DNA from: an uncultured Rhodobiaceae bacterium
GTDB lineage: Bacteria; Pseudomonadota; Alphaproteobacteria; RS24
Direction: 5' to 3'
NCBI GenBank assembly: GCA_937907245.1
Contig: CALCUM010000002.1
Coordinates: 310,001-374,000, forward strand
DNA: 64,000 nucleotides
Below, one piece after another: positions 1 through 64,000 of the stretch (positions are counted from its first letter, which is position 1; each line of letters starts with the position of its first letter). The notes under the pieces are model-generated. The model saw only the letters and a program-made list of their open reading frames with translations, had not been told where the DNA came from and made no database searches. The translations under genes were made by a program, and so were the position numbers.

Positions 1-885
1 TTGCGGATAGATAATCAAATGACTTCTCGAAATCGCGGCGTTCATCCGAATGCCGTATTTTACTTTTATCAACTGGTCTTGCTGACCCCATAACAATAGC
101 GTCTGCACTTTTATTTTGCCTAAATGCGGCTCTAACGACGCGCGGGTTTGATAGCCCGCAAAACGTTTGATGGTCGCATCGCGCGAGCCCGTCATGCGCA
201 AGGTTTCCCAATAGAGATCAATCATTTCATCGGTCACAAAATTATCTGGGTCTGCCACCACGCCGCGTAAAGTAGAGGCAATTACAAATCGCGGCGTTAT
301 ATAACGCATCATCATGCGGCCCAAAGGAGAGCCAACTAAATTAAACGCGCCGACGCTCGTTTCATCCGCATCTCGCGTCATCCCCGAAGCTGAAACAGGA
401 ATGAGTGCAGCCACGCGTTTGGGATTATCCAAAGCAAATTGCAAAGCCACCGCGCCGCCCATCGAGTTGCCCGCTAGCGAGACTTTATCCAATTGAAATA
501 AATCCGCTATCTCAAGCGTAAATCGCGACATGGCCTCTACGCTATAGTCATCCTCAGGCGTCGCGCCCGTTAGCCCATGGCCCGGAAGGTCAAAACTAAT
601 CAGTCGATAATGCTGGCCCAGCTCGCGCACCCATGGCTCCCATGTGTGCAGGCTGGCGTTCGAGCCGTGAATTAGCAAAAGCGGTGGGCCTTGTTTATTG
701 CCCTCGTCGCGAATATGCGCCCGCGCCCCCGAAGGTAGCTCATAAAGGAAGGACGCCTCATTGCGATATTTGGCAATCACGTCATGGCGTAATAAATCAG
801 AAGAAATAAGAAAAGGCGAAGCTACCAACGCAAGAACGATGATGGCAAAAAGCCCGATCAATAGTTTCCCTAAAATGCGTGTCAA
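1..885 (-). CDS. Alpha/beta hydrolase, membrane-anchored, cut by the window edge
   Basis: The visible 295 residues are the N-terminal part; the C-terminus lies beyond base 1. A hydrophobic segment (residues 8-27) suggests an N-terminal membrane anchor or uncleaved signal. The hydrolase fold follows, with the oxyanion-side HGS at 73-75, the nucleophile elbow GNSMGG with Ser141, and an acid candidate in WGQQDQ. The catalytic His would be past the edge. I chose a TTG start at 885 because a GGGGG sequence lies about 7 bases upstream, an in-frame TAA closes the frame a little further up, and there is no ATG between them. The family includes esterases, lactonases and dehalogenases, so the substrate is unknown. 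It follows the zinc-finger gene in the same direction. Confidence 0.85.
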   Translation of the reverse strand, partial: MTRILGKLLIGLFAIIVLALVASPFLISSDLLRHDVIAKYRNEASFLYELPSGARAHIRDEGNKQGPPLLLIHGSNASLHTWEPWVRELGQHYRLISFDLPGHGLTGATPEDDYSVEAMSRFTLEIADLFQLDKVSLAGNSMGGAVALQFALDNPKRVAALIPVSASGMTRDADETSVGAFNLVGSPLGRMMMRYITPRFVIASTLRGVVADPDNFVTDEMIDLYWETLRMTGSRDATIKRFAGYQTRASLEPHLGKIKVQTLLLWGQQDQLIKVKYGIRMNAAISRSHLIIYPQ

Positions 886-974
886 AGCGCGACCCCCAGA
901 GTTGCAATACGGTTAAAAGATAACGCAACAGTGCCGATATTTGGACGCCACAACAAGAAAATTCCGAGAGCGCC

Positions 975-1163
975 CTAGGCCTTAAAGCGATATCGCGTCG
1001 AGCAATAGGGGCAAATAATCTCGTCTTCATCGCCCATATCTAAATACACATGGGGGTGGTCATTAGGGGCTTCAGCGCCAATGCACTCGAAGGCGCGAAC
1101 GGGAATAAACACTTCGCTCGCGCCGGCTTCATTGCTGATTTTTGGTTTGCCCACTTGAGCCAT
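975..1163 (-). CDS. Zinc-finger (zf-CHCC, NDUFS6-like) small protein
   Basis: A 62-residue protein with the CHCC zinc-binding pattern: Cys27, His36 or His38, Cys51 and Cys54 (CPYC). This domain is the bacterial relative of the NDUFS6/NUMM subunit of complex I and is common as a free-standing small protein in Alphaproteobacteria. Its role is not well established. The frame could extend six codons upstream to a GTG at 1181, but AGGA lies eight bases before the ATG at 1163, so that ATG is preferred. Confidence 0.88.
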   Translation of the reverse strand: MAQVGKPKISNEAGASEVFIPVRAFECIGAEAPNDHPHVYLDMGDEDEIICPYCSTRYRFKA

Positions 1164-1227
1164 ATTGGAATTCCTAATCACGATTAGACGGCTTTTCTAT
1201 AGCCGCTGTTCTGGGGTTTCGCAAGCA

Positions 1228-2514
1228 CTAGCAGCAGCCGCAGCCCCCCAAGCTGGCATCGCCGTTTTCGTGCCCGCCCTCACCATGCCAAGCGGCCAGC
1301 AAAGACTGCGCTGAAAACTCTGCCGTCTGGTCAAACTCGGCGCGTGCGGTCTGCATCATTTTTTTGTCGCACATCACATCAATGGCCGTCATGGCCAAGG
1401 CCTTGGCGCCATCTATAACCGCCTTATCGCCCATATCGGAACCCGCCCATTTAGCAAACTCAGGGTTATGTATCACCACGCTAGGGGGCGCACAGGCAAT
1501 CATCGGATGGATGGACGGCACCCGATGGCTCACATTTCCCATGTCCGTAGAACCTGCGCCGCTGCCGGGCATTTTTTCAATCGGGAAAAAATCACGCCCC
1601 AGACTTTCGGCGTTTTGCTGAAACCGTTCAGCAATCGGCCAGCTGTCTTTTATCTCCAAATAATCCCCTAGCGCCCAGTCGATTTGCACTTCGCAACCGG
1701 CGGCCAGAGCCCCAGCTTCGAAACAATTATGCACGCGTTGTTTTAGGTTGGCCAGTTCCAGCCCATTGGCGGCGCGCACATAAAACGTGCCTACCGCGCG
1801 GTCGGGCACTATGTTGGGGGCTAATCCGGCCTCATTAAAAATGCCGTGAATACGCTCGCTTTGTTTAATGTGCTGGCGCAATTGCGCGATCGATTGATAG
1901 GCCATGACCAAGCCATCTAACGCATTAATGCCAGCAAATGGCATGGCCGAGGCATGTGCCGCTTTGCCGGTATACGTGACGCGCACTTCATTTACCGCAA
2001 GGCTTGGCATGGTGATGAGGTTTACGCCCGCCGGATGCACCATCATGGCGGCAGCCAATCCCTCGAACGCTCCTTGGCGCGCCATTAATTCTTTGCCATT
2101 GCCGCTTTCTTCGGCTGGTGTTCCTAGGTAACGAACGCGACCCGGTAATTTGGCGCCAAGCTTGGCCAGCGCCAAGCTCGCGCCAAGGCCCGTTGTGGCA
2201 ATAATATTATGGCCGCAAGCATGGCCAATTCCCGGCAAGGCATCATATTCAGAAATAATGCCCACTAGAGGCGCCGTTTCTTGGGCGCCGGTCTCTTCAG
2301 CACCGAATTCGGAAACAAAAGCTGTGTCGAGCCCACAAGCATGGCGCTCTACGTTCAAGCCCGCCGCTTCCACTTTGTCGCTCAACAGACCATGCGCGAA
2401 GACCTCCTCGAAGGCCACTTCGGGCTTGGCGTGAATGGCGTGGCTGGCTTCCACTAGCTCACCGGCCATCGCGTCGATAACATCACAGGCTTGTTTTTTT
2501 AGCTCGGCACTCAT
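1228..2514 (-). CDS. M20-family amidohydrolase (AbgA/HipO-like)
   Basis: A 428-residue cytosolic metallopeptidase-fold amidohydrolase, expected to hydrolyse an N-acyl or amide bond of a small molecule. Metal-site residues are visible: Asp91, the HACGHN block at 98-103 and the Glu pair at 135-136. The closest general relatives are aminobenzoyl-glutamate and N-acyl amino acid hydrolases; the substrate cannot be read from sequence. The C-terminus is odd, with a glycine-rich tail ending GGCGCC (three Cys in the last four residues). GGAG precedes the ATG at a good distance. It is the fourth gene of a same-strand run with SDR, crotonase and hydrolase genes. Confidence 0.9.
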   Translation of the reverse strand: MSAELKKQACDVIDAMAGELVEASHAIHAKPEVAFEEVFAHGLLSDKVEAAGLNVERHACGLDTAFVSEFGAEETGAQETAPLVGIISEYDALPGIGHACGHNIIATTGLGASLALAKLGAKLPGRVRYLGTPAEESGNGKELMARQGAFEGLAAAMMVHPAGVNLITMPSLAVNEVRVTYTGKAAHASAMPFAGINALDGLVMAYQSIAQLRQHIKQSERIHGIFNEAGLAPNIVPDRAVGTFYVRAANGLELANLKQRVHNCFEAGALAAGCEVQIDWALGDYLEIKDSWPIAERFQQNAESLGRDFFPIEKMPGSGAGSTDMGNVSHRVPSIHPMIACAPPSVVIHNPEFAKWAGSDMGDKAVIDGAKALAMTAIDVMCDKKMMQTARAEFDQTAEFSAQSLLAAWHGEGGHENGDASLGGCGCC

Positions 2515-2535
2515 GCGTGTCTCCTGATTTATTTC

Positions 2536-3324
2536 CTAGCCAATTTCAAACGGCATGCCCAAAAGCATGCCCGCATCTACCACCATCAATTGTCCGGTCA
2601 CATGGGCGCTCATCCGATTGGCAAAAAACAGAATAGGGCCCTTAATGTCGTCTGGGCCGCCAGCGCGACCCATCGGGGTTGTGTGCTTTTGGGCGTTGGA
2701 GATTTTCTCAAACACTTCATCGCCAAATGCATTGCGGAACCAATCGGTGCCCACAAAGCCTGGGCAGACGGCATTCACGCGAATGTTCTCCGGCCCCAAA
2801 GAGCGCGCCAAGGCTAATGTCGCCGAGTTTAACGCGCCTTTTGACGCCACATAAGCAATGGAAGATCCAATGCCGCGCACGCCAGCCACGGAGGAAATAT
2901 TCACTACAGAAGGGGCATCGGCTTGCTTTAAAAACGGCCGCGCATGTTTAATCATCTGATAGGGGCCAATAAGGTTAAGTGCGTAAATTTCTTCAAAGTC
3001 AGCCGCATCTAAGCCTTCCAGATTGTCGTGGCCCATAAATTTCGTGGTGCCTGCATTATTTACCAAAATGTCGAGGCGTCCCCATTTGTCCATCGCGGCT
3101 TCCACCAGTGTTTTGCAATTGGCGTCTTCCGCGACATTGGCTTGAACAGCAATTGCGTCGCCGCCAGCAGCTTTACATGCGGCCACAACGGCCTCTGCGG
3201 CGTCTGCGCTTTTGGAGTAATTAATCACCAGCTTGGCGCCGCCCTCTGCCATGCCAATGGCGGCGGCTTGGCCTATGCCAGCCGAAGAACCAGTTACGAT
3301 GGCGACTTGATCTGAAAAATCCAT
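2536..3324 (-). CDS. SDR family NAD(P)-dependent oxidoreductase
   Basis: A 262-residue classical short-chain dehydrogenase. The cofactor motif TGSSAGIG is near residues 12-19, the NNAG motif near 90 and the catalytic YVASK near 159-163, with the Ser about 14 residues before the Tyr. It probably oxidises or reduces a hydroxyacyl or alcohol intermediate of the pathway encoded by its neighbours (crotonase 9 bases upstream, M20 hydrolase 21 bases downstream). FabG-like function is possible, but the catabolic context argues against a role in fatty acid synthesis. Confidence 0.92.
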   Translation of the reverse strand: MDFSDQVAIVTGSSAGIGQAAAIGMAEGGAKLVINYSKSADAAEAVVAACKAAGGDAIAVQANVAEDANCKTLVEAAMDKWGRLDILVNNAGTTKFMGHDNLEGLDAADFEEIYALNLIGPYQMIKHARPFLKQADAPSVVNISSVAGVRGIGSSIAYVASKGALNSATLALARSLGPENIRVNAVCPGFVGTDWFRNAFGDEVFEKISNAQKHTTPMGRAGGPDDIKGPILFFANRMSAHVTGQLMVVDAGMLLGMPFEIG

Positions 3325-3333
3325 AATAAACTC

Positions 3334-4161
3334 CTATTTTCCTTTAAAGACGGGGGTACGCTTTTGCATGAAAGACTGGCGACCTTCCGCATAATCGTCA
3401 CTGGCGAGACAGTCTGCAAGGCGTTTTTTCACTTGCGCCGTATCGGCCTGCGGATAATCGATGATAAATTTGCTGGCCTGTAAACTCATCGGTGCATTGG
3501 CGCAAATGGTGGTGGCCAAATTTTGCAGCTCGGTTTCAAAGGTGTCTGCGTTCACGCGGTGCTGCACAAGGCCTATGCGTTCGGCTTCGTCGATGGCCAA
3601 ACGCTCGGCGGTAAAAATAATCCGCTTGGCGTGGGCGGGGCCAACCAAACGCGATAAATAATGCGTCGCATTGGCTGGATAGGCCAAGCCCAATTTGCCC
3701 GCCGGAACCCCAAAGCGCGCATCCTCGCGGGCCAGACGTAAATCGCAAGCCACGGCCAACCCTAAGCCACCGCCAATGCAATAGCCTTCAATGGCCGCCA
3801 AAGTGGGGATAGGACACTCGGCGATGGCGTCAAAAGCGGAGACAGTGGCTATGTCGAATTCCGTGCCTTCGGGGCCAGCCAATACCTCTTCGAACTGAGA
3901 AATGTCAGCCCCCGCCACGAAAGTTCGGCCGCCAAGCCCGCGTAAAATAATCAGCCGTATGTCTTCTAGTGCCGCCAGTTGTTGCATCACATAGGCGATA
4001 CCCTGCCAGCCTTCTAGGTCGATGACGTTATGTTTCTCGGGTAAATTAAACCGCAGATGGCCGATTTTACCATTGGCCGTGGTTTCATAGCCTGCCACCA
4101 AACGCGCGGCTTTTGTGTCTATGGCGATGGCGCCTTCCGGTAACAAAGAGGAGAGGGTCAT
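3334..4161 (-). CDS. Enoyl-CoA hydratase/isomerase (crotonase) family protein
   Basis: A 275-residue crotonase. The CoA/oxyanion-hole elements are clear: AGADISQF near residue 104 and the CIGGGLGLA block near 128-136. The two glutamates that act in true enoyl-CoA hydratases are not at their usual places: the usual GGGCEL reads GGGLGL and the usual PE reads PAG. It may therefore be an isomerase, decarboxylase or hydrolase of the superfamily rather than a hydratase. Its start overlaps the preceding hydrolase stop by four bases, showing translational coupling. Confidence 0.9.
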   Translation of the reverse strand: MTLSSLLPEGAIAIDTKAARLVAGYETTANGKIGHLRFNLPEKHNVIDLEGWQGIAYVMQQLAALEDIRLIILRGLGGRTFVAGADISQFEEVLAGPEGTEFDIATVSAFDAIAECPIPTLAAIEGYCIGGGLGLAVACDLRLAREDARFGVPAGKLGLAYPANATHYLSRLVGPAHAKRIIFTAERLAIDEAERIGLVQHRVNADTFETELQNLATTICANAPMSLQASKFIIDYPQADTAQVKKRLADCLASDDYAEGRQSFMQKRTPVFKGK

Positions 4162-4964
4162 AGGCTGCCTTCTTTCAAAAATGCGATGAGATCTGGGAAC
4201 GCTTTGCCGTCCTGCACCATAAACAAATGCCCGCCTTCATAAAAATCGAGTTTGGCATCGGGTATCTTGGAAGCCATGTTTTGCATGGCTTGTGGGGTAG
4301 CAATGGCGTCATATTTGCCGCCTGCCAACCAGATGGGGCATTTAATTTGATCCAGTCGCTCCCAACAATCATGCTCAGCGCGTGCCGCCAACTGCCCAGC
4401 GCGACCGAGGGCCCAATTGGGCTCGTGCTCATAGGCGGATAAATCATTGCGTTGGCGCGCCGCCTCCAGCACCTCGGGGTTGGCGGCTATATAAGCGTCA
4501 TCGATGCGGCTATCGTTCAGCTTTAAGCTCAAGTGCCAGCGTTCGGCCTCGGACAAGTCAGCCAGCTCCTGCAAAGGATAAGAGGCACCGCCAGCGCCCC
4601 CGGCCGCGGTGCAAAAAAGCGCGGCACGTGACACACGGGCGCCATGGCGAATGGCCAATTCTTGCCCCACCATACCGCCAAAGCTAATGCCCAAAACCAT
4701 TGCCGTTTCTATTTCCAGCGCATCTAATAAGTTGGCTGCATCCTCGGCATAATTGGCCATCGTATAGCCAGCTTCGGGTTTGGCGCTTTGGCCGAGCCCG
4801 CGGGGGTCGAAGCTAGTGACTTTAAAATGGCTGGTCAGGGGGCTTTGCATAATATTTGGTGTCACGCGCATATCGCTGCCTGAGCCATTGAGCACCAATA
4901 CATCGGGGCCAAGGCCCGCTTGTTCATAGTAGAAATCGAGACCGTTAAGAGAGGCGAGGGGCAT
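4158..4964 (-). CDS. Alpha/beta hydrolase (PcaD/enol-lactonase-like)
   Basis: A 268-residue soluble hydrolase. The nucleophile elbow GISFGG places Ser94, the acid is probably the Asp in GKYDAIATP and the base the His in EGGHLF. It resembles 3-oxoadipate enol-lactonases and related C-C or ester hydrolases, but the family is broad. It is the first gene of the minus-strand run to the crotonase, SDR and M20 genes, and its promoter should lie in the 135-base divergent gap shared with cysE. Confidence 0.88.
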   Translation of the reverse strand: MPLASLNGLDFYYEQAGLGPDVLVLNGSGSDMRVTPNIMQSPLTSHFKVTSFDPRGLGQSAKPEAGYTMANYAEDAANLLDALEIETAMVLGISFGGMVGQELAIRHGARVSRAALFCTAAGGAGGASYPLQELADLSEAERWHLSLKLNDSRIDDAYIAANPEVLEAARQRNDLSAYEHEPNWALGRAGQLAARAEHDCWERLDQIKCPIWLAGGKYDAIATPQAMQNMASKIPDAKLDFYEGGHLFMVQDGKAFPDLIAFLKEGSL

Positions 4965-5099
4965 AATGTATATTCAGTCTGTTTAATTGAAACGGGCTTG
5001 CCAGAGAATCTTGGCTGGTGTTAACCTAACCCTAACGCGACATGACTTGCGACAAAAGCCTTTTGAGCTTGAGGCGAGAGCCTTTTGAGGAACACGAAG

Positions 5100-5918
5100 A
5101 TGACGGAACCGGCAAAGAAAATGCAGACGCTAGACCCCGTGTGGTCGCGCATTCGAGACGAGGCGGTTGATTTGGCCGCGCGCGAGCCGGCTATGTCGGG
5201 ATTTTTGCACGCCACAATTTTGAACTATGAAACCTTAGAATTGGCGATTGCATCGCATTTGTCAGAAAAGCTAGCCAATTCAGAAATCGGCGCGCGCACT
5301 TTATGCGAAGTGTTTGAAGAAGCCTTCGCTGGCAATGAAACTTTCAGCAGCAGCGTTCGGGCCGATATTGTGGCGAATTTTGACCGCGATCCCGCTTGCC
5401 GCACGCAATTAGACCCTGTGCTTTATTACAAAGGGTTTTTGGCTCTGCAAACGCATCGCGCCGCGCATTGGCTTATCCATAATGCGCGCCGGGGGATGGC
5501 GTTATATTTACAAAATCGCGCGTCGGAAGTGTTTCAGGCCGATATTCACCCGGCCGCCACCATCGGCAAGGGAATTTTCATTGACCACGCCACAGGTGTG
5601 GTTATCGGCGAAACGGCTAGCGTGGGCGACGACGTATCTATGCTGCACGGCGTGACCCTTGGCGGCAGCGGCAAAGAGGGCGGCGACCGTCACCCTAAAA
5701 TTGGCAATGGGGTGCTTATTTCGGTAGGCGCCAAAGTGCTGGGTAATATTCGGGTGGGAGATTGCGCCAAGATTGGCGGCGGCTCCGTTGTGTTAACCGA
5801 TGTGCCGGCCTATACCACGGCCGTAGGCGTGCCAGCCAAAATCGTTGGGAAAGTATCGACGCCAGAGCCATCTCGGCAAATGGACCATAGCCTTGCCCCT
5901 GAAGGCGATGGTATTTAA
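5100..5918 (+). CDS. cysE: Serine O-acetyltransferase CysE
   Basis: A 272-residue enzyme transferring acetyl from acetyl-CoA to L-serine, the first step of cysteine synthesis. An N-terminal helical domain (about 1-140) is followed by left-handed beta-helix hexapeptide repeats; LHGVTLGGSGK and GDRHPKIG are the characteristic active-site stretch. The frame is open back to a TTG at 5085, but GAGG at 5087-5090 sits nine bases before the ATG at 5100, so that ATG is used. It is followed by a DUF3126 gene, a pairing common in Alphaproteobacteria. Confidence 0.95.
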   Translation: MTEPAKKMQTLDPVWSRIRDEAVDLAAREPAMSGFLHATILNYETLELAIASHLSEKLANSEIGARTLCEVFEEAFAGNETFSSSVRADIVANFDRDPACRTQLDPVLYYKGFLALQTHRAAHWLIHNARRGMALYLQNRASEVFQADIHPAATIGKGIFIDHATGVVIGETASVGDDVSMLHGVTLGGSGKEGGDRHPKIGNGVLISVGAKVLGNIRVGDCAKIGGGSVVLTDVPAYTTAVGVPAKIVGKVSTPEPSRQMDHSLAPEGDGI

Positions 5919-5969
5919 ACCGCAGACGAAATTAAATATAGGCGAAGCTTGTTAGGGAGATTGCCCAAC

Positions 5970-6001
5970 GCTTTACCCCCTATAAGCTTTGCCCCCTATA
6001 A
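5970..6001. repeat. Two tandem copies of a 16-base unit
   Basis: The unit GCTTT(A/G)CCCCCTATAA occurs at 5970-5985 and again immediately at 5986-6001, differing at one base. It lies between cysE and the DUF3126 gene, ending nine bases before the GGAG ribosome-binding site. Each copy ends in TATAA, so it may have duplicated a -10-like element; that is inference. Confidence 0.8.
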
Positions 6002-6019
6002 AAAGTAACGGAGATAGTG

Positions 6020-6232
6020 ATGACGAGTGATGAAATGAAACGCGTGCAGGCTTACATGCGAACGAAGTTTGAGAATGATGCCGTTACCTTAAAGCGCGGT
6101 GGCAAAGAGGACATGGTTGAAGTGTTCCTCGACGATGAATTCATCGGCACGATGTTTCGGGATGAAGACGAGGGTGAGGTGTCCTACGATTTCAACATGG
6201 CTATTCTAGAGTTCGACCTGCCAACCCTATAA
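6020..6232 (+). CDS. DUF3126 family protein
   Basis: A 70-residue acidic protein with a beta-rich pattern (VTLKRGGKEDMVEVFLDDEF, then GEVSYDFNMAILEFDL). It matches my recollection of DUF3126, a small family largely restricted to Alphaproteobacteria and often next to cysE. No function is known. A GTG at 6017 is in frame, but GGAG at 6010-6013 fits the ATG at 6020 better. Confidence 0.88.
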   Translation: MTSDEMKRVQAYMRTKFENDAVTLKRGGKEDMVEVFLDDEFIGTMFRDEDEGEVSYDFNMAILEFDLPTL

Positions 6233-6259
6233 GCGCGCGAGCTTTAATTTTCGCGAGCT

Positions 6260-7006
6260 TTAGTTTTGCGTGCGAGCGGAAGCTCTTGCATTGCGTATCA
6301 AGTCTTTGATGCGGGTATCTATGTTTTCCCAATCCGACAAATGAGCGCGCTTGAACACGAAGCTTGCTTGCGCTGATTTGCCGATATCAAACCGACTTTC
6401 GCAAGACGGGCTAGGATGCTGCTCTGTGTCGCAAATAAACAGCGGCGCTTTTTCACGTTCCTCGCGCGAGCCTGCGGGCAAGGCGCGAAAGATTTGTTTA
6501 TCGGCATATGGCGAGTTTGGCTGAAAGTTAAACCCTTGCAGGCCATCTTTTCGTACCGCACCCGAGCCCTTGAGGTAGGGTTTATAAAGCGCCTCAAAGA
6601 CGCGCGCTTCTGGAAAATTTCTCTTTCCGCCCCGCAAGTTGATAACAATCAAGGTGGCGTCTTTATCGTAGCGCGTAAACTCTTGCGATAGGTCTGGCTG
6701 CCACGGCTGCAAATTTGGCAATAGAGCGTGCAGCTCGGCATGCGCCAGTTCGCGCCGACTGCGGGTCTGGCTATTGCGGGTAAAATGCGCTGGCACGGCA
6801 AATAAAGTTCCCCCAACCTCAACCCGAACCCTTGCCGGATCTTGTGTCGGATTATAGGAGACGCCTTGAATATCGCGCAGGCCAGGGCCAAAATAAATGA
6901 GATAAACCAGCACACCGCTCAGGAAAAACCCAGCCAGCACGACGACAGGAATAGTCCAAATGGGCCATTCGTGTTCGGGTATTGCCCGCGACAATAAGCG
7001 CTTCAT
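6260..7006 (-). CDS. Hypothetical membrane-anchored protein
   Basis: 248 residues with one clear membrane segment (about residues 17-40) after a basic/acidic N-terminus, then a soluble domain that is probably periplasmic. The remainder has no motif I recognise; it contains a mid-region LIVINLRGGKRN and two Cys (CDTEQHPSPSC) about ten residues apart. AAGG lies directly before the ATG. It is transcribed toward DUF3126 and divergently from the carbonic anhydrase gene. I do not recognise a family. Confidence 0.8.
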   Translation of the reverse strand: MKRLLSRAIPEHEWPIWTIPVVVLAGFFLSGVLVYLIYFGPGLRDIQGVSYNPTQDPARVRVEVGGTLFAVPAHFTRNSQTRSRRELAHAELHALLPNLQPWQPDLSQEFTRYDKDATLIVINLRGGKRNFPEARVFEALYKPYLKGSGAVRKDGLQGFNFQPNSPYADKQIFRALPAGSREEREKAPLFICDTEQHPSPSCESRFDIGKSAQASFVFKRAHLSDWENIDTRIKDLIRNARASARTQN

Positions 7007-7096
7007 CCTTGTTTCCCCTCGACAGCAGATTTTGAGTGTTTACCATAGGACAACGCGAAAGAAGAAGCGATTAATCATAGTAAGCCGGAGGGTACC

Positions 7097-7627
7097 ATGC
7101 CTATTTATGCCTTGGGAGACACGTCTCCTCGTTTGCCAGAAAGTGGTAATTATTGGATCGCGCCAGATGCTCAAGTGATGGGCAATATTGTTTTACTAGA
7201 AAATGCCAGTGTTTGGTTTGCCGCTGTTTTGCGCGGCGATAATGAGACCATTACCATTGGCGAAAATTCTAATGTGCAAGACGGCTCGATACTGCATACC
7301 GATGTTGGCTTTCTCATGACTTTGGGTAAAAATGTGACCGTGGGCCACCAAGCCATGTTGCATGGCTGCACCGTAGGCGATAACTCGCTTGTGGGCATTG
7401 GGGCGACGATTTTAAACGGCGCCAAAATTGGCAAAAATTGCCTCATCGGGGCGCACGCTCTCGTGGGCGAGGGCAAAGAAATTCCAGATAACTCTATGGT
7501 GCTGGGCATGCCTGGCAAAATCGTTCGAGAACTGGGCGAAGATAACGAACAACTGATGATAGCGTCCGCCGCTCATTATGTTGAAAATTGGCAGCGTTAT
7601 AAACGCGATTTGAAAGTAGTAGGATAA
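7097..7627 (+). CDS. Gamma-carbonic anhydrase family protein
   Basis: A 176-residue left-handed beta-helix protein. The three metal-binding histidines of the gamma-class are in place: His67 (LHTD), His84 and His89 (GHQAMLHG). Relatives include YrdA and PaaY-type thioesterase/anhydrases, so true carbonic anhydrase activity is not certain. GGAGG at 7086-7090 supports the start. The GMC oxidoreductase starts three bases after its stop, so the two are in one operon. Confidence 0.93.
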
Positions 7628-7630
7628 GGC

Positions 7631-9271
7631 ATGATAGACAGAGTTGATTATATTGTAGTGGGCGCCGGCAGCGCAGGTTGTGTGTTGGCCAATCGGTTGA
7701 GCGAAAATAGCGCCGATAGCGTTTTGCTATTGGAAGCAGGCAAGAAAGATAAGAACCTATTCATCCATATGCCCGCCGGATATTCGCAAATTGTGCCAGA
7801 GCGCAACGACCAAAACTATGGTTTTGAAACCGAAGCCGAGCCGAGCCTCGAAGGGCGCCAAATGTATTGGCCGCGCGGGCGCGGTTGGGGTGGCTCCTCG
7901 TCTATCAATGCGATGGTTTATATTCGCGGTAATGCGGCCGACTATGACCATTGGAACCAATTGGGAAATGCTGGTTGGTCTTATGAAAGCGTGTTGCCTT
8001 ACTTTAAGCGAGCCGAAGATTTTGAAGGCGATGGCGACGAAGAATACCACGGCAAAGGCGGGCCCCTTTCGGTGAAAAAATCGGACCGCGCCAATGATGA
8101 ATTGCTGGATGTTTTTGTGGAGGCTGGCCAGCAGGCTGGCATTCCTTTCACGCCAGATTTCAATGGCAAGCAGCAAGAAGGCGTGTCGCGATTTGAGCAT
8201 ACCATTCGCGGCGCCAAGCGCTGCAGCGCAGCCGTGGGCTATTTGCACCCTGTGTTGAAACGCAAAAACCTGCATACGGAAACCGAAGTGACGGTGGACG
8301 TCGTGGTGTTTGAAGGCAAGCGCGCGGTGGCGGTTGAGTTTTTGAAAAACGGAAAAAGCCACATCGTCTATGCCAATAAAGAAGTTATCTTATCGGCGGG
8401 TGCCATTAACTCGCCGCAAATTCTTTTGCGCAGTGGCGTGGGCCCCGAAAAAGAGATTAAGCCGCATGGCCTAGAAATGGTGCATGAGCTGCCCGGCGTT
8501 GGGCAAAACTTGCAAGACCATTTGGGCGTTGTAAGCCAATTTGAATGCACGCAGCCAGTGACCCTACATCGCTCTGCCGTTTGGTGGCGCACGCAATTGG
8601 CCGGCATTCAGTATTTGCTGATGGGCAAGGGCGATGCCTCTTATCCGCCAACGGCAGCGGGGGCGTTTTTCAAATCGGCACCAACAAAGGCCGTGCCAGA
8701 TATGCAAATTCACTATGTGTCCGTGGCCGTTCCAGATGTGCATGGGCGCGATGACTTGCCGACCCAACATGGTTTCTCGTCCATCGTTTATGGCTGTCGG
8801 CCGGAAAGCCGTGGGTATTTAACCCTCAAGACCGCCAATCCCGAAGATGCGCCGGCCATGTATCCAAACTATCTAACGGCCGAGCAAGACATCGTCGACA
8901 TCCGCAATGGGTTTCGCATCACGCGCGATATTTTCCTGCAAAAAGCCTTCGACCCCTATCGGGGTAACCAGGTCAAACCAAGCCTCGATGTGAACGTCGA
9001 TAATGACGATGAGTTGGACGGCTGGATTCGGGCAACTGGCGAAACGCTATATCATCCGGTCGGCACCTGTAAAATGGGCAATGACCCAATGGCGGTGACC
9101 AATGAACATGGTCAAGTGCATGGTCTCGAAGGGTTGCGCGTCGTCGATGCGTCGCTGATGCCGACTTTGGTTACGGGCAATACCAATGCGCCCACGATTA
9201 TGATGGCAGAAAAAATTTCTGACCACATTCGCGGCAAAGCGTTTTTGCCAGCTCAACAAGTGGCGGGATAA
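7631..9271 (+). CDS. GMC family FAD-dependent alcohol/choline dehydrogenase
   Basis: A 546-residue glucose-methanol-choline oxidoreductase. The FAD motif GAGSAGCVLANRLSE is near residue 12, the GMC signature GRGWGGSSSINAMVYIRG near 85-102, and the catalytic His475 (YHPVGTCKMG) and Asn519 (GNTNAP) near the C-terminus. It oxidises a primary alcohol to an aldehyde with electrons passing via FAD. Alcohol dehydrogenases of the AlkJ type and choline dehydrogenase (BetA) share this layout. There is no betB or betI nearby, so choline is not favoured. It is in an operon with a carbonic anhydrase-like gene and an isomerase. Confidence 0.95.
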   Translation: MIDRVDYIVVGAGSAGCVLANRLSENSADSVLLLEAGKKDKNLFIHMPAGYSQIVPERNDQNYGFETEAEPSLEGRQMYWPRGRGWGGSSSINAMVYIRGNAADYDHWNQLGNAGWSYESVLPYFKRAEDFEGDGDEEYHGKGGPLSVKKSDRANDELLDVFVEAGQQAGIPFTPDFNGKQQEGVSRFEHTIRGAKRCSAAVGYLHPVLKRKNLHTETEVTVDVVVFEGKRAVAVEFLKNGKSHIVYANKEVILSAGAINSPQILLRSGVGPEKEIKPHGLEMVHELPGVGQNLQDHLGVVSQFECTQPVTLHRSAVWWRTQLAGIQYLLMGKGDASYPPTAAGAFFKSAPTKAVPDMQIHYVSVAVPDVHGRDDLPTQHGFSSIVYGCRPESRGYLTLKTANPEDAPAMYPNYLTAEQDIVDIRNGFRITRDIFLQKAFDPYRGNQVKPSLDVNVDNDDELDGWIRATGETLYHPVGTCKMGNDPMAVTNEHGQVHGLEGLRVVDASLMPTLVTGNTNAPTIMMAEKISDHIRGKAFLPAQQVAG

Positions 9272-9272
9272 T

Positions 9273-9884
9273 ATGGTTAAGTTTGAATTTTTTTACGATA
9301 TCTCGAGCCCGTGGACGTATTTAGCGTTCTCGCGCATCGAGGCTTTGGCGGCCCGTTGCGGCGTGGATATTGATTTCAAGCCAATATTGGTTGGCGGCGT
9401 CTTTAATTCGGTCAATGAAACGGTCTATGAAACGCGCTCCAACCCGCATCCCATTAAGGGACGTTACTATTTGAAAGACTTGCAGGATTGGGCGAAATTT
9501 TGTGGCGTCCCCATTGGCCAGCCGAAAGTCTTTCCATTGCCGGCCGCGGGCATTATGCGGGCCGCTTTGGTGGCGCAAGACCAAGGTAAACTGAGCGCGT
9601 TTTCACATGCCGCTTTTCATGCCTATTGGGGCGAATTGAAAGACATCAGCCAGCCCGAAGAGATGATGGCCCTTTGTGAGCTTGTTGGGATGGACGGTGC
9701 CGCGACGCTGGAGGCCATACAAAGCGACGAGGTGAAGGCTCGCTTGCGCGCCAATACACAAGACGTCATAGACCGTGGCGGCTTTGGTTCTCCGACGATG
9801 TATATCAATGGAACGGATATGTATTTTGGCAATGACCGATTGGAATTGGTCGAGGCTGCTTTGAAACAAGCGGCCGGAAACTAG
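9273..9884 (+). CDS. DsbA-family 2-hydroxychromene-2-carboxylate isomerase-like protein
   Basis: A 203-residue thioredoxin-fold protein of the kappa-GST/HCCA isomerase type. The N-terminal DISSPWTYLAF replaces the CxxC of DsbA with a Ser, and GGFGSPTMYINGTDMYFGNDRL near the C-terminus is the cis-Pro region typical of the family. It probably uses glutathione to isomerise an aromatic or unsaturated metabolite; the substrate is unknown. It starts one base after the GMC stop. Confidence 0.88.
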   Translation: MVKFEFFYDISSPWTYLAFSRIEALAARCGVDIDFKPILVGGVFNSVNETVYETRSNPHPIKGRYYLKDLQDWAKFCGVPIGQPKVFPLPAAGIMRAALVAQDQGKLSAFSHAAFHAYWGELKDISQPEEMMALCELVGMDGAATLEAIQSDEVKARLRANTQDVIDRGGFGSPTMYINGTDMYFGNDRLELVEAALKQAAGN

Positions 9885-9892
9885 GAATTATC

Positions 9893-10693
9893 ATGACCGA
9901 TACACCGCCGAGCGAACCTGTAAAGCAGGCCAAGCAGCCGATATTGCGCGCGCCTTTTATTGTCTTGGCCTTGCTTGGCGTCATGTTGGTTTTTCAACTC
10001 CTGATGGCGTTTGGTGGCTATGCCCAACGCAATGAATTATTGGTATCCTTGGGCTTATTTCCAGCGCGCTTATTTGCCGAAGGTCTGGGCGGATTGCCAG
10101 GCACTTGGGTGCAGGGGCTGGTTAATCTGTTTAGCTATTCAATGCTGCATGGTGGCTGGTCGCATTTCATCTTAAATTCGGTTTGGCTGTTGGCCTTTGG
10201 CGCTCCGGTGGCGCGCCGATTGGGGCCGCGAAAATTTATGTTCCTGTATATGATGTGCACTATGTTGGCGGGGCTTGGGCAAATATATGCGGCACCTGTG
10301 CAAAGCTATCTCATCCCGATTATCGGCGCCTCGGGCGGTGTGGCTGGGCTGATGGGCGCGGCATCGCGGTTCGCGTTTTCCGATGCGCGATGGTTAGACC
10401 CAAATTCACAAAACCCAGAACGGCGGCTGCTGCGCTTAACGGAGGTGCCAAAGCGGCGTCCGGTTTTAATGTTTATTGGCGTTTGGTTGGTGATGAACTT
10501 GGCTTTTGGCCTGCTGGGCCCCTATGGGTTGGCGAGCCCAAGTGGTGTGCCGGTAAATATCGCGTGGATTGCGCATTTGGTCGGTTTCTTCACTGGGCTC
10601 GTGCTTATCGGGTTTTTGGAAAAGCCTCCGCTTTCAGCCTCTGGTGGGCCGGGTCACGTTGATTATGGCGACTGGAAAAACCCTAAAAAATAA
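9893..10693 (+). CDS. Rhomboid family intramembrane serine protease
   Basis: A 266-residue polytopic inner-membrane protein with about six membrane segments. The catalytic Ser147 sits in IGASGG and the catalytic His228 in AHLVGFFTG; HFILN (His91, Asn95) supplies the oxyanion-side residues. It cleaves transmembrane segments of substrates that cannot be predicted from sequence. It closes the carbonic anhydrase-GMC-isomerase operon. Confidence 0.93.
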   Translation: MTDTPPSEPVKQAKQPILRAPFIVLALLGVMLVFQLLMAFGGYAQRNELLVSLGLFPARLFAEGLGGLPGTWVQGLVNLFSYSMLHGGWSHFILNSVWLLAFGAPVARRLGPRKFMFLYMMCTMLAGLGQIYAAPVQSYLIPIIGASGGVAGLMGAASRFAFSDARWLDPNSQNPERRLLRLTEVPKRRPVLMFIGVWLVMNLAFGLLGPYGLASPSGVPVNIAWIAHLVGFFTGLVLIGFLEKPPLSASGGPGHVDYGDWKNPKK

Positions 10694-10788
10694 AGCTGTG
10701 CCTTGTTTGGCTTGGCGTGGCCTGATGCGGCACGTGGCTTGCATTCTGTGTCACCTTGTCGCATGCTAAGGAGATAGGGGGCTAGACT

Positions 10789-11220
10789 ATGAGCATTCAA
10801 GCAATTTTGAACAATAAAGGCGCCGATGTTATTGCTATCGACAGCGATCAAAGTGTCGAGCAAGCCTTACAGATGATGAATAAAAAAGCCATTGGTGCTT
10901 TGGTTGTCGCGGGCGATGGGCAAACTTGCCATGGTATTTTTACCGAGCGCGATGTGATGCGCGCACTGGCGCAACATGGTGCCGCCGCGCTGGAAGAATC
11001 TGTTTGTGAACATATGACCGAGCGCCCGCAAAGCATAGCGCTCAGCTCTGGCATTGATGAAGCCATGAGCATTATGACGCAACGGCGGTTTCGCCATTTG
11101 CCAGTTATGAACGGCGATAGCCTATGCGGCATCGTTTCTATCGGGGATTTGGTAAATTATCGTATTCAACAAACGGAAAGAGAAGCCGAGGCTTTGAAAG
11201 AATATATCGCCACCGGATAA
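10789..11220 (+). CDS. Tandem CBS-domain protein
   Basis: A 143-residue protein made almost entirely of a CBS-domain pair (about residues 1-60 and 70-130); GIFTERDVMRAL and GIVSIGDLVNYRI are typical. Such stand-alone CBS pairs bind adenine nucleotides and act as energy sensors. GGAG and GGGGG stretches upstream give a strong ribosome-binding site. It ends three bases from the convergent hisI. Confidence 0.9.
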   Translation: MSIQAILNNKGADVIAIDSDQSVEQALQMMNKKAIGALVVAGDGQTCHGIFTERDVMRALAQHGAAALEESVCEHMTERPQSIALSSGIDEAMSIMTQRRFRHLPVMNGDSLCGIVSIGDLVNYRIQQTEREAEALKEYIATG

Positions 11221-11223
11221 TCT

Positions 11224-11700
11224 TTATAGTTTGGTTGGATTGGGCGCATCGCCATAAACATCAAGCGGGTCGAAGACTTTTTCGTCTTCTTCGTAAGCCA
11301 AAGCAACTGGTGTGTCTGGCAGCTCGCCCGTTGGTAACGAGCGATAAAAGCACGAGCGATAGCCAACATGGCAAGACGCGCCATTACCGCCTACATTAAC
11401 GCGAAGCCAAATACAATCTTGGTCATCATCGACACGCATTTCTGCAATGGTTTGCACCAGACCGCTGGTCGCCCCTTTGTGCCAGATGGCTTCTCGCGAG
11501 CGCGAGAAATAATGCGCTTCGCCAGTTTCAATCGTCAACTTCAGAGCCGTTTCATTCATGAAACCATGCATCAGCAATTCGCCGCTGGTAAAGTCAGTGG
11601 TAACGACAGGAATTAGGCCTTTGGCGTCAAACTTTGGCGCCAAGACGTGGCCTTCTTCCACCTGTTCGATGGTTTCGCGTGGTGCAAACGGTCCAGTCAT
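11224..11700 (-). CDS. hisI: Phosphoribosyl-AMP cyclohydrolase HisI
   Basis: A 158-residue enzyme of histidine biosynthesis that opens the adenine ring of [23 protein letters not shown] and [15 protein letters not shown] are family hallmarks, and [11 protein letters not shown] contributes zinc cysteines. It is about 30 residues longer than minimal HisI proteins, with the extra length at the C-terminus. It stands apart from other his genes. GGGAAG precedes the ATG. Confidence 0.94.
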
Positions 11701-11735
11701 GTTTCTTCCCTCAACTATTTGAGGTCTTATAGACC

Positions 11736-12362
11736 CTAGCGGCTAATCATGGCAAGGAAGCGTGCTTCCATGCGCGGATCTTCTGCAAAAACGCCGGTAA
11801 ACTGGGTGGTGATGGTTGCAACATCTGGCTTCTTAATGCCACGGGTTGTCATGCACTGGTGCTTGGCGTCCACCAAAATGGCAATGCCAGCTGGTTCCAG
11901 CACACGCTGAATGCAATCGACAACTTGCGCCGTCATGGTTTCTTGAGTTTGCAGGCGCTTGGCGAAAATTTCGATAACACGGGCAAGCTTGGAAATGCCG
12001 ACGACTTTATTAACCGGCATGTAAGCGATATGGACTTTGCCCAAAATGGCTACCATGTGATGCTCGCAGTGGCTTTCCAACGAAATGTCGCGCAGCATGA
12101 CCATATCGTCATAGCCTTCGACATCTTCGAAAGTGCGTCCCAAAACATCGTCTGGGTTTTCGTCATAGCCTGCGAAAAATTCTGTGTAGGCGTTTACGAC
12201 GCGTTTTGGCGTGTCGATCAGACCCTCACGTTCGGGGTTATCTCCAGCCCACGCAATCAGTGTGCGCACGGCGGCTTCGGCTTGGTCGCGTGAAGGTTTT
12301 TCCACTTTTACGTCCCGTTCTCCAGTTGCTGGCGTTTTGTTGCCGTCTACTCTAGCGTCCAT
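11736..12362 (-). CDS. folE: GTP cyclohydrolase I FolE
   Basis: A 208-residue homodecameric zinc enzyme converting GTP to dihydroneopterin triphosphate for folate synthesis. The zinc/active-site motif [20 protein letters not shown] is present, with the second Cys in [20 protein letters not shown] precedes the ATG, and a GC-rich hairpin lies just upstream in the leader. It may be co-transcribed with hisI, 35 bases downstream. Confidence 0.96.
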
Positions 12363-12378
12363 TTTGTTACCTCACTGA

Positions 12379-12396
12379 GCGGGAAATACGTCCCGC
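12379..12396 (-). promoter_or_regulatory. folE: Hairpin in the folE leader
   Basis: GCGGGA and TCCCGC form a perfect six-base-pair inverted repeat around a six-base loop, directly upstream of the folE ribosome-binding site. It could modulate translation of folE or be incidental. Confidence 0.4.
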
Positions 12397-12506
12397 AATA
12401 CGTCAGGCATACAGACTGCCCAAATTACTTTTACGCTCTCAAATCAAACTTATGCATGGTTATGCCATGTCGAGCTGGTAGCGTATCCCTTTAATTTTGC
12501 ACATTG

Positions 12507-12537
12507 TTTTGCAAGAAAGCAAAGTCTCTTTGCAAAA
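12507..12537. promoter_or_regulatory. Nested inverted repeat in folE-cysS gap
   Basis: TTTTGCAA (12507-12514) and TTGCAAAA (12530-12537) are perfect inverted repeats. Inside them GCAAAG-TCT-CTTTGC (12519-12533) forms a second perfect hairpin. It lies mid-gap between divergent genes, so it is more likely a protein-binding site than a terminator. No U-tract follows on either strand. Confidence 0.4.
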
Positions 12538-12743
12538 TTAGCGCAAACGTTGCTGTTAAATAACGAATATTGCCCCAACGAACAAGGCAAACCTGAGCCA
12601 GAAACGAGTAGTTTGTGCGATTTATCGCGCCCCCTCGCGTCTCCTTGAAACGTTATTTAGGCTTCATTCGGCTCATTTCCACTATTCTGCGGTTTATTTA
12701 ATTGGCCTTGCGGCTCAACCTGCGGATGAATTATGGTGCGCGC

Positions 12744-14138
12744 ATGGAAACCAAACTCTATCTGCACAATACCTTGGCTCGCGAAAAGCAAGTCTTCACC
12801 CCGCAAGACCCAGCGCGCGTGACGCTTTATGTCTGCGGGCCAACGGTCTATGGGCCTTGCCATATTGGAAATTTTCGACCCGCCGTGGTGTTTGATGTTT
12901 TGGTGCGGGTTTTGCGTACGCTTTACCCGCAGGTTGTCTACGCCCGAAATGTTACCGACGTCGACGATAAAATTAACAAAAAAGCCAACGACGAAGGCGT
13001 CGATATTTCGCGCATTACCGAGCGTTATCACGCCAAATATATGGCGGACATGCAAGTGCTGGGCGTATTGCCGCCAGACATTGAGCCTTTTGCGACCCAA
13101 CATATTGTTGAAATGCAGGCGATGATTGAACAGCTGATAACCAAAGGCCACGCCTATGAGGCAGACGGGCATGTGCTGTTTGATGTCACGCAAGACAGCG
13201 CCTATGGCGGCCTTTCGGGGCGCTCTCGCGAGGACATGTTGGCCGGCGCGCGTGTAGAAGTGGCGCCTTACAAAAAAAATGCCGGGGATTTCGTTCTTTG
13301 GAAACCCTCAACGCCAGAGCAACCCGGATGGGACAGCATTTGGGGGCAGGATCGGGGGCAGGGTCGGGGACGAGGTCGCCCAGGTTGGCACATTGAGTGC
13401 TCCGCGATGATTGAAAAGCACTTAGGCCACACGATTGATATTCATGGCGGCGGCGCGGATTTGCAATTTCCCCACCATGAAAACGAAGCGGCGCAGAGCC
13501 GCTGTTCGCATGGCGCGCCTTTGGCCAATTATTGGCTGCATAATGGCATGCTGAATATTTCCGGCGAAAAAATGTCGAAATCTATCGGCAATATTAAGGT
13601 GATGGACGAATTGTTAGAAGCGGCGCCGGGTGAGGCTATTCGCCTAGGCCTATTGCAAGGGCATTATCGCCAACGGCTCGATTTTAGCGATGATCTGCTC
13701 GCGCAATCTGTGAAGAACCTCGATCGCCTGTATGGGGTTTTGCGCGACACGAGCGATATGGAAGTCGTCCGTGCGCCTGTTCCAGAGGGCTTTCTTACCG
13801 CCCTGTGCGATGATTTAAACACGCCTAAAGCTTTGGCCGAATTATTTGCCTTGAGCAAAAACATTTCCTCGCCCGAGAAAAAAGGAGCCTTTCTGGCTGC
13901 CGCAAATCTCATGGGGCTATTGCAACAAACGCCAGAAGCTTGGTTCGCCGCCCAAACCGCAAATAGCGCCGATAGCGATGTAGATGCGGCTGCGGTCGAG
14001 GCCTTGATTGAGCGGCGCGCCAAAGCGCGCGCTGAAAAAGATTTCGCCGCCGCCGATGCCGCGCGCGACGAGCTGGCCGCGATGGGCGTGGTGATTGAAG
14101 ATACTGCCGAGGGCACAATCTGGAAGCTCGCAAAATGA
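12744..14138 (+). CDS. cysS: Cysteinyl-tRNA synthetase CysS
   Basis: A class I aminoacyl-tRNA synthetase of about 464 residues that charges tRNA-Cys. HIGH-type motif CHIGNFRP, KMSKS motif EKMSKSIGN and zinc ligands (CGPTVYGP, HIECS, HHENE) are present. The conserved loop before GRPGWHIECS carries eight extra residues from a 12-base tandem repeat (13342-13377). Starts at 12702 (TTG) and 12726 (ATG) are also in frame; 12744 fits the usual METKLYLHNT N-terminus, though no clear Shine-Dalgarno supports any of them. Confidence 0.95.
   Translation: METKLYLHNTLAREKQVFTPQDPARVTLYVCGPTVYGPCHIGNFRPAVVFDVLVRVLRTLYPQVVYARNVTDVDDKINKKANDEGVDISRITERYHAKYMADMQVLGVLPPDIEPFATQHIVEMQAMIEQLITKGHAYEADGHVLFDVTQDSAYGGLSGRSREDMLAGARVEVAPYKKNAGDFVLWKPSTPEQPGWDSIWGQDRGQGRGRGRPGWHIECSAMIEKHLGHTIDIHGGGADLQFPHHENEAAQSRCSHGAPLANYWLHNGMLNISGEKMSKSIGNIKVMDELLEAAPGEAIRLGLLQGHYRQRLDFSDDLLAQSVKNLDRLYGVLRDTSDMEVVRAPVPEGFLTALCDDLNTPKALAELFALSKNISSPEKKGAFLAAANLMGLLQQTPEAWFAAQTANSADSDVDAAAVEALIERRAKARAEKDFAAADAARDELAAMGVVIEDTAEGTIWKLAK
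13342..13377 (+). repeat. cysS: Three in-frame 12-base tandem units inside cysS
   Basis: The units GGGGGCAGGATC, GGGGGCAGGGTC and GGGGACGAGGTC follow one another without gaps. In the cysS frame they encode GQDR-GQGR-GRGR. CysS proteins I know have a short WGRGRPGW in this loop, so two units look like an expansion. Confidence 0.8.
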
Positions 14139-14162
14139 TGCGCCAGCGCCTATCTTAAGCCT

Positions 14163-14603
14163 ATGATGAACGATCTTTATAATCAGCGCATTTTGAAACT
14201 GGCGGCAGATATTCCCCATATCGGCAATTTGTCGGAACGAGAGTTGCCACGCATCGCCAAGGCAGGCGCCGTATCGCGCCTTTGCGGCTCGAAAGTGCAT
14301 GTCGAATTGGCCATGGGCGAAGACGGCACAGTGGCGGCTTTCGCGCATCAGCTCGCCGCTTGCGCTTTGGGCCAAGCGGCCAGCTCGGTGATGGCGCGAG
14401 AGATTATCGGCAGCACGCCAGACGAATTGCGCGACGTCGGCGCCCGCATGCGCGCCATGCTAAAACAAGACGGCACGCCGCCGACGGGTCGGTGGGCCGA
14501 TTTAGAAGTTTTGGAACCGGTGCGCGAGTTTAAAAACCGCCATGCCTCCACCTTGTTGACCTTTGATGCGGTGGAAGATTGCTTGTCCCAATTGGGTGTT
14601 TAA
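14163..14603 (+). CDS. NifU/IscU-like iron-sulfur scaffold family protein
   Basis: A 146-residue protein of the NifU_N/SufU/IscU fold. Recognisable parts are SRLCGSKVHVELAM and HQLAACALGQAASSVMA, where two cysteines (CGS and ACA) correspond to cluster ligands; a third typical Cys is probably CLSQLG near the C-terminus. It could carry or assemble Fe-S clusters, but it is divergent from IscU. It starts 24 bases after cysS. Start ambiguity: ATG ATG, with no strong ribosome-binding site. Confidence 0.82.
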   Translation: MMNDLYNQRILKLAADIPHIGNLSERELPRIAKAGAVSRLCGSKVHVELAMGEDGTVAAFAHQLAACALGQAASSVMAREIIGSTPDELRDVGARMRAMLKQDGTPPTGRWADLEVLEPVREFKNRHASTLLTFDAVEDCLSQLGV

Positions 14604-14908
14604 AGCCCGAGCAGCGTGATTTTAATATCTCTGGCCTTGCCCACTTCGATGTTTTCTGCGAGGCGCACAGATTTTTTCACCGGCAAAAGATAGCTCTGGC
14701 GCTCTTTGCTGGGAAACATAGATGTCTGCCATTGGCTGTCGCCAATTTGCGCGTTTACTTTCAAAGATTTAAAACCGCGTTGCACATGAGTGGTGAAATA
14801 TCGGGCGTGATCGCTCACTTCCTTGGGCAGCGTAACGAAGAACCAGTCGGTTTTCTTGCCCGACCAAATCCATACCTCGCCGCTGAATGTATATTCAAGC
14901 GTGTCCAT
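14600..14908 (-). CDS. DUF1905 domain protein
   Basis: About 102 residues that form a DUF1905 domain (YTFSGEVWIWSG, FVTLPKEVSDHAR, FKSLKVNAQIGDSQWQTSMFP). The fold is a small beta-barrel of unknown function, sometimes fused to YdeI-like domains. The frame stays open to 15034, but that part is antisense-like and overlaps a better small membrane protein, so the ATG at 14908 is chosen. It overlaps the upstream gene by 14 bases, and translational coupling would explain its weak ribosome-binding site. Confidence 0.8.
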   Translation of the reverse strand: MDTLEYTFSGEVWIWSGKKTDWFFVTLPKEVSDHARYFTTHVQRGFKSLKVNAQIGDSQWQTSMFPSKERQSYLLPVKKSVRLAENIEVGKARDIKITLLGL

Positions 14909-15107
14909 TTGTAAAAAATAGCTTAGCCATAAGCAGCCCGTAAGTAAGCCCAAAAATGACGGCATAAAGCGTCCAATCGAACGCCAGAAGCGGCGGCCAA
15001 AGCTTGGCCAAAAGCAGCGCGAAAGCAAAGACACAAATTTTGAGACAAGCTATATCCAAAATGCCTAAACGCGCCATGCGGGTGTTTAACCTATTTATAA
15101 AGGTCAT
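14895..15107 (-). CDS. Small two-helix membrane protein
   Basis: 70 residues with two hydrophobic segments (about 18-35 and 43-65) separated by a WPP turn. AAGG is eight bases before the ATG, and the sequence has the charge pattern of a real membrane protein (basic N-terminus RLNTRMARLG). Similar small proteins with a DI..LK N-terminus exist in many bacteria without known function. It overlaps the DUF1905 gene by 14 bases. Confidence 0.65.
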   Translation of the reverse strand: MTFINRLNTRMARLGILDIACLKICVFAFALLLAKLWPPLLAFDWTLYAVIFGLTYGLLMAKLFFTNGHA

Positions 15108-15160
15108 CTGATAGCCTTTCTTTGTTTCGAAGCACCAAGCCGATGAGGTAAGATGTAAAG

Positions 15161-15475
15161 ATGATACGCTTTACCCTCCGTTTTGTGGCGCTTTTGCCTG
15201 TGCATATATATCGCCTGTTTATCTCGCCACTGCTGGGCCCAAGGTGCCGATTTCAGCCCACGTGTTCACAATATGCGTTGGATGCAGTGCGGGCGCATGG
15301 GGTATGGACGGGCGGTTGGCTGTCGGCCAAACGTTTGGGCAAATGTCATCCGTTTCACAAAATGCATCCGGGCCATGGTTTTGACCCCGTACCACTTGAG
15401 GTTTGCGCGCCACCTTGGTATGCACCATGGAGAGTTTCCTCGGCGCCAAATGCCGAAAATGACGCCGACGCCTAG
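15161..15475 (+). CDS. yidD: Membrane protein insertion efficiency factor YidD
   Basis: A 104-residue membrane-associated protein that assists YidC-dependent insertion. The hallmark block [20 protein letters not shown] is followed by [12 protein letters not shown], with a conserved late CHPFHK and GFDPVP. In many bacteria it lies beside rnpA and yidC; here it precedes thrS by 24 bases, an arrangement also seen in Alphaproteobacteria. Confidence 0.95.
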
Positions 15476-15499
15476 GCGATAAAACGAGAAGTTGGAATT

Positions 15500-17461
15500 A
15501 TGATTACATTGACCCTGCCGGATGGCGCGACACGCGAATTTGAAGCGCCCCTAGATGGCCTCGCCTTTGCCACCAGCATTTCCAAATCGCTGGCCAAAAA
15601 AGCGCTCGCCTTAAAGCTCAATGGCGAAGTTGTGGATCTGGCCACGGTCATCGAAGCCGATGCCGACATCGCCGTCATCACCGCCGCCGATGCGGATGGC
15701 GTCGATTTGCTGCGCCATGATTGCGCTCATGTTTTGGCCGAGGCCGTGCAAGAGCTTTTCCCCGAAACGCAAGTGACCATTGGGCCGGTGATTAAAGATG
15801 GGTTTTATTATGACTTCGCGCGCGAAACGCCATTTAGCCTCGACGACCTAGAGGCCATTGAACAACGCATGCGCGATATCGTTGACCGCAATGAAGACAT
15901 CGTTCGCGAAGTTTGGAACCGCGACGAAGCGGTGGCGCATTTCACAGAAATTGGCGAAGTCTATAAGGCGGAGATTATCGCCTCTATTCCGGGCGACCAG
16001 CCGATTACGATTTATCGCCAAGGCGAATGGAAAGACCTGTGCCGTGGGCCGCATTTGCCGTCTACGGGCAAGCTGGGTAAGGCTTTCAAACTAACCAAAT
16101 TGGCTGGCGCTTATTGGCGCGGCGATAGCAATAATGAAATGTTGCAGCGCATTTACGGCACCTGCTGGGGCCATGAAAAAGATTTAAAAGCCTATTTGCA
16201 CATGGTGGAAGAAGCGGAAAAACGCGACCATCGCAAAATTGGCCGTGAGATGGACTTGTTCCATTTCCAAGAAGAAGCCCAAGGCAGCGTGTTCTGGCAC
16301 GCTAAGGGCTACACAATTTGGCAGCAGTTAGAGCAATATATCCGCCGTCGCCTAAATGCCAATGATTATGAAGAAGTGAAAACCCCTCAGCTTTTGGATA
16401 AGCGCTTCTGGGAACAATCGGGCCACTGGGATAAATTCCGCGAGAATATGTTCGTTGTGCCAGATGAAGTGCCATCGACTGGCGACGAGGCCGCCGTGAT
16501 TTCTGGCGATGCTGATTTAATGGCCATCAAGCCGATGAATTGTCCGGCTCATGTGCAGATTTTCAAACAAGGCATCAAGTCCTATCGCGATTTGCCTATT
16601 CGCATGGCTGAGTTTGGTTGTTGCCATCGCAATGAGCCGCACGGCGCTTTGCATGGGCTGATGCGCGTGCGCCAAATGACCCAAGATGACGCACATATTT
16701 TTTGCCGCGAAGACCAGATTATTTCTGAAGCCGTCGACTTTTGTGGATTGGTGACTGAGGTTTACGACGACCTTGGCTTTACGGATGTGTCGGTTAAAAT
16801 AGCACTGCGCCCCGATGTTCGCGCTGGCGAAGATGCGGCTTGGGACAGAGCCGAACAAGGTTTGCGCGATGCGCTGACCGAGGCGGGTTTGGCATGGGAA
16901 GAACTGCCAGGCGAGGGCGCTTTTTACGGACCTAAAATTGAATATCACCTGACGGATGCCATCGGGCGGACATGGCAATGCGCGACCTTGCAGCTCGACT
17001 TCGTGCTGCCCGAGCGTTTAGACGCCGCCTATATTGGCGAAGACGGCGAGAAACATCGTCCTGTCATGTTGCACCGTGCGGTGCTGGGCTCGATTGAGCG
17101 TTTCCTCGGTATTTTAATCGAGAGCTATGCAGGCAAGCTGCCGCTTTGGTTGGCGCCAGAGCAAGTGGTCGTTTGCCCCATTACCACCGATGCCGATAAT
17201 TACGCGCATGAGGTGGTGGCCCAATTAACTGCGCAAGGCTTGCGCGCGCGCGCCGATACGCGCAATGAGAAAATTAACTATAAAGTGCGCGAGCATTCGG
17301 TGGCTAAAGTTCCGGTTATTCTGGCCGTGGGCATGCGAGAGGCAGAAGGCAAAACCGTCTCTATGCGTCGTCTCGGCTCGAAAGACCAAACGGTTCTGAG
17401 TTTGCAAGAAGCAGCCGATGCTTTGTCGCTGGAAGCCACAGCCCCGGATTTACGCCGCTAG
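15500..17461 (+). CDS. thrS: Threonyl-tRNA synthetase ThrS
   Basis: A 653-residue class II synthetase. Domains in order: TGS (1-60), editing domain with [11 protein letters not shown] (about 75-85), class II catalytic core with MNCPAH and the motif 2 region FGCCHRNEP, and the anticodon-binding domain (about 550-640, starting [13 protein letters not shown]). Its stop shares a CTAG palindrome with the convergent gene's stop. Confidence 0.97.
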
Positions 17462-18261
17462 AAGTTTCGTTGAAATTCTAACGTCCACTGCTGGCCACGT
17501 TGAAATTGGGCCAGAGGTTGATGGCGATTGTTGACGCGCGTATGGCCGCGCCCAAGGGTTATTTCATATCCATCAGGCTCGGGTTTCCATGTCAGACGCA
17601 GGCTGTGCTTGAGCGATAAATAGCCGGTGGTCTGATTTTCGAACTGTTCGGCTTGCGAACCGATTTGCCAGCTTCCGCGCTGGATAGAAAATCGATATTG
17701 GCCGTTCACATGATGCTCCCGAGACAGCCGAGTTTCGCCATACTCGACCTCTTGCAATACCGACAGGCGACCGACGCTGACTTTATCTGCCAGCGATACT
17801 GACAAATGATATCCGCTTTGATTTGCCTCGCCGTTTTGCCAATCGATGCCAGCTCGCACGCTAGCAATTTTCTCGCGCCGCCATTGGCCGCGGGGAAACA
17901 GATTCTTTAGTCCGAGAAAAACATAGGGCGGTAATAGACCGGCGGCCAATTTAGGCGCGGCCACTTGCAAAGCCATCTGGCTGGATTGGGTTTCACGAAC
18001 GCTTAGGGCCTCGCTAAATCGCTGTTGCGACAGCTTGCCAATCAGGGTGGCGCTTTGGCTCAGCCCGTGTTCCAGGAGAAGGCTTATGTGGGTTTCGCGA
18101 AGCGTATAATCGCGTGCGGGCGCTAGCGGAAAATGCAGCCTTTGGGAGCGTTCGCTAAATTGTGCGCTGGCTTTGGTCTCGCCCGTTGGCAACACCCACG
18201 CGCCAGCCGAAGCCTCTGAGGCAACAAAATATAGAGCGAGATAAAAAAGCGCAAAACGCAT
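17458..18261 (-). CDS. Predicted secreted outer-membrane beta-barrel-like protein
   Basis: 267 residues with a clear signal peptide (hydrophobic 3-15, then SEASA before the mature chain GAWVLP). The mature part has alternating amphipathic strands ending with Phe (LEFQRNF), a C-terminal pattern typical of outer-membrane barrels. No Pfam-type motif is recognised. It stands alone between thrS (convergent) and the nitroreductase (divergent). Confidence 0.75.
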
Positions 18262-18359
18262 AAGGCAACCTTTGGGTTGTTATTGTTATTAGCGGCGCTA
18301 ATTGACTTTGGGACAGGGCAAGGATAAGCCAGAGCACGTAAGCTGGATAGGACAAGAAA

Positions 18360-18953
18360 ATGGTTTCGAATTCAACGCTAGAATTTTTAAAAACCCGCCG
18401 CTCGGTGCTGGCTCGCAATATGACGACGCCCGGCCCATCGGCCGATGTGTTGCGCGATATCTTAAGCGCCGCGACGCGCGTGCCCGACCATGGCAAATTA
18501 GCCCCTTGGCGCTTGGTGGTTTTGCAAGACGAGGCGCGCGTGAGCTTGGGCAAGATTGCCGCCGATGCTTTATTTGCCAGGGAAGAAGATAAATCGGTAG
18601 ATGCTTATGCCACCTCGGCCGCGCAATTTTTACGCGCACCTTGTGTCATTGGCGTTCTGGCCTGCCCGAAAGCACATCCTAAAATTCCTCGCAGTGAAAT
18701 GATTTTATCGGCAGGTGCCGTGTGTATGACGCTGCTCACTGCGGCGCAATCTGTGGGCTTTGCGGCGCAATGGTTGACCGGAGAGGTGGCCTATGAGCCG
18801 TCGGTTTTACAAGCCCTAGGCGGCGAGGCAGGCGATGAAATCGCTGGGTTTATATATATCGGCACGGCCACCGAGGCGCCAAACGAGCGCGCGCGTCCGG
18901 CGCTAGACGATGTCGTAACCTTCGGTCTTCCCAATTTAGGCTCTCCTCAGTGA
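18360..18953 (+). CDS. Nitroreductase family protein
   Basis: A 197-residue FMN-dependent oxidoreductase of the NfsB/YdjA type. The N-terminal RRSVLARNM and the segment RVPDHGKLAPWRLVVLQD are the FMN-binding elements, and GFAAQWLTG is in the usual place. YdjA-like short nitroreductases lack several helices of NfsB and have unknown physiological substrates. Its TGA overlaps the GTG start of the MATE gene. Confidence 0.9.
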   Translation: MVSNSTLEFLKTRRSVLARNMTTPGPSADVLRDILSAATRVPDHGKLAPWRLVVLQDEARVSLGKIAADALFAREEDKSVDAYATSAAQFLRAPCVIGVLACPKAHPKIPRSEMILSAGAVCMTLLTAAQSVGFAAQWLTGEVAYEPSVLQALGGEAGDEIAGFIYIGTATEAPNERARPALDDVVTFGLPNLGSPQ

Positions 18954-20290
18954 ACGCCGTCTGGCAAGACGTCAAAACTCTGATGACGCTGGCTTGGCCG
19001 GTGGTTATATCGCGCGTTGGTATTCTGACTTTGGGCATTACCGATACGGTGGTGGTTGGCCATTATGCGGCCGAGCATCTGGCTTATTTGGGCATTGGTA
19101 TGGTGCCGAGCAATATTTTCATTCTGATTATGATTGGCTTGCTGATGGGCACATCGGTTTTGGTATCGAATAAATTTGGCGCCAAGCAATATAGCGAAAC
19201 TGGCAAAGTCTGGTGGCATGCTTTGCCTTGGGGGCTGGTCATTGGCTTGGTGGGTATGGTGTTCTGCTTTTTCGGCGAGCCATTGTTGCTGCTCTCGGGG
19301 CAAACCCCAGAGCTGGCCGCTGCGGGCGGGCGCATTTCGATGATTGCCGGATTGAGCTTGCCGTTTGCCGCTGTGCATATGTCGACCGGATTTTTTCTGG
19401 AAGGCATTCGTAATCCGCGCCCCGGTATGGTGATTATGATTGTCGCCAATATTGTGAATATTTTCGCCAATTATATTTTTGTTTTTGGCGCTTTTGGATT
19501 TCCAGAGCTAGGTGCGGAAGGCTCTATTTGGGCAACTTTAGTGGTTCGCTTCCTGCAAGTGGTAGCGATTTTATCTTACGTGTGGTTTTTCCTCGACCAT
19601 GAAAAATACGGCCTCCGCAAACCCAAAATCACATGGGCGGGCGGGCGCGAGATGCGCTCGATTGGGTATGCTTCTGGCATTTCCATGGGGGTTGAGAATA
19701 CCGCTTTTAATGTCGTTATTTTGTTTGCGGGCTTCCTCGGCACCATGGTTGTGGCGGCGCATATTATTATGATCAATGTGTTTGCTTTGTTTTTCATGAT
19801 GGGGCTGGGCTTTGGTGTCGCAACGGCGGTGAGTGTCGGCAACGCTTATGGCGCGGGCGATATGGCGGCCGTCAAACGCTGGGCTTGGTTGGGCTTAAGT
19901 GTGCAAAGCGTCATCATGGTGGCTGCGGGCGTTTTCATGTGGGCCACAGCGCCGCAATTGGCCGCGTTTTTTACTACCGATGCGAGCGTGATAAAATTGG
20001 CGGCGGCGCTCATCACATTGGTTTCAATCGGAACGGTGTTTGATACCGGACAATCTTTATTGTCGATGTCTTTGCGCGCGCGGGGCGACACGTGGGTGCC
20101 CACGTTCATCCACTTGCTGTCTTATGGCGTCATTATGATACCGCTCACCTATGCGCTAATTTTCCCACTGGGGCGTGGCGCTTTGGGGCTGGCAGATGGC
20201 ATTGTTCTGGGCACTTTTGTGCCATTTGCCCTGGTCATTTGGCGCTATCGTTGGCTGGATAAAAGACCGGCACCCGCCTCCGCCAGCTAA
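18950..20290 (+). CDS. MATE family efflux transporter
   Basis: A 446-residue inner-membrane protein with twelve predicted membrane segments in two MatE halves. Early motif WPVVISRVGILTLGITDTVVVG is characteristic. MATE pumps exchange Na+ or H+ for cationic drugs or metabolites. GTG start overlapping the nitroreductase stop by four bases (GTGA), so the two are coupled. Confidence 0.93.
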   Translation: MNAVWQDVKTLMTLAWPVVISRVGILTLGITDTVVVGHYAAEHLAYLGIGMVPSNIFILIMIGLLMGTSVLVSNKFGAKQYSETGKVWWHALPWGLVIGLVGMVFCFFGEPLLLLSGQTPELAAAGGRISMIAGLSLPFAAVHMSTGFFLEGIRNPRPGMVIMIVANIVNIFANYIFVFGAFGFPELGAEGSIWATLVVRFLQVVAILSYVWFFLDHEKYGLRKPKITWAGGREMRSIGYASGISMGVENTAFNVVILFAGFLGTMVVAAHIIMINVFALFFMMGLGFGVATAVSVGNAYGAGDMAAVKRWAWLGLSVQSVIMVAAGVFMWATAPQLAAFFTTDASVIKLAAALITLVSIGTVFDTGQSLLSMSLRARGDTWVPTFIHLLSYGVIMIPLTYALIFPLGRGALGLADGIVLGTFVPFALVIWRYRWLDKRPAPASAS

Positions 20291-20291
20291 T

Positions 20292-21500
20292 TTATTCGCC
20301 GTGTTGACCAATCACCTTGGCTTCTAGATAGCGAGCCCGCGTTTCGGCGTCCAAACCCAAGTCGTCCAGCACGGCCATTGTGTCTTGTCCAATCTCTGGC
20401 AATACGCCTTTCGGGTCGGTGCTTTCGTTCGAAAACCGTATCGGCGAGGCGATGTTTTTATAGCTCGTGCCATCCGCTTTGGGCATATCGACAAACACGC
20501 CAGCCGCATGCATTTGCGGGTCCTTATAGGCCTGCTCAAAATTCTGCACGGGTGACCAAATCAGGCCGGCGGCATCGAGAAGCGGTTTCCATTCCTCCAG
20601 CGTTTTGCTGGCGAAGGCTTTGTCCAATAGGGCGATAAGCTCAACGCCATTTTTGCGACGGTCCCGCAGGCTGCCAAAGCGTTCGTCTTCGAGGAGATGG
20701 TCTAGGTTGGTCGCGCGGGCGACATCTGGCCAATCTGGTTCGCCTGGGCGCGCGTTGATGAACAGCCAATGTTCATCTGACGTCAGGTAGTAATTGTTAA
20801 TCGCAACGATAGCTTCTTCGCGTGGGCGAGAGCGCGCCACGCGGCCATAGCGCAACCAAGTTCCGTAATCGCAACCCACGGCATAAGCGGCGGAGCGCAG
20901 CAAAGAGCTCTCTACCAGCGTGCCTTCGCCCGATTTTTGCGCTTTCAGCAAGGCGGCCAAAATGCCACTGGCGGTCGCGATACCCGTTATGTGATCTCCC
21001 GCGGCCGTGCGCAAAGGCGCAGGCGACGAGCCTTTGGGGGTCATCATCCAGCCGAAACCAGATTTTGACATGAAGGCCGCAGTATCAAAACCAGGCTTAT
21101 CGGCTTCCTCCCCTTCCAAGCCAAATCCGGTGACGCTGGCATAAACCAACTTCGGGTTGATGAGCTTTAGGGTGTCAAAGTCGAGCCCCTGTTCTTTCAA
21201 TTGCGAGGGCCGCACATTGGTCAGGAACACATCGGCATCGGCCACTAATTTACGAACAATATCGCGACCTTCTTCGGTGCCTGTATTGACGGCGATGGCG
21301 CGCTTGCCGCGGTTGTCGAGGGCAGATACGGGATTATCGGGATAGTCATCGGTCATGGCGCTGGCGTAAAACTTACGCATGGGGCAGCCGCCCAATGGCT
21401 CGACTTTAATCACATCGGCGCCCCAATCGGCCATAATCCCGCCGGCTGCGGGGGCGGCGATATAGGTCGCCATTTCAATTACTTTGAAGCCTTCAAGCAT
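20292..21500 (-). CDS. CaiB/BaiF family CoA transferase
   Basis: A 402-residue class III CoA-transferase. GADVIKVEPLGGCPMR near residue 30 and NRGKRAIAVN are family motifs, and the catalytic Asp is probably in GDHITG near residue 168. It moves CoA between acyl groups; the substrates are unknown. Two starts are possible (21506 and 21500); AGGAG is only two bases from the first ATG and eight from the second, so 21500 is chosen. It stops one base from the convergent MATE gene. Confidence 0.9.
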   Translation of the reverse strand: MLEGFKVIEMATYIAAPAAGGIMADWGADVIKVEPLGGCPMRKFYASAMTDDYPDNPVSALDNRGKRAIAVNTGTEEGRDIVRKLVADADVFLTNVRPSQLKEQGLDFDTLKLINPKLVYASVTGFGLEGEEADKPGFDTAAFMSKSGFGWMMTPKGSSPAPLRTAAGDHITGIATASGILAALLKAQKSGEGTLVESSLLRSAAYAVGCDYGTWLRYGRVARSRPREEAIVAINNYYLTSDEHWLFINARPGEPDWPDVARATNLDHLLEDERFGSLRDRRKNGVELIALLDKAFASKTLEEWKPLLDAAGLIWSPVQNFEQAYKDPQMHAAGVFVDMPKADGTSYKNIASPIRFSNESTDPKGVLPEIGQDTMAVLDDLGLDAETRARYLEAKVIGQHGE

Positions 21501-21593
21501 GGTCATATCTCCTGTTTAGACGTAACCTAAACTCAGGTGGTCGGGAAAACAACCACTCACGCTCATCTAAAACGAAACTTAAGGAGGGATAGA

Positions 21594-21920
21594 ATGAACG
21601 ACGCGAAAATAAAAACTGCCCTCGAGGCCAAGCGCGATGGGTTGCAAACTTTATTAGACCAAGCCGCCTCCGACACAACGCCCGTGCAGCTAGACCAAAC
21701 CCAACAGGGCCGTTTGTCCCGCATGGATGCGATGCAACAGCAGGCCATGGCGGCGGAAACGGTTCGGCGTCGACGCCGCGAGCTAGTGCTGGTAAGCGCC
21801 GCTTTGCAGCGCCTTGAAGCCGGCGAGTATGGCTATTGCCTTAATTGCGGCGAGCCGATTGGCGAAGCGCGTTTAGCGCTCGACCTCGCCACGCCGTTTT
21901 GCATTTCGCACGCTCGATAA
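21594..21920 (+). CDS. DksA/TraR-type zinc-finger protein
   Basis: 108 residues: a coiled-coil helical hairpin (about 1-75) and a C-terminal zinc finger with CLNCGEP and CISHAR, giving a CCCH-type site rather than four Cys. DksA/TraR proteins enter the RNA polymerase secondary channel. The chain lacks the DksA length (about 150), so it is one of the small paralogues. AAGGAGGG four to five bases upstream fixes the start. Confidence 0.9.
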   Translation: MNDAKIKTALEAKRDGLQTLLDQAASDTTPVQLDQTQQGRLSRMDAMQQQAMAAETVRRRRRELVLVSAALQRLEAGEYGYCLNCGEPIGEARLALDLATPFCISHAR

Positions 21921-21948
21921 TACGCGCCGCTCGTTTTAATTTGCGCCT

Positions 21949-23184
21949 ATGGCCGCACCTCTATATCAGACACGCATGAGTTATTTTTCTTTCCTGCGCC
22001 AGCATTTCGGATTTCTTTTATTTGGCTTTTTGATGATGGGCCTGTCGAACTTCGGGCAGACGTTTTTCATCTCGCTTTACAGCGCCGAGATTCGCGCTGA
22101 ATTTGGCCTCACCAATGCTGGCTTCGGCGGGTTATATTCTGCCATGACGCTGCTCAGTGCTTTCGCCATGGTTTATACAGGCCGTTTTATCGACAGCTGG
22201 AGTTTGCGCCGATTTAGCGTTCTTGTGCTGCTGGCCTTGGCGGGCGGCTGCCTGATTATGGGTCTTACGCAACACGTGGTGGCCTTAGGTTTGGCCTTGT
22301 TTATGTTGCGCCATTTTGGCCAAGGTCTGGCCAGCCATACAGGCATGACCTCCGCCGCGCGCGCGTTTTCTGAGCGGCGCGGGCAGGCGGTGTCTTTGGT
22401 GCAATTGGGCTACGCCAGTTTTGAGGGCTTCTTGCCTTTGCTGGCGGTGCTGGTGATTGCTTGGCTAGGCTGGCAGCAAACTTGGTTGCTTTATGCCGCG
22501 ATTATCTTGCTCGTGGCCGTGCCCCTGCAAAGCGTGCTGGTGGGTTTTGAGCCTAAACCGGAGGCCAGCCAAGCCGAAAGCGAAAGCGTGAAGGATGCCA
22601 ACCGAGGGGATGTGTTGCGCGACCGGCGGTTTTACATGGTGCTGCCGCTGTATTTGGCGCCTCCGTTTTTGCTGACTGGGATGTTTTTCCATCAGGTGCA
22701 ATTGGCCGATGCCCGTGATTGGCCTATCGCGGCCTTGGCGGCCGCCTTCACTCTATATGCACTCAGCAAGGTTGTGGTGTCTTTGTTGGTCGGCCCGATG
22801 GTCGATAAATATTCGGCGCTGCGCCTGATGCCTTTGGGGGCCATTCCTTTGGTCTTGGCTTTTTGTTTGTTGGTCCTGCCACACGATATTTTCGGCGTGT
22901 TTACGCCCTTCGTTTACATGGGGCTCATCGGCATTAACTTAGGCACGGCAGGCCCGATTAGCGGCGGGCTTTGGCCTGAACTATTTGGCACCAAACATTT
23001 AGGCGCCATTCGCTCGTTAACTTCGCCGATTGTTATTATGTCGACAGCGGCTGCGCCAGTTCTGTTTGGCGCTGCCATAGATGCGGGCGCGGGTTTCGAT
23101 GTTTTGGCGCTCGCTGGCGTGGTATTTATTATTGCCTCAGCCTTACTTGCCTTTCTCGTGCCAGTCGATAAACTCGCTCGCTAA
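21949..23184 (+). CDS. MFS transporter
   Basis: 411 residues with about twelve membrane segments and an early MFS-like loop (GRFIDSWSLRRFSVL). Resembles oxalate/formate antiporter-like or NarK-like permeases; substrate unknown. An ATG nine codons later (21976) is an alternative start. It starts 28 bases after the DksA-like gene. Confidence 0.9.
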   Translation: MAAPLYQTRMSYFSFLRQHFGFLLFGFLMMGLSNFGQTFFISLYSAEIRAEFGLTNAGFGGLYSAMTLLSAFAMVYTGRFIDSWSLRRFSVLVLLALAGGCLIMGLTQHVVALGLALFMLRHFGQGLASHTGMTSAARAFSERRGQAVSLVQLGYASFEGFLPLLAVLVIAWLGWQQTWLLYAAIILLVAVPLQSVLVGFEPKPEASQAESESVKDANRGDVLRDRRFYMVLPLYLAPPFLLTGMFFHQVQLADARDWPIAALAAAFTLYALSKVVVSLLVGPMVDKYSALRLMPLGAIPLVLAFCLLVLPHDIFGVFTPFVYMGLIGINLGTAGPISGGLWPELFGTKHLGAIRSLTSPIVIMSTAAAPVLFGAAIDAGAGFDVLALAGVVFIIASALLAFLVPVDKLAR

Positions 23185-23216
23185 CCCTTAGGGATGACAG
23201 CTTGGGAGAGCGCACA

Positions 23217-23996
23217 ATGAGCACAGATGGATTGATACCTGCCGCCACCGTTATGATGTTGCGCGACACGCCCGACGGCCCTGAAGTTTTTATGGTAGTG
23301 CGCCACCACGAGATTGACTTCGCCTCTGGCGCTTTGGTTTTTCCGGGCGGCAAAGTCGACCCCGCAGATAATGACAAAGGCTTGCGCGCCCATTGTGGCA
23401 AGGCCGATGCCTATGATGACAAAGAGCTGTCTTTGCGCGTGGCTTCCATCCGCGAGAGTTTTGAAGAATGCGGCATTTTGCTGGCGCGCGAAAAAGGCTC
23501 CAGCGAGTTCATATCAGCCGAGCGCTTGCAACAATTGGATAACTGGCGCGAGCGGTTCAACACAGGCGATGCCACGATGCTGGAATTTGGCGAAGCGGAA
23601 AACCTAGAATTCGCGGTCGATGCGCTAGCGTTTTACGCCCATTGGATTACGCCCGAAATGATGAAGCGTCGTTTCGATACTTATTTCTATATGGCGCGAG
23701 CGCCCGAAGACCATGTGGGGCTGCATGATGGCAGCGAAAGCGTAGATAGTGTTTGGATTACCGCCAAGCAAGCTTTGGCCGAAGCGGATGCGAAAAAACG
23801 CACAGTGATTTTTCCAACTCGTATGAACATCGAAAAATTTGCCAAGCGCGAAAGCGTCGACGATGCGCTGGCGCAATGCGGCGATGTGGTGACCGTGGTT
23901 CCCTTTATGGAAAAAGAGGGGGACAAAACCTATCTGCGTATCCAGCCAGAAGCGGGATATGGCGATCCCAAAATGGATACTTCAAAAGGTATTTAA
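23217..23996 (+). CDS. NUDIX hydrolase, NUDT19-like
   Basis: A 259-residue NUDIX protein. FPGGKVDP opens the NUDIX box and IRESFEECGILL closes it, with an insertion of about 20 extra residues between, as in NUDT19/acyl-CoA-type hydrolases. It probably hydrolyses CoA or nucleotide derivatives. GGGAGAG before the ATG at 23217 sets the start; a TTG at 23202 is in frame but unsupported. Two bases separate it from the convergent NAD kinase. Confidence 0.9.
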   Translation: MSTDGLIPAATVMMLRDTPDGPEVFMVVRHHEIDFASGALVFPGGKVDPADNDKGLRAHCGKADAYDDKELSLRVASIRESFEECGILLAREKGSSEFISAERLQQLDNWRERFNTGDATMLEFGEAENLEFAVDALAFYAHWITPEMMKRRFDTYFYMARAPEDHVGLHDGSESVDSVWITAKQALAEADAKKRTVIFPTRMNIEKFAKRESVDDALAQCGDVVTVVPFMEKEGDKTYLRIQPEAGYGDPKMDTSKGI

Positions 23997-23998
23997 AG

Positions 23999-24784
23999 TT
24001 ACAGGCCCTCGGGCAAAAACTGCTCGGTCAAAATCCGCTCGTCCAGACTATGGTCTTTATCGAACAACATCAGCATCTCATGGGTGGTTGACTGCTGCAC
24101 ACTGACCTCAACAATATCGCGAAACTCGCTATTGTCGGCAACCGCGCTAATTGGGCGTTTATCCGCCTCCAGCGCGGTGAAAGTTACTTCGGCTGTCTCC
24201 GACAAAAGCGCCCCGCGCCAACGCCGAGGCCGAAACGCAGATATGGGGGTGAGGGCAAGAAGCTTTGCATTTATGGGCAATATCGGGCCATGCGCCGATA
24301 AATTATAGGCGGTCGAGCCGGCAGGTGTGGCCAGCATCGCGCCATCGCAAATCAATTCTTCCATACGCGGCGTGCCATCAATGGTGATGCGTAGCTTGGC
24401 CGCTTGCGCCGTCATCCGCAGCAAAGACACTTCATTTATGGCCAGGGCTTTATGGGTATTGCCATGGCTGTCTGTGGCTTTCATTTGTAGCGGGCGCAAT
24501 ACTGTAACTTGTGCCCCTTCGACGCGCTGCAGCAAATTGTCTTCATCATAACGGTTCATCAAAAACCCGACAGACCCATGATGCATGCCGAATATCGGTT
24601 TTCCCTGATCCATGAACTCATGCAGGCTGGCGAGCATCAGCCCGTCGCCACCTAGCGCCACAATGACATCAGCCTCTTGCGTGGACACGCCCTGATAGCG
24701 CGCGTGCAAAGCTTCCCGCGCGGCTTGCGCCTCGGGATTGGAGCTGGCTACAAAAGCCAATTTTTTATCTGCACTCGTCGTCAT
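23999..24784 (-). CDS. nadK: NAD kinase
   Basis: A 261-residue NAD kinase making NADP from NAD and ATP. The GGDG motif (ALGGDGLML) and [15 protein letters not shown] are diagnostic. Twelve codons upstream remain open, but the conserved N-terminus and an AAGGCGACGG stretch favour the ATG at 24784. The 180-base gap to glpK contains a nine-G run at about 24849-24857. Confidence 0.95.
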
Positions 24785-24966
24785 ATCCGTCGCCTTTTGA
24801 TCGATACAAGGTTTTAGCACGGAAAACGGAGAAGGGAAGGCGCATATCGGGGGGGGGAGTTTTAAAAAATCTTGTGGAGCTTCCTTAGGAGGGGGATTAG
24901 GATAATGGCCACAGGGCTAGCTAAATTCAGCCAAACCAAGAGGCTTGGCGTCCGGGAGAGATATCT

Positions 24967-26478
24967 ATGAGCGCGAAGTTTATTTTGAGTATCGACCAAG
25001 GCACGACATCGTCGCGCGCGCTGGCGTTCAATAAGGCAGGCGAAGTTTTGGCGGTAGCGCAAAGCGAGTTCCCGCAACTTTTTCCGCAAGACGGATGGGT
25101 AGAGCATGACGCCGACGAGATATGGCAAACGACATTGCGGGTCTGTCGCGAAGTTTTAGAGACGCTGGGCGCCGAAAATTTTGCTGGCATTGGCATTACC
25201 AATCAACGCGAAACCACGGTACTTTGGGAGCGCGCCACCGGCCGCCCGATTGCCAAGGCGATTGTTTGGCAAGACCGCCGCACGGCTGATTTTTGCCATG
25301 CTCTAAAAGAAGCCGGCCATGAGCCGATGATTACCCAAAAAACGGGATTGCTGCTCGACCCTTATTTTTCAGCCAGCAAGATCACTTGGTTGCTAGATAA
25401 TACAAAAGGCGCGCGGGCTCGGGCGCAAGCGGGCGAGCTGGCCTTTGGCACGATTGATAGTTGGTTGGTCTGGAATTTAACCAGCGGTGGGGCGCATGTC
25501 ACCGATGCCAGCAATGCGGCGCGCACCAGCTTATTTAACATTCATAGCCAACAATGGGATGACGACCTGCTGGCACTGTTCAACATACCGGCCAGCCTAA
25601 TGCCCGAAGTAAAAGACAATGCCGCTGATTTTGGCACCAGCACGCAAGCCGTCTTGGGCGTGGCTTTGCCGATTGTGGGCATGGCAGGCGACCAACAGGC
25701 GGCCAGCATCGGCCAAGTTTGTTTTCAGCCCGGCATGGTGAAATCAACCTATGGCACGGGATGTTTTGTCTTGGCCAATACGGGCGCGAAACCTGCCAAG
25801 TCTAGCAACCAGCTTTTAACCACTGTGGCCTATCGCCTGAACGGCCAGACCACTTATGCCCTCGAGGGCAGCATTTTTATGGCTGGCGCGATTGTGCAAT
25901 GGCTGCGCGATGGTTTGGGGCTAGTCGAGACAGCCGCGGACACGCAAGCCCTCGCGGAAGTTGCCAATCCAGATAACGCCACGGTTCTTGTGCCTGCCTT
26001 TACCGGCCTTGGGGCGCCGCATTGGGCCCCCGATGCGCGGGCCGCATTTTTTAACATGACGCGCGACACCCGACGTGAGGATATTGCGCGCGCCGCCCTC
26101 GAATCCGTATCTTTGCAGACGGCCGATTTATTGCGCGCCATGCAAGAGGACATGCAATCGGCAGGGCTAGAGGCCGCCCCTAGGCTGCGCGTCGATGGCG
26201 GCATGGTGGCCAATGATTGGTTGTGCCAAAACCTAGCCGATATTTGCGATGCGCCGATTGACCGCCCCCAAATTACCGAAACCACGGCCTTGGGGGCTGC
26301 GGTTTTGGCGATGTTGCAATTGGGCTGGTTCGACAGTTTGGAAGCGCTGGCTAAAAACTGGTCGCTGAATAGGCAGTTTACCCCAAAAATGTTGGCCGAT
26401 AGACGCCGCCAAAAACAATCGCAATGGCAAGCCGCCCTGGCGCAAGTTTTATCCGATAGGCCGCGCGAGGTTAATTGA
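24967..26478 (+). CDS. glpK: Glycerol kinase GlpK
   Basis: A 503-residue FGGY-family kinase phosphorylating glycerol. The N-terminal [17 protein letters not shown] and [12 protein letters not shown], and the later [12 protein letters not shown] and [11 protein letters not shown], are GlpK hallmarks. No glpF, glpD or glpR is present in the window. GGGAGAG upstream supports the ATG. Confidence 0.97.
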
Positions 26479-26527
26479 CAAATGGGTGATTTGGGAACAA
26501 TCTAAGGAAATTTTAAGGGAGAGAAAA

Positions 26528-27292
26528 ATGTCTGCAGCAGAAGAAATTAAAAACGTACAAGATATGGTTAGCGCCGAAGAATGGCAGCTACGCGTCGATT
26601 TGGCCGCGACTTATCGGTTGGTCGCTATGTATGGTTGGGATGATATGATTTTCACTCATATTTCCGTTCGCGTGCCAGGCCCCGAGCATCACTTCCTCAT
26701 CAACCCTTACGGCATGTTGTTTGAAGAAATTACCGCCTCCAGCCTGGTCAAGATTGACCTTGAAGGCAACATCGTAATGGACAGCCCATATTTTGTGAAT
26801 CCGGCGGGCTTTACCATTCACTCTGCCATTCACAGCGCCCGCGAAGACGCGCAATGCGTTTTGCATCTGCACACAGATGACGGCATGGCCGTGGCCTCGC
26901 AAGAAGAAGGCCTGATGCCTCTATCGCAAATGGCCATGCTGGTTCGTTCGCATCTTGCCTATCATGACTATGAAGGTGTGGCGCTGGACCTTGATGAGCG
27001 CGAGCGCTTGGTTGCGGATATTGGCGATAGCAAAGTCATGCTGCTTCGCAATCACGGCACTTTGGCTGTAGGCGAGACTTGTGGTCTGGCTTTCATGGCC
27101 ATTTATTTCCTCGAGCGGGCTTGCACCGCGCAAGTGCGCACGTTGAGCGGCACCCCCAATATGCCATCGGCAGAAGCCATTGAAACGGTGAATGGCCAGT
27201 CGGCTAGCCTGTTTCAGCCAGGCGTCGATGCGCTTGCTTGGCCTGCCTTGCTTCGGAAGCTTGACCGTATGGATCCGTCGTTCCGCGATTAG
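26528..27292 (+). CDS. Class II aldolase/adducin family protein
   Basis: A 254-residue zinc aldolase-fold protein. The metal/substrate motif HLHTDDG follows a conserved THISVRVPG and FLINPYG. Related enzymes act on sugar phosphates or hydroxyacids. The protein carries extra N-terminal residues if the upstream ATG (26486) is used, but GGGAGAG before 26528 favours the shorter form. It is in the same direction as glpK (50-base gap). Confidence 0.9.
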   Translation: MSAAEEIKNVQDMVSAEEWQLRVDLAATYRLVAMYGWDDMIFTHISVRVPGPEHHFLINPYGMLFEEITASSLVKIDLEGNIVMDSPYFVNPAGFTIHSAIHSAREDAQCVLHLHTDDGMAVASQEEGLMPLSQMAMLVRSHLAYHDYEGVALDLDERERLVADIGDSKVMLLRNHGTLAVGETCGLAFMAIYFLERACTAQVRTLSGTPNMPSAEAIETVNGQSASLFQPGVDALAWPALLRKLDRMDPSFRD

Positions 27293-27299
27293 AGGTTTT

Positions 27300-27749
27300 A
27301 TGTCCAAGCGTTTATATTCTTTGGCCTGTGGTCTAATGCTGTTGGCTTTGTCGCCTGTGCGCGCGCATGAGCCGGGCACATTCGAGAGCCCTATTGTCGA
27401 GCAGCGTGTCGCTAAATTTAAGCAAAGCGGTGGCGATATTCAGTCGGTTTTCAAAAAGCATTTACCGGCTGGCGATATGGCCGCCGTGGAAGCGGCTGCG
27501 CTTCGCATGGCTGCTTGGGCAGATGAAATGCCAGATTATTTTCCAAAGGGCAGCGTCAGCGAGGGTGCCGATAAAGCCATTTGGCAAGATTTCTCTGATT
27601 TTGAAACCAAAGCGAAAGCCAATGCCTCGGCTGCGCGCGCCTTAGCTGTGGCGGCACGCGGTGGCGATAAAGCGCTGGTGGCAAAAGCGGCAAAACGCGT
27701 CGGTGGCACGTGCAAGGCGTGCCATGATAGCTACCGCATTAAGCATTAA
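27300..27749 (+). CDS. Cytochrome c' family periplasmic protein
   Basis: 149 residues with a signal peptide (SKRLYSLACGLMLLALSPVRA) and a mature part of four-helix-bundle character. The heme motif CKACH near the C-terminus (GTCKACHDSYRIKH) is as in class II cytochromes c (c'). The role could be NO binding or electron transfer. AGAGG precedes the ATG. It stops within a TTAA palindrome shared with the convergent b-type cytochrome. Confidence 0.92.
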   Translation: MSKRLYSLACGLMLLALSPVRAHEPGTFESPIVEQRVAKFKQSGGDIQSVFKKHLPAGDMAAVEAAALRMAAWADEMPDYFPKGSVSEGADKAIWQDFSDFETKAKANASAARALAVAARGGDKALVAKAAKRVGGTCKACHDSYRIKH

Positions 27750-28387
27750 ATAAAGTTTGGGGTGACCAGAGCTAAGCTCAGGCTGGCGCCCACACAAATC
27801 GTGAGTAGGGCAAGCCCGAACCAGGTTTGGCGCCGGCTCGGTTTTTCGGCTGCACTGCCGCCGCTTATCATGCGGCCGACTAATTTCTCACCCAGCCACA
27901 GCCGATGCGCTAAAATAGCCAGCACATGCAGGGCGATGAGCGGAATGACCCATTTATGAATATCTTGATGCCAACTGCCCATAGGCGCAGCTAGATCTGG
28001 CGCGATGCCCAATATCGGCAAAGGCGCTTCATAAAGAATGTCATCGCCGGTCCATAACCCCGTCACAGCCATGGCGCCCATAACCAACAGAAGCGCGATA
28101 ACGGCCAGTCCTCCCAGCGGGTTGTGGCCTATGTGCGGCGAGCTTTTACGCGCCATCACGCTGCGCGCATAAGCCAATATATGGGCAGGCGTCGTAAGAA
28201 AATGCGAAAACCGCGCGGTCTCATATCCAACCACGCCCCAGATAAGACGAAACATAATCAGCCCTAAGGCGAGCAAGCTGAATAGCTCATGCACGCCCAA
28301 GGCGCCGCGTTCGCCACTGATATAGGCGCCCGCGATGCTTACCACAAAGGCCCAATGAAATATTCGTGTCGGTAAGTCCCAAACCAT
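27746..28387 (-). CDS. Cytochrome b561-type/di-heme b membrane protein
   Basis: 213 residues, four membrane segments plus a C-terminal one. Heme-ligand histidines are likely in TRIFHW, GVHELF, HQDIHK and LIALHVLAILAH. The family passes electrons between quinol and periplasmic cytochromes; cytochrome c' genes are often adjacent, as here (convergently). Its start touches the CobW stop. Confidence 0.9.
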   Translation of the reverse strand: MVWDLPTRIFHWAFVVSIAGAYISGERGALGVHELFSLLALGLIMFRLIWGVVGYETARFSHFLTTPAHILAYARSVMARKSSPHIGHNPLGGLAVIALLLVMGAMAVTGLWTGDDILYEAPLPILGIAPDLAAPMGSWHQDIHKWVIPLIALHVLAILAHRLWLGEKLVGRMISGGSAAEKPSRRQTWFGLALLTICVGASLSLALVTPNFI

Positions 28388-29322
28388 CAGCTGCCCGTCG
28401 GTTGAAACAGGTTTGTTAAGGCTTCGGCATTGGGCAGCTCTGGTTTGCCAATGAGCACAAAATGCCCAGACGGGGTGACGTCTAGGTTTTCAAAATGAAT
28501 GCGCCCGCCAGCATAATGCAGGGCATAAGCGCCTTGTTCATCGCGAAGCACCCCCTTGGCGCGCAGTACATGCGGCGTCAGGCTGGTGATTTTTTCGGCC
28601 AACACCTCGCGCGATAAGTTGCCATGCAAATGCGCCGACCAAGAGGCCAAGCCATGGTCTTCGATATGGGGGGCAAGCGGTGTTGTTGTCTTTATCTCTC
28701 GTTCTGCTTTCAGACCCAGCACCACCTCGATAGGCAATTGCCCATGGCGGACGCGCGCTTGCGGCGTGTTGGGATGGCTGGCCCGAAGCTTGGCCTCAAG
28801 GTGTTCCACTTGGCTGGCTTCCACCAAATCGGGTTTGGAGATAAGCAGCATGTGACCGGCCTCAATTTGCTTATGATAATTATCAGCCAAATAAGGGTCT
28901 TGGGCGTGAAGCTCATGCGCGGCGGCATCGACCAGCGTGATAATGCCATCGAGGCGCAATTGCGGGTCGACGGCGGCATAGGCGGCAATGCGGGTCGGGT
29001 CAGCGACACCACTGGCCTCAATAATCAGATGATCGGGCAGTGGGTCTTGGCGCATAATATCGGCCAAGCTACGCATTAAATCATCGCCGATAGAGCAGCA
29101 AATGCAGCCATTGGTCAGCGAGACTTGATTGCCATGCTGCGCCTCGATGAGTTCGCTATCAATGTTCAGCGCCCCGAAATCATTCACCAAAGCGGTGATT
29201 TTTCGTCCGCCCGACTGGGTTAGTAAATGGTTCAGCAGGCTGGTTTTGCCACTGCCCAAAAACCCAGTAATAATCGTCAGGCTAACTTTTTGTGCTGAAC
29301 GAAGAGGCAAAGTTTGGCTCAT
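28387..29322 (-). CDS. CobW/YjiA-type GTPase (COG0523)
   Basis: A 311-residue G3E GTPase. The P-loop GFLGSGKTSLLNHLL is followed by the CICC metal motif (TNGCICCSIG) and a C-terminal CobW domain. The family includes metallochaperones for zinc or cobalt and enzyme activators; the target is unknown. It overlaps the amidohydrolase stop by four bases and abuts the cytochrome b gene, forming a three-gene run with them. Confidence 0.93.
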   Translation of the reverse strand: MSQTLPLRSAQKVSLTIITGFLGSGKTSLLNHLLTQSGGRKITALVNDFGALNIDSELIEAQHGNQVSLTNGCICCSIGDDLMRSLADIMRQDPLPDHLIIEASGVADPTRIAAYAAVDPQLRLDGIITLVDAAAHELHAQDPYLADNYHKQIEAGHMLLISKPDLVEASQVEHLEAKLRASHPNTPQARVRHGQLPIEVVLGLKAEREIKTTTPLAPHIEDHGLASWSAHLHGNLSREVLAEKITSLTPHVLRAKGVLRDEQGAYALHYAGGRIHFENLDVTPSGHFVLIGKPELPNAEALTNLFQPTGS

Positions 29323-30974
29323 GCATCGCGACCTTGGTTGAGATGCACATTCCCATCAACCATAGTGCCGATAACGGAAATATCTTTCAGCCCCATGGCG
29401 CCCACGACGATGGGGTCGTCGGCCAATATGGTGATGTCGGCACGTTTGCCAACTTCGAGGCTACCGATTTCTGTGTCCATTTTTAGCGAATAGGCCGCGC
29501 CCATAGTGATGGCGTATAGGGCTTGCTCGACGCTAATTTTTTCGCTTTCGCCGCCCAAGGCGACGCCCGTGGAGGACAAGCGATTGACGGCGCACCATGC
29601 GGTGAACAAAGGCGCCAAGGCGGTAACCGGCGCATCTGAGTGAATGGCCAAGGGCACGCCTTCTTCTAGGCAGCCGCCCGCATCATCTAAACGACCCGCG
29701 CGTTCGGGCCCCATGGTGATGGCGCGGTGTTCGTCGCCCCAATAATATAGGTGGTTTGAGAATAAATTAACGCCGACGCCCAGAGTTTTCATGCGTTTGA
29801 AATGCGCCCTCGAGGCCATTTGGCAATGTTGCAAAGTGTGGCGGTGGTCCGGCCACGGATGCGCACGAAGCGCGTCTTCTATGGCATCCAAAGTTACTTC
29901 CGTGCATTCGTCGCCATTGGTGTGGACGTGGCATTGGAAGCCAGCTTGCGTGAAGGCCGTGAGATATTCGCGCAAACGGTCGGGCTCGATATACCAAAGC
30001 CCATTGGGCGCGCCATTATAGTAATGTGGCCATTTAAGCCGCGCGCTAAAGCCTTGAATAGAGCCATCGGCCACGAATTTCACCAGCGAGAACCGCAGCT
30101 TGTCGCTTTGTTTGTCTTGCAGGGCCTGCATGCGCGCCACGCTTTCTTCTGGTGGCAGGCTGTTGCCTTGAAAGGCCACCACGAGGCGCATGGGGAAGCT
30201 GTCTTTCTCAACCGTTTCGCGCATGGCCACTTCGGCACCTTCAGGCACTGGGTTGGCTAGGTCGGTGCAGGTGGTGACACCCGTTTGGCGTGCCACTTGC
30301 GAAAACGTCTGCAAGGTTTTGGGCGAGCTGGCGGCTGCCAAGAGGTCTAAATTGGTCGTGCGCATGGCCATATACATGCCGAGTTGGCCAAGAAATTCGC
30401 CCGTCGGTTGGCCGCTATCGTCGCGGCGGATAAACTCGCTATTGTCGGCATTTTTCACGTCGGCGGCATCCATGATGAAATTATTAGCATTTAGAATATG
30501 CAAGCTGGCGTGCAACACAGCTACCGGACACTCAGCCGAGACAAGATCCAAATCGGCAGCACTCATGCGCCGGCCTTGGAAATAAATGGGGTCAAAGCCC
30601 CAAGCGATAAGCGGCTCGGAAGGGTCGTCGCGGGTGTCTTGGATTTGTTTTAAATGAGCGACCACATCGTCGATCGATTTTAAGCCCGGCCAAATGGTTC
30701 CATCGGGCCCTTCGCGGTCGTAATACCCAACATAATGATAGTCCCACAGAAGGCCTTCCATCATATGCGCGTGGCCTTCAATGAAGCCGGGCATCAGGGT
30801 GCGTTCGGCAAAATCGGTATTCACCTCAAGCGGTCCCCAAGCCGACTGCCAATCGGCAATATCGTCTGCCGTTCCGACGGCCAAAATGTGCCGGTCTTTT
30901 ATTGCAATATGCGTGGCATGAGGTTGATGGGGGTCCATCGTGCGGATGGACTTGGCTTGATATATGGTGCTCAC
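29319..30974 (-). CDS. YtcJ-type amidohydrolase
   Basis: A 551-residue amidohydrolase-superfamily enzyme. GFIEGHAHMMEG supplies the metal HxH near residue 72, HVHTNGDE supplies the next His, and IHSDAPVTAL is the distal metal Asp region. The substrate is unknown. I chose a GTG start at 30974 because GGGAGAG lies six bases before it; the frame also has a TTG at 31001. It heads the run with the CobW and cytochrome b genes. Confidence 0.92.
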   Translation of the reverse strand: MSTIYQAKSIRTMDPHQPHATHIAIKDRHILAVGTADDIADWQSAWGPLEVNTDFAERTLMPGFIEGHAHMMEGLLWDYHYVGYYDREGPDGTIWPGLKSIDDVVAHLKQIQDTRDDPSEPLIAWGFDPIYFQGRRMSAADLDLVSAECPVAVLHASLHILNANNFIMDAADVKNADNSEFIRRDDSGQPTGEFLGQLGMYMAMRTTNLDLLAAASSPKTLQTFSQVARQTGVTTCTDLANPVPEGAEVAMRETVEKDSFPMRLVVAFQGNSLPPEESVARMQALQDKQSDKLRFSLVKFVADGSIQGFSARLKWPHYYNGAPNGLWYIEPDRLREYLTAFTQAGFQCHVHTNGDECTEVTLDAIEDALRAHPWPDHRHTLQHCQMASRAHFKRMKTLGVGVNLFSNHLYYWGDEHRAITMGPERAGRLDDAGGCLEEGVPLAIHSDAPVTALAPLFTAWCAVNRLSSTGVALGGESEKISVEQALYAITMGAAYSLKMDTEIGSLEVGKRADITILADDPIVVGAMGLKDISVIGTMVDGNVHLNQGRDA

Positions 30975-31120
30975 GAAATTCTCTCCCTTTTCGACGAGCA
31001 ACTAACCTAACATTGCCTCGGCGGGAGACAAGACCAAAGCGCATGCCGAAGCAGGAAAACGATAGGCTTGTGTCCGGGTATCGATTGCGCCAGTATGTGG
31101 GCCATTATGGGAGATGATTT

Positions 31121-31804
31121 ATGAAACTGTTTGGCTCACCTCTATCGCCATTTGTTCGCAAGGCGCGCATTGTCGCTGCCGAGAAAAACCTAGAATATGA
31201 GTATGACCCGCGTCCCAGCCCGTTGGGCTGGCCTGAGGGGTTTGAAGAAATTAATCCGCTAAAACGCATCCCTGCCTTGTTGCCAGATAGTGACAATCCA
31301 GATTTTGCTATCAACGATAGCAGCGCGATTTGCGCCTATTTTGAAAAGCTAAACCCGAATCCAGCCCTCTATCCAGAGGCCGCCACAGACTATGGCCGCG
31401 CTTTATGGATAGAAGAAGTTTGCGATTCTGAGCTTGCGAATAAAATTGGCTTGGGCGTGTTTCGGCCTGTGTTTTTTAACCTCGCCACAGGCAAGCCTGC
31501 CGACGCACAAGCCGCCCATACGGGCTTTGAAGTGTTAGCCAGCTTGCTTTTGCCCTATCTGCAAGAACAGCTTGGCGAGCGCGATTATATGGCTGGAGAT
31601 GCGTTCTCGATTGCCGATATTTCTTTGACCACTCAATTGATGAACTTGAATTTGGTCGGTTTTGCCCTGCCCAAAGACAGGTTTGGGCCTCTGCGCGCGC
31701 ATTTTGAGCGCTGTCTCACCCGTCCTTCAATTGCTCAATTTGTCGAGCACGACAAAAAACTGATTGAGAAAATGGGTTTCGTGGTGGAGCGACAAATCGA
31801 TTAA
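31121..31804 (+). CDS. Glutathione S-transferase family protein
   Basis: 227 residues: thioredoxin-fold N-domain (GSPLSPFVRKARIVAAE; Ser9 or nearby as active residue) and helical C-domain with GDAFSIADISLTTQL. One of four GST-type genes in the window. Partner substrate unknown. Confidence 0.9.
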   Translation: MKLFGSPLSPFVRKARIVAAEKNLEYEYDPRPSPLGWPEGFEEINPLKRIPALLPDSDNPDFAINDSSAICAYFEKLNPNPALYPEAATDYGRALWIEEVCDSELANKIGLGVFRPVFFNLATGKPADAQAAHTGFEVLASLLLPYLQEQLGERDYMAGDAFSIADISLTTQLMNLNLVGFALPKDRFGPLRAHFERCLTRPSIAQFVEHDKKLIEKMGFVVERQID

Positions 31805-31867
31805 GATAAAACTCGATGGGTAGGGGTCCCCTGGCCGAAAATAAACCGTTTGGAGGAGGAGCCGTTT

Positions 31868-33607
31868 ATGTTGCGTTACTCTTCTGTTTTGCGTTCCAAT
31901 GCGCTTCAGCATCGTGAGATTAGTTACAACAAATTGACGCCCAAGCCGGATGTCAATAATCCGGATGCGTTGAAACCCCAGAAGCTAAAGCTTGGCTTTC
32001 GTCGCGTGATGGAACTGTTAATGCCTTATTCGGGCGTTCGGATTTTTGAACAAATGCGCGCCGTTGTGCCTTTGGCTTTTTATCTCGTGCTTTTTCAACT
32101 GATTATTCTGCGCCAGCCTATCGACGCTGCTTTCTTGCTGGTGGGCGGGCTTACGGCCGTTATCATCGGTCTGGCTTTATTTATGGAAGGCCTGAATGTT
32201 GGGTTGATGCCATTTGGCACGCTGATTGGCGATAAGCTGCCGCGCAAAGCCAGCATGCCAGTGATGCTCATCATCATTGCGATGTTGGGGGTTGGGGTAA
32301 CATTTGCAGAGCCAGCGATTGGCGCTTTGCAGGCTTTTGGAGCTTCGGTAGATGTGGCTCGGGCGCCTTATTTATATGAAATTTTAAACAATTGGACGAT
32401 GCCTTTGGTGCTGCTTGTCGGCGCGGGCGTGGGGGCAGCGGCTGTTTTGGGCACCTTGCGCTTTGTCTATGGCTGGTCTTTGAAGCCGATGATTTATGCC
32501 GCCGTATTTCCAACCTTGGCGCTTACTTTGGTGGTTTATGCCAACCCAGATTTGCGCGCTATTTTGGGCCTAGCCTGGGACTGTGGGGCGGTAACGACGG
32601 GCCCGGTGACCGTGCCCTTGGTTTTGTCGCTCGGCATTGGCATCGCTAATTCGACCGGCAAAGGAGGCAGTTCTTTGTCTGGCTTTGGCGTCGTGACTTT
32701 GGCTTCCTTATTCCCAATTTTTGCAGTCTTAGGCTTGTCTTTATATGTTTCGACACAAATCAGTGCCGAAGAAATTGTGGTGGCCGCGGCCGTCGCTTCC
32801 TCCACGGTTTCGGATGTGCCTTTGGGGCTTTGGGATCAATCTCCGTTGCAAGAAATTGCCCTTGGGGTGCGCGCCATCGCGCCTTTGGTGGTGTTTTTGA
32901 TGTTTGTTCTGTTTGTTGTGCTGCGCGAAGGTTTGGCCAATAAATTGTTCACCGCCTACGGTTTGGTTCTCTCGATTGTGGGCATGTGCGTGTTCAACAT
33001 CGGCCTGACCTATGGCTTGGGCGCTATTGGGGCGCAAACGGGCGCTGTTTTGCCAGCTGCTTTCATGGCTATTGATTTAAGCGCCATCTCCCCAATTTAC
33101 TCGGCTATTTTGGGCTTAACGTTGGTTATCTTATTTGCTTGGTTCATGGGGTTTGGCGCCACTTTGGCCGAGCCGGCTTTGAACGCGCTTGGCCTGACGG
33201 TGCAAACCCTGACCAATGGGGCTTTCAAAAAATCAATGCTGATGTATTCAGTCGCCATTGGCGTGGCTTGCGGCATTGCCTTGGGCATGGCCAAAGTTTT
33301 GTTCGAGATCGATCTCGCAACCTTGCTTATTCCGCTTTATCTATTCGCCCTTGTGTTGACGTTTTTCTCTACGGAAGAATTCGTAAATGTGGCGTGGGAT
33401 AGCGCCGGCGTTACCACTGGGCCAGTTACCGTGCCTTTGGTTTTGGCCATGGGGCTAGGGCTCGGCAAGGCTGTGGGCGCGGTAGAGGGCTTTGGCATTT
33501 TGAGCATGGCTTCTATTGGCCCCATCATTGCCGTTTTGAGCATGGGGCTGATCATTCGGTTTCGCCAATCGCGCGGCACACCTGCCACACCAACTCATTC
33601 TAAGTAA
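31868..33607 (+). CDS. DUF1538 membrane protein, probable P-II-linked transporter
   Basis: 579 residues with about fourteen membrane segments arranged as two homologous halves. Each half carries the same signature: WDCGAVTTGPVTVPLVLSLG and WDSAGVTTGPVTVPLVLAMG, and a second conserved patch of PFG/AEPA type (GVTFAEPAIGALQ and GATLAEPALNALG). This is the DUF1538 family, of unknown substrate. The two P-II-like genes downstream point to ligand-controlled transport. GGAGGAG precedes the ATG at 31868; a TTG at 31850 in frame is not preferred. Confidence 0.9.
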   Translation: MLRYSSVLRSNALQHREISYNKLTPKPDVNNPDALKPQKLKLGFRRVMELLMPYSGVRIFEQMRAVVPLAFYLVLFQLIILRQPIDAAFLLVGGLTAVIIGLALFMEGLNVGLMPFGTLIGDKLPRKASMPVMLIIIAMLGVGVTFAEPAIGALQAFGASVDVARAPYLYEILNNWTMPLVLLVGAGVGAAAVLGTLRFVYGWSLKPMIYAAVFPTLALTLVVYANPDLRAILGLAWDCGAVTTGPVTVPLVLSLGIGIANSTGKGGSSLSGFGVVTLASLFPIFAVLGLSLYVSTQISAEEIVVAAAVASSTVSDVPLGLWDQSPLQEIALGVRAIAPLVVFLMFVLFVVLREGLANKLFTAYGLVLSIVGMCVFNIGLTYGLGAIGAQTGAVLPAAFMAIDLSAISPIYSAILGLTLVILFAWFMGFGATLAEPALNALGLTVQTLTNGAFKKSMLMYSVAIGVACGIALGMAKVLFEIDLATLLIPLYLFALVLTFFSTEEFVNVAWDSAGVTTGPVTVPLVLAMGLGLGKAVGAVEGFGILSMASIGPIIAVLSMGLIIRFRQSRGTPATPTHSK

Positions 33608-33620
33608 GGGAGGCTGACGC

Positions 33621-34061
33621 ATGGCCGGAAGACAAATAACCTATTTAACCGATGCGCTCATGATCACTTGCATCGTGCAGGCGAGCCAAGCTGACAATGT
33701 GGTGAAAGCTGCGCAAGATGTTGGCGCGCAAGGGGCTACGGTCACTTACGCGCGTGGCACAGGTATACGCGAGCGCATGGGCCTTATTGGCGTTGCTATC
33801 GATGAGCAAAAAGAAATGATCCGCATCATTGTAAGCCAAGAGCAAGCCGACCGAGTTTTTGAAGCGATGTATTTGGCAGGCAATCTAGACAAGCCGGGCA
33901 TGGGCATTATGTTCATGAACGACCTAGACCGCATCGCTACCTATATTCCAGATGAAGTGATGGCGGATGCTCAAAAGCAAGCCCCGAAGAAAAAACCAGA
34001 GAAAAAACCAGAGAAAAAACCAGCTAAAAAACGCGCCAAAAAAGCTGGAGCTAAAAAATGA
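33621..34061 (+). CDS. P-II-like regulatory protein with lysine-rich tail
   Basis: 146 residues. The first about 110 form a P-II/GlnB-like ferredoxin fold with a short T-loop (ARGTGIRERMGLIG) and a C-terminal GMGIMFMNDLDRIATYIP. The usual uridylylation loop is missing. The last 25 residues are a Lys/Pro/Glu tail (KKKPEKKPEKKPAKKRAKK) encoded by a 12-base repeat. It begins 13 bases after the DUF1538 gene and overlaps the next gene by four bases. Confidence 0.88.
   Translation: MAGRQITYLTDALMITCIVQASQADNVVKAAQDVGAQGATVTYARGTGIRERMGLIGVAIDEQKEMIRIIVSQEQADRVFEAMYLAGNLDKPGMGIMFMNDLDRIATYIPDEVMADAQKQAPKKKPEKKPEKKPAKKRAKKAGAKK
33990..34031 (+). repeat. 12-base A-rich tandem repeat in the P-II tail
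   Basis: Units AAAAAACCAGAG repeat in frame about three and a half times, encoding the KKPE repeats of the tail. The last unit is altered to CCAGCT. Confidence 0.85.
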
Positions 34062-34345
34062 TTACCGAGATAGGCGCCTTTCTGCACAAGGGCACGGGCA
34101 ATAAGCTGCTGGCGGAACTGAGGGATGACAAACGCATCCTTGGTATTTATGTGGAAGCGGGCCGGACGGAAGACCTGTTTGCCTTTCGCGAATTCGGCTC
34201 GGCGTCTGAAAATGACATTGTGACTATTTTGGTAGAAACTAAAAATGCCGATAAAATTTTCAAATTGATTACCCAAAAAGCTGATTTGGCGGAGCCACAA
34301 AGTGGGCTGGTTTACCAAATGCCGCTGCATAAACGCGCGAGCTAA
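34058..34345 (+). CDS. Small P-II-like protein
   Basis: A 95-residue second P-II-like protein with the same beta-alpha-beta order (ITEIGAFLHKGTGNKLL, TILVETKNADKIFKLITQKADL, GLVYQMPLHKRA) but without a T-loop or canonical ligand motifs. It starts in the ATGA overlap with the preceding gene. A hetero-oligomer with it is possible. Confidence 0.82.
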   Translation: MITEIGAFLHKGTGNKLLAELRDDKRILGIYVEAGRTEDLFAFREFGSASENDIVTILVETKNADKIFKLITQKADLAEPQSGLVYQMPLHKRAS

Positions 34346-34505
34346 CCCGGCCATAAATCGCTGTCCAAGTCGCAAGCCCAGAGGTTGATAGGCCTGTAAC
34401 GGAGGGGTCGACAGGCTTTGTATTTGGGATTTTTCGTGTTTGACCTATATTCTTTCCATCGTTTGGGTGGGCTTTTAAACTTGCCTTATTTCATAGGAGA
34501 GCGGC

Positions 34506-35912
34506 GTGAGTATTGTTTTAGAAACGGATTATCTGATTGTCGGCAGCGGTGCCATGGGGCTAGCTTTTGCCGATACGCTGCTGACCCAAACCGATGCCAG
34601 CATGATTATCGTCGACCGTCACGCCAAACCTGGTGGCCACTGGAATGTGGCTTATCCATTTGTTCGTCTGCACCAGCCATCGTCGTTTTATGGTGTGGAA
34701 TCGCGCGAACTGAGCCGCTTTCAAAAAGACCAAGTGGGCATGAACAAAGGGCTGTTCGACCTCGCCTCAGGGCCTGAAGTCAGTGCTTACTTTGATGATG
34801 TGATGCAACAGGGTTTTTTGCCGACAGGTCGCGTGCACTATTTTCCTATGTGTGAATACCAAGGCGAGGGCAAGTTTTCGGGTCTGACCTCGGGCAAACA
34901 ATATGAAGTGCGGTACAAAAAATTGGTTGATGCCACGCGCCTGACAGTGGATGTGCCGGCCGAGCATACGCCCGCCTTCTCGATTGCCGATGGGGTTAAC
35001 TTTATGCCGCTTAATGATTTGCCGCGCCTGCGCCGTTCGGCCGAAGGCTATGTGGTTATCGGCTCCGGAAAAACCGGCATGGATGCTTGCCTCTGGCTGA
35101 TGGAACACGGCGTGGAGCCAGATGATATTCGCTGGATTATGCCGCGCGATGCCTGGATGTTGCCGCGCGAATACGCGCAACCCGACACGGAGTTTTTTGA
35201 AGGTACATTTGGCAATCAAGCCAATCAGTTTGAGGCCATTGCCGAGGCAACCAGTGTCGACGATATGTATGCACGCCTCGAAGCGAAGGGCTGTGTGGTT
35301 CGGTTTGATACAGATGTGGAGCCGACCATGTTCCACGCGGCAACGATATCCAAGCCCGAGTTAGAAGCCTTGCGCCGCATTAAAAATATCGTGCGCATGG
35401 GCCGCGTAACGGCCTTAGAGCCAACTCGCATTGTGCTGGAAAATGGTGAGTTAGAAACCGGCCCCGAGCAAATGCACATCGATTGTTCAGCCAGTCTTTC
35501 GCGCACGATGGTGCGCATGTCGCCAAAGCCTGTGTTTGAGGGAGATGTTATTACGCCGCAAACCATTCGAAGTTTCATGCCCGTATTCAGCGGTTCGATG
35601 ATTGCCTATGTGGAAGCGAATTATGACGATGACGCCGAGAAAAACCGCTTGTGCAATGTGGTGCCTTTGCCCAATACGAGCGATGATTTTGTGACCATGA
35701 CCTTGGCCGCGATGATGAACCAATATAATTGGTCGCAAGATAAAACTTTACGCGCATGGGTTCGTGAAAACCGATTGGATGGGTTTACTAAATTGACCTC
35801 CAATGTGGCGCCGGACGATAAAGAAAAAATGGATATTTTATTGCGTATGCGCGACTATGCGCCCAAGGCCGTGGGCAACCTTATGGAACTTGCGGGAACG
35901 CTAAACACTTAA
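34506..35912 (+). CDS. FAD/NAD(P)-binding flavoprotein monooxygenase-like
   Basis: A 468-residue protein with two Rossmann motifs: VGSGAMGLAFADTL near residue 11 (FAD) and VIGSGKTGMDACLWL near 183 (NAD(P)). PGGHWNVAYPFVRLHQP resembles FMO-type enzymes. Substrate unknown. TAGGAGA precedes a GTG start. It is followed by a DUF2855 gene 27 bases on. Confidence 0.88.
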   Translation: MSIVLETDYLIVGSGAMGLAFADTLLTQTDASMIIVDRHAKPGGHWNVAYPFVRLHQPSSFYGVESRELSRFQKDQVGMNKGLFDLASGPEVSAYFDDVMQQGFLPTGRVHYFPMCEYQGEGKFSGLTSGKQYEVRYKKLVDATRLTVDVPAEHTPAFSIADGVNFMPLNDLPRLRRSAEGYVVIGSGKTGMDACLWLMEHGVEPDDIRWIMPRDAWMLPREYAQPDTEFFEGTFGNQANQFEAIAEATSVDDMYARLEAKGCVVRFDTDVEPTMFHAATISKPELEALRRIKNIVRMGRVTALEPTRIVLENGELETGPEQMHIDCSASLSRTMVRMSPKPVFEGDVITPQTIRSFMPVFSGSMIAYVEANYDDDAEKNRLCNVVPLPNTSDDFVTMTLAAMMNQYNWSQDKTLRAWVRENRLDGFTKLTSNVAPDDKEKMDILLRMRDYAPKAVGNLMELAGTLNT

Positions 35913-35939
35913 AAACAAAATCGCTGAGGGAGGCGACCA

Positions 35940-37052
35940 ATGGCTGAATTTCAAACTCACAAAAATGACATCACCAAAACACGACTGGTATCGGCCGGAG
36001 ATAAGCTCGAAGATTTTACGCTCAGCGATGGCGAGATTTTGGTAGCGATTGAGCGCTTCGCGTTCACCGCTAATAATGTGACCTATGGCGCGGTTGGCGA
36101 GCAAATCGGCTATTGGCAGTTTTTTCCACCGAGCTTAAGCCGCGAGGATGACACGGATTGGGGCTTGGTGCCGGTTTGGGGTTTTGCCAGCATCGTGGCT
36201 TCTAAAAATAGTGATATGGAGCTTGGGGAACGCTTTTATGGCTATTTTCCAATGGCTAATTTCTTAAAAATGACACCCACGCGCGTGACTGCTGAGCGAC
36301 TGGTAGATGGCGCCGCGCACCGCGCCGAGCTACCTGCGGTTTACAATAGTTACGACCGCTTAGGGTCGGGGGCGAACCATGCGACGGCAGACGGCATGCG
36401 CGCGCTGTTAAACCCGTTATACGGCACCAGCTATTGCTTGGTAGATGCCTTGCAAGAGCAAGATTACCATGGCGCCGAACAGGTGGTTATCTTGTCGGCT
36501 TCAAGCAAAACAGCGATTGGGCTGGCTTATGGCCTTTCCCAAATAGAGGGCAAACGCCCGCGCATTGTGGGGCTTACCTCGCCAAGCAATGTGGCTTTCA
36601 CGCAATCGGTAGGCAGCTATGATGAGGTCATCGCTTATGACGATGTGTCGGCCTTGAAACTTGTGCCTTCTGTGCTGGTAGACATGTCTGGCAATGTGGC
36701 CGTTTTGGGCGCCGTGCATGGCGCTTTGGGCGAAGATATGCGCTGGTGCCACAATGTGGGGCTCACGCATTGGGACACGAGTGAAGCGCAAAAAGACCCA
36801 GCTGCGGCACAAATTATTCGCGATCGTAGTGAGATGTTTTTTGCCCCTGGGCACATTCAGCGACGTGCCAAGGAATGGGGCGCGCTTGATTTCAACGCCA
36901 AAGTAGCTGGGTTTCTGGCTGGCGGTATTGAGCACGCGCAAACTTGGATGGAAATAAAAGAGATACAAGGCCTAGAGCCTTTTGGCCCAATTTATGACGC
37001 TGTCGTGGCGGGCAATATGCAGGCGAAAGAGGGGCTGATTATTCTTCCCTAG
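35940..37052 (+). CDS. DUF2855 family protein
   Basis: A 370-residue protein matching DUF2855, which has an MDR/zinc-alcohol-dehydrogenase-like layout: an N-terminal GroES-like half (VAIERFAFTANNVTYG) and a Rossmann-like half (VVILSASSKTAIGLAYGL). Function unknown; it is probably an oxidoreductase working with the flavoprotein just upstream. Confidence 0.85.
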   Translation: MAEFQTHKNDITKTRLVSAGDKLEDFTLSDGEILVAIERFAFTANNVTYGAVGEQIGYWQFFPPSLSREDDTDWGLVPVWGFASIVASKNSDMELGERFYGYFPMANFLKMTPTRVTAERLVDGAAHRAELPAVYNSYDRLGSGANHATADGMRALLNPLYGTSYCLVDALQEQDYHGAEQVVILSASSKTAIGLAYGLSQIEGKRPRIVGLTSPSNVAFTQSVGSYDEVIAYDDVSALKLVPSVLVDMSGNVAVLGAVHGALGEDMRWCHNVGLTHWDTSEAQKDPAAAQIIRDRSEMFFAPGHIQRRAKEWGALDFNAKVAGFLAGGIEHAQTWMEIKEIQGLEPFGPIYDAVVAGNMQAKEGLIILP

Positions 37053-37137
37053 TCATGTCTTTTCGGCTTCGACTAGACTATTTTGAGTAACGACATAAGT
37101 AACTCGCAAGACTTATTTTAGAAACAGGAAACCTATT

Positions 37138-37824
37138 ATGGCTGCCAAAAAACTTACGCTTCATCATCTGGAGTATTCACAATCGTTCCGTATTCTGTGG
37201 CTATTGGAAGAGATGGGGCAGCCGTATGAGTTGAAGTCGTATAACCGCGACCCCGTCAGCGTATTAGCGCCGGCTGAATATAAGGCGATTTCTCCCATCG
37301 GCACGGCGCCAGTGATTACGCATGGTAAACTGGCTTTGGCGGAAAGCAGCGCCATTATGGATTATCTGGCTGATTTGTCGCCCGACTGTGGCTTGCGCCC
37401 TGAAGTTGGCAGCGAGGATCGCACCCGCTATTTATTTTGGTTTCATACCGCGCAAGGTTCGATGATGCCTATTTTGCTAATGCAAACTGTGCTGCGAATG
37501 ACCACGGAGCGGGTTCCGTTTTTCTTGCGCCCCATGGCGAAGATGATTACGGGAGCGTTGACCAAAGGCTTTATTCAGCCGCGCCTGTTTGCTTTGCTAG
37601 ACCAAGCGGAAGCTGATTTGTCGAAGAAAAAATATTTCGGTGGTTCGGCGCTGAGCTTGGCGGATATTTTGATTGTCTACAATATTGAGGGGGCGGACTC
37701 GCGCGGGCTTTTGGGCGCTTATCCAAACTTGCAAGATTGGCTGGCCCGAATGAAGGCCCGCCCGGCGTTTCAAGCGGCGACAAAACTAGACGACCGGCCC
37801 AGCATGATTTTGCCATCCAAGTAA
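37138..37824 (+). CDS. Glutathione S-transferase family protein
   Basis: 228 residues: GST N-domain with EYSQSFRILWLLEEMG and a helical C-domain. CAGGAAACC precedes the ATG. Likely substrate unknown; the adjacent flavoprotein and DUF2855 genes may share a pathway. Confidence 0.9.
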   Translation: MAAKKLTLHHLEYSQSFRILWLLEEMGQPYELKSYNRDPVSVLAPAEYKAISPIGTAPVITHGKLALAESSAIMDYLADLSPDCGLRPEVGSEDRTRYLFWFHTAQGSMMPILLMQTVLRMTTERVPFFLRPMAKMITGALTKGFIQPRLFALLDQAEADLSKKKYFGGSALSLADILIVYNIEGADSRGLLGAYPNLQDWLARMKARPAFQAATKLDDRPSMILPSK

Positions 37825-37876
37825 CACCGCAAACTTGCTTTGCAGCGCATTGTGTAGGCAAGATGAGAGGGTAGAA

Positions 37877-37905
37877 TTGACGCTTGCCAAGCCGATGAAT
37901 ATTGG
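37877..37905 (+). promoter_or_regulatory. Possible promoter of tRNA-Thr
   Basis: TTGACG (37877-37882) is followed after 17 bases by TATTGG. The -35 is good, the -10 is weak. It lies about 50 bases before the tRNA. Confidence 0.3.
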
Positions 37906-37953
37906 CTATCTCAAGCGCAGTCCAAGGCGAAGCGAATGCGAAGCTATGGGCGA

Positions 37954-38029
37954 GCCGGCTTAGCTCAGTTGGTAGAGCATCTGATTTGTAATCAGAGGGT
38001 CGGGAGTTCAAGTCTCTCAGCCGGCACCA
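37954..38029 (+). tRNA. tRNA-Thr (anticodon TGT), CCA encoded
   Basis: A complete cloverleaf: acceptor GCCGGCT pairs with AGCCGGC at 38019-38025, anticodon stem TCTGA/TCAGA around loop TTTGTAA (anticodon TGT), T-arm GGGAGTTCAAGTCTCTC. The CCA is encoded (38027-38029). An open frame on the opposite strand is spurious. Confidence 0.96.
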
Positions 38030-38106
38030 TTTTTCCTTCGCTTTCTTTCCCCGCATCCATAGGCTAAGTTTCTTCTCAAAGACGCATGGTCTTAGGAGAA
38101 GTTGGC

Positions 38107-39291
38107 TTGGCGATATTAATTGCAGGGGGGGGTATTGGCGGGCTTACGGCCGCGCTGGCTCTGGCTCGACACGGCCTTCAAACCCATGTCTTTGAGCAAG
38201 CCGCTGCCTTTGAAGAAGTCGGCGCGGGCATCCAAATATCGCCCAATAGCTCGCGGATGTTGCACGACCTTGGCATCGAAAAATCGCTTCAGCCATTTGT
38301 GGTCTCGCCAGAAGCCGCGCAAATTCGTCATTGGCGACATGGCAAGACGATAGCGGAAACGCGCCTTGGTACGCAGGCCCTAGAAACATATGGCGCGCCT
38401 TATTATCATATTCATCGTGGTGATTTGCTGCGTGTTTTGGCCGAGGCGGCACAAGAAAACCCACTAATTTCCCTGCATACCAACGCCCGCATTGAGGCGG
38501 CATCGCAAAATCCGACTGGCGTCTCGCTGCTTCATGCGGGCGAAACTTATGAAGGCGAGGCTCTTATTGGCGCCGACGGTATTCATTCGGCGGTTCGCAC
38601 GCAGCTATGGGGGGCGGAAAAAGCGCGCTTTACAGGCCATGTCGCTTGGCGCGCCTTGGTGCCGACTGAAAAATTGCCTGCACATCTAATCCCGCGCAAA
38701 GCTAGCGTTTGGTGGGGGCCAGGTAAACATTTCGTGCATTATTATGTGCAAGGCGGCGCTATGGTGAACTGCGTTTGCGTGGTTGAAAAAGCGGGTTGGG
38801 AAATCGAGTCCTGGGCGCACCCGGGCACGGTGTCAGAGCTGGCCGATGATTTTTCGGGTTGGCATGGCGATATTCAGCAGCTCGTGGCTGCGGCCGAACC
38901 CGATAGTTTGTATAAATGGGCTCTGTTTGACCGCGCGCCCATGGCGTACTGGGGGCAGGGGCGGGTCACGCTTTTGGGCGATGCGGCCCATCCAATGTTG
39001 CCGTTCATGGCGCAAGGCTCGGCCATGGCGATTGAAGATGGCGCTGTGCTGGCGAATTGTTTGGCAAACATGGCCGACACTGTGTCGGCGCTCAAGCGCT
39101 ATGAAGATATTCGAAAACCCCGCACGGCCATGGTGCAAAACATATCGCGGCGAAACGCGCGTGTGTTTCATATGCGAGGCCTTGGGGCGGTTTTGCGCAA
39201 CCAACTGGCGCCTTGGGCGGGGCAACGGGTCATGGATAAAATCTATAGCTATGATGCCTTGGCGCCAGAGGCTGACTTGGAACAAGACTAG
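38107..39291 (+). CDS. FAD-dependent monooxygenase (salicylate hydroxylase-like)
   Basis: A 394-residue group A flavin hydroxylase. FAD motif AGGGIGGLTAALALARHG at the N-terminus, GADGIHSAVR (DG motif) and GDAAHPMLPFMAQG (GD motif) are all present. The frame opens at an ATG at 38086, but AGGAGAA (38094-38100) lies inside that stretch, six bases before a TTG at 38107, so the TTG is preferred. Likely 3-hydroxybenzoate/salicylate-type ring hydroxylation, substrate unconfirmed. Confidence 0.9.
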   Translation: MAILIAGGGIGGLTAALALARHGLQTHVFEQAAAFEEVGAGIQISPNSSRMLHDLGIEKSLQPFVVSPEAAQIRHWRHGKTIAETRLGTQALETYGAPYYHIHRGDLLRVLAEAAQENPLISLHTNARIEAASQNPTGVSLLHAGETYEGEALIGADGIHSAVRTQLWGAEKARFTGHVAWRALVPTEKLPAHLIPRKASVWWGPGKHFVHYYVQGGAMVNCVCVVEKAGWEIESWAHPGTVSELADDFSGWHGDIQQLVAAAEPDSLYKWALFDRAPMAYWGQGRVTLLGDAAHPMLPFMAQGSAMAIEDGAVLANCLANMADTVSALKRYEDIRKPRTAMVQNISRRNARVFHMRGLGAVLRNQLAPWAGQRVMDKIYSYDALAPEADLEQD

Positions 39292-39350
39292 CGTGGCCGC
39301 GCGAAATCAGTCTAAAACGCCAATCTAAAGTAACCAGAAGGTTTGAGTTT

Positions 39351-40160
39351 ATGTTTGCTATGAGATCCACCAAGAAATTCACCAAATTAATAGGGCTCAC
39401 GGGAGCTTTTGTGCTGGCCAGTCTCTCGGCCCAGGCCACGGTCATTGTGCGTCAGCTTGATGTGATTTCAGAGGGCTGGTCGGGCAGTGTGTCCGCAGCG
39501 TTTGAGGAGACTGTCGCCACCACAGAGAAACGCAGCTATGACGCCTCGTTTTCTGTTGCGCATAAAAACAATAATCAAGAATGGCGCAGTTTCGGCTCGT
39601 TCGCCTATGGCGAAGTTAATGATGTGGAAGACGAAGATGAGCAGATGCTGCATTTGCGTCATGTTCAACACAATATATTTAAGGACGGGATTTTCAAAAA
39701 CGGCGTTTTGGCAGATTGGCGTTGGGAAACATTTATTCAAACCGAAGTCGATGATTTCGCAAGCCTCGGCTATCGCAATTTACTGGGTGCCGGCCCTAGC
39801 CGTTTGCTGGTGCTAGACAATGGCTGGCGTGTGCTGACGGTGCTGGGCGTGATGCGTGAGATGGAAGACCACAGCAGCGATGCGTCTCAAAACCATAGCG
39901 AGACGCGGGCGTCGGTCTCCTTGCAAGGCAAATATACATCGCCCTATGGCTGGACGTTGGATGCGGTTAGCTATTGGCAGCCAAATACCAACGGCGAGGC
40001 GCAAGATAGGCGCGTCACGGCTGAGATGGCCTTATCGTTTCCTTTGTCAAAAAACCTGACGTTCACGTCCGGCTATTCTTATCGTTATAATGGCGTGCCA
40101 TTTGCGGGCGTTCCGCGTGAGAACCGCAAAGCTACCTCAGGCTTGAAATTTAAGTTCTAA
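39351..40160 (+). CDS. DUF481 outer-membrane protein
   Basis: 269 residues with a signal peptide (KLIGLTGAFVLASLSAQA) and a chain of amphipathic beta-strands, ending in KFKF. It matches the DUF481 (salt-induced outer membrane protein YdiY-like) layout: WSGSVSAAFEE, then GYRNLLGAGPSRLLV. Function unknown. Confidence 0.85.
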   Translation: MFAMRSTKKFTKLIGLTGAFVLASLSAQATVIVRQLDVISEGWSGSVSAAFEETVATTEKRSYDASFSVAHKNNNQEWRSFGSFAYGEVNDVEDEDEQMLHLRHVQHNIFKDGIFKNGVLADWRWETFIQTEVDDFASLGYRNLLGAGPSRLLVLDNGWRVLTVLGVMREMEDHSSDASQNHSETRASVSLQGKYTSPYGWTLDAVSYWQPNTNGEAQDRRVTAEMALSFPLSKNLTFTSGYSYRYNGVPFAGVPRENRKATSGLKFKF

Positions 40161-40261
40161 TTAGGCATTTCGGCGCAATTTTGCTTGTCAAAAGCCGACG
40201 GTTTATGACAGGATTTTGCAAGAGATTGCCTATTTTAAGTAGATTCAAAAAAGGGAAACCC

Positions 40262-41821
40262 ATGTTGAACGTCACACAGTTTATGAACTCTGCCGCCGAC
40301 TCGCGCCCAAGTGCGACGGCTACCATTATGGGAGACCGTAAGTTCACATGGGCGCAGCACCGCGAACGCGTGGCGCGCCTAGCCGATAGTTTACGCAAAC
40401 TGGGGGCAGGCCCTGGCGACCGAGTGGCTATTCTGGCCCTCAACTCAGACCGCTATACTGAATATTACCACGCGGTTTGGTGGTCAGGGGCCGCTGTTGT
40501 GCCAATGAACATTCGTTGGACGGCTGTTGAAAACGCTTACTCTTTAAATGATTCAGAAGCTGAAATTTTATTCGTCGACAAAGCTTTTTCCGCCGCCATG
40601 CCGGACATTCGTAAAGAGTGCGCGCACCTAAAGCACGTCATTTACCTAGATGATGGCGACGTGCCAGAAGGTATGTTGGGCTATGAAGATTTGGTTTCCA
40701 ATGGCAGCCTATGCGACGACGCGATGCGCGGCGGCGAAGACCTTGCCGGGCTTTATTATACTGGCGGCACGACCGGCTTTCCAAAAGGCGTGATGCTGCC
40801 GCACCGTGCGATTTGGTATAATAATTTGGTAATGTCGAAAATGCTCGATGCTCGTCCAGAGTCCAGCTATCTGCACGCTGCACCGATGTTTCACCTGGCC
40901 GATGGCGCCGCCAGTGGCGGCCTGACGGCGGTTGGCGCAACCCATGTTTATATCCCAATGTTCGACATTGAAGGGGTGATGAGCGCGGTGGAAACCCATG
41001 GGGTGAGCCACACGTTATTGGTGCCGACGATGATTGGCATGTTGCTGAATTCGGAAAGTTTTGACCCGAAACGCCTAAGTTCTCTGGGTTCCATGCTGTA
41101 TGGCGCGTCGCCAATGCCAGAGGGCCTGCTTACCGATTTGATTACCCGCATGCCGCATTTAAAAATCATGCAGGGCTATGGCCAAACCGAATTGGCCCCG
41201 ATTGTGACGACTTTGCAGCCTGAGTTTCATGTCCTTGGCGGCAATAATTCTAAATTGCGCTCTGCCGGACGCGCCGCGCCAGGCACGGAAATTAAAATCG
41301 TCGATGAAGATAACAACCCCGTCACCCCCGGCGAAGTGGGCGAGATTGCCGCGCGCGGCATGGGGGTTATGCAGGGCTATTGGAAGCTGGAAGAGCAAAC
41401 CGCAGCCACGCTAAAAGATGGTTGGGTGCATACAGGCGACGGTGGCTACATGGATGAAGACGGTTTTGTGTTTATCGCAGACCGCATCAAAGACATGATT
41501 GTTACTGGCGGTGAGAACGTCTTCTCGGCTGAAGTCGAAAGCGCTATTTCTACCCATGAAAGCGTGGCCGAAGTGGCTGTGATTGGCATCCCAGACGATA
41601 AATGGGGCGAGGCTGTACACGCAATTATCGTTCCAAAAGAAGGCTTTACACCAACTGTCGAAGAGATTGTGGAGCATTGCCGACCGCTGATTGCAAATTA
41701 TAAATTGCCACGCTCTATCGCTTTGCGCGCCGAGACCTTGCCTGTGTCTGGGGCCGGCAAAGTGCTGAAACGCGACCTACGCATTCCGTATTGGGAAGGC
41801 AAGGGTCGGCAAGTAAACTAA
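40262..41821 (+). CDS. AMP-binding acyl-CoA synthetase
   Basis: A 519-residue adenylate-forming ligase. P-loop YYTGGTTGFPKGVM, YGQTE and the catalytic Lys in GAGKVLKRDLR are present. Medium/long-chain fatty acid or aryl acid is likely. GGGA before the ATG at 40262 fixes the start; the frame is open 27 codons further upstream. It runs into an MFS and an SDR gene in one direction. Confidence 0.93.
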   Translation: MLNVTQFMNSAADSRPSATATIMGDRKFTWAQHRERVARLADSLRKLGAGPGDRVAILALNSDRYTEYYHAVWWSGAAVVPMNIRWTAVENAYSLNDSEAEILFVDKAFSAAMPDIRKECAHLKHVIYLDDGDVPEGMLGYEDLVSNGSLCDDAMRGGEDLAGLYYTGGTTGFPKGVMLPHRAIWYNNLVMSKMLDARPESSYLHAAPMFHLADGAASGGLTAVGATHVYIPMFDIEGVMSAVETHGVSHTLLVPTMIGMLLNSESFDPKRLSSLGSMLYGASPMPEGLLTDLITRMPHLKIMQGYGQTELAPIVTTLQPEFHVLGGNNSKLRSAGRAAPGTEIKIVDEDNNPVTPGEVGEIAARGMGVMQGYWKLEEQTAATLKDGWVHTGDGGYMDEDGFVFIADRIKDMIVTGGENVFSAEVESAISTHESVAEVAVIGIPDDKWGEAVHAIIVPKEGFTPTVEEIVEHCRPLIANYKLPRSIALRAETLPVSGAGKVLKRDLRIPYWEGKGRQVN

Positions 41822-41842
41822 TTGATTTTGGAGGCATAGATT

Positions 41843-43057
41843 ATGCAAAATTCATCTTCTCCGGTGAATGAATTCGCCCGTGGCGGCACCGTGTTATTTG
41901 CCGCTTTTGTCGGCATTGGCGTCAATTTGGCCTCCATGGTTTATTACTCTTCGGGTATTTGGGTGCGCCCATGGCAGGAAGAATTTGGTTGGTCGCGCGC
42001 CGAAATTGGCGGGCAACAATCCATCTCTGTTTTGGTAATGATGCTGCTGGCGACGTTTGCAGGTAGGCTCATTGACCGATATGGCTTACGCCGCGTCACC
42101 ACGATTTCGCTCGCGGGCTACGGTATTTTGCTTCTGGGCTTTACCTTTATGAACGGGCCGATTTGGCAATTGTATTTATTGTCGGCGGCCTATGCGGTGT
42201 TTGGCGTGGCCTCGACAGGCTTGGCGTTTACCCGCGCAGTGAACGCGTTTTTTGTTAAACACCGCGGGCTTGCTTTAGGCATTAGCCTTACATCGACGGG
42301 GGTGATGGCTTATGTCATGCCAAAGTTTATGACCCCTTATGTGGCCGAAAACGGTTGGCGCTCCGGTTTTGTGGTGATGTTTCTCATCGTTATGGCGGCT
42401 CTGCCCATCGTGTATTTTTTAATTAAAGATGCGCCCGAAGATGATGGATCAAAAGATCCGGCCATTAGCCAAGCCCAAACTGGATTAACCTTTGGGGAGG
42501 CGGTGCGGAACCTAACTTTCTGGAAAGTTGGCGCTATATTTTTCCTTATCTCGGTGGCTATTCTGGGGCTTATTCCGGCCTTTATACCGATGTTGCAAGA
42601 CGCGGGGCTAAGCCCTGCGCAAGCTGGTAGTTTGGGGGCCGCGCTCGGTTTATCGGTAATGTTTGGACGCCTGCTTATCGGCTTTCTCATTGACCGAATT
42701 TTTGCGCCTTATCTTACGGCCGTTGTTTTTGCAGGGGTTGGCTTGGGGTGCTTATTATTGGGGGTTGGCGGCATCGGCTATGCCATGGCGGCCGCCATTG
42801 CCTTGGGCTTTGCGGTGGGTGCCGAGGTCGATTTGATTGGCTATTACACGGCGCGCTATTTTGGCTTGGCTAATTATGGCGCGATTTATGGTCTGCAATA
42901 TTCGATCTTTATCTTTGGTGCGGGCGTAAGCCCCATTTACACAGGCTATATTTGGGATGTGACGGGCAATTACGATATTGCGTTGATTATGGCGGCAATC
43001 TTAATGGTACCGGTGATTTTAATATCTCTCAGCTTGCCGAAATTTGAAAACGCCTAG
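41843..43057 (+). CDS. MFS transporter (OFA/NarK-like)
   Basis: 404 residues, twelve membrane segments. RLIDRYGLRRVT is the loop 2-3 motif, and SPIYTGYIWDVTGNYD near the C-terminus. Monocarboxylate permease is likely. It sits 21 bases after the acyl-CoA synthetase and 20 before the SDR. Confidence 0.9.
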   Translation: MQNSSSPVNEFARGGTVLFAAFVGIGVNLASMVYYSSGIWVRPWQEEFGWSRAEIGGQQSISVLVMMLLATFAGRLIDRYGLRRVTTISLAGYGILLLGFTFMNGPIWQLYLLSAAYAVFGVASTGLAFTRAVNAFFVKHRGLALGISLTSTGVMAYVMPKFMTPYVAENGWRSGFVVMFLIVMAALPIVYFLIKDAPEDDGSKDPAISQAQTGLTFGEAVRNLTFWKVGAIFFLISVAILGLIPAFIPMLQDAGLSPAQAGSLGAALGLSVMFGRLLIGFLIDRIFAPYLTAVVFAGVGLGCLLLGVGGIGYAMAAAIALGFAVGAEVDLIGYYTARYFGLANYGAIYGLQYSIFIFGAGVSPIYTGYIWDVTGNYDIALIMAAILMVPVILISLSLPKFENA

Positions 43058-43077
43058 GCGAAACAAGGGAGAGACCG

Positions 43078-43815
43078 ATGAGCGAATTAGATTTTACCGG
43101 AAAAACAGTTCTGGTTGTTGGGGGCTCCAGCGGCATTGGCAATGGGGTGGCGCACGGGTTTCGCGCCCGCGGGGCCAAGGTTTTCGTCTGGGGCACCCGT
43201 GCCCGTCGCGAAGATTATCAAGCCTCCGATGGCTCAGATTTAGAGGGCCTAGAATACGAACAATTAAATGCCTCAGATTTCGAAGCGCTTCGTGCTTATG
43301 AAGCGCCATTCAGCAAGCTTGATGTGCTGGTGCTTTGCCAAGGCACGGTGCGCTATGGCCGCGAGGAGTTTGAAAAGCCTGGCTGGGATGAAGTGATGGC
43401 GGTCAACATCGACTCGGTGATGCATTGCGCCAATAAGTTCAAGCCGCTGCTATCTCAAGCTCAAGGGTCTATCATTATCGTCAGCTCTGTTTCCGGCATG
43501 CAGTCCAATAAGGGTAATCCGGCCTATGCTGCTTCCAAAGCGGCGGCCATCAGTCTTACCAAAACGCTGGGCGAGGCTTGGGCGCAAGACGGCATTCGGG
43601 TTAACGGATTGGCGCCAGGCCTGGTGCCAACCAAATTAACGGCAGTGACCACAGAAAACGAAAAACGCTTGGCTGGTGCGCTGCGGGCCATTCCGCAACG
43701 CCGCGCTGGTACGCCCGAAGATATGGCAGGCGTCGTATTATTTCTCGCCTCGCCTTTGGCCGCCTATGTGACAGGCCAAACCATCATTGCCGACGGCGGT
43801 CTTACCCTATCTTAA
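43078..43815 (+). CDS. SDR family oxidoreductase
   Basis: 245 residues: VVGGSSGIGNG near 12-22, YAASKAA as the catalytic YxxxK near 152-156, and SSVSGMQSNK before it with the Ser. It ends in a TTAA shared with the convergent GST. Operon with acyl-CoA synthetase and MFS genes suggests acyl or hydroxy-acid oxidation. Confidence 0.93.
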   Translation: MSELDFTGKTVLVVGGSSGIGNGVAHGFRARGAKVFVWGTRARREDYQASDGSDLEGLEYEQLNASDFEALRAYEAPFSKLDVLVLCQGTVRYGREEFEKPGWDEVMAVNIDSVMHCANKFKPLLSQAQGSIIIVSSVSGMQSNKGNPAYAASKAAAISLTKTLGEAWAQDGIRVNGLAPGLVPTKLTAVTTENEKRLAGALRAIPQRRAGTPEDMAGVVLFLASPLAAYVTGQTIIADGGLTLS

Positions 43816-44858
43816 TTTTGTAAGGCCTCAGGCAAGCCGCTGCCCTTCACGGCCGTTGCCAGTCGGGTTTTATCGGCCTCGTTTAAGGCCTCATATTGTT
43901 CGCCGATCCATTTCAGGCATTTGGCCTGATACGGAAAGGGGTTTTGCGTCCAAGCGCGGCCATCTAATTGGGTTTCCAAAATTTCGGCGCCTGCCATGAC
44001 GGCCTGCGCGTTGGCTTTCAGATAAGGCAAATAAAGAGTGGCGATTTCGGCCAAGAGACGCGTAAGCGTCGGGCCGATTTCCGCACCGTCGAGCCAGCCG
44101 CTGTCTTCGTCGGCGACGGGCAGGCCAGATAAATCTTCCATGGCTTCTGTCCAAGCATAAATACGCGGGAAGTTCTGCGTAATTAGGTGCGCGGGGGTGG
44201 GGTCAAATAAGGCCAATTGGGTCAATTGCCCGTAAATGGCGAAATCGGCAGATGCGGGGCGAGTGCCAAACAGATAAGGGCTCGTTTCAAGGTGGGCGTT
44301 AAAGATTTCCAAAAACCTTTGGAAGCTGCCTTCAATGGTTTCTTTGGTCACTTCATTGGAGCCGACGTAAGACAGGCGAGAGATTTGGCGCTGGCTAATC
44401 ATTTTCGATATCGGGGCAATCTCTTCATCGCTGGCGGTGTTGGCATACCAGCGCGGTAAAATCGAACCCGCTTTTTCTATGTCGGCGGCATAATGCCAGC
44501 GGTAGTGAAACATCGCTTTGGTTAGCCATTCATCGGCATAATCTTCTATCAACCAATTCAAGAAGGTCATTATCGGGTCGCTTGGAATGACGCTGCGGCC
44601 AGTATGGGTTTCCTCAAAGCGACGCAAAATGGGGCTGGAATCTGTGACCGCCTGTAAGTCTCCCTTGTCGTCAGGAAAATAGAACGTTGGCAAAAGACCA
44701 ACTTTAGCTTGCGGATATTTAGAGTTTCGCGTCCCACTGCCAGCGATATTACTTTGCCAAAAAACTTTGTACGGAATTTGACGGTAGCGCATAAGAGCCA
44801 GCATTTTGCGCGTATAGGGCGAGCCGGGCGCCCCCATAAGTTCGATGATTTTTGACAT
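43812..44858 (-). CDS. Long glutathione S-transferase-like protein
   Basis: 348 residues, well above the usual 200-230. The N-terminal GST domain (APGSPYTRKMLALMRYRQIPY) is followed by a long helical C-domain of which FGTRPASADFAIYGQLTQLA is typical. The extra length is at the C-terminal half. AGGAG precedes the ATG. Substrate unknown. Confidence 0.85.
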   Translation of the reverse strand: MSKIIELMGAPGSPYTRKMLALMRYRQIPYKVFWQSNIAGSGTRNSKYPQAKVGLLPTFYFPDDKGDLQAVTDSSPILRRFEETHTGRSVIPSDPIMTFLNWLIEDYADEWLTKAMFHYRWHYAADIEKAGSILPRWYANTASDEEIAPISKMISQRQISRLSYVGSNEVTKETIEGSFQRFLEIFNAHLETSPYLFGTRPASADFAIYGQLTQLALFDPTPAHLITQNFPRIYAWTEAMEDLSGLPVADEDSGWLDGAEIGPTLTRLLAEIATLYLPYLKANAQAVMAGAEILETQLDGRAWTQNPFPYQAKCLKWIGEQYEALNEADKTRLATAVKGSGLPEALQN

Positions 44859-45003
44859 TCCTATCTCCTACAAGAGTTATGAAAATTAGACGAAAGCTGG
44901 TCTTGCATGTCAAGCTGCCCAGCGTAATCGGGGCTGGTAATTGAGCCAAATATTGTTATTTTCCCAGCTCAGGCAGGTCCTTAAGCAGGAGATACAAAGC
45001 GCG

Positions 45004-46287
45004 ATGACACAAGGCCCAATTATCATTATCGGTGCTGGCGTGGCGGGGGTTACCAGTTTTTACGAACTGGCAGCGCGCGGCATCGCCACGGTTTTGATAG
45101 ATGGCCAAACCGAGGTCGCCCAAGGCGCCAGCTTTGCCAATGGCGCGGTTTTGCACCCAAGCCTACCCGACCCATGGAACAACCCCGGTATTGCCGCGCC
45201 GCTATTTGCCTCTGTTTTTAACCCGCTAGCGCCGATGAAATTGCACCTCGGCCAAGTGCCAAACCTTCTCGGCTGGGGGGCTGATTTTTTGCGCAATTCT
45301 GCCCCTGCGCGCCACCGTGCCATCACCTTAGCCAATTATGCGTTGGCGCAATATTCGACCCGCCAGACAGATGCTTTACGCGATCTCCTTGGCTTGCAAT
45401 TCGAGGCGGCGGAGCCCGGAACCCTGAAACTTTTTCATACCGATAGCGAGCGCGCCGACGCTCTCGAGATGGCGCGAGTTTTAGCCCCGCAAGGTCTTGT
45501 CTATGAAGAGCTAGATCGCGAGGCTCTGTTCGCCCGCGAGCCAAGCCTCGCGCATGCCAAATCAGCCGCCGATGCGCTAACAGGTGCCTTGTATTTTCCC
45601 GATGACCGCGTTGGCAATGCTCGGTTGTTTTGTGAGCAATTACTGGCGCATGCCAAAAAGCTGGGCGGGGAGGTTCGGCTTGGCGCGCAGGCAGGTAAAC
45701 TGCACCGCGAAGGAAACCGCGTGGTTGGGGTGGAAGTCGATGGCGAGTTATTGCGCGGGCAGGTGGTTGTATCGGCAGGCGTTGGCGCGCGAGATATTTT
45801 GGCGCCCTTGGGACTAAATTTGCCTGTGCAGCCCGCCAAAGGCTATTCGCTCACGCTATCGACCCAATCTCTAAGCGGCCCGCGTTTAACCCACCCATTG
45901 GTTGACCCACGGTTGCATATCGCAGTAACGCCGCTGGCCGACAGACTTCGCATTTTGGGCATGGCTGAATTTATGGGGCATGACCGAACAATAGAGCCGC
46001 GTCGCTTGCGCTTATTGCAAAAGTTTTTCGAACGTCTGATGCCAGATATGGCAGCGCAATTGGACTGGGAAAATGGCGAGGCTTGGGCTGGTTTGCGGCC
46101 TATGTCGTCCGATGGGCGCCCATTCATTGGCGCCACGCCCATGCAAGGCCTATGGCTCAATGTCGGGCATGGTCATTTGGGCTGGACGATGGCAGTGGGC
46201 TCGGCGCGCCTTTTGGCTGATTTAATTAGTGGAACAAAGCCAGAGATAGACGCCGCCCCTTTCGCATTTTCAGGCCGCAAACTTTAA
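45004..46287 (+). CDS. D-amino acid dehydrogenase/DadA-like FAD oxidoreductase
   Basis: 427 residues, FAD Rossmann IIIIGAGVAGVTSFYELAARG at the N-terminus and the DAO C-terminal GLRPMSSDGRPFIGATP, GHGHLGWTMAVGSA. It oxidises a D-amino acid or related amine. The frame is open to a TTG at 44941, but AGGAGA at 44987-44992 supports the ATG at 45004 with a slightly long gap (11). Confidence 0.9.
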   Translation: MTQGPIIIIGAGVAGVTSFYELAARGIATVLIDGQTEVAQGASFANGAVLHPSLPDPWNNPGIAAPLFASVFNPLAPMKLHLGQVPNLLGWGADFLRNSAPARHRAITLANYALAQYSTRQTDALRDLLGLQFEAAEPGTLKLFHTDSERADALEMARVLAPQGLVYEELDREALFAREPSLAHAKSAADALTGALYFPDDRVGNARLFCEQLLAHAKKLGGEVRLGAQAGKLHREGNRVVGVEVDGELLRGQVVVSAGVGARDILAPLGLNLPVQPAKGYSLTLSTQSLSGPRLTHPLVDPRLHIAVTPLADRLRILGMAEFMGHDRTIEPRRLRLLQKFFERLMPDMAAQLDWENGEAWAGLRPMSSDGRPFIGATPMQGLWLNVGHGHLGWTMAVGSARLLADLISGTKPEIDAAPFAFSGRKL

Positions 46288-46294
46288 GCTCGTT

Positions 46295-47284
46295 TTACGG
46301 CAGAATAACGCTGCATCCAGTGGTGGCACGGGCTTCTAAATCGCGATGGGCTTGCACCACTTCGGTAAGCTTATAGCGTTGGTTAATCTCTGGTTGCAGG
46401 GCACCAGCTTCCATCAAAGCAAAAAGTCTATCGGCCGAAGCCTGCATCCAACCCGGCGTAAACAGATAGGTGCCTAGGGTTGGGCGCGTAAACTTTAAGG
46501 AGCCATGGGTGGCCAATTCGGCAGGAACAATCGAGGCAATGGGCCCCGAGGCGTTACCGAAACTGGCGAAAGTGCCAAATGGCGCCAAGGCTTCCAAGCT
46601 CAAGCGATAGGTTGCTTGGCCGACGCTGTCGTAGACGACGGGGAAGCCTTGGCCGCCTGAAGCTTGTTTTAATGTCTCGGCCAAATCTGGGGCGTCGGAG
46701 AGAAAACACTCGGACGCGCCATGCGCGATGGCTAACTCACATTTGGCTTTTGTGCTGGCGGTGCCAATGAGGGTAACGCCCAAATGTTTGGCCCATTGGC
46801 AGGCAATCAGGCCAACCCCGCCAGCGGCGGCATGAAACAAAACCGTCTCGCCGCCATGCAAAGGAAACGTGTCGTTAAATAAGTAATCAACGGTCATGCC
46901 TTTCAGCATAATGGCGGCCGCTTGTTCGTCGCTAACGCCGTCGGGCAGGCGCACCACGGCGCTGGCTGGCAAAACAATGGCTTCGGCATAGGCGCCAAAG
47001 GCCATCGAAAACGCCACTCGAGTGCCAATAGCGAGCTCCACATTTTCGCCGATAGCCTCGATGAGGCCTGCGCCCTCCGCCCCCAAACCAGTCGGTAGGG
47101 GCAAGGGGTAAAGCCCCGTGCGTTGATAGGTGTCGGCCATGTTTAGCCCAACAGCCTTCAGGCGAATGCGCACTTCGCCAGGCCCAGGTTCAGGCAGGGG
47201 CTTGGTGATGAGCTGCATGTTTTCAGGCGCGCCAAATTCGCGCAATTCAATGGCTTGAATGGTCTCAGCGGTAAAGGGCGTCAT
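46295..47284 (-). CDS. NADPH:quinone reductase-like MDR protein
   Basis: 329 residues, zinc-less medium-chain dehydrogenase. AAGGVGLIACQWAKHLG near residue 155 is the NADPH-binding motif, and PEINQRYKLTEVVQAHRDLE is the usual C-terminal block. AAGG lies before the ATG at 47284. It is 10 bases after the TauD gene. Confidence 0.92.
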   Translation of the reverse strand: MTPFTAETIQAIELREFGAPENMQLITKPLPEPGPGEVRIRLKAVGLNMADTYQRTGLYPLPLPTGLGAEGAGLIEAIGENVELAIGTRVAFSMAFGAYAEAIVLPASAVVRLPDGVSDEQAAAIMLKGMTVDYLFNDTFPLHGGETVLFHAAAGGVGLIACQWAKHLGVTLIGTASTKAKCELAIAHGASECFLSDAPDLAETLKQASGGQGFPVVYDSVGQATYRLSLEALAPFGTFASFGNASGPIASIVPAELATHGSLKFTRPTLGTYLFTPGWMQASADRLFALMEAGALQPEINQRYKLTEVVQAHRDLEARATTGCSVILP

Positions 47285-47294
47285 ATAGGCAGCC

Positions 47295-48137
47295 TTAAAA
47301 GGAAGTGTCGGCAATGGTAGTGCGGTGCAATAGGCGGTCGTAGCCATCATAGCCGCCGGTTGCGGCATGCAAGAGCGAGCGATTGTCCCACATCACCAGC
47401 ATGTCTTTTTGCCAAGGGTGCGAATACATAATTTCAGGCGCGCTTTGATAGCCATAAAACTCGAGCATCAAAGCGTCGCTCTCTTGTTTGTCATAGCCCT
47501 CAAACCCCAAAATATAGGCAGGCGAGCTATATAAGGCTTTCTTGCCCGTCTCGCGATGGGTACGCACGAAAGGGTGTTGGTTTTTCTCCAGCGCCTTTTC
47601 GCTTGGCAAAATATTCATGCTGCGACCTTCGTCGGCATCGCCATAGGCGCCGTGCGGAGAATAGCCAAGCTCGGCTGAATGAATGGCGGTTAAGCTGTCG
47701 GCCTTGTCGCGCAAAGCGTCGGGCAGGCGTTCATAGGCGGCCACTTGGTCGGCATATAGCGTATTGCCGCCGTGCGGGGGGATGACCAAACTATATAAAA
47801 CCGTGCCCGCCGGCGGCACATCCAAAAAGCTCCAGTCGGAATGCAAGCTCTCGGCAAAAATCGGCGTGGTCTCATCCGCATTGCGTTGAATGGCAGCAAT
47901 GTTTTCATGCCCGTCGATATGGCCAAAAAACGGATCTTCGCCGAACTCGCCAAATTGTAGCGTAAAGCGCTCGAGGTCTGTGTCGGTCATTTTTTGCTCC
48001 GGGAACGCCAGCACTTTATGTGTCACCCAATGTTCGCGCAGCTCAGCAACCAAATCCGGCGACAGCGACTGCGATAGGTTCACGCCAGTGACAAAAGCTC
48101 CACAACTGGAGCCAGTAGGGGTAACGGTTAACGGCAT
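47295..48137 (-). CDS. TauD/TfdA family 2-oxoglutarate dioxygenase
   Basis: 280 residues of a double-stranded beta-helix dioxygenase. The HxD metal motif is in LHSDWSF, and the distal His with the 2OG-binding Arg is in LLHRTTI near the C-terminus. It hydroxylates a small substrate with 2-oxoglutarate and O2. Taurine, a sulfonate, 2,4-D-type ethers or a gamma-butyrobetaine analogue are family possibilities. GGGAGAG precedes the ATG. Confidence 0.92.
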   Translation of the reverse strand: MPLTVTPTGSSCGAFVTGVNLSQSLSPDLVAELREHWVTHKVLAFPEQKMTDTDLERFTLQFGEFGEDPFFGHIDGHENIAAIQRNADETTPIFAESLHSDWSFLDVPPAGTVLYSLVIPPHGGNTLYADQVAAYERLPDALRDKADSLTAIHSAELGYSPHGAYGDADEGRSMNILPSEKALEKNQHPFVRTHRETGKKALYSSPAYILGFEGYDKQESDALMLEFYGYQSAPEIMYSHPWQKDMLVMWDNRSLLHAATGGYDGYDRLLHRTTIADTSF

Positions 48138-48238
48138 CGGTCTCTCCCAAGGTTAGATATCCAAAGACTAGAAAAAAAATGGCTTGGGGGATAGCTAAAA
48201 ACCGATAAGATTATGGGACGCAAAAATAGGATGAAAAA

Positions 48239-49021
48239 ATGACCCCAGTTGTTTTGGTATTAGGCGCCGGTGCGGGCATTGGCGGGCACGTTGGAAAACG
48301 CTTTGCACGAGAGGGCTATCATGTCGTTTTGGCACGGCGTAGTGATGAAGCTGGACTGCAAAAGCTCGTCGAAGCCGTAGAGTCCGATGGTGGTAAAGCC
48401 AGCGGCCGATTGCTCAATGCGGCCGAGGATAATTCCATCGAAGATTTAATTGGCGACATTGAAAAAAACATCGGCCCAATTGAAACCGTGGTGTTTAATT
48501 TAGGGGCCCAAATTGGCAATCGGTCTTTAGAGATTACCACCCATAAACAATTCGAGCTGGGCTGGCGCATGGCGACATTTGGCCTGTTTCGCGTGGCCAA
48601 AGCTCTATTTCCACTAATGGCGGAGCGCGGGAGCGGCACTTTGCTGGTTACCTCAGCCACCTCTGCGGTGCGCGGCAATGCGGGCCAACATAGCCATGCG
48701 GCCGCCATGGGCGGAAGGCGCATGTTGTGCCAGAGCCTCAACGCAGAATACGCATCGCAAGGCATTCATGTGGCGCATATTATTATCGATGGTGCGGTAG
48801 ATGCGCCCGATACTTTGGGCAAAATGCTGGGCGAAGAGAATTTTCAAAAACTACGCGATGCGCGCGGCAAAGATAAGGACGGGCTGCTTTTGCCCGCCAA
48901 AATCGCCGAAACGTATTTTCATATTGCCCACCAGCATCGCTCGGTTTGGACACATGAAATGGACTTACGCTCGTTTTCAGATTTGGCTTGGTTCAATCAT
49001 CAAGTGGACTTGGATATATAG
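48239..49021 (+). CDS. SDR family protein lacking the catalytic Tyr/Lys
   Basis: 260 residues with an intact cofactor motif (GAGAGIGGHVGKRF) but the active-site YxxxK is replaced by HSHAAAMGGRR: His or Ser for Tyr and no Lys at the fourth following place. The Ser of the triad (TSATSA) remains. Either it binds NAD(P) without the standard reaction or uses another residue. The last codons belong to the first unit of a 15-base tandem repeat (49006-49065). Confidence 0.85.
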   Translation: MTPVVLVLGAGAGIGGHVGKRFAREGYHVVLARRSDEAGLQKLVEAVESDGGKASGRLLNAAEDNSIEDLIGDIEKNIGPIETVVFNLGAQIGNRSLEITTHKQFELGWRMATFGLFRVAKALFPLMAERGSGTLLVTSATSAVRGNAGQHSHAAAMGGRRMLCQSLNAEYASQGIHVAHIIIDGAVDAPDTLGKMLGEENFQKLRDARGKDKDGLLLPAKIAETYFHIAHQHRSVWTHEMDLRSFSDLAWFNHQVDLDI

Positions 49022-49065
49022 GACTTAGATATATAGGACTTAGATATATAGGACTTGGACATATA
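49006..49065 (+). repeat. Four 15-base tandem repeats over the SDR stop codon
   Basis: Units GGACTT(A/G)GA(T/C)ATATA at 49006, 49021, 49036 and 49051. The first unit codes for the last SDR residues, and because 15 is a multiple of three each later unit repeats an in-frame stop. The array ends directly before AAGGAGAG, the ribosome-binding site of the next gene. Confidence 0.93.
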
Positions 49066-49079
49066 AAGGAGAGCCGAGA

Positions 49080-49511
49080 ATGGCTTTTTTACCCGAAACC
49101 ACCAACAATCAATATAAAGGCGCAAGCTGGGCCCCTTACGTTATTGGCTTGGCAAGCCTACAAAGCCTCGTCGGCGGATCTTTGCATGTTATCTTGCCCG
49201 ATAGTGGCCTCGGCGTGATTGCCAATCTCAACTTGGCGCATGAAGGCGGCCTGTTGATGATTGGCCTTGCCGCTTGGGTGGGCGCGACGCAAATTGCTTG
49301 GGGCAGCGTTTTGGCACTGGTGGTTTTGCGCTATCGCAATTTTGCCTTACCTGTGCTGACGCTGGTTTGCCTAGAAAAAGCGCTTATTCTTTTTGGGGTG
49401 GTTTTAAAACCCACAAATACGGGCGAGTATCCGCCGGGAATTTACGGCGCGGCCCTTATTTTAGGGCTAAGCTTGATTGCCATTTATGGAGCGCGCGCTA
49501 AATCTGAGTAA
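49080..49511 (+). CDS. Small polytopic membrane protein
   Basis: 143 residues with about four membrane segments (for example VIGLASLQSLVGGSLHVILP, LMIGLAAWVGATQIAWG, LALVVLRYRNFALPVL, LILGLSLIAIYGAR). No family recognised. AAGGAGAG precedes the ATG. Its TAA overlaps the first base of the AlkB gene's ATG. Confidence 0.82.
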   Translation: MAFLPETTNNQYKGASWAPYVIGLASLQSLVGGSLHVILPDSGLGVIANLNLAHEGGLLMIGLAAWVGATQIAWGSVLALVVLRYRNFALPVLTLVCLEKALILFGVVLKPTNTGEYPPGIYGAALILGLSLIAIYGARAKSE

Positions 49512-50122
49512 TGGATTTATTTGCCCCAACAAGCCCAGCTAATTTGCTTCCGTGTGATGGCGATAGCCGCTATTTCGAAACTCTATTGGGGCAACGCGAA
49601 GCCGATGATTTCTATCGACGGCTGCATCAAGAGATCGACTGGCAGCGCGATCGTGTGACGCTTTATGGCCGCGATATTCTTACCAAACGTGCGGTGGCGT
49701 GGCATGGCGATGGCCCGTATGCCTATACTTATTCGCATAACACCAAAATTGCGCAGCCGTGGACGCCGGCCCTCGTGGAGCTAAAAGCGAAGGTCGAGGC
49801 GCTTAGTGGCGATAGGTTTAATTGTTGCCTGCTCAACCTGTATCATTCGGGCGAGGAGGGCATGGCTTGGCACGCGGATGATGAAAAAGAATTGCACCCA
49901 AACGGGGCCATTGCTTCGGTGTCTTTAGGCGAGGCGCGCCGGTTTTTGTTTCGCCACCAGCAAACCAAGCAAAAATGCGAAATTGAACTGGCGCATGGCA
50001 GCCTGCTCCTTATGCGGCCGCCGACGCAAGACCATTGGCACCATAGCCTGCCACCCATGCGGCGTGTGAAAGGGGCTCGGATTAATTTAACATTTCGCAG
50101 CCATGCGACAGAAAAGCGCTAG
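49511..50122 (+). CDS. alkB: AlkB-like DNA/RNA demethylase (2OG-Fe(II) dioxygenase)
   Basis: 203 residues. The Fe ligands are WHADDE (His and Asp) and the His of WHHSLP, with the 2OG-binding Arg in GARINLTFR. It resembles ALKBH2/3-type enzymes that remove methyl groups from 1-methyladenine and 3-methylcytosine. It starts on the last base of the membrane-protein stop. Confidence 0.93.
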   Translation: MDLFAPTSPANLLPCDGDSRYFETLLGQREADDFYRRLHQEIDWQRDRVTLYGRDILTKRAVAWHGDGPYAYTYSHNTKIAQPWTPALVELKAKVEALSGDRFNCCLLNLYHSGEEGMAWHADDEKELHPNGAIASVSLGEARRFLFRHQQTKQKCEIELAHGSLLLMRPPTQDHWHHSLPPMRRVKGARINLTFRSHATEKR

Positions 50123-50217
50123 TTTTGCGCTCTTTTTGCCTCGGTTTTTATGGACTTATTGCCTATCCAGTGCCACAGTCTTGCCTAGAAACGCCGCTTT
50201 AACGGGAGGAAAACCGG

Positions 50218-50832
50218 ATGTTAACCTTACACTTTGCCCCTAATTCGCGCGCCGTGCGTTCGCTTTGGCTGCTAGAAGAATTGGGCCTGCCTTACGAGCT
50301 GAACCGGATGGATTTTCATCCAAAAGACCTAAAGTCAGATGACCATAAAGCGCGTCATCCTTTGGGTCGTATTCCAGTGTTGGAAGATGGCGATGTGATG
50401 ATTTACGAGAGCGGCGCCATTGCCGACTATATCCTTGAGCGACATAAAAACGGCGGGCTAAAGCCAGCCTCTGACGCGCCAAATTTCCCAGACTATTTAC
50501 AGTGGTTCCATTACTGCGAAGGCATGGTCATGCCGCCAATTAATACGATTGTGGTGCACACGATTTTACTGCCCGAAGAACGCCGCGATGCCACCGTTTT
50601 GGGCCAAGCGCAACGCTTATTGGCGCGCTCGTTGCAGCCCGTTGAAGAGGCCTTGCAAGGCAAAGACTATCTGGCGGGCGAGTTTAGCGCCGCCGATACC
50701 ATGCTCGGCCACTCGATTATGATGGCAGAACGTATGGGGATTGTGACGCAAGAGCACCCAAACCTAAAAGCTTATTCAGCACGGCTGCAAGCCCGCCCTG
50801 CGTTGCAAAAAGCTTTCGAATTTGAAACTTAA
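50218..50832 (+). CDS. Glutathione S-transferase family protein
   Basis: 204 residues; PNSRAVRSLWLLEELG and SGAIADYILER are typical GST elements. A GGGAGG sequence lies before the ATG. It is 18 bases before the acyl-CoA synthetase. Confidence 0.91.
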   Translation: MLTLHFAPNSRAVRSLWLLEELGLPYELNRMDFHPKDLKSDDHKARHPLGRIPVLEDGDVMIYESGAIADYILERHKNGGLKPASDAPNFPDYLQWFHYCEGMVMPPINTIVVHTILLPEERRDATVLGQAQRLLARSLQPVEEALQGKDYLAGEFSAADTMLGHSIMMAERMGIVTQEHPNLKAYSARLQARPALQKAFEFET

Positions 50833-50850
50833 AAGACTGTCGGGGAGTGA

Positions 50851-52680
50851 ATGATGGCGTTTAAAGAGCAAAAAATTACCACTGGGAAGTATATCTTCCG
50901 ATTGATGAAACTCTTGTCCCGCAAAGGGGTGATTGGCAATCTGAAAACGCTAATTACCTCGCGCCCAAGTGATGAATTATCGATGATTACGTTTCTGGAG
51001 CGCCACGCCGCCGAACGCCCCGACGACGCGGCTTTGCTATTTGAAGACCAGCGCTATAGCTGGGGAGAGCTGAATGCCAAAGCCAATCAGGCCGCGCATT
51101 ATTTTCGCTCTCGCGGCATTAAATATGGCGACCGAATTGCGATTAACATCGAGAACCGTCCTGAGTTGCTGATCAGCGTTTTAGGCTGCCTCAAGCTCGG
51201 TGCCATTGGTGGCATGATTAACACCAGCCAAACGCACGAAGCTTTGGCCCATAGCTTGCGCCTCATCGAACCGTCTTTGATTATTGTTGGCTCGGAATGC
51301 ATGGCCAATATGGAAAGCGTCTCGGATGTGCTGGAGACCAATTACCAAGGCAAACTTTTGTATGTCGCCGATGGTGCCAACACGACGGCGGACGCGGGCT
51401 ATGAAGAACTCATGGCGCCAATCTCGGCTCAGCCAAGCGATAATATCATTCCAGATCAGGTGCTTACCTTAGGCACGCAGACATATTATATTTTCACGTC
51501 GGGCACCACCGGATTGCCAAAGGCGAGCATCACCACGCATTTGAAAGTTTATCGCGCGGGCATGCAATTTGGCGTCAATGTGATGACCCTAACGCCGAAA
51601 GATACTTATTACTGCTCGCTGCCGTTCTACCATTCCAACGCTTTGGTTGTGGGGCTCGGGTCATGTTTGGCGGGCGGGGCGACTTTGGCGATGCGGCGCA
51701 AGTTTTCGGCCAGTAATTTCTTCGATGATTGCCGCAAGTTTAATGCCACCGCCTTTATCTATATTGGCGAGTTATTACGTTATCTGTTGGCACAGCCTGA
51801 AAAGCCGAATGATAAAATTCATAATATTGAAAAAATATTGGGCAATGGCTTACGACCTGATATTTGGATGGAGTTTAAAAACCGCTTCGGTATTCCGCGT
51901 ATTCACGAATTTTATGGCGCATCGGAAGCCAATACAGGGTTTGTGAATATCTTTAACTTCGACAAAACCGTTGGCTGGTCGCCCAACTACGGCAAGGCTT
52001 GGGATGTCGTTGGCTATGACGTAGACGGGGATACGCCGACCGTTGGGAGTGACTCCTTTTTGCAGCGACAAAAGCCAGGCAACACCGGACTTTTGATTTT
52101 GCGCATCGATGAGCAAAACCCGTTTGACGGCTATACAGATGCTCAAGCCAGTGAGAAAAAAATCATGCGCGATGTCTTTGAAAAAGGCGACATGTGGTTT
52201 AACTCGGGCGATTTAGTGGTGTTGCAAAAGCATGGCCACATTCAATTTGGTGACCGCATTGGCGACACGTTCCGTTGGCAAGGCGAAAATGTAGCCACCA
52301 CGGAAGTGGAAAGCGTCATTATGAAATGGCCAGAGATTGAAGATGCCGTGGTTTATGGGGTTACGGTGCCGGGCCGCGATGGCCGTTGTGGCATGTTGTA
52401 TTTAACGCAAAAGCAAGAGGGCCAGCTAGACCTAGATGGCCTCGCTAAACATATGCGCGAAAACCTGCCTGCCTATGCGGTGCCAAGGTTTATTCGTATT
52501 GGCCAGAAAGTCGATGTGACGGGCACGTTTAAATTCCAGAAGTCGAAATTGAAAAAAGCCGCTTATTCGGTCGCGGAAGTGGAAGACGATTTATATCTTC
52601 TGGGTCGCGATGCGGATGCGCCAGAGGCGATAACGGCGGAGCTGCAAAGCCAAGTGGATAAAGGGGATATCCGACTTTAG
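50851..52680 (+). CDS. Long/very-long-chain acyl-CoA synthetase (FATP-like)
   Basis: 609 residues. AMP-binding P-loop FTSGTTGLPKASITTH, YGASEAN and the C-terminal TGTFKFQKSKLKKA with catalytic Lys match the FATP/VLACS group. It activates long-chain fatty acids to CoA esters. GGGGAG precedes an ATG ATG start. A strong intrinsic terminator overlaps its stop. Confidence 0.94.
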   Translation: MMAFKEQKITTGKYIFRLMKLLSRKGVIGNLKTLITSRPSDELSMITFLERHAAERPDDAALLFEDQRYSWGELNAKANQAAHYFRSRGIKYGDRIAINIENRPELLISVLGCLKLGAIGGMINTSQTHEALAHSLRLIEPSLIIVGSECMANMESVSDVLETNYQGKLLYVADGANTTADAGYEELMAPISAQPSDNIIPDQVLTLGTQTYYIFTSGTTGLPKASITTHLKVYRAGMQFGVNVMTLTPKDTYYCSLPFYHSNALVVGLGSCLAGGATLAMRRKFSASNFFDDCRKFNATAFIYIGELLRYLLAQPEKPNDKIHNIEKILGNGLRPDIWMEFKNRFGIPRIHEFYGASEANTGFVNIFNFDKTVGWSPNYGKAWDVVGYDVDGDTPTVGSDSFLQRQKPGNTGLLILRIDEQNPFDGYTDAQASEKKIMRDVFEKGDMWFNSGDLVVLQKHGHIQFGDRIGDTFRWQGENVATTEVESVIMKWPEIEDAVVYGVTVPGRDGRCGMLYLTQKQEGQLDLDGLAKHMRENLPAYAVPRFIRIGQKVDVTGTFKFQKSKLKKAAYSVAEVEDDLYLLGRDADAPEAITAELQSQVDKGDIRL

Positions 52681-52696
52681 GTCGGTATCCTTTTTT
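52665..52696 (+). terminator. Intrinsic terminator at the acyl-CoA synthetase stop
   Basis: GGATA-(T)-CCGAC (52665-52675) pairs with GTCGGTATCC (52681-52690) apart from a bulged T. The loop is TTTAG, and TTTTTT follows (52691-52696). The stop codon lies in the loop. Confidence 0.88.
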
Positions 52697-52719
52697 CTCT
52701 TTATGGCTGGCGCCTCTAT

Positions 52720-53124
52720 TTAAGGCTGTCGCCAGGGTAACCCCTCAAACTTCCAGCCTTCTTGAGTGCCGCGATGGCCTTCCAAGTCTGGATTGCCTTC
52801 AAAGCCGCCGGTCACGTTAAACAGGCTGGTAAAGCCCGCTTCTGCCAAGGCTTGGCAGGCGGCGGCAGAGCGCGCGCCCGAGCGACAAATCAGATAAATA
52901 GAAGTCGCTTTGTCGATATGTTCAATGACCTTGCTGCAAAAGGCTTCGTTGCGTTGGCCGTCGACGCTTTGCCATTCCAGACACGCGACTTGTTTGCCAA
53001 TAGGGCTTAAATCTGGCGTGCCGATAAGGTTCCATTCGGCCATCGAGCGGCAGTCGATAAGCTGCGCGTCGGCGTCTTTTTGCAGGGCTTCATAAGCGGC
53101 GCTGGGCAGGATTTCACTAAACAT
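52720..53124 (-). CDS. Rhodanese-like sulfurtransferase
   Basis: 134 residues, one rhodanese domain with active Cys80 in LICRSGARS. It transfers sulfane sulfur (for instance to sulfite or cyanide), cytosolic. It is 50 bases downstream of the ROK kinase in the same direction, so it may belong to the sulfosugar-like cluster. Confidence 0.92.
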   Translation of the reverse strand: MFSEILPSAAYEALQKDADAQLIDCRSMAEWNLIGTPDLSPIGKQVACLEWQSVDGQRNEAFCSKVIEHIDKATSIYLICRSGARSAAACQALAEAGFTSLFNVTGGFEGNPDLEGHRGTQEGWKFEGLPWRQP

Positions 53125-53174
53125 AATCTATATTCCTCACGGTCTCTTAAAGTATGGCGTTTGCGAGCTTTCTT

Positions 53175-54068
53175 TTAAGCCTTGTTCGGCCAAAGCCAAG
53201 CGGCACCTCTTACGCCACTGCTGTCGCCGTGTTGATTTTTTCTCACTTGCGTTTCAATCACGTCTGAGAATATATACGCATCCCAGATTTCCGGCAATCT
53301 TTGGTAAAGCGCATCGACATTCGACAAGCCGCCGCCCAAGACGATGACTTCCGGGTCGACCAAATTAATCACCGCCCCTAAAGCGCGCGCGAGGCGGTCG
53401 CATAAGCGGTCAAAACTGGCCTTTGCGGCGGGGGTGTCGCTGGCCATAATTTCTTCGCTGGTAAGCGTTTCCCCATTTATCAAATTATGATCTCGGGCAA
53501 AGCCAGAGCCAGATATCCAAACTTCATTGCAGCCATGGCGGCCACAATAACACGCAGGCCCTGGCACTTCCTCAGCCGTGGGGGCGGCCAATGGGTTGTG
53601 CCCCCATTCTCCACCAACCCCATTGGCGCCATTTTGTAATTGGCCAGAGATAACCAATCCGCCGCCGCAGCCAGTGCCCAAAATGACCCCGAAAACCGAT
53701 TGGGCACCTTGTCCTGCGCCATCGGTGGCCTCTGACAAAGCAAAGCAATTGGCGTCATTGGCTAGCCGCACTTCGCGCCCGAGGCGTGTTTCTAGGTCTT
53801 GGCGCAAAGGTTGTCCGTTCAGGCTTTGCGTATTGGAGTTCCGAACCCATCCGGTTTTGGGCGACAGCGAACCCGGCATGCCAATGCCCACGCTCACAGT
53901 TTCCCCAACTGCCGCTTCGCCAGCTTCAACGAGCTGGACGATGGTTTGCACAATATTTGTATAGTCGCTAGCGGGCGTTGGTGCGCGTTGGCGCCAAATA
54001 ATGTCGCCGGCGCCATCCATCACAATGGCTTCCATTTTCGTACCGCCGAGGTCTAATCCAAATCGCAT
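53175..54068 (-). CDS. ROK family sugar kinase
   Basis: 297 residues. LDLGGTKMEA is the ATP site, NDANCFALSE carries the catalytic Asp (Asp105), GGEWGHNPL holds the ROK Glu-Gly-His motif (His157), and CYCGRHGCNE is the zinc site (173-180). It phosphorylates a hexose, glucose or fructose most likely. It begins on the base after the monooxygenase stop, so it is in the same operon. Confidence 0.93.
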   Translation of the reverse strand: MRFGLDLGGTKMEAIVMDGAGDIIWRQRAPTPASDYTNIVQTIVQLVEAGEAAVGETVSVGIGMPGSLSPKTGWVRNSNTQSLNGQPLRQDLETRLGREVRLANDANCFALSEATDGAGQGAQSVFGVILGTGCGGGLVISGQLQNGANGVGGEWGHNPLAAPTAEEVPGPACYCGRHGCNEVWISGSGFARDHNLINGETLTSEEIMASDTPAAKASFDRLCDRLARALGAVINLVDPEVIVLGGGLSNVDALYQRLPEIWDAYIFSDVIETQVRKNQHGDSSGVRGAAWLWPNKA

Positions 54069-55163
54069 TTAAGCCTCCACTGTGTCGAAGGTTAGGGGGG
54101 CATGGTTGATTTGGGGAAGTACGTATTTAGCAAATAAATCGCACTCGTCGCGGTGCGGATAGCCCGACAGAATAAAGCTTTCAATACCTAACTCTCGATA
54201 GGCATTGAGCTTGGCCAAAACCTGGTCTGGATCGCCTACAATAGCCGCTCCACAGCCAGAGCGCGCGCGGCCAACGCCCGTCCATAGATTATCTTCGACA
54301 TAGTCACCGCTACCGGCAGCATTGGCGGCTTCGCGCATCTCGGCTTGTCGGCGCACCCCAACCGAAGCGCTATCAAGCGAACGGTTGCGAATGTCTTCGC
54401 CAATTTTATCGTCTAGGCGACTGACCAATAGGTCGGCTGCCTCGCGCGCTTGCGCCTCGGTTTCGCGCACAATCACATGCGCCCGATAGCCATATTTCAA
54501 GGTGCGATTATAGGTCTTGGCGCGCGCCTTCATGTCGTCCAATACGGCTTTTACTTTGTCCATTGTGTCTGGCCACATAAGAAAAACATCGGCTTCGGCG
54601 GCGGCGACATCGCAGGCAGGGGGGGACAGGCCGCCAAAATAAAACGGCGGGCTTTTGCCCGAAACCGTGCCGATACGGGGCGGCTCTAAATCGAGCTGCA
54701 CGAACTCGCCATCCATTTGCACCGCTTGGCCATTTAAAAATTGGCGCAAGGCCTGCATGGTTTCGCGCGTGCGTTGATAGCGCGCGCGTCCTTCGAGGGT
54801 TTGGCCGGGAAGGTCAGACGAAATAATATTAATCGTCAGGCGCCCGTTCAACATTTGGTCGAGGGTAGCCAGTTGGCGAGCCAATTGCGGCACCCACATC
54901 TCGCCACAGCGCACGGCGACCAGCAACCGCATTTGCTCCAGCAGGGGCGCAATGCCGCCCGCAAACGCAATACTATCCATGCCGAGGGTATAACCGGAGG
55001 GCAGAAGAATATTGTCAAAACCGTTTTTATCGGCGCTCTGGGCGATGTCGCGACAATGCGGCCAGCTAGCTTTCAAGCTCGGGTCTTCCACGCCCAAAAA
55101 TTGGTAATCATCGTCGCAAAGAGCGGAAAACCAACTTATTTCAGCTTGAGGCAGGGCGGTCAT
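54069..55163 (-). CDS. SsuD-like flavin monooxygenase, candidate sulfoquinovose monooxygenase
   Basis: 364 residues of the LLM class (TIM barrel, FMNH2-dependent). Residues corresponding to the SsuD active site are conserved: Trp197 (LMWPDT), Arg227 and His229 (GYRAHVIVRE) and His337 (SGYPHRDE). SsuD cleaves alkanesulfonates to aldehyde and sulfite; the SQ monooxygenase SmoC has the same fold. Its neighbours (AKR, MocA, ROK kinase) favour a sulfosugar over an alkanesulfonate; no ssu transporter or flavin reductase is nearby. AGGAG precedes the ATG. Confidence 0.9.
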   Translation of the reverse strand: MTALPQAEISWFSALCDDDYQFLGVEDPSLKASWPHCRDIAQSADKNGFDNILLPSGYTLGMDSIAFAGGIAPLLEQMRLLVAVRCGEMWVPQLARQLATLDQMLNGRLTINIISSDLPGQTLEGRARYQRTRETMQALRQFLNGQAVQMDGEFVQLDLEPPRIGTVSGKSPPFYFGGLSPPACDVAAAEADVFLMWPDTMDKVKAVLDDMKARAKTYNRTLKYGYRAHVIVRETEAQAREAADLLVSRLDDKIGEDIRNRSLDSASVGVRRQAEMREAANAAGSGDYVEDNLWTGVGRARSGCGAAIVGDPDQVLAKLNAYRELGIESFILSGYPHRDECDLFAKYVLPQINHAPLTFDTVEA

Positions 55164-55184
55164 ATCGGCTCCTTTGACGAATGA

Positions 55185-56099
55185 TTAGGGAAGGGGCACA
55201 CCTTCAGCGGCTTCTATGAGGGCGTATATGTCCGAGCGTGTCAACGAAAGCTCGGTGGCTTTTTGCGCGGCTTTCATGCGCTCTACCGACTGCGATCCGA
55301 GGAGCGCCACGGGTTTAGAGGGATGCGCCAAAACGAAAGCGAGGGCGATGCCCGCGCGGTCTGTGGCTTCGCGGGTCGCGAGGGCGTCGAGTAATTGGCC
55401 CAACGCAGGCGCCACATCGGGCCCCATAAGGCTACCTCCGCCGAGCGGAGACCAAGCCAAAAACGCCGTATCTTGGCGCATACAGTCATCCAAAGTGCCA
55501 TCTCGCAAAGGCTGCAAATGGCTCAATGAATATTGCGACTGAACGCTAACCAGCGGCGCTTTGAGGAAATGGCGCAAGGCGTCTGTTTGGGCTTTGGTGT
55601 AATTAGAAACGCCGACCATGCCAATTTTGCCCGCTTGTACCAAACCATCTAGGGCGGCCGCGGTTTCGGCGGGATGGGTAAACATGTCTGGCCGGTGAAT
55701 TTGATACAGGTCGATAGACTCGCATTGCAGGCGCGCAAGCGATGCGTCAACGGCGCTGACTAAATAGGCGGCATTGGCGACATAAGGCACGCCAGGAATA
55801 ATGCTCCCTTTACTGGCCAGCACCATGCGGTGGCGCAAATTGGGCGTCGCGGCCAGCACTTTGCCGAGCAAAGCCTCGCTTTCGCCAAAGGCTTTGCCGC
55901 CCCAATCGAGGCCATAGACATCGGCGTTATCGATAAGCGTCATGCCGCAATCGAGCGCCGTTTCAATGCGGGTCGTAGCCTCTGCAACATCCTCACCGAC
56001 CAAGCGCCAGCAACCAAAGCCCAAAGCGCCCACCGGCTTGTCGCCCAAGAGACGAGGGGTTCCATCGACTAAATTTTGGTCTGCACCGATTGTGTTCAT
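55185..56099 (-). CDS. Aldo/keto reductase (SmoB-like candidate)
   Basis: 304 residues, TIM-barrel NADPH reductase. Catalytic tetrad: Asp57, Tyr62 (DNADVYG), Lys97 (LASKGS) and His135 (YQIHRPD). In the sulfoquinovose monooxygenase route an AKR (SmoB) reduces 6-oxo-glucose to glucose. Its ATG overlaps the MocA stop by four bases. Confidence 0.92.
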   Translation of the reverse strand: MNTIGADQNLVDGTPRLLGDKPVGALGFGCWRLVGEDVAEATTRIETALDCGMTLIDNADVYGLDWGGKAFGESEALLGKVLAATPNLRHRMVLASKGSIIPGVPYVANAAYLVSAVDASLARLQCESIDLYQIHRPDMFTHPAETAAALDGLVQAGKIGMVGVSNYTKAQTDALRHFLKAPLVSVQSQYSLSHLQPLRDGTLDDCMRQDTAFLAWSPLGGGSLMGPDVAPALGQLLDALATREATDRAGIALAFVLAHPSKPVALLGSQSVERMKAAQKATELSLTRSDIYALIEAAEGVPLP

Positions 56100-57160
56100 A
56101 GTCCTAGCTCCGTCATGTCTACGCGGCGTTTTTCGTGTGCCGCCATTTGTGCAGCGACGCCCATGGCAACGGCTCGATGGCCATCGTCGGCGCTAACCAC
56201 AACTTCGGCTTCGCCGCGAACCGCAGCCAAAAACGCTTGGTTTTGATGGTAGGTAGCGCCGGAGTGATAGCCCGCGTTTAAAATTTCTTCGGGCACGTGA
56301 ACGTCGGTTTTATCGACCGCCCATGTATCTCTATGGCCATGGGTTACTATGTTTTGCGGCAAAAGGCACTCCACCTTGGCCTTATCGCCCATGGCGGCAA
56401 GTTCTTCGGAGTGGCGCGAGCCTTCGGCGAACATGCAAAGGTCGAGCATGGCGCGGGCGCCGTTTTCGAAGTCGAACACGACATAGCCATTGTCCCAAAT
56501 ATCGGGCGTGTGGCCATCGTAACTCTCGTTCATATGGTTGACGTTTTGGCCAGCTGAGGCCACGACGCCAACGGGTTCGCTGCCAATTATCAGCCGCATC
56601 AGGTCGAAGAAATGGCAACATTTTTCTACCAATGTGCCACCCGTATTGGCATTGAAACGGTTCCAATCGTCGACTTTGGGCAGGAATGGAAACCGATGTT
56701 CCCGGATGGATAGCATATGCACTTTGCCGATATCGCCACGCTCGACGCGACCAATCATCTCGGCCAAAGCGGGTTTAAAGCGATACTCCATGCCGACTTG
56801 AAAGGTTAGCTTATCGCGCGTCACTTGCTGCATAACTTCTGTCGTGTCTGCCAATGTGGTGCAAAGCGGCTTCTCGCATAATATCGGTTTTCCAGTGCTA
56901 AGGGCGGCTCGTAATACGTCGATGTGATGAAAATTCGGCGTCGCAATAACTAGCGCATCGAGGCTGTCATCGCTGAGGAGGCTTTCATAATCATGGCTGG
57001 TGCGGGCATCTGTGTCGCTAAGCTCTAGCGCTTTGGCCAGCATGGGCGCGTTGGTATCGGCGATGGCCGCGATGCGGGCACCGTCTAACAAGTTGAAGTT
57101 TTGAATATGCTCATGGCCCATCAGCCCAGCGCCGATGAGACCAATATTTAAGTCCGTCAT
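56096..57160 (-). CDS. Gfo/Idh/MocA oxidoreductase, candidate NAD-dependent glycosidase
   Basis: 354 residues. GLIGAGLMG at 7-15 binds NAD, LCEKP at 94-98 is the usual Lys motif, and GTLVEKCCHFFDL carries the His. Sugar dehydrogenases of this family are common, but GH109 and GH188 use the same fold with tightly bound NAD for glycoside cleavage. Next to an SsuD-like enzyme and an AKR it could be a GH188-type sulfoquinovosidase. Sequence inspection alone cannot decide. Confidence 0.9.
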   Translation of the reverse strand: MTDLNIGLIGAGLMGHEHIQNFNLLDGARIAAIADTNAPMLAKALELSDTDARTSHDYESLLSDDSLDALVIATPNFHHIDVLRAALSTGKPILCEKPLCTTLADTTEVMQQVTRDKLTFQVGMEYRFKPALAEMIGRVERGDIGKVHMLSIREHRFPFLPKVDDWNRFNANTGGTLVEKCCHFFDLMRLIIGSEPVGVVASAGQNVNHMNESYDGHTPDIWDNGYVVFDFENGARAMLDLCMFAEGSRHSEELAAMGDKAKVECLLPQNIVTHGHRDTWAVDKTDVHVPEEILNAGYHSGATYHQNQAFLAAVRGEAEVVVSADDGHRAVAMGVAAQMAAHEKRRVDMTELGL

Positions 57161-57163
57161 GCG

Positions 57164-57796
57164 TTACGCTCCATCGAAGCCAGATAATTTTTTGGCGGTC
57201 GAGCTTTTGGGAACATCCTTGGTGGTTTTCCACGTGCCAAGCAGCACATCGCCAAGCCCATTGGTGATGCCCCAATTATAGTTTTCATTATGAAAATGGT
57301 GGCGCATATGCGCCTCGCGCAAACTCACGCCCCATTTGGTTATCGGCTTATAGCTTTGCGTATGGTGTGCCAAATGCGTCCATTCATAGACCAGATAATA
57401 GGCGACAGAGGTCAGCAGCGGCACCCAAACGGCCTCTTGCGGTTGGCCGAGCAGATAAATCATCAGCGCATAGCTGATATAAAGTTGGCCGAACATAAGG
57501 AGGATGGCGCTGGTGGGTGCAAATTGCAGGTCGCGGCGCTCGGGGTATAGATGATGGCCATGGTGCAGCCGAATTTGATACTCGCGCCAGAACCCCGGCT
57601 TCTCCGTAAGGTCGCGATGCAGCGTATATTTATGCGTGACCCATTCGAAAAAAGGGGCAGAGACAATCACCAAAACCGCCCACGGCCAATGCTGCCAAAG
57701 CGCCTGCGTGGTGACGATATAAAGGCTGATGGCAAAGGCCAAAAATAGCATTTGAACGCTGGTATGGGTTACATAATTACGCAAGATGTCTCGCAT
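57164..57796 (-). CDS. Sterol desaturase/fatty acid hydroxylase superfamily membrane protein
   Basis: 210 residues with several membrane helices and the eight-histidine di-iron pattern: HKYTLHR, HHGHH, HLAHH and HMRHHFH. It hydroxylates or desaturates a lipid or carotenoid. The frame opens 63 codons further upstream, over the GH3 gene, but GGAGAT before the ATG at 57796 sets the start. Three bases separate it from the MocA gene, so it heads that operon. Confidence 0.9.
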   Translation of the reverse strand: MRDILRNYVTHTSVQMLFLAFAISLYIVTTQALWQHWPWAVLVIVSAPFFEWVTHKYTLHRDLTEKPGFWREYQIRLHHGHHLYPERRDLQFAPTSAILLMFGQLYISYALMIYLLGQPQEAVWVPLLTSVAYYLVYEWTHLAHHTQSYKPITKWGVSLREAHMRHHFHNENYNWGITNGLGDVLLGTWKTTKDVPKSSTAKKLSGFDGA

Positions 57797-57934
57797 CTGG
57801 TATCTCCGATTAGGGGCCCAAGCTGGCTCCAGATGGCACGATAGCTGTCTTGGAGGCTTGGCTTGTGTCTCATATAGGCCTCGCCTAAACTGACGCCAAA
57901 CGCTAGGCTTTTCAAGTAATTTAGGGGTGACAGA

Positions 57935-60340
57935 ATGAAACAACCATCGGAATTTGCAGGCAAAGCCCAAAAGCTCGTCGCCCAAATGTCTATCGAGGCC
58001 AAGGCCTCGCTGATGTCTGGCTCTAGTTTTTGGGATTTACAGCCCGTTGAAGAATTTGGACTTGGCAAAGTCATGGTGTCCGATGGCCCGCATGGGCTTC
58101 GCAAACAAGGCGCCAAGTCAGACCACATGGGGTTAAGCGCTGCCGTTCCCGCCACCTGTTTCCCCACAGCCGTTACCTTGGCATCGAGCTGGGACGTTGC
58201 GTTAATACGCGAGGTTGGCGCGGCCATTGGGCGCGAATGTATGGCCGAGAGTGTGTCGGTTTTGCTGGCACCCGGTGTCAACATTAAGCGCAGCCCCTTA
58301 TGCGGCCGCAATTTTGAATATTACTCAGAAGATCCTTATCAAGCCGGTGAGATGGCCAGCGCTTTTGTGGGCGGTGTGCAGTCGACGGGCGTAGGCACCA
58401 GCTTGAAACATTTTGCCGTCAACAACCAAGAAGCCCAACGCATGGTGGTCGACACGTTGGTCGACCCGCGCAGTCTATTTGAAATTTATCTACCGGCCTT
58501 TGAGACGACAGTAAAGCAAGTTCAGCCTTGGACGCTGATGTGCGCCTATAACCGTTTCAATGGCGTTTATTGTTCTGAGAACGAAACCTTGCTGACCGAT
58601 ATTTTGCGCGATCGTTGGGGGTTTAAGGGCTTGGTGGTGACCGATTGGGGCGCGGTGAACGACCGCGTGCGCGGCGTGGCCGCTGGCTTGGAATTGGAAA
58701 TGCCAAGCACGGGCGGGGTTAATGACCGCCAAGTCGCGGCTGCCGTGCAAGAGGGGCGGCTGCAGGAGGCGCATCTTGACCGCGCTGCGTCGCGTGTCAC
58801 GGAGCTTATTCTGGCGGCCCAAAATAACGCCACCGCTTTAGAGGTAGATTTTAAAGCCCATCATGCCTTGGCCCGAAAGGCGGCTGCCGAGGGTGCGGTA
58901 TTATTGAAGAACGAAGCCAATGTGTTGCCGCTGACGCCCAAGGACAGCGTGGCTTTGATTGGGGCTTTTGCCAAGACGCCGCGCTATCAAGGCGCCGGTA
59001 GTTCGCAAGTCAACGCCACCCAAATAGACACGCCGCTAGCGCTTTGGCGAGAAAAACTAGGCGAAGAAAACGTCACTTATGCGCAAGGCTTTGATGCCGA
59101 ATTAGCGACAGAAGATAAGGCGCTCATTGAAGAAGCCGTAGCGCTTGCCAAGCAAGCCAAAGTAGCGATTGTGATGGCGGGTCTGCCGCCTTTGTTTGAA
59201 GCGGAAGGGTTTGACCGCGCGCATTTGCGCCAGCCCGCCCAAATTGAAAACCTCATCGAGGCCGTGGCTGCGGCCAACCCCAATACCGTGGTGGTCTTGT
59301 CGAATGGCGCGCCGATTGAAATGCCTTGGATTGACGCGACCCCAGCTGTGCTGGAAATCTATTTGGCAGGTCAGGCTGGCGCAGGGGCGCTCGTCGACTT
59401 GGTGTATGGCGAGGTAAACCCAAGCGGAAAATTGGCCGAGACGTTTCCGTTGCATTTGGAAGATAGTCCGAGCCAGCAGAATTTCGCGACGCATCCTCGC
59501 CAATTGGTATATCGCGAAGGGCTAAATGTTGGCTATCGCTATTTCACCAGCCATGATGTGCCTGTGCTTTTTCCGTTTGGTCATGGCCTCAGCTACACAA
59601 AATTTACCTATAGCGATGCGCAAGTCCTCTCGCCGTGGTCGCCAGACAGCGAGCAAATAAGCGTGTCGGTGAAAGTGTCCAATTCTGGAACCCTAGCGGG
59701 TGCGGAAGTAGTGCAAATCTATGTGCGCGATGTAGAAAGCATCCCGTATCGGCCAGACCGCGAGCTGAAAGCGTTTCAAAAAATCACTCTGCAAGCGGGC
59801 GAAACCCGAGAGTTGGAGTTCACGCTAGCGCGTCGTGCTTTTGCCTATTTTGATATTGAGCTAGACGATTTCGATGTCGAGCCAGGCGCGTTTGATATTT
59901 TGTTTGCGGCCTCGGCCACCGATATTCGCCAAACCCTGCGCGTCGATTTGCCAGCCGGCTCGCAACGTAATTCGTCCCCCTTGGCCGAGGCGCCTTATGT
60001 GGTGATGGAGGACGCGCAACTTTCCGCCTTGGGCGTGCATGTGCCAAAAGCCGACGCGATTAAGCCCTATCATGCCAATTCTACCTTGGCCGATATTCGC
60101 TACCATTGGCTGGGCAAGCGCGTGGCGGCGGCCGCGATGGATATGGCCAGTGCCGCATTGGGGCAAGGCAAAGACACGCCGGTGGCGATTAAAATGCGCG
60201 AGGAAATGATTATGTCGATGCGCTTGATTACCGTCAGCAATATGTCGGCGGGCGCCTTGGCGGGCAAACGTTTCGAGTTATTATTGCTCGCGTTAAACAA
60301 TCGCTGGCTGCGCTTAGTGTGGCGCTTGATACGGCCTTAA
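57935..60340 (+). CDS. GH3 family beta-glucosidase-like enzyme
   Basis: 801 residues. N-domain with SDGPHGLR (Asp50), LKHFAVNNQE and the nucleophile Asp237 in VVTDWGA. The second (alpha/beta sandwich) and FnIII-like domains follow, and the last about 110 residues resemble the extension of some bacterial enzymes. There is no signal peptide, so it works in the cytoplasm on imported glycosides. It is divergent from the MocA/AKR cluster. Its stop shares a TTAA with the convergent gene. Confidence 0.93.
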   Translation: MKQPSEFAGKAQKLVAQMSIEAKASLMSGSSFWDLQPVEEFGLGKVMVSDGPHGLRKQGAKSDHMGLSAAVPATCFPTAVTLASSWDVALIREVGAAIGRECMAESVSVLLAPGVNIKRSPLCGRNFEYYSEDPYQAGEMASAFVGGVQSTGVGTSLKHFAVNNQEAQRMVVDTLVDPRSLFEIYLPAFETTVKQVQPWTLMCAYNRFNGVYCSENETLLTDILRDRWGFKGLVVTDWGAVNDRVRGVAAGLELEMPSTGGVNDRQVAAAVQEGRLQEAHLDRAASRVTELILAAQNNATALEVDFKAHHALARKAAAEGAVLLKNEANVLPLTPKDSVALIGAFAKTPRYQGAGSSQVNATQIDTPLALWREKLGEENVTYAQGFDAELATEDKALIEEAVALAKQAKVAIVMAGLPPLFEAEGFDRAHLRQPAQIENLIEAVAAANPNTVVVLSNGAPIEMPWIDATPAVLEIYLAGQAGAGALVDLVYGEVNPSGKLAETFPLHLEDSPSQQNFATHPRQLVYREGLNVGYRYFTSHDVPVLFPFGHGLSYTKFTYSDAQVLSPWSPDSEQISVSVKVSNSGTLAGAEVVQIYVRDVESIPYRPDRELKAFQKITLQAGETRELEFTLARRAFAYFDIELDDFDVEPGAFDILFAASATDIRQTLRVDLPAGSQRNSSPLAEAPYVVMEDAQLSALGVHVPKADAIKPYHANSTLADIRYHWLGKRVAAAAMDMASAALGQGKDTPVAIKMREEMIMSMRLITVSNMSAGALAGKRFELLLLALNNRWLRLVWRLIRP

Positions 60341-62316
60341 TCGCGCAAATCTAACCACTGCACTTGCTTCGGCGTCAGCTGAATATCGGCGGCGCGCAAA
60401 CTGTCTTGCAATTGCATGGGCGTGCGCGGGCCGATGATGGCGAAACACGGAAATGGCTGGCGTAAGACATAAGCCAAAGCGATTTGTAGCGCGTTAACGC
60501 CTAGGTTTTCAGCCAGCTCAAAGGCGCGGCGGCGGCGCTCTAGGTTTTCATCCGAGCCCCAGACGCGGTTCATTTCTTCATCGCTCGGGTCGGCGCCGTG
60601 GCGGGTGGCGGCAAGGCCGGTGGCTTCCCAATCGAGGAAAAATCCGCGGGCTTGGGCTGACCAAGGCAGCAGCGCCATATTGTTTTTTGTGTGCCAGTCG
60701 CGAAACACATCTGTGGAGCTGGCCAAGCAGCCCGGCCAGACAGGGGTTTGCATGCGCGCCAGAGAAAAATTATTCGACAATAGCGAGAAGCCTTGCAGGC
60801 CATTGGCATCAGCATAAGCATTGGCTTCGTCGATGCGCTCTGCGGTCCAATTGGAGCCACCAAATTGATGGATACGCCCCGCACGGACTTCGCGGTTGAG
60901 CACGTCTATCCATTCGGATACGGGCACATTGGGGTCGTCGCGGTGCAGGCAATAGAGGTCTAGATAATGGGTCTGGAGGCGCTCCAGCGAAATATCCAAT
61001 TGCTGTGACACCGCATCAGGTGTGCAATCTGGCGTGTGCGCGCCCTTGGATAAAACCACCAAGTCATCGCGCAAGCCACGTGCGGCCATCCATTCGCCAA
61101 GTAGGGCCTCGGAGTGCCCGTCGGAATAAATAAAAGCCGTGTCGAAACAATTGCCGCCCGCTTCCACAAAAGCATCGGCCATGGCGGCCATTGTCGGCGC
61201 GTCAATTTGATTGTCGGTGCCCAGCACTAATTTCGATACGGGTTTGGCCAAGTCGCCCAAAGCGGCGGTTTCCAGTTTGGCGTGCGCGCCTAGGCGTACG
61301 GTTTTTCCGTGAAAGCCCATGGGGCCCAATGTGTCGGCGGCATAAATAACGCCGCCGGCCTCGCGCCATCGATCCATCCAATAGGCGGTGTTTATGCTGA
61401 AATCGGGTGTCACCAAATCGGAAGTTTTGGCCCCGCGCGCCAGCAATTCGCCCATATGGTCTGCCTCCATGGCGTAGAGGGGACGTGGCTCGTCGCTAGT
61501 GTGAACGGTCTCCACGCCGGCCGCATCGGTAATAGAAATGTGATTATTCTCAGGCCCGGGATGCCAAGGCTGGGTAATTTTTAAAGTGCCAGTCTCGCCT
61601 TCAACCGTAATGTGCCAGTCTAAATTCGTATCGATAGCGCAATGAAGATGTGCGTCAAACCCGTCATAGGCAAGGCTTGCTTTGGCTTCGGCATCGGCGC
61701 CACTAGGGGCCAATCTAGCTTCGCCGGTCAATCCGCTGGGCTCGCCGAGGAAATAGCGCGCTGCCGTGAGGGGGTAAATGCCAATATCCAGAATGCCGCC
61801 GCCCGCGCGCTCGATATCATAAAGGCGATGCTCTGGCGTGAAGGGGAAAGCAAACCCAAACGAGGAGCTGAAGCCTGTGATCGTGCCAATGGCATCTTCC
61901 TCAATCAGCTTTTTGGCCAAATGCATGCGGGGATGCATAAGATACATCAGCGCCTCGACCAGCAGGGTACTTTTGCGCGCCGCTTCGCCATAAATATTCA
62001 AAACTTGCCCTTGGTTGAGCCCAAGCGGTTTTTCGCATAGCACAGCTTTACCCGCAGCCAGCGCTTTATGGCTCCAAGCCACATGGCTGTCATGGGGGGT
62101 GGCAATATAGACGGCATCAATGTCTTGGCGCGCAAGCAGTGCGTCATAATCGGATGGTGTGCCGCCATGGGTGTCGCAAAAAGCCTGCGCTTTATTTTTG
62201 TCGCGGCTGGCGACGCCAGCTAAAACGCCTGTGTGGCTGTGGGGTAAGTCAGTAGCAAATTGCGTAGCAATGCTGCCAGTGGCAAGAATGCCCCAGCGGA
62301 TTTTCGATGATGACAC
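60337..62316 (-). CDS. Fused Gfo/Idh/MocA oxidoreductase and aldo/keto reductase
   Basis: 659 residues with two complete enzymes. The N-half (about 1-330) is MocA-like: ILATGSIATQFA near 9-20 and VLCEKPLG near 92-99. The C-half (about 340-659) is an AKR: LVLGTDNQID, CFDTAFIYSDG (Asp/Tyr), VVLSKGAH (Lys) and YCLHRDDPN (His). Both parts look intact. The frame is single, with no break. Two consecutive redox steps on one sugar may be channelled. It lies 15 bases after the CYP153 gene. Confidence 0.92.
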   Translation of the reverse strand: MSSSKIRWGILATGSIATQFATDLPHSHTGVLAGVASRDKNKAQAFCDTHGGTPSDYDALLARQDIDAVYIATPHDSHVAWSHKALAAGKAVLCEKPLGLNQGQVLNIYGEAARKSTLLVEALMYLMHPRMHLAKKLIEEDAIGTITGFSSSFGFAFPFTPEHRLYDIERAGGGILDIGIYPLTAARYFLGEPSGLTGEARLAPSGADAEAKASLAYDGFDAHLHCAIDTNLDWHITVEGETGTLKITQPWHPGPENNHISITDAAGVETVHTSDEPRPLYAMEADHMGELLARGAKTSDLVTPDFSINTAYWMDRWREAGGVIYAADTLGPMGFHGKTVRLGAHAKLETAALGDLAKPVSKLVLGTDNQIDAPTMAAMADAFVEAGGNCFDTAFIYSDGHSEALLGEWMAARGLRDDLVVLSKGAHTPDCTPDAVSQQLDISLERLQTHYLDLYCLHRDDPNVPVSEWIDVLNREVRAGRIHQFGGSNWTAERIDEANAYADANGLQGFSLLSNNFSLARMQTPVWPGCLASSTDVFRDWHTKNNMALLPWSAQARGFFLDWEATGLAATRHGADPSDEEMNRVWGSDENLERRRRAFELAENLGVNALQIALAYVLRQPFPCFAIIGPRTPMQLQDSLRAADIQLTPKQVQWLDLRD

Positions 62317-62331
62317 AGGTAACTCCTTCGT

Positions 62332-63579
62332 TTAACGACGAGTTACTTTTACAATCATTTCTGAGTAGCCGTTAACAAAATGTGAGCTGACGCGAACAGG
62401 GTCTTTCACGATTTCAATTTTCTCAAATTTCTCGATAATTTGTTGCCAAAGAATGCGCAGCTGAAGCTCCGCAACGCGCAGCCCCATGCACCGGTGAATG
62501 CCAAACCCAAAAGACAAATGGCTTTTGCCGTTCGGGCGGTCGAACTTCACCACACGCGGGTCTTCAAACACATCTTCATCATGGTTTCCCGAATAATACC
62601 ACATGACAACTTTATCGCCTTTTTTGATGGTCTTGCCGTGCATCTCCACATCTTCTAGCGCGGTGCGCCGCATGTGCGACAGGGGGGTCTGCCAACGAAT
62701 AACTTCAGCCACCATAGTATCGATCAGCGTTGGGTCTTCCCATAATTTGGCGAATTCGTCCGGATATTGGTTCCAAGCATTAATGCTGGCTGACATAGAG
62801 TTGCGCGTTGTGTCGTTGCCGCCCACAATCAGCAAAATCAAATTTCCGAGGAAATTCATCGGGTCCATGTCTTTGGTGTTTGGGTCGCGAGCTAGCATCG
62901 AAACAAGGTCAAAGTTCGGCGCGCCATTAGCGCGGCTCTCGCGTAATTTGGTGAAATATTCGAGGCATTCCATTAGGCCTTCGACACGCTTTTCATGGCC
63001 TGGAAAATGGTCGGCCCCCTCCGTGGAGGTGGCAATGTCAGACCAATAGGTAAGCAGGTGGCGTTCTTCGAAAGGAAAGTCGAAGAGGGTCGCCAACATT
63101 TGTGTCGTCAGTTCGATAGAAACAGTATCGACCCAGTTGAACGCTTCGCCTTCGGGCAAACTGTCAAGAATATCGCTTGTGCGTTGTGCGATGGTTTCTT
63201 TGAAGCTATCGAGGGCAGGCGGCGAGGCAATGGGCTGCACGGACTTGCGGATAGGCGCATGGTCGGGTTGGTCTTTCGTGATGAAAGCAGAAATCTCGAC
63301 GCCTTCGACGGGCGGGCGAACAATATTATCATCAATTTGAATGCCGCCGAATTGGTCAGAAGACGAAAACCGCTTGTGGTCTGTGTCAATGGCTATGCAA
63401 TCTTCGTAGCGGGTAATCGACCACATGGGGCCAAAGGTCGGGTCATCGAAAAAATGAACTGGGTCCTTTTCGCGTAAGCGTTTGAAGAGGTCTAAGACAT
63501 TTTCATCGGTATATAGCTCGGGCCGAGCTGGGTTGATTTCGTCCAGCGGAATGTCGTCTGTTTTAATTGCCTGGCTCAT
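62332..63579 (-). CDS. CYP153-type cytochrome P450
   Basis: 415 residues, soluble class I P450. GGNDTTRNS of the I-helix is characteristic of CYP153 (terminal alkane/fatty acid hydroxylases), ExxR lies in its K-helix region (VIRWQTPLSHMRRTA nearby) and the heme Cys364 is in FGFGIHRCMG. It needs a ferredoxin and ferredoxin reductase, neither of which is in the window. GGGAGAG precedes the ATG. Confidence 0.93.
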   Translation of the reverse strand: MSQAIKTDDIPLDEINPARPELYTDENVLDLFKRLREKDPVHFFDDPTFGPMWSITRYEDCIAIDTDHKRFSSSDQFGGIQIDDNIVRPPVEGVEISAFITKDQPDHAPIRKSVQPIASPPALDSFKETIAQRTSDILDSLPEGEAFNWVDTVSIELTTQMLATLFDFPFEERHLLTYWSDIATSTEGADHFPGHEKRVEGLMECLEYFTKLRESRANGAPNFDLVSMLARDPNTKDMDPMNFLGNLILLIVGGNDTTRNSMSASINAWNQYPDEFAKLWEDPTLIDTMVAEVIRWQTPLSHMRRTALEDVEMHGKTIKKGDKVVMWYYSGNHDEDVFEDPRVVKFDRPNGKSHLSFGFGIHRCMGLRVAELQLRILWQQIIEKFEKIEIVKDPVRVSSHFVNGYSEMIVKVTRR

Positions 63580-63599
63580 GCGTCTCTCCCAATCTGCAA

Positions 63600-63624
63600 A
63601 ACCTTAATCATGAATATTAAGGTT
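63600..63624 (-). promoter_or_regulatory. Palindromic operator-like site upstream of CYP153
   Basis: AACCTTAAT (63600-63608) and ATTAAGGTT (63616-63624) are perfect nine-base inverted repeats with a seven-base spacer, located 20-45 bases before the CYP153 ATG. AT-rich, so an operator is likelier than a terminator. Confidence 0.55.
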
Positions 63625-63671
63625 GCCTAAATTAGGGCGCCAGCGCAAGGCGCAAGTGCATAAATATCGAC

Positions 63672-64000
63672 TTACACCAAGGGGCTTTTTCGGGCCTGCA
63701 AGACGGGGTAAAGCTCGCGCAAAGCGGCCGGTGTTTTGTCCAGCGGAATGCGAGGATGCAAATGATGCACAATATGCGCCGTCATGCCCAATGAGCTCCA
63801 AACGCCGCCCCAGCTTTTAAAGGCACGTGTATCTTTATAACGCCCCACTTGATTGCCCGGAAAATGCGGCAACCAAGACAGATAGACCCGAATGTAAATC
63901 ACCGCCATTTTCAACGGCAACCACCACAATAAAACCGCTTCCAAGGCTTTGCCGTGATAGGCGCAGACGAATAATATGGCCATATGCAGCAGCGAAATGC
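63672..64000 (-). CDS. Fatty acid desaturase family protein, cut by the window edge
   Basis: The visible 109 residues are the C-terminal part of a membrane desaturase. The third histidine box is HIVHHLHP; earlier boxes lie beyond base 64000. The frame runs through the right edge without a start. It could be an acyl-lipid desaturase or a carotenoid ring hydroxylase. It is upstream of CYP153 in the same direction with a gap of 92 bases. Confidence 0.85.
   Translation of the reverse strand, partial: ISLLHMAILFVCAYHGKALEAVLLWWLPLKMAVIYIRVYLSWLPHFPGNQVGRYKDTRAFKSWGGVWSSLGMTAHIVHHLHPRIPLDKTPAALRELYPVLQARKSPLV

Follow-up and report, generated by a model that had tools for sequence, protein, structure and literature searches.

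Organisation of the gene cluster

The window, that is, the whole stretch of 64,000 nucleotides that was analysed, harbours six consecutive genes on the minus strand and a divergent glycosidase gene next to them. Each of the six products passed its Pfam cut-off. The genes are listed in the order of transcription, with the divergent neighbour at the end.

57164-57796, minus strand: membrane hydroxylase of the fatty-acid-hydroxylase superfamily (PF04116), first gene of the operon
56096-57160, minus strand: predicted NAD-dependent sulfoquinovosidase of family GH188 (SqgA family) with a MocA fold (phmmer matches, residues)
55185-56099, minus strand: AKR, predicted 6-oxo-glucose (6-dehydroglucose) reductase of the SquF type (PF00248, tree)
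54069-55163, minus strand: LLM protein, predicted FMNH2-dependent sulfoquinovose (SQ) monooxygenase of the SmoC/SquD family (identity, tree, diagnostic columns)
53175-54068, minus strand: ROK sugar kinase, predicted glucokinase (PF00480, 2.8e-76)
52720-53124, minus strand: single-domain rhodanese with a CRSGARS loop (PF00581), optional and not part of the core
57935-60340, plus strand: GH3 glycosidase (PF00933/PF01915), divergent neighbour and candidate member only

The hydroxylase gene ends 3 bp before the MocA-fold gene, which overlaps the AKR gene by 4 bp (ATGA); the AKR and LLM genes are 21 bp apart, the LLM and ROK genes abut (0 bp), and 50 bp separate the ROK gene from the rhodanese gene. 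This is in agreement with the preliminary description, which reported six same-strand genes at these coordinates nearly without spacing; the MocA-fold gene, described there as the first of the operon, is actually the second, behind the hydroxylase gene. Orthologues of the LLM protein in related genomes share 77-94% amino-acid identity, so the coding is real. Scans of the cluster for promoters and terminators gave results at chance level.

The GH188, AKR and LLM genes occur together across the host family and in many other bacteria, so the cluster is more than a chance arrangement. In relatives of the genus coded g4 (genera are given below as g1, g3, g4 and g6) the block of hydroxylase, GH188, AKR and LLM genes is kept, and the surrounding genes are otherwise unrelated. 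Linkage was counted at 46 GH188 loci with flanks of 4 kb or more on either side; these loci are not an unbiased sample, as they were the top hits of the window protein. A monooxygenase of the SmoC clade lies within 5 kb in 33 of them, and in 29 there is an AKR as well.

The GH3 gene is separated from the hydroxylase gene by 138 bp, on the opposite strand. It lies beside the SQ cluster in g1 and g6 genomes and is absent in g4. Next to it, a gene at 60337-62316 (minus strand), conserved in g1 and g6, encodes a natural fusion of 659 amino acids between a Gfo/Idh/MocA dehydrogenase and an AKR, two folds that the SQ operon encodes in two neighbouring genes. Two loci of the same genus (L056:7013-8341 and L192:12743-14200) possess a GH4 gene of the alpha-galactosidase subfamily between the GH3 and hydroxylase genes, in the direction of the operon. 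GH4 is another type of NAD-dependent glycosidase, and this gene is absent in the window.

Predicted sulfoquinovosidase

The product of 56096-57160 is predicted to be a GH188 NAD-dependent sulfoquinovosidase. A phmmer search against solved structures gave 8zn9 (3e-95), 8qc3 (2e-91) and 8qc2 (3e-90) as best matches, whereas the next match, the ordinary dehydrogenase 3ezy, was found at 1e-26. The structures 8qc2 and 8qc3 are the sulfoquinovosidases FlSqgA and ArSqgA (PMC10755693), and the window protein shares 46% identity with ArSqgA.

In an alignment of 119 GH188 sequences we examined the positions that contact NAD+, the sugar and the sulfonate in the SQ-bound structure. The sulfonate-binding residues R166, L170 and K172 of ArSqgA are kept as R156, L160 and K162. 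The catalytic and sugar-binding residues K107, Y136, E163, E189, H193 and H321 correspond to K97, Y126, E154, E179, H183 and H299; E163 of the ArSqgA paper is residue 164 in the chain numbering used for the alignment. All nine active-site and sulfonate residues are thus present in the window protein, and they are common to 118-119 of the 119 aligned sequences. The proposal that the MocA-fold protein belongs to GH188 is borne out by these matches and residues, including the conservation of the SQ-binding residues of the solved structures, which the preliminary description had suggested checking. A grouping with inositol dehydrogenases, named there as evidence against the proposal, did not occur.

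A truncated P278-T293 loop has been reported for Tyr variants of GH188 (PMC11465081). This short loop is found in 57 of the 119 aligned sequences, and 118 of the 119 retain L170. The Tyr change therefore does not go along with loss of the loop, and the short loop is uninformative here. In several uncultured marine alphaproteobacteria (L064, L069, L070, L074, L075, L077 and L091) the GH188 gene belongs to a different conserved set without monooxygenase, which includes ABC transporter ATPase-like and sugar-kinase-like genes, among others. This set is possibly a sulfoglycolytic route.

Predicted SQ monooxygenase

The product of 54069-55163 is predicted to be an SQ monooxygenase of the SmoC/SquD family. 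Its best solved matches are 7olf (7e-114) and 7oh2 (8e-109), deposited under generic names, which we take to be the Rhizobium and Agrobacterium SmoC structures; Escherichia coli SsuD was matched at 9e-58. The protein is 52% identical to RoSmoC and 50% identical to AtSmoC, compared with 35-40% for SsuD and MsuD. In a tree of 48 sequences it falls into a clade with RoSmoC and AtSmoC (support 98/91), and SsuD and MsuD are split from the SmoC side by a branch with 100/100 support. Among the alignment columns diagnostic for the two SmoC proteins versus SsuD and MsuD, the window protein is SmoC-like in 54, SsuD/MsuD-like in 21 and neither in 43. Pocket motifs of the SmoC type are also present. The earlier suggestion of a SmoC-like enzyme agrees with both branches of the tree, and the grouping with SsuD that was named as counter-evidence was not observed.

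Predicted 6-oxo-glucose reductase

The AKR gene, a member of PF00248, lies 21 bp from the LLM gene and is thus linked to the predicted SQ monooxygenase. The protein is 31% identical to 7bby, presumably Agrobacterium SmoB, and 34% identical to E. coli YdhF, so that similarity alone cannot assign it and its predicted function rests on linkage. In the AKR tree it forms a clade with 100/100 support with the AKRs of the GH188 loci of Sphingomonas, Novosphingobium and Caulobacter, and the clade of SmoB and the Roseobacter proteins is separate. The reading of this protein as an orthologue of Agrobacterium SmoB, which had been put forward earlier, is therefore not retained. The AKR of a Novosphingobium locus (L063) served in the tree as a proxy for the characterised SquF of N. 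aromaticivorans. Taken together, the AKR and monooxygenase trees place the operon on the SquD/SquF side, that is, with the Novosphingobium pathway (with SquF represented by the L063 proxy), and the AKR is predicted to be a 6-oxo-glucose reductase of the SquF type. A sulfo-SMO pathway is recognised by co-located SmoB and SmoC homologues (PMC13372026); the adjacent AKR and LLM genes of the window correspond to such a pair, the AKR being a SmoB homologue at the level of the family and not of the clade.

Predicted glucokinase

Searches of the host genome with the ROK and Glk families matched no protein other than the ROK protein of the cluster. Among the 25 genomes G000-G024, which represent the genus and the family, the ROK gene accompanies the GH188 and monooxygenase genes in all 17 genomes that possess them and is absent from the eight that lack them, some of which are incomplete. 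In one of these eight, G010, the contig ends with the hydroxylase gene, just ahead of the expected position of the SQ genes, so that their absence may reflect a gap in the assembly. Because the genomes are related and come from one family, the co-distribution represents few independent events. In three g4 genomes the ROK gene is on another contig, and the association is thus not due to linkage alone. The top NCBIfam model was fructokinase, with a score below the cut-off. We infer that the kinase is a glucokinase which would phosphorylate the glucose product of the pathway.

Hydroxylase and rhodanese genes

The hydroxylase gene lies beside the GH188 gene in g1, g4 and g6 genomes. It is also present in g3 genomes and in G075, which lack both GH188 and monooxygenase genes and have unrelated genes alongside. 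We found no support for its inclusion in the cluster, as the preliminary description had it, nor for treating it as an SQ pathway gene, since it occurs in relatives without SQ genes; it is not regarded as a core gene. A weak solved relative of the hydroxylase is the yeast fatty-acid hydroxylase Scs7.

In several g1 relatives the cluster is otherwise intact but has no rhodanese gene directly downstream of the ROK gene. The suggestion that the rhodanese uses the released sulfite is not supported, and a link of this gene to sulfite was rejected for that reason. A dioxygenase of the TauD family is encoded at 47295-48137 (minus strand), about 4.6 kb from the operon; it scores 160 bits with the taurine dioxygenase model (cut-off 313) and could be another organosulfur enzyme.

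Candidate pathway genes elsewhere in the genome

The host genome has a size of 1.8 Mb, is rated 100% complete, and was examined by family searches and in two stretches. Its nearest public records are marine Rhodobiaceae MAGs. The search with the GH31 family (PF01055) gave no match, so the statement that no GH31 is visible holds for the whole genome. The flavin reductase, which was to be looked for outside the window, was found as a single PF01613 protein (G000:C2:738568); it is unlinked to the operon and resembles several two-component systems.

No transporter is linked to the SQ operon. The genome has 14 MFS matches, none of them clearly related to the MFS protein of the sphingomonad cluster (at best about 31% identical). 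Genes for CysD, CysH and a protein of the sulfite/nitrite-reductase family are present, so sulfite could be assimilated. Directly upstream of the sulfite-reductase-like gene of the genome are ABC transporter genes (L193:6240-8859, on G000:C3), whose substrate-binding protein is weakly SsuA-like (38.7 bits, where the cut-off is 163.5); this transporter was left unassigned.

Proposed pathway and alternative explanations

The cluster is very probably an aerobic sulfolytic SQ operon of the sulfo-SMO (sulfo-ASMO) type, as judged from its sequences. The GH188 enzyme would hydrolyse SQ-glycerol or other SQ glycosides via a transient NAD+-dependent oxidation at C3. With reduced FMN and O2, the SmoC/SquD-type monooxygenase would convert SQ to sulfite and 6-oxo-glucose, which the SquF-type AKR would reduce to glucose. 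Glucose would then be phosphorylated by the ROK kinase to glucose 6-phosphate. The reduced flavin would probably come from the single unlinked flavin reductase, and the sulfite may be assimilated via CysD, CysH and the sulfite/nitrite-reductase-family protein.

Alternatively, the same chemistry might be applied to another sulfonated sugar or sulfonate, for instance a glycoside of a sulfo-sugar other than SQ. The monooxygenase shares only about 50% identity with tested SmoC, and GH188 enzymes cleave alpha and beta SQ glycosides alike (PMC10755693), so the marine substrate could be other than SQ-glycerol. Nevertheless, the three residues that contact the sulfonate in the SQ-bound structures, and those that contact the sugar, are all kept in the GH188 protein, and in Sphingomonas and Roseobacter clusters this gene trio is associated with SQ (PMC10755693), which makes a different substrate very improbable. 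It is extremely improbable that an ordinary SsuD-type alkanesulfonate monooxygenase and an inositol or sugar dehydrogenase are accidental neighbours here. Broad HMMs do name an alkanesulfonate monooxygenase and an inositol 2-dehydrogenase, all below cut-off, but the monooxygenase tree, the diagnostic columns and the GH188 residues contradict this reading, and the linkage of GH188 and monooxygenase genes recurs across phyla.

The membrane hydroxylase might process the sulfolipid (its acyl or alkyl chains, for instance) ahead of the GH188 step; this would add to the SQ-operon reading and not replace it. The hydroxylase gene lies 3 bp ahead of the GH188 gene, and this position is retained in g1, g4 and g6 genomes, even where the surroundings have changed. 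However, its presence in g3 genomes and G075 without GH188 and monooxygenase, and the lack of a hydroxylase gene in the examined flanks of GH188 loci outside the host family, make such a role unlikely. That the hydroxylase acts on the intact sulfolipid or lysolipid, and that the operon would thereby encode a membrane-bound entry step into SQ degradation, is quite unlikely. To our knowledge, no SQ pathway with a membrane-bound hydroxylase as entry step has been described.

Comparison with known systems

Clusters in which GH188 and SQ-monooxygenase genes occur together have been published, including those of Sphingomonas and Roseobacter (PMC10755693), so the arrangement is not partly novel as had been proposed. 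Similar to the sulfo-SMO clusters of N. aromaticivorans and Sphingomonas (SquD and SquF, with GH188 in Sphingomonas sp. Leaf17), the operon has a monooxygenase and an AKR of the same lineages, and it shares GH188 with Sphingomonas. The SQ cluster of N. aromaticivorans, with SquD and SquF, likewise has no linked flavin reductase (PMC9594981). In the sphingomonad loci the GH188 gene is divergent from the AKR and LLM genes, and TonB- and MFS-type genes are near, whereas the window operon runs in a single direction, includes a ROK kinase gene and has no linked transporter.

The smo cluster of Agrobacterium and Rhizobium (SmoA-SmoC, GH31 SQase, ABC transporter) corresponds to the same chemistry, with a SmoC in the same clade. 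The window differs from it in having GH188 for GH31, an AKR of a branch other than SmoB, and no linked flavin reductase or transporter. The Roseobacter sulfo-SMO loci with GH188 are likewise marine and likewise combine GH188, monooxygenase and AKR. In contrast to the window, they possess a GntR-like regulator, a linked flavin reductase, TRAP-type transporter genes and an AKR of the SmoB type. The accessory genes of the Roseobacter and sphingomonad loci were read from sequences and gene clusters and not from a family scan. An uncultured actinobacterium (L124) harbours a minimal AKR-GH188-LLM operon, with the same three enzymes in one direction and no adjacent transporter, but the gene order is different and ROK and hydroxylase genes are lacking.

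Significance for the host family

About 10 billion tons of SQ are produced per year, and the identity of its degraders in the ocean is an active question (PMC10755693, PMC13372026). About two thirds of the genomes searched from the same genus and family carry the GH188 gene, and a search of open-access papers returned none naming both Rhodobiaceae and sulfoquinovose. The predicted operon would allow the host to release the sulfur-sugar head group of algal sulfolipids and to convert it to ordinary glucose, by a pathway known from other bacteria. The analysis adds the uncultured marine family as host and the co-distributed kinase, and the known biochemistry is unchanged. The SQ operon is thus placed in a streamlined, uncultured family of marine alphaproteobacteria, where it points to the full use of the six carbons of SQ, with a kinase step that is testable.
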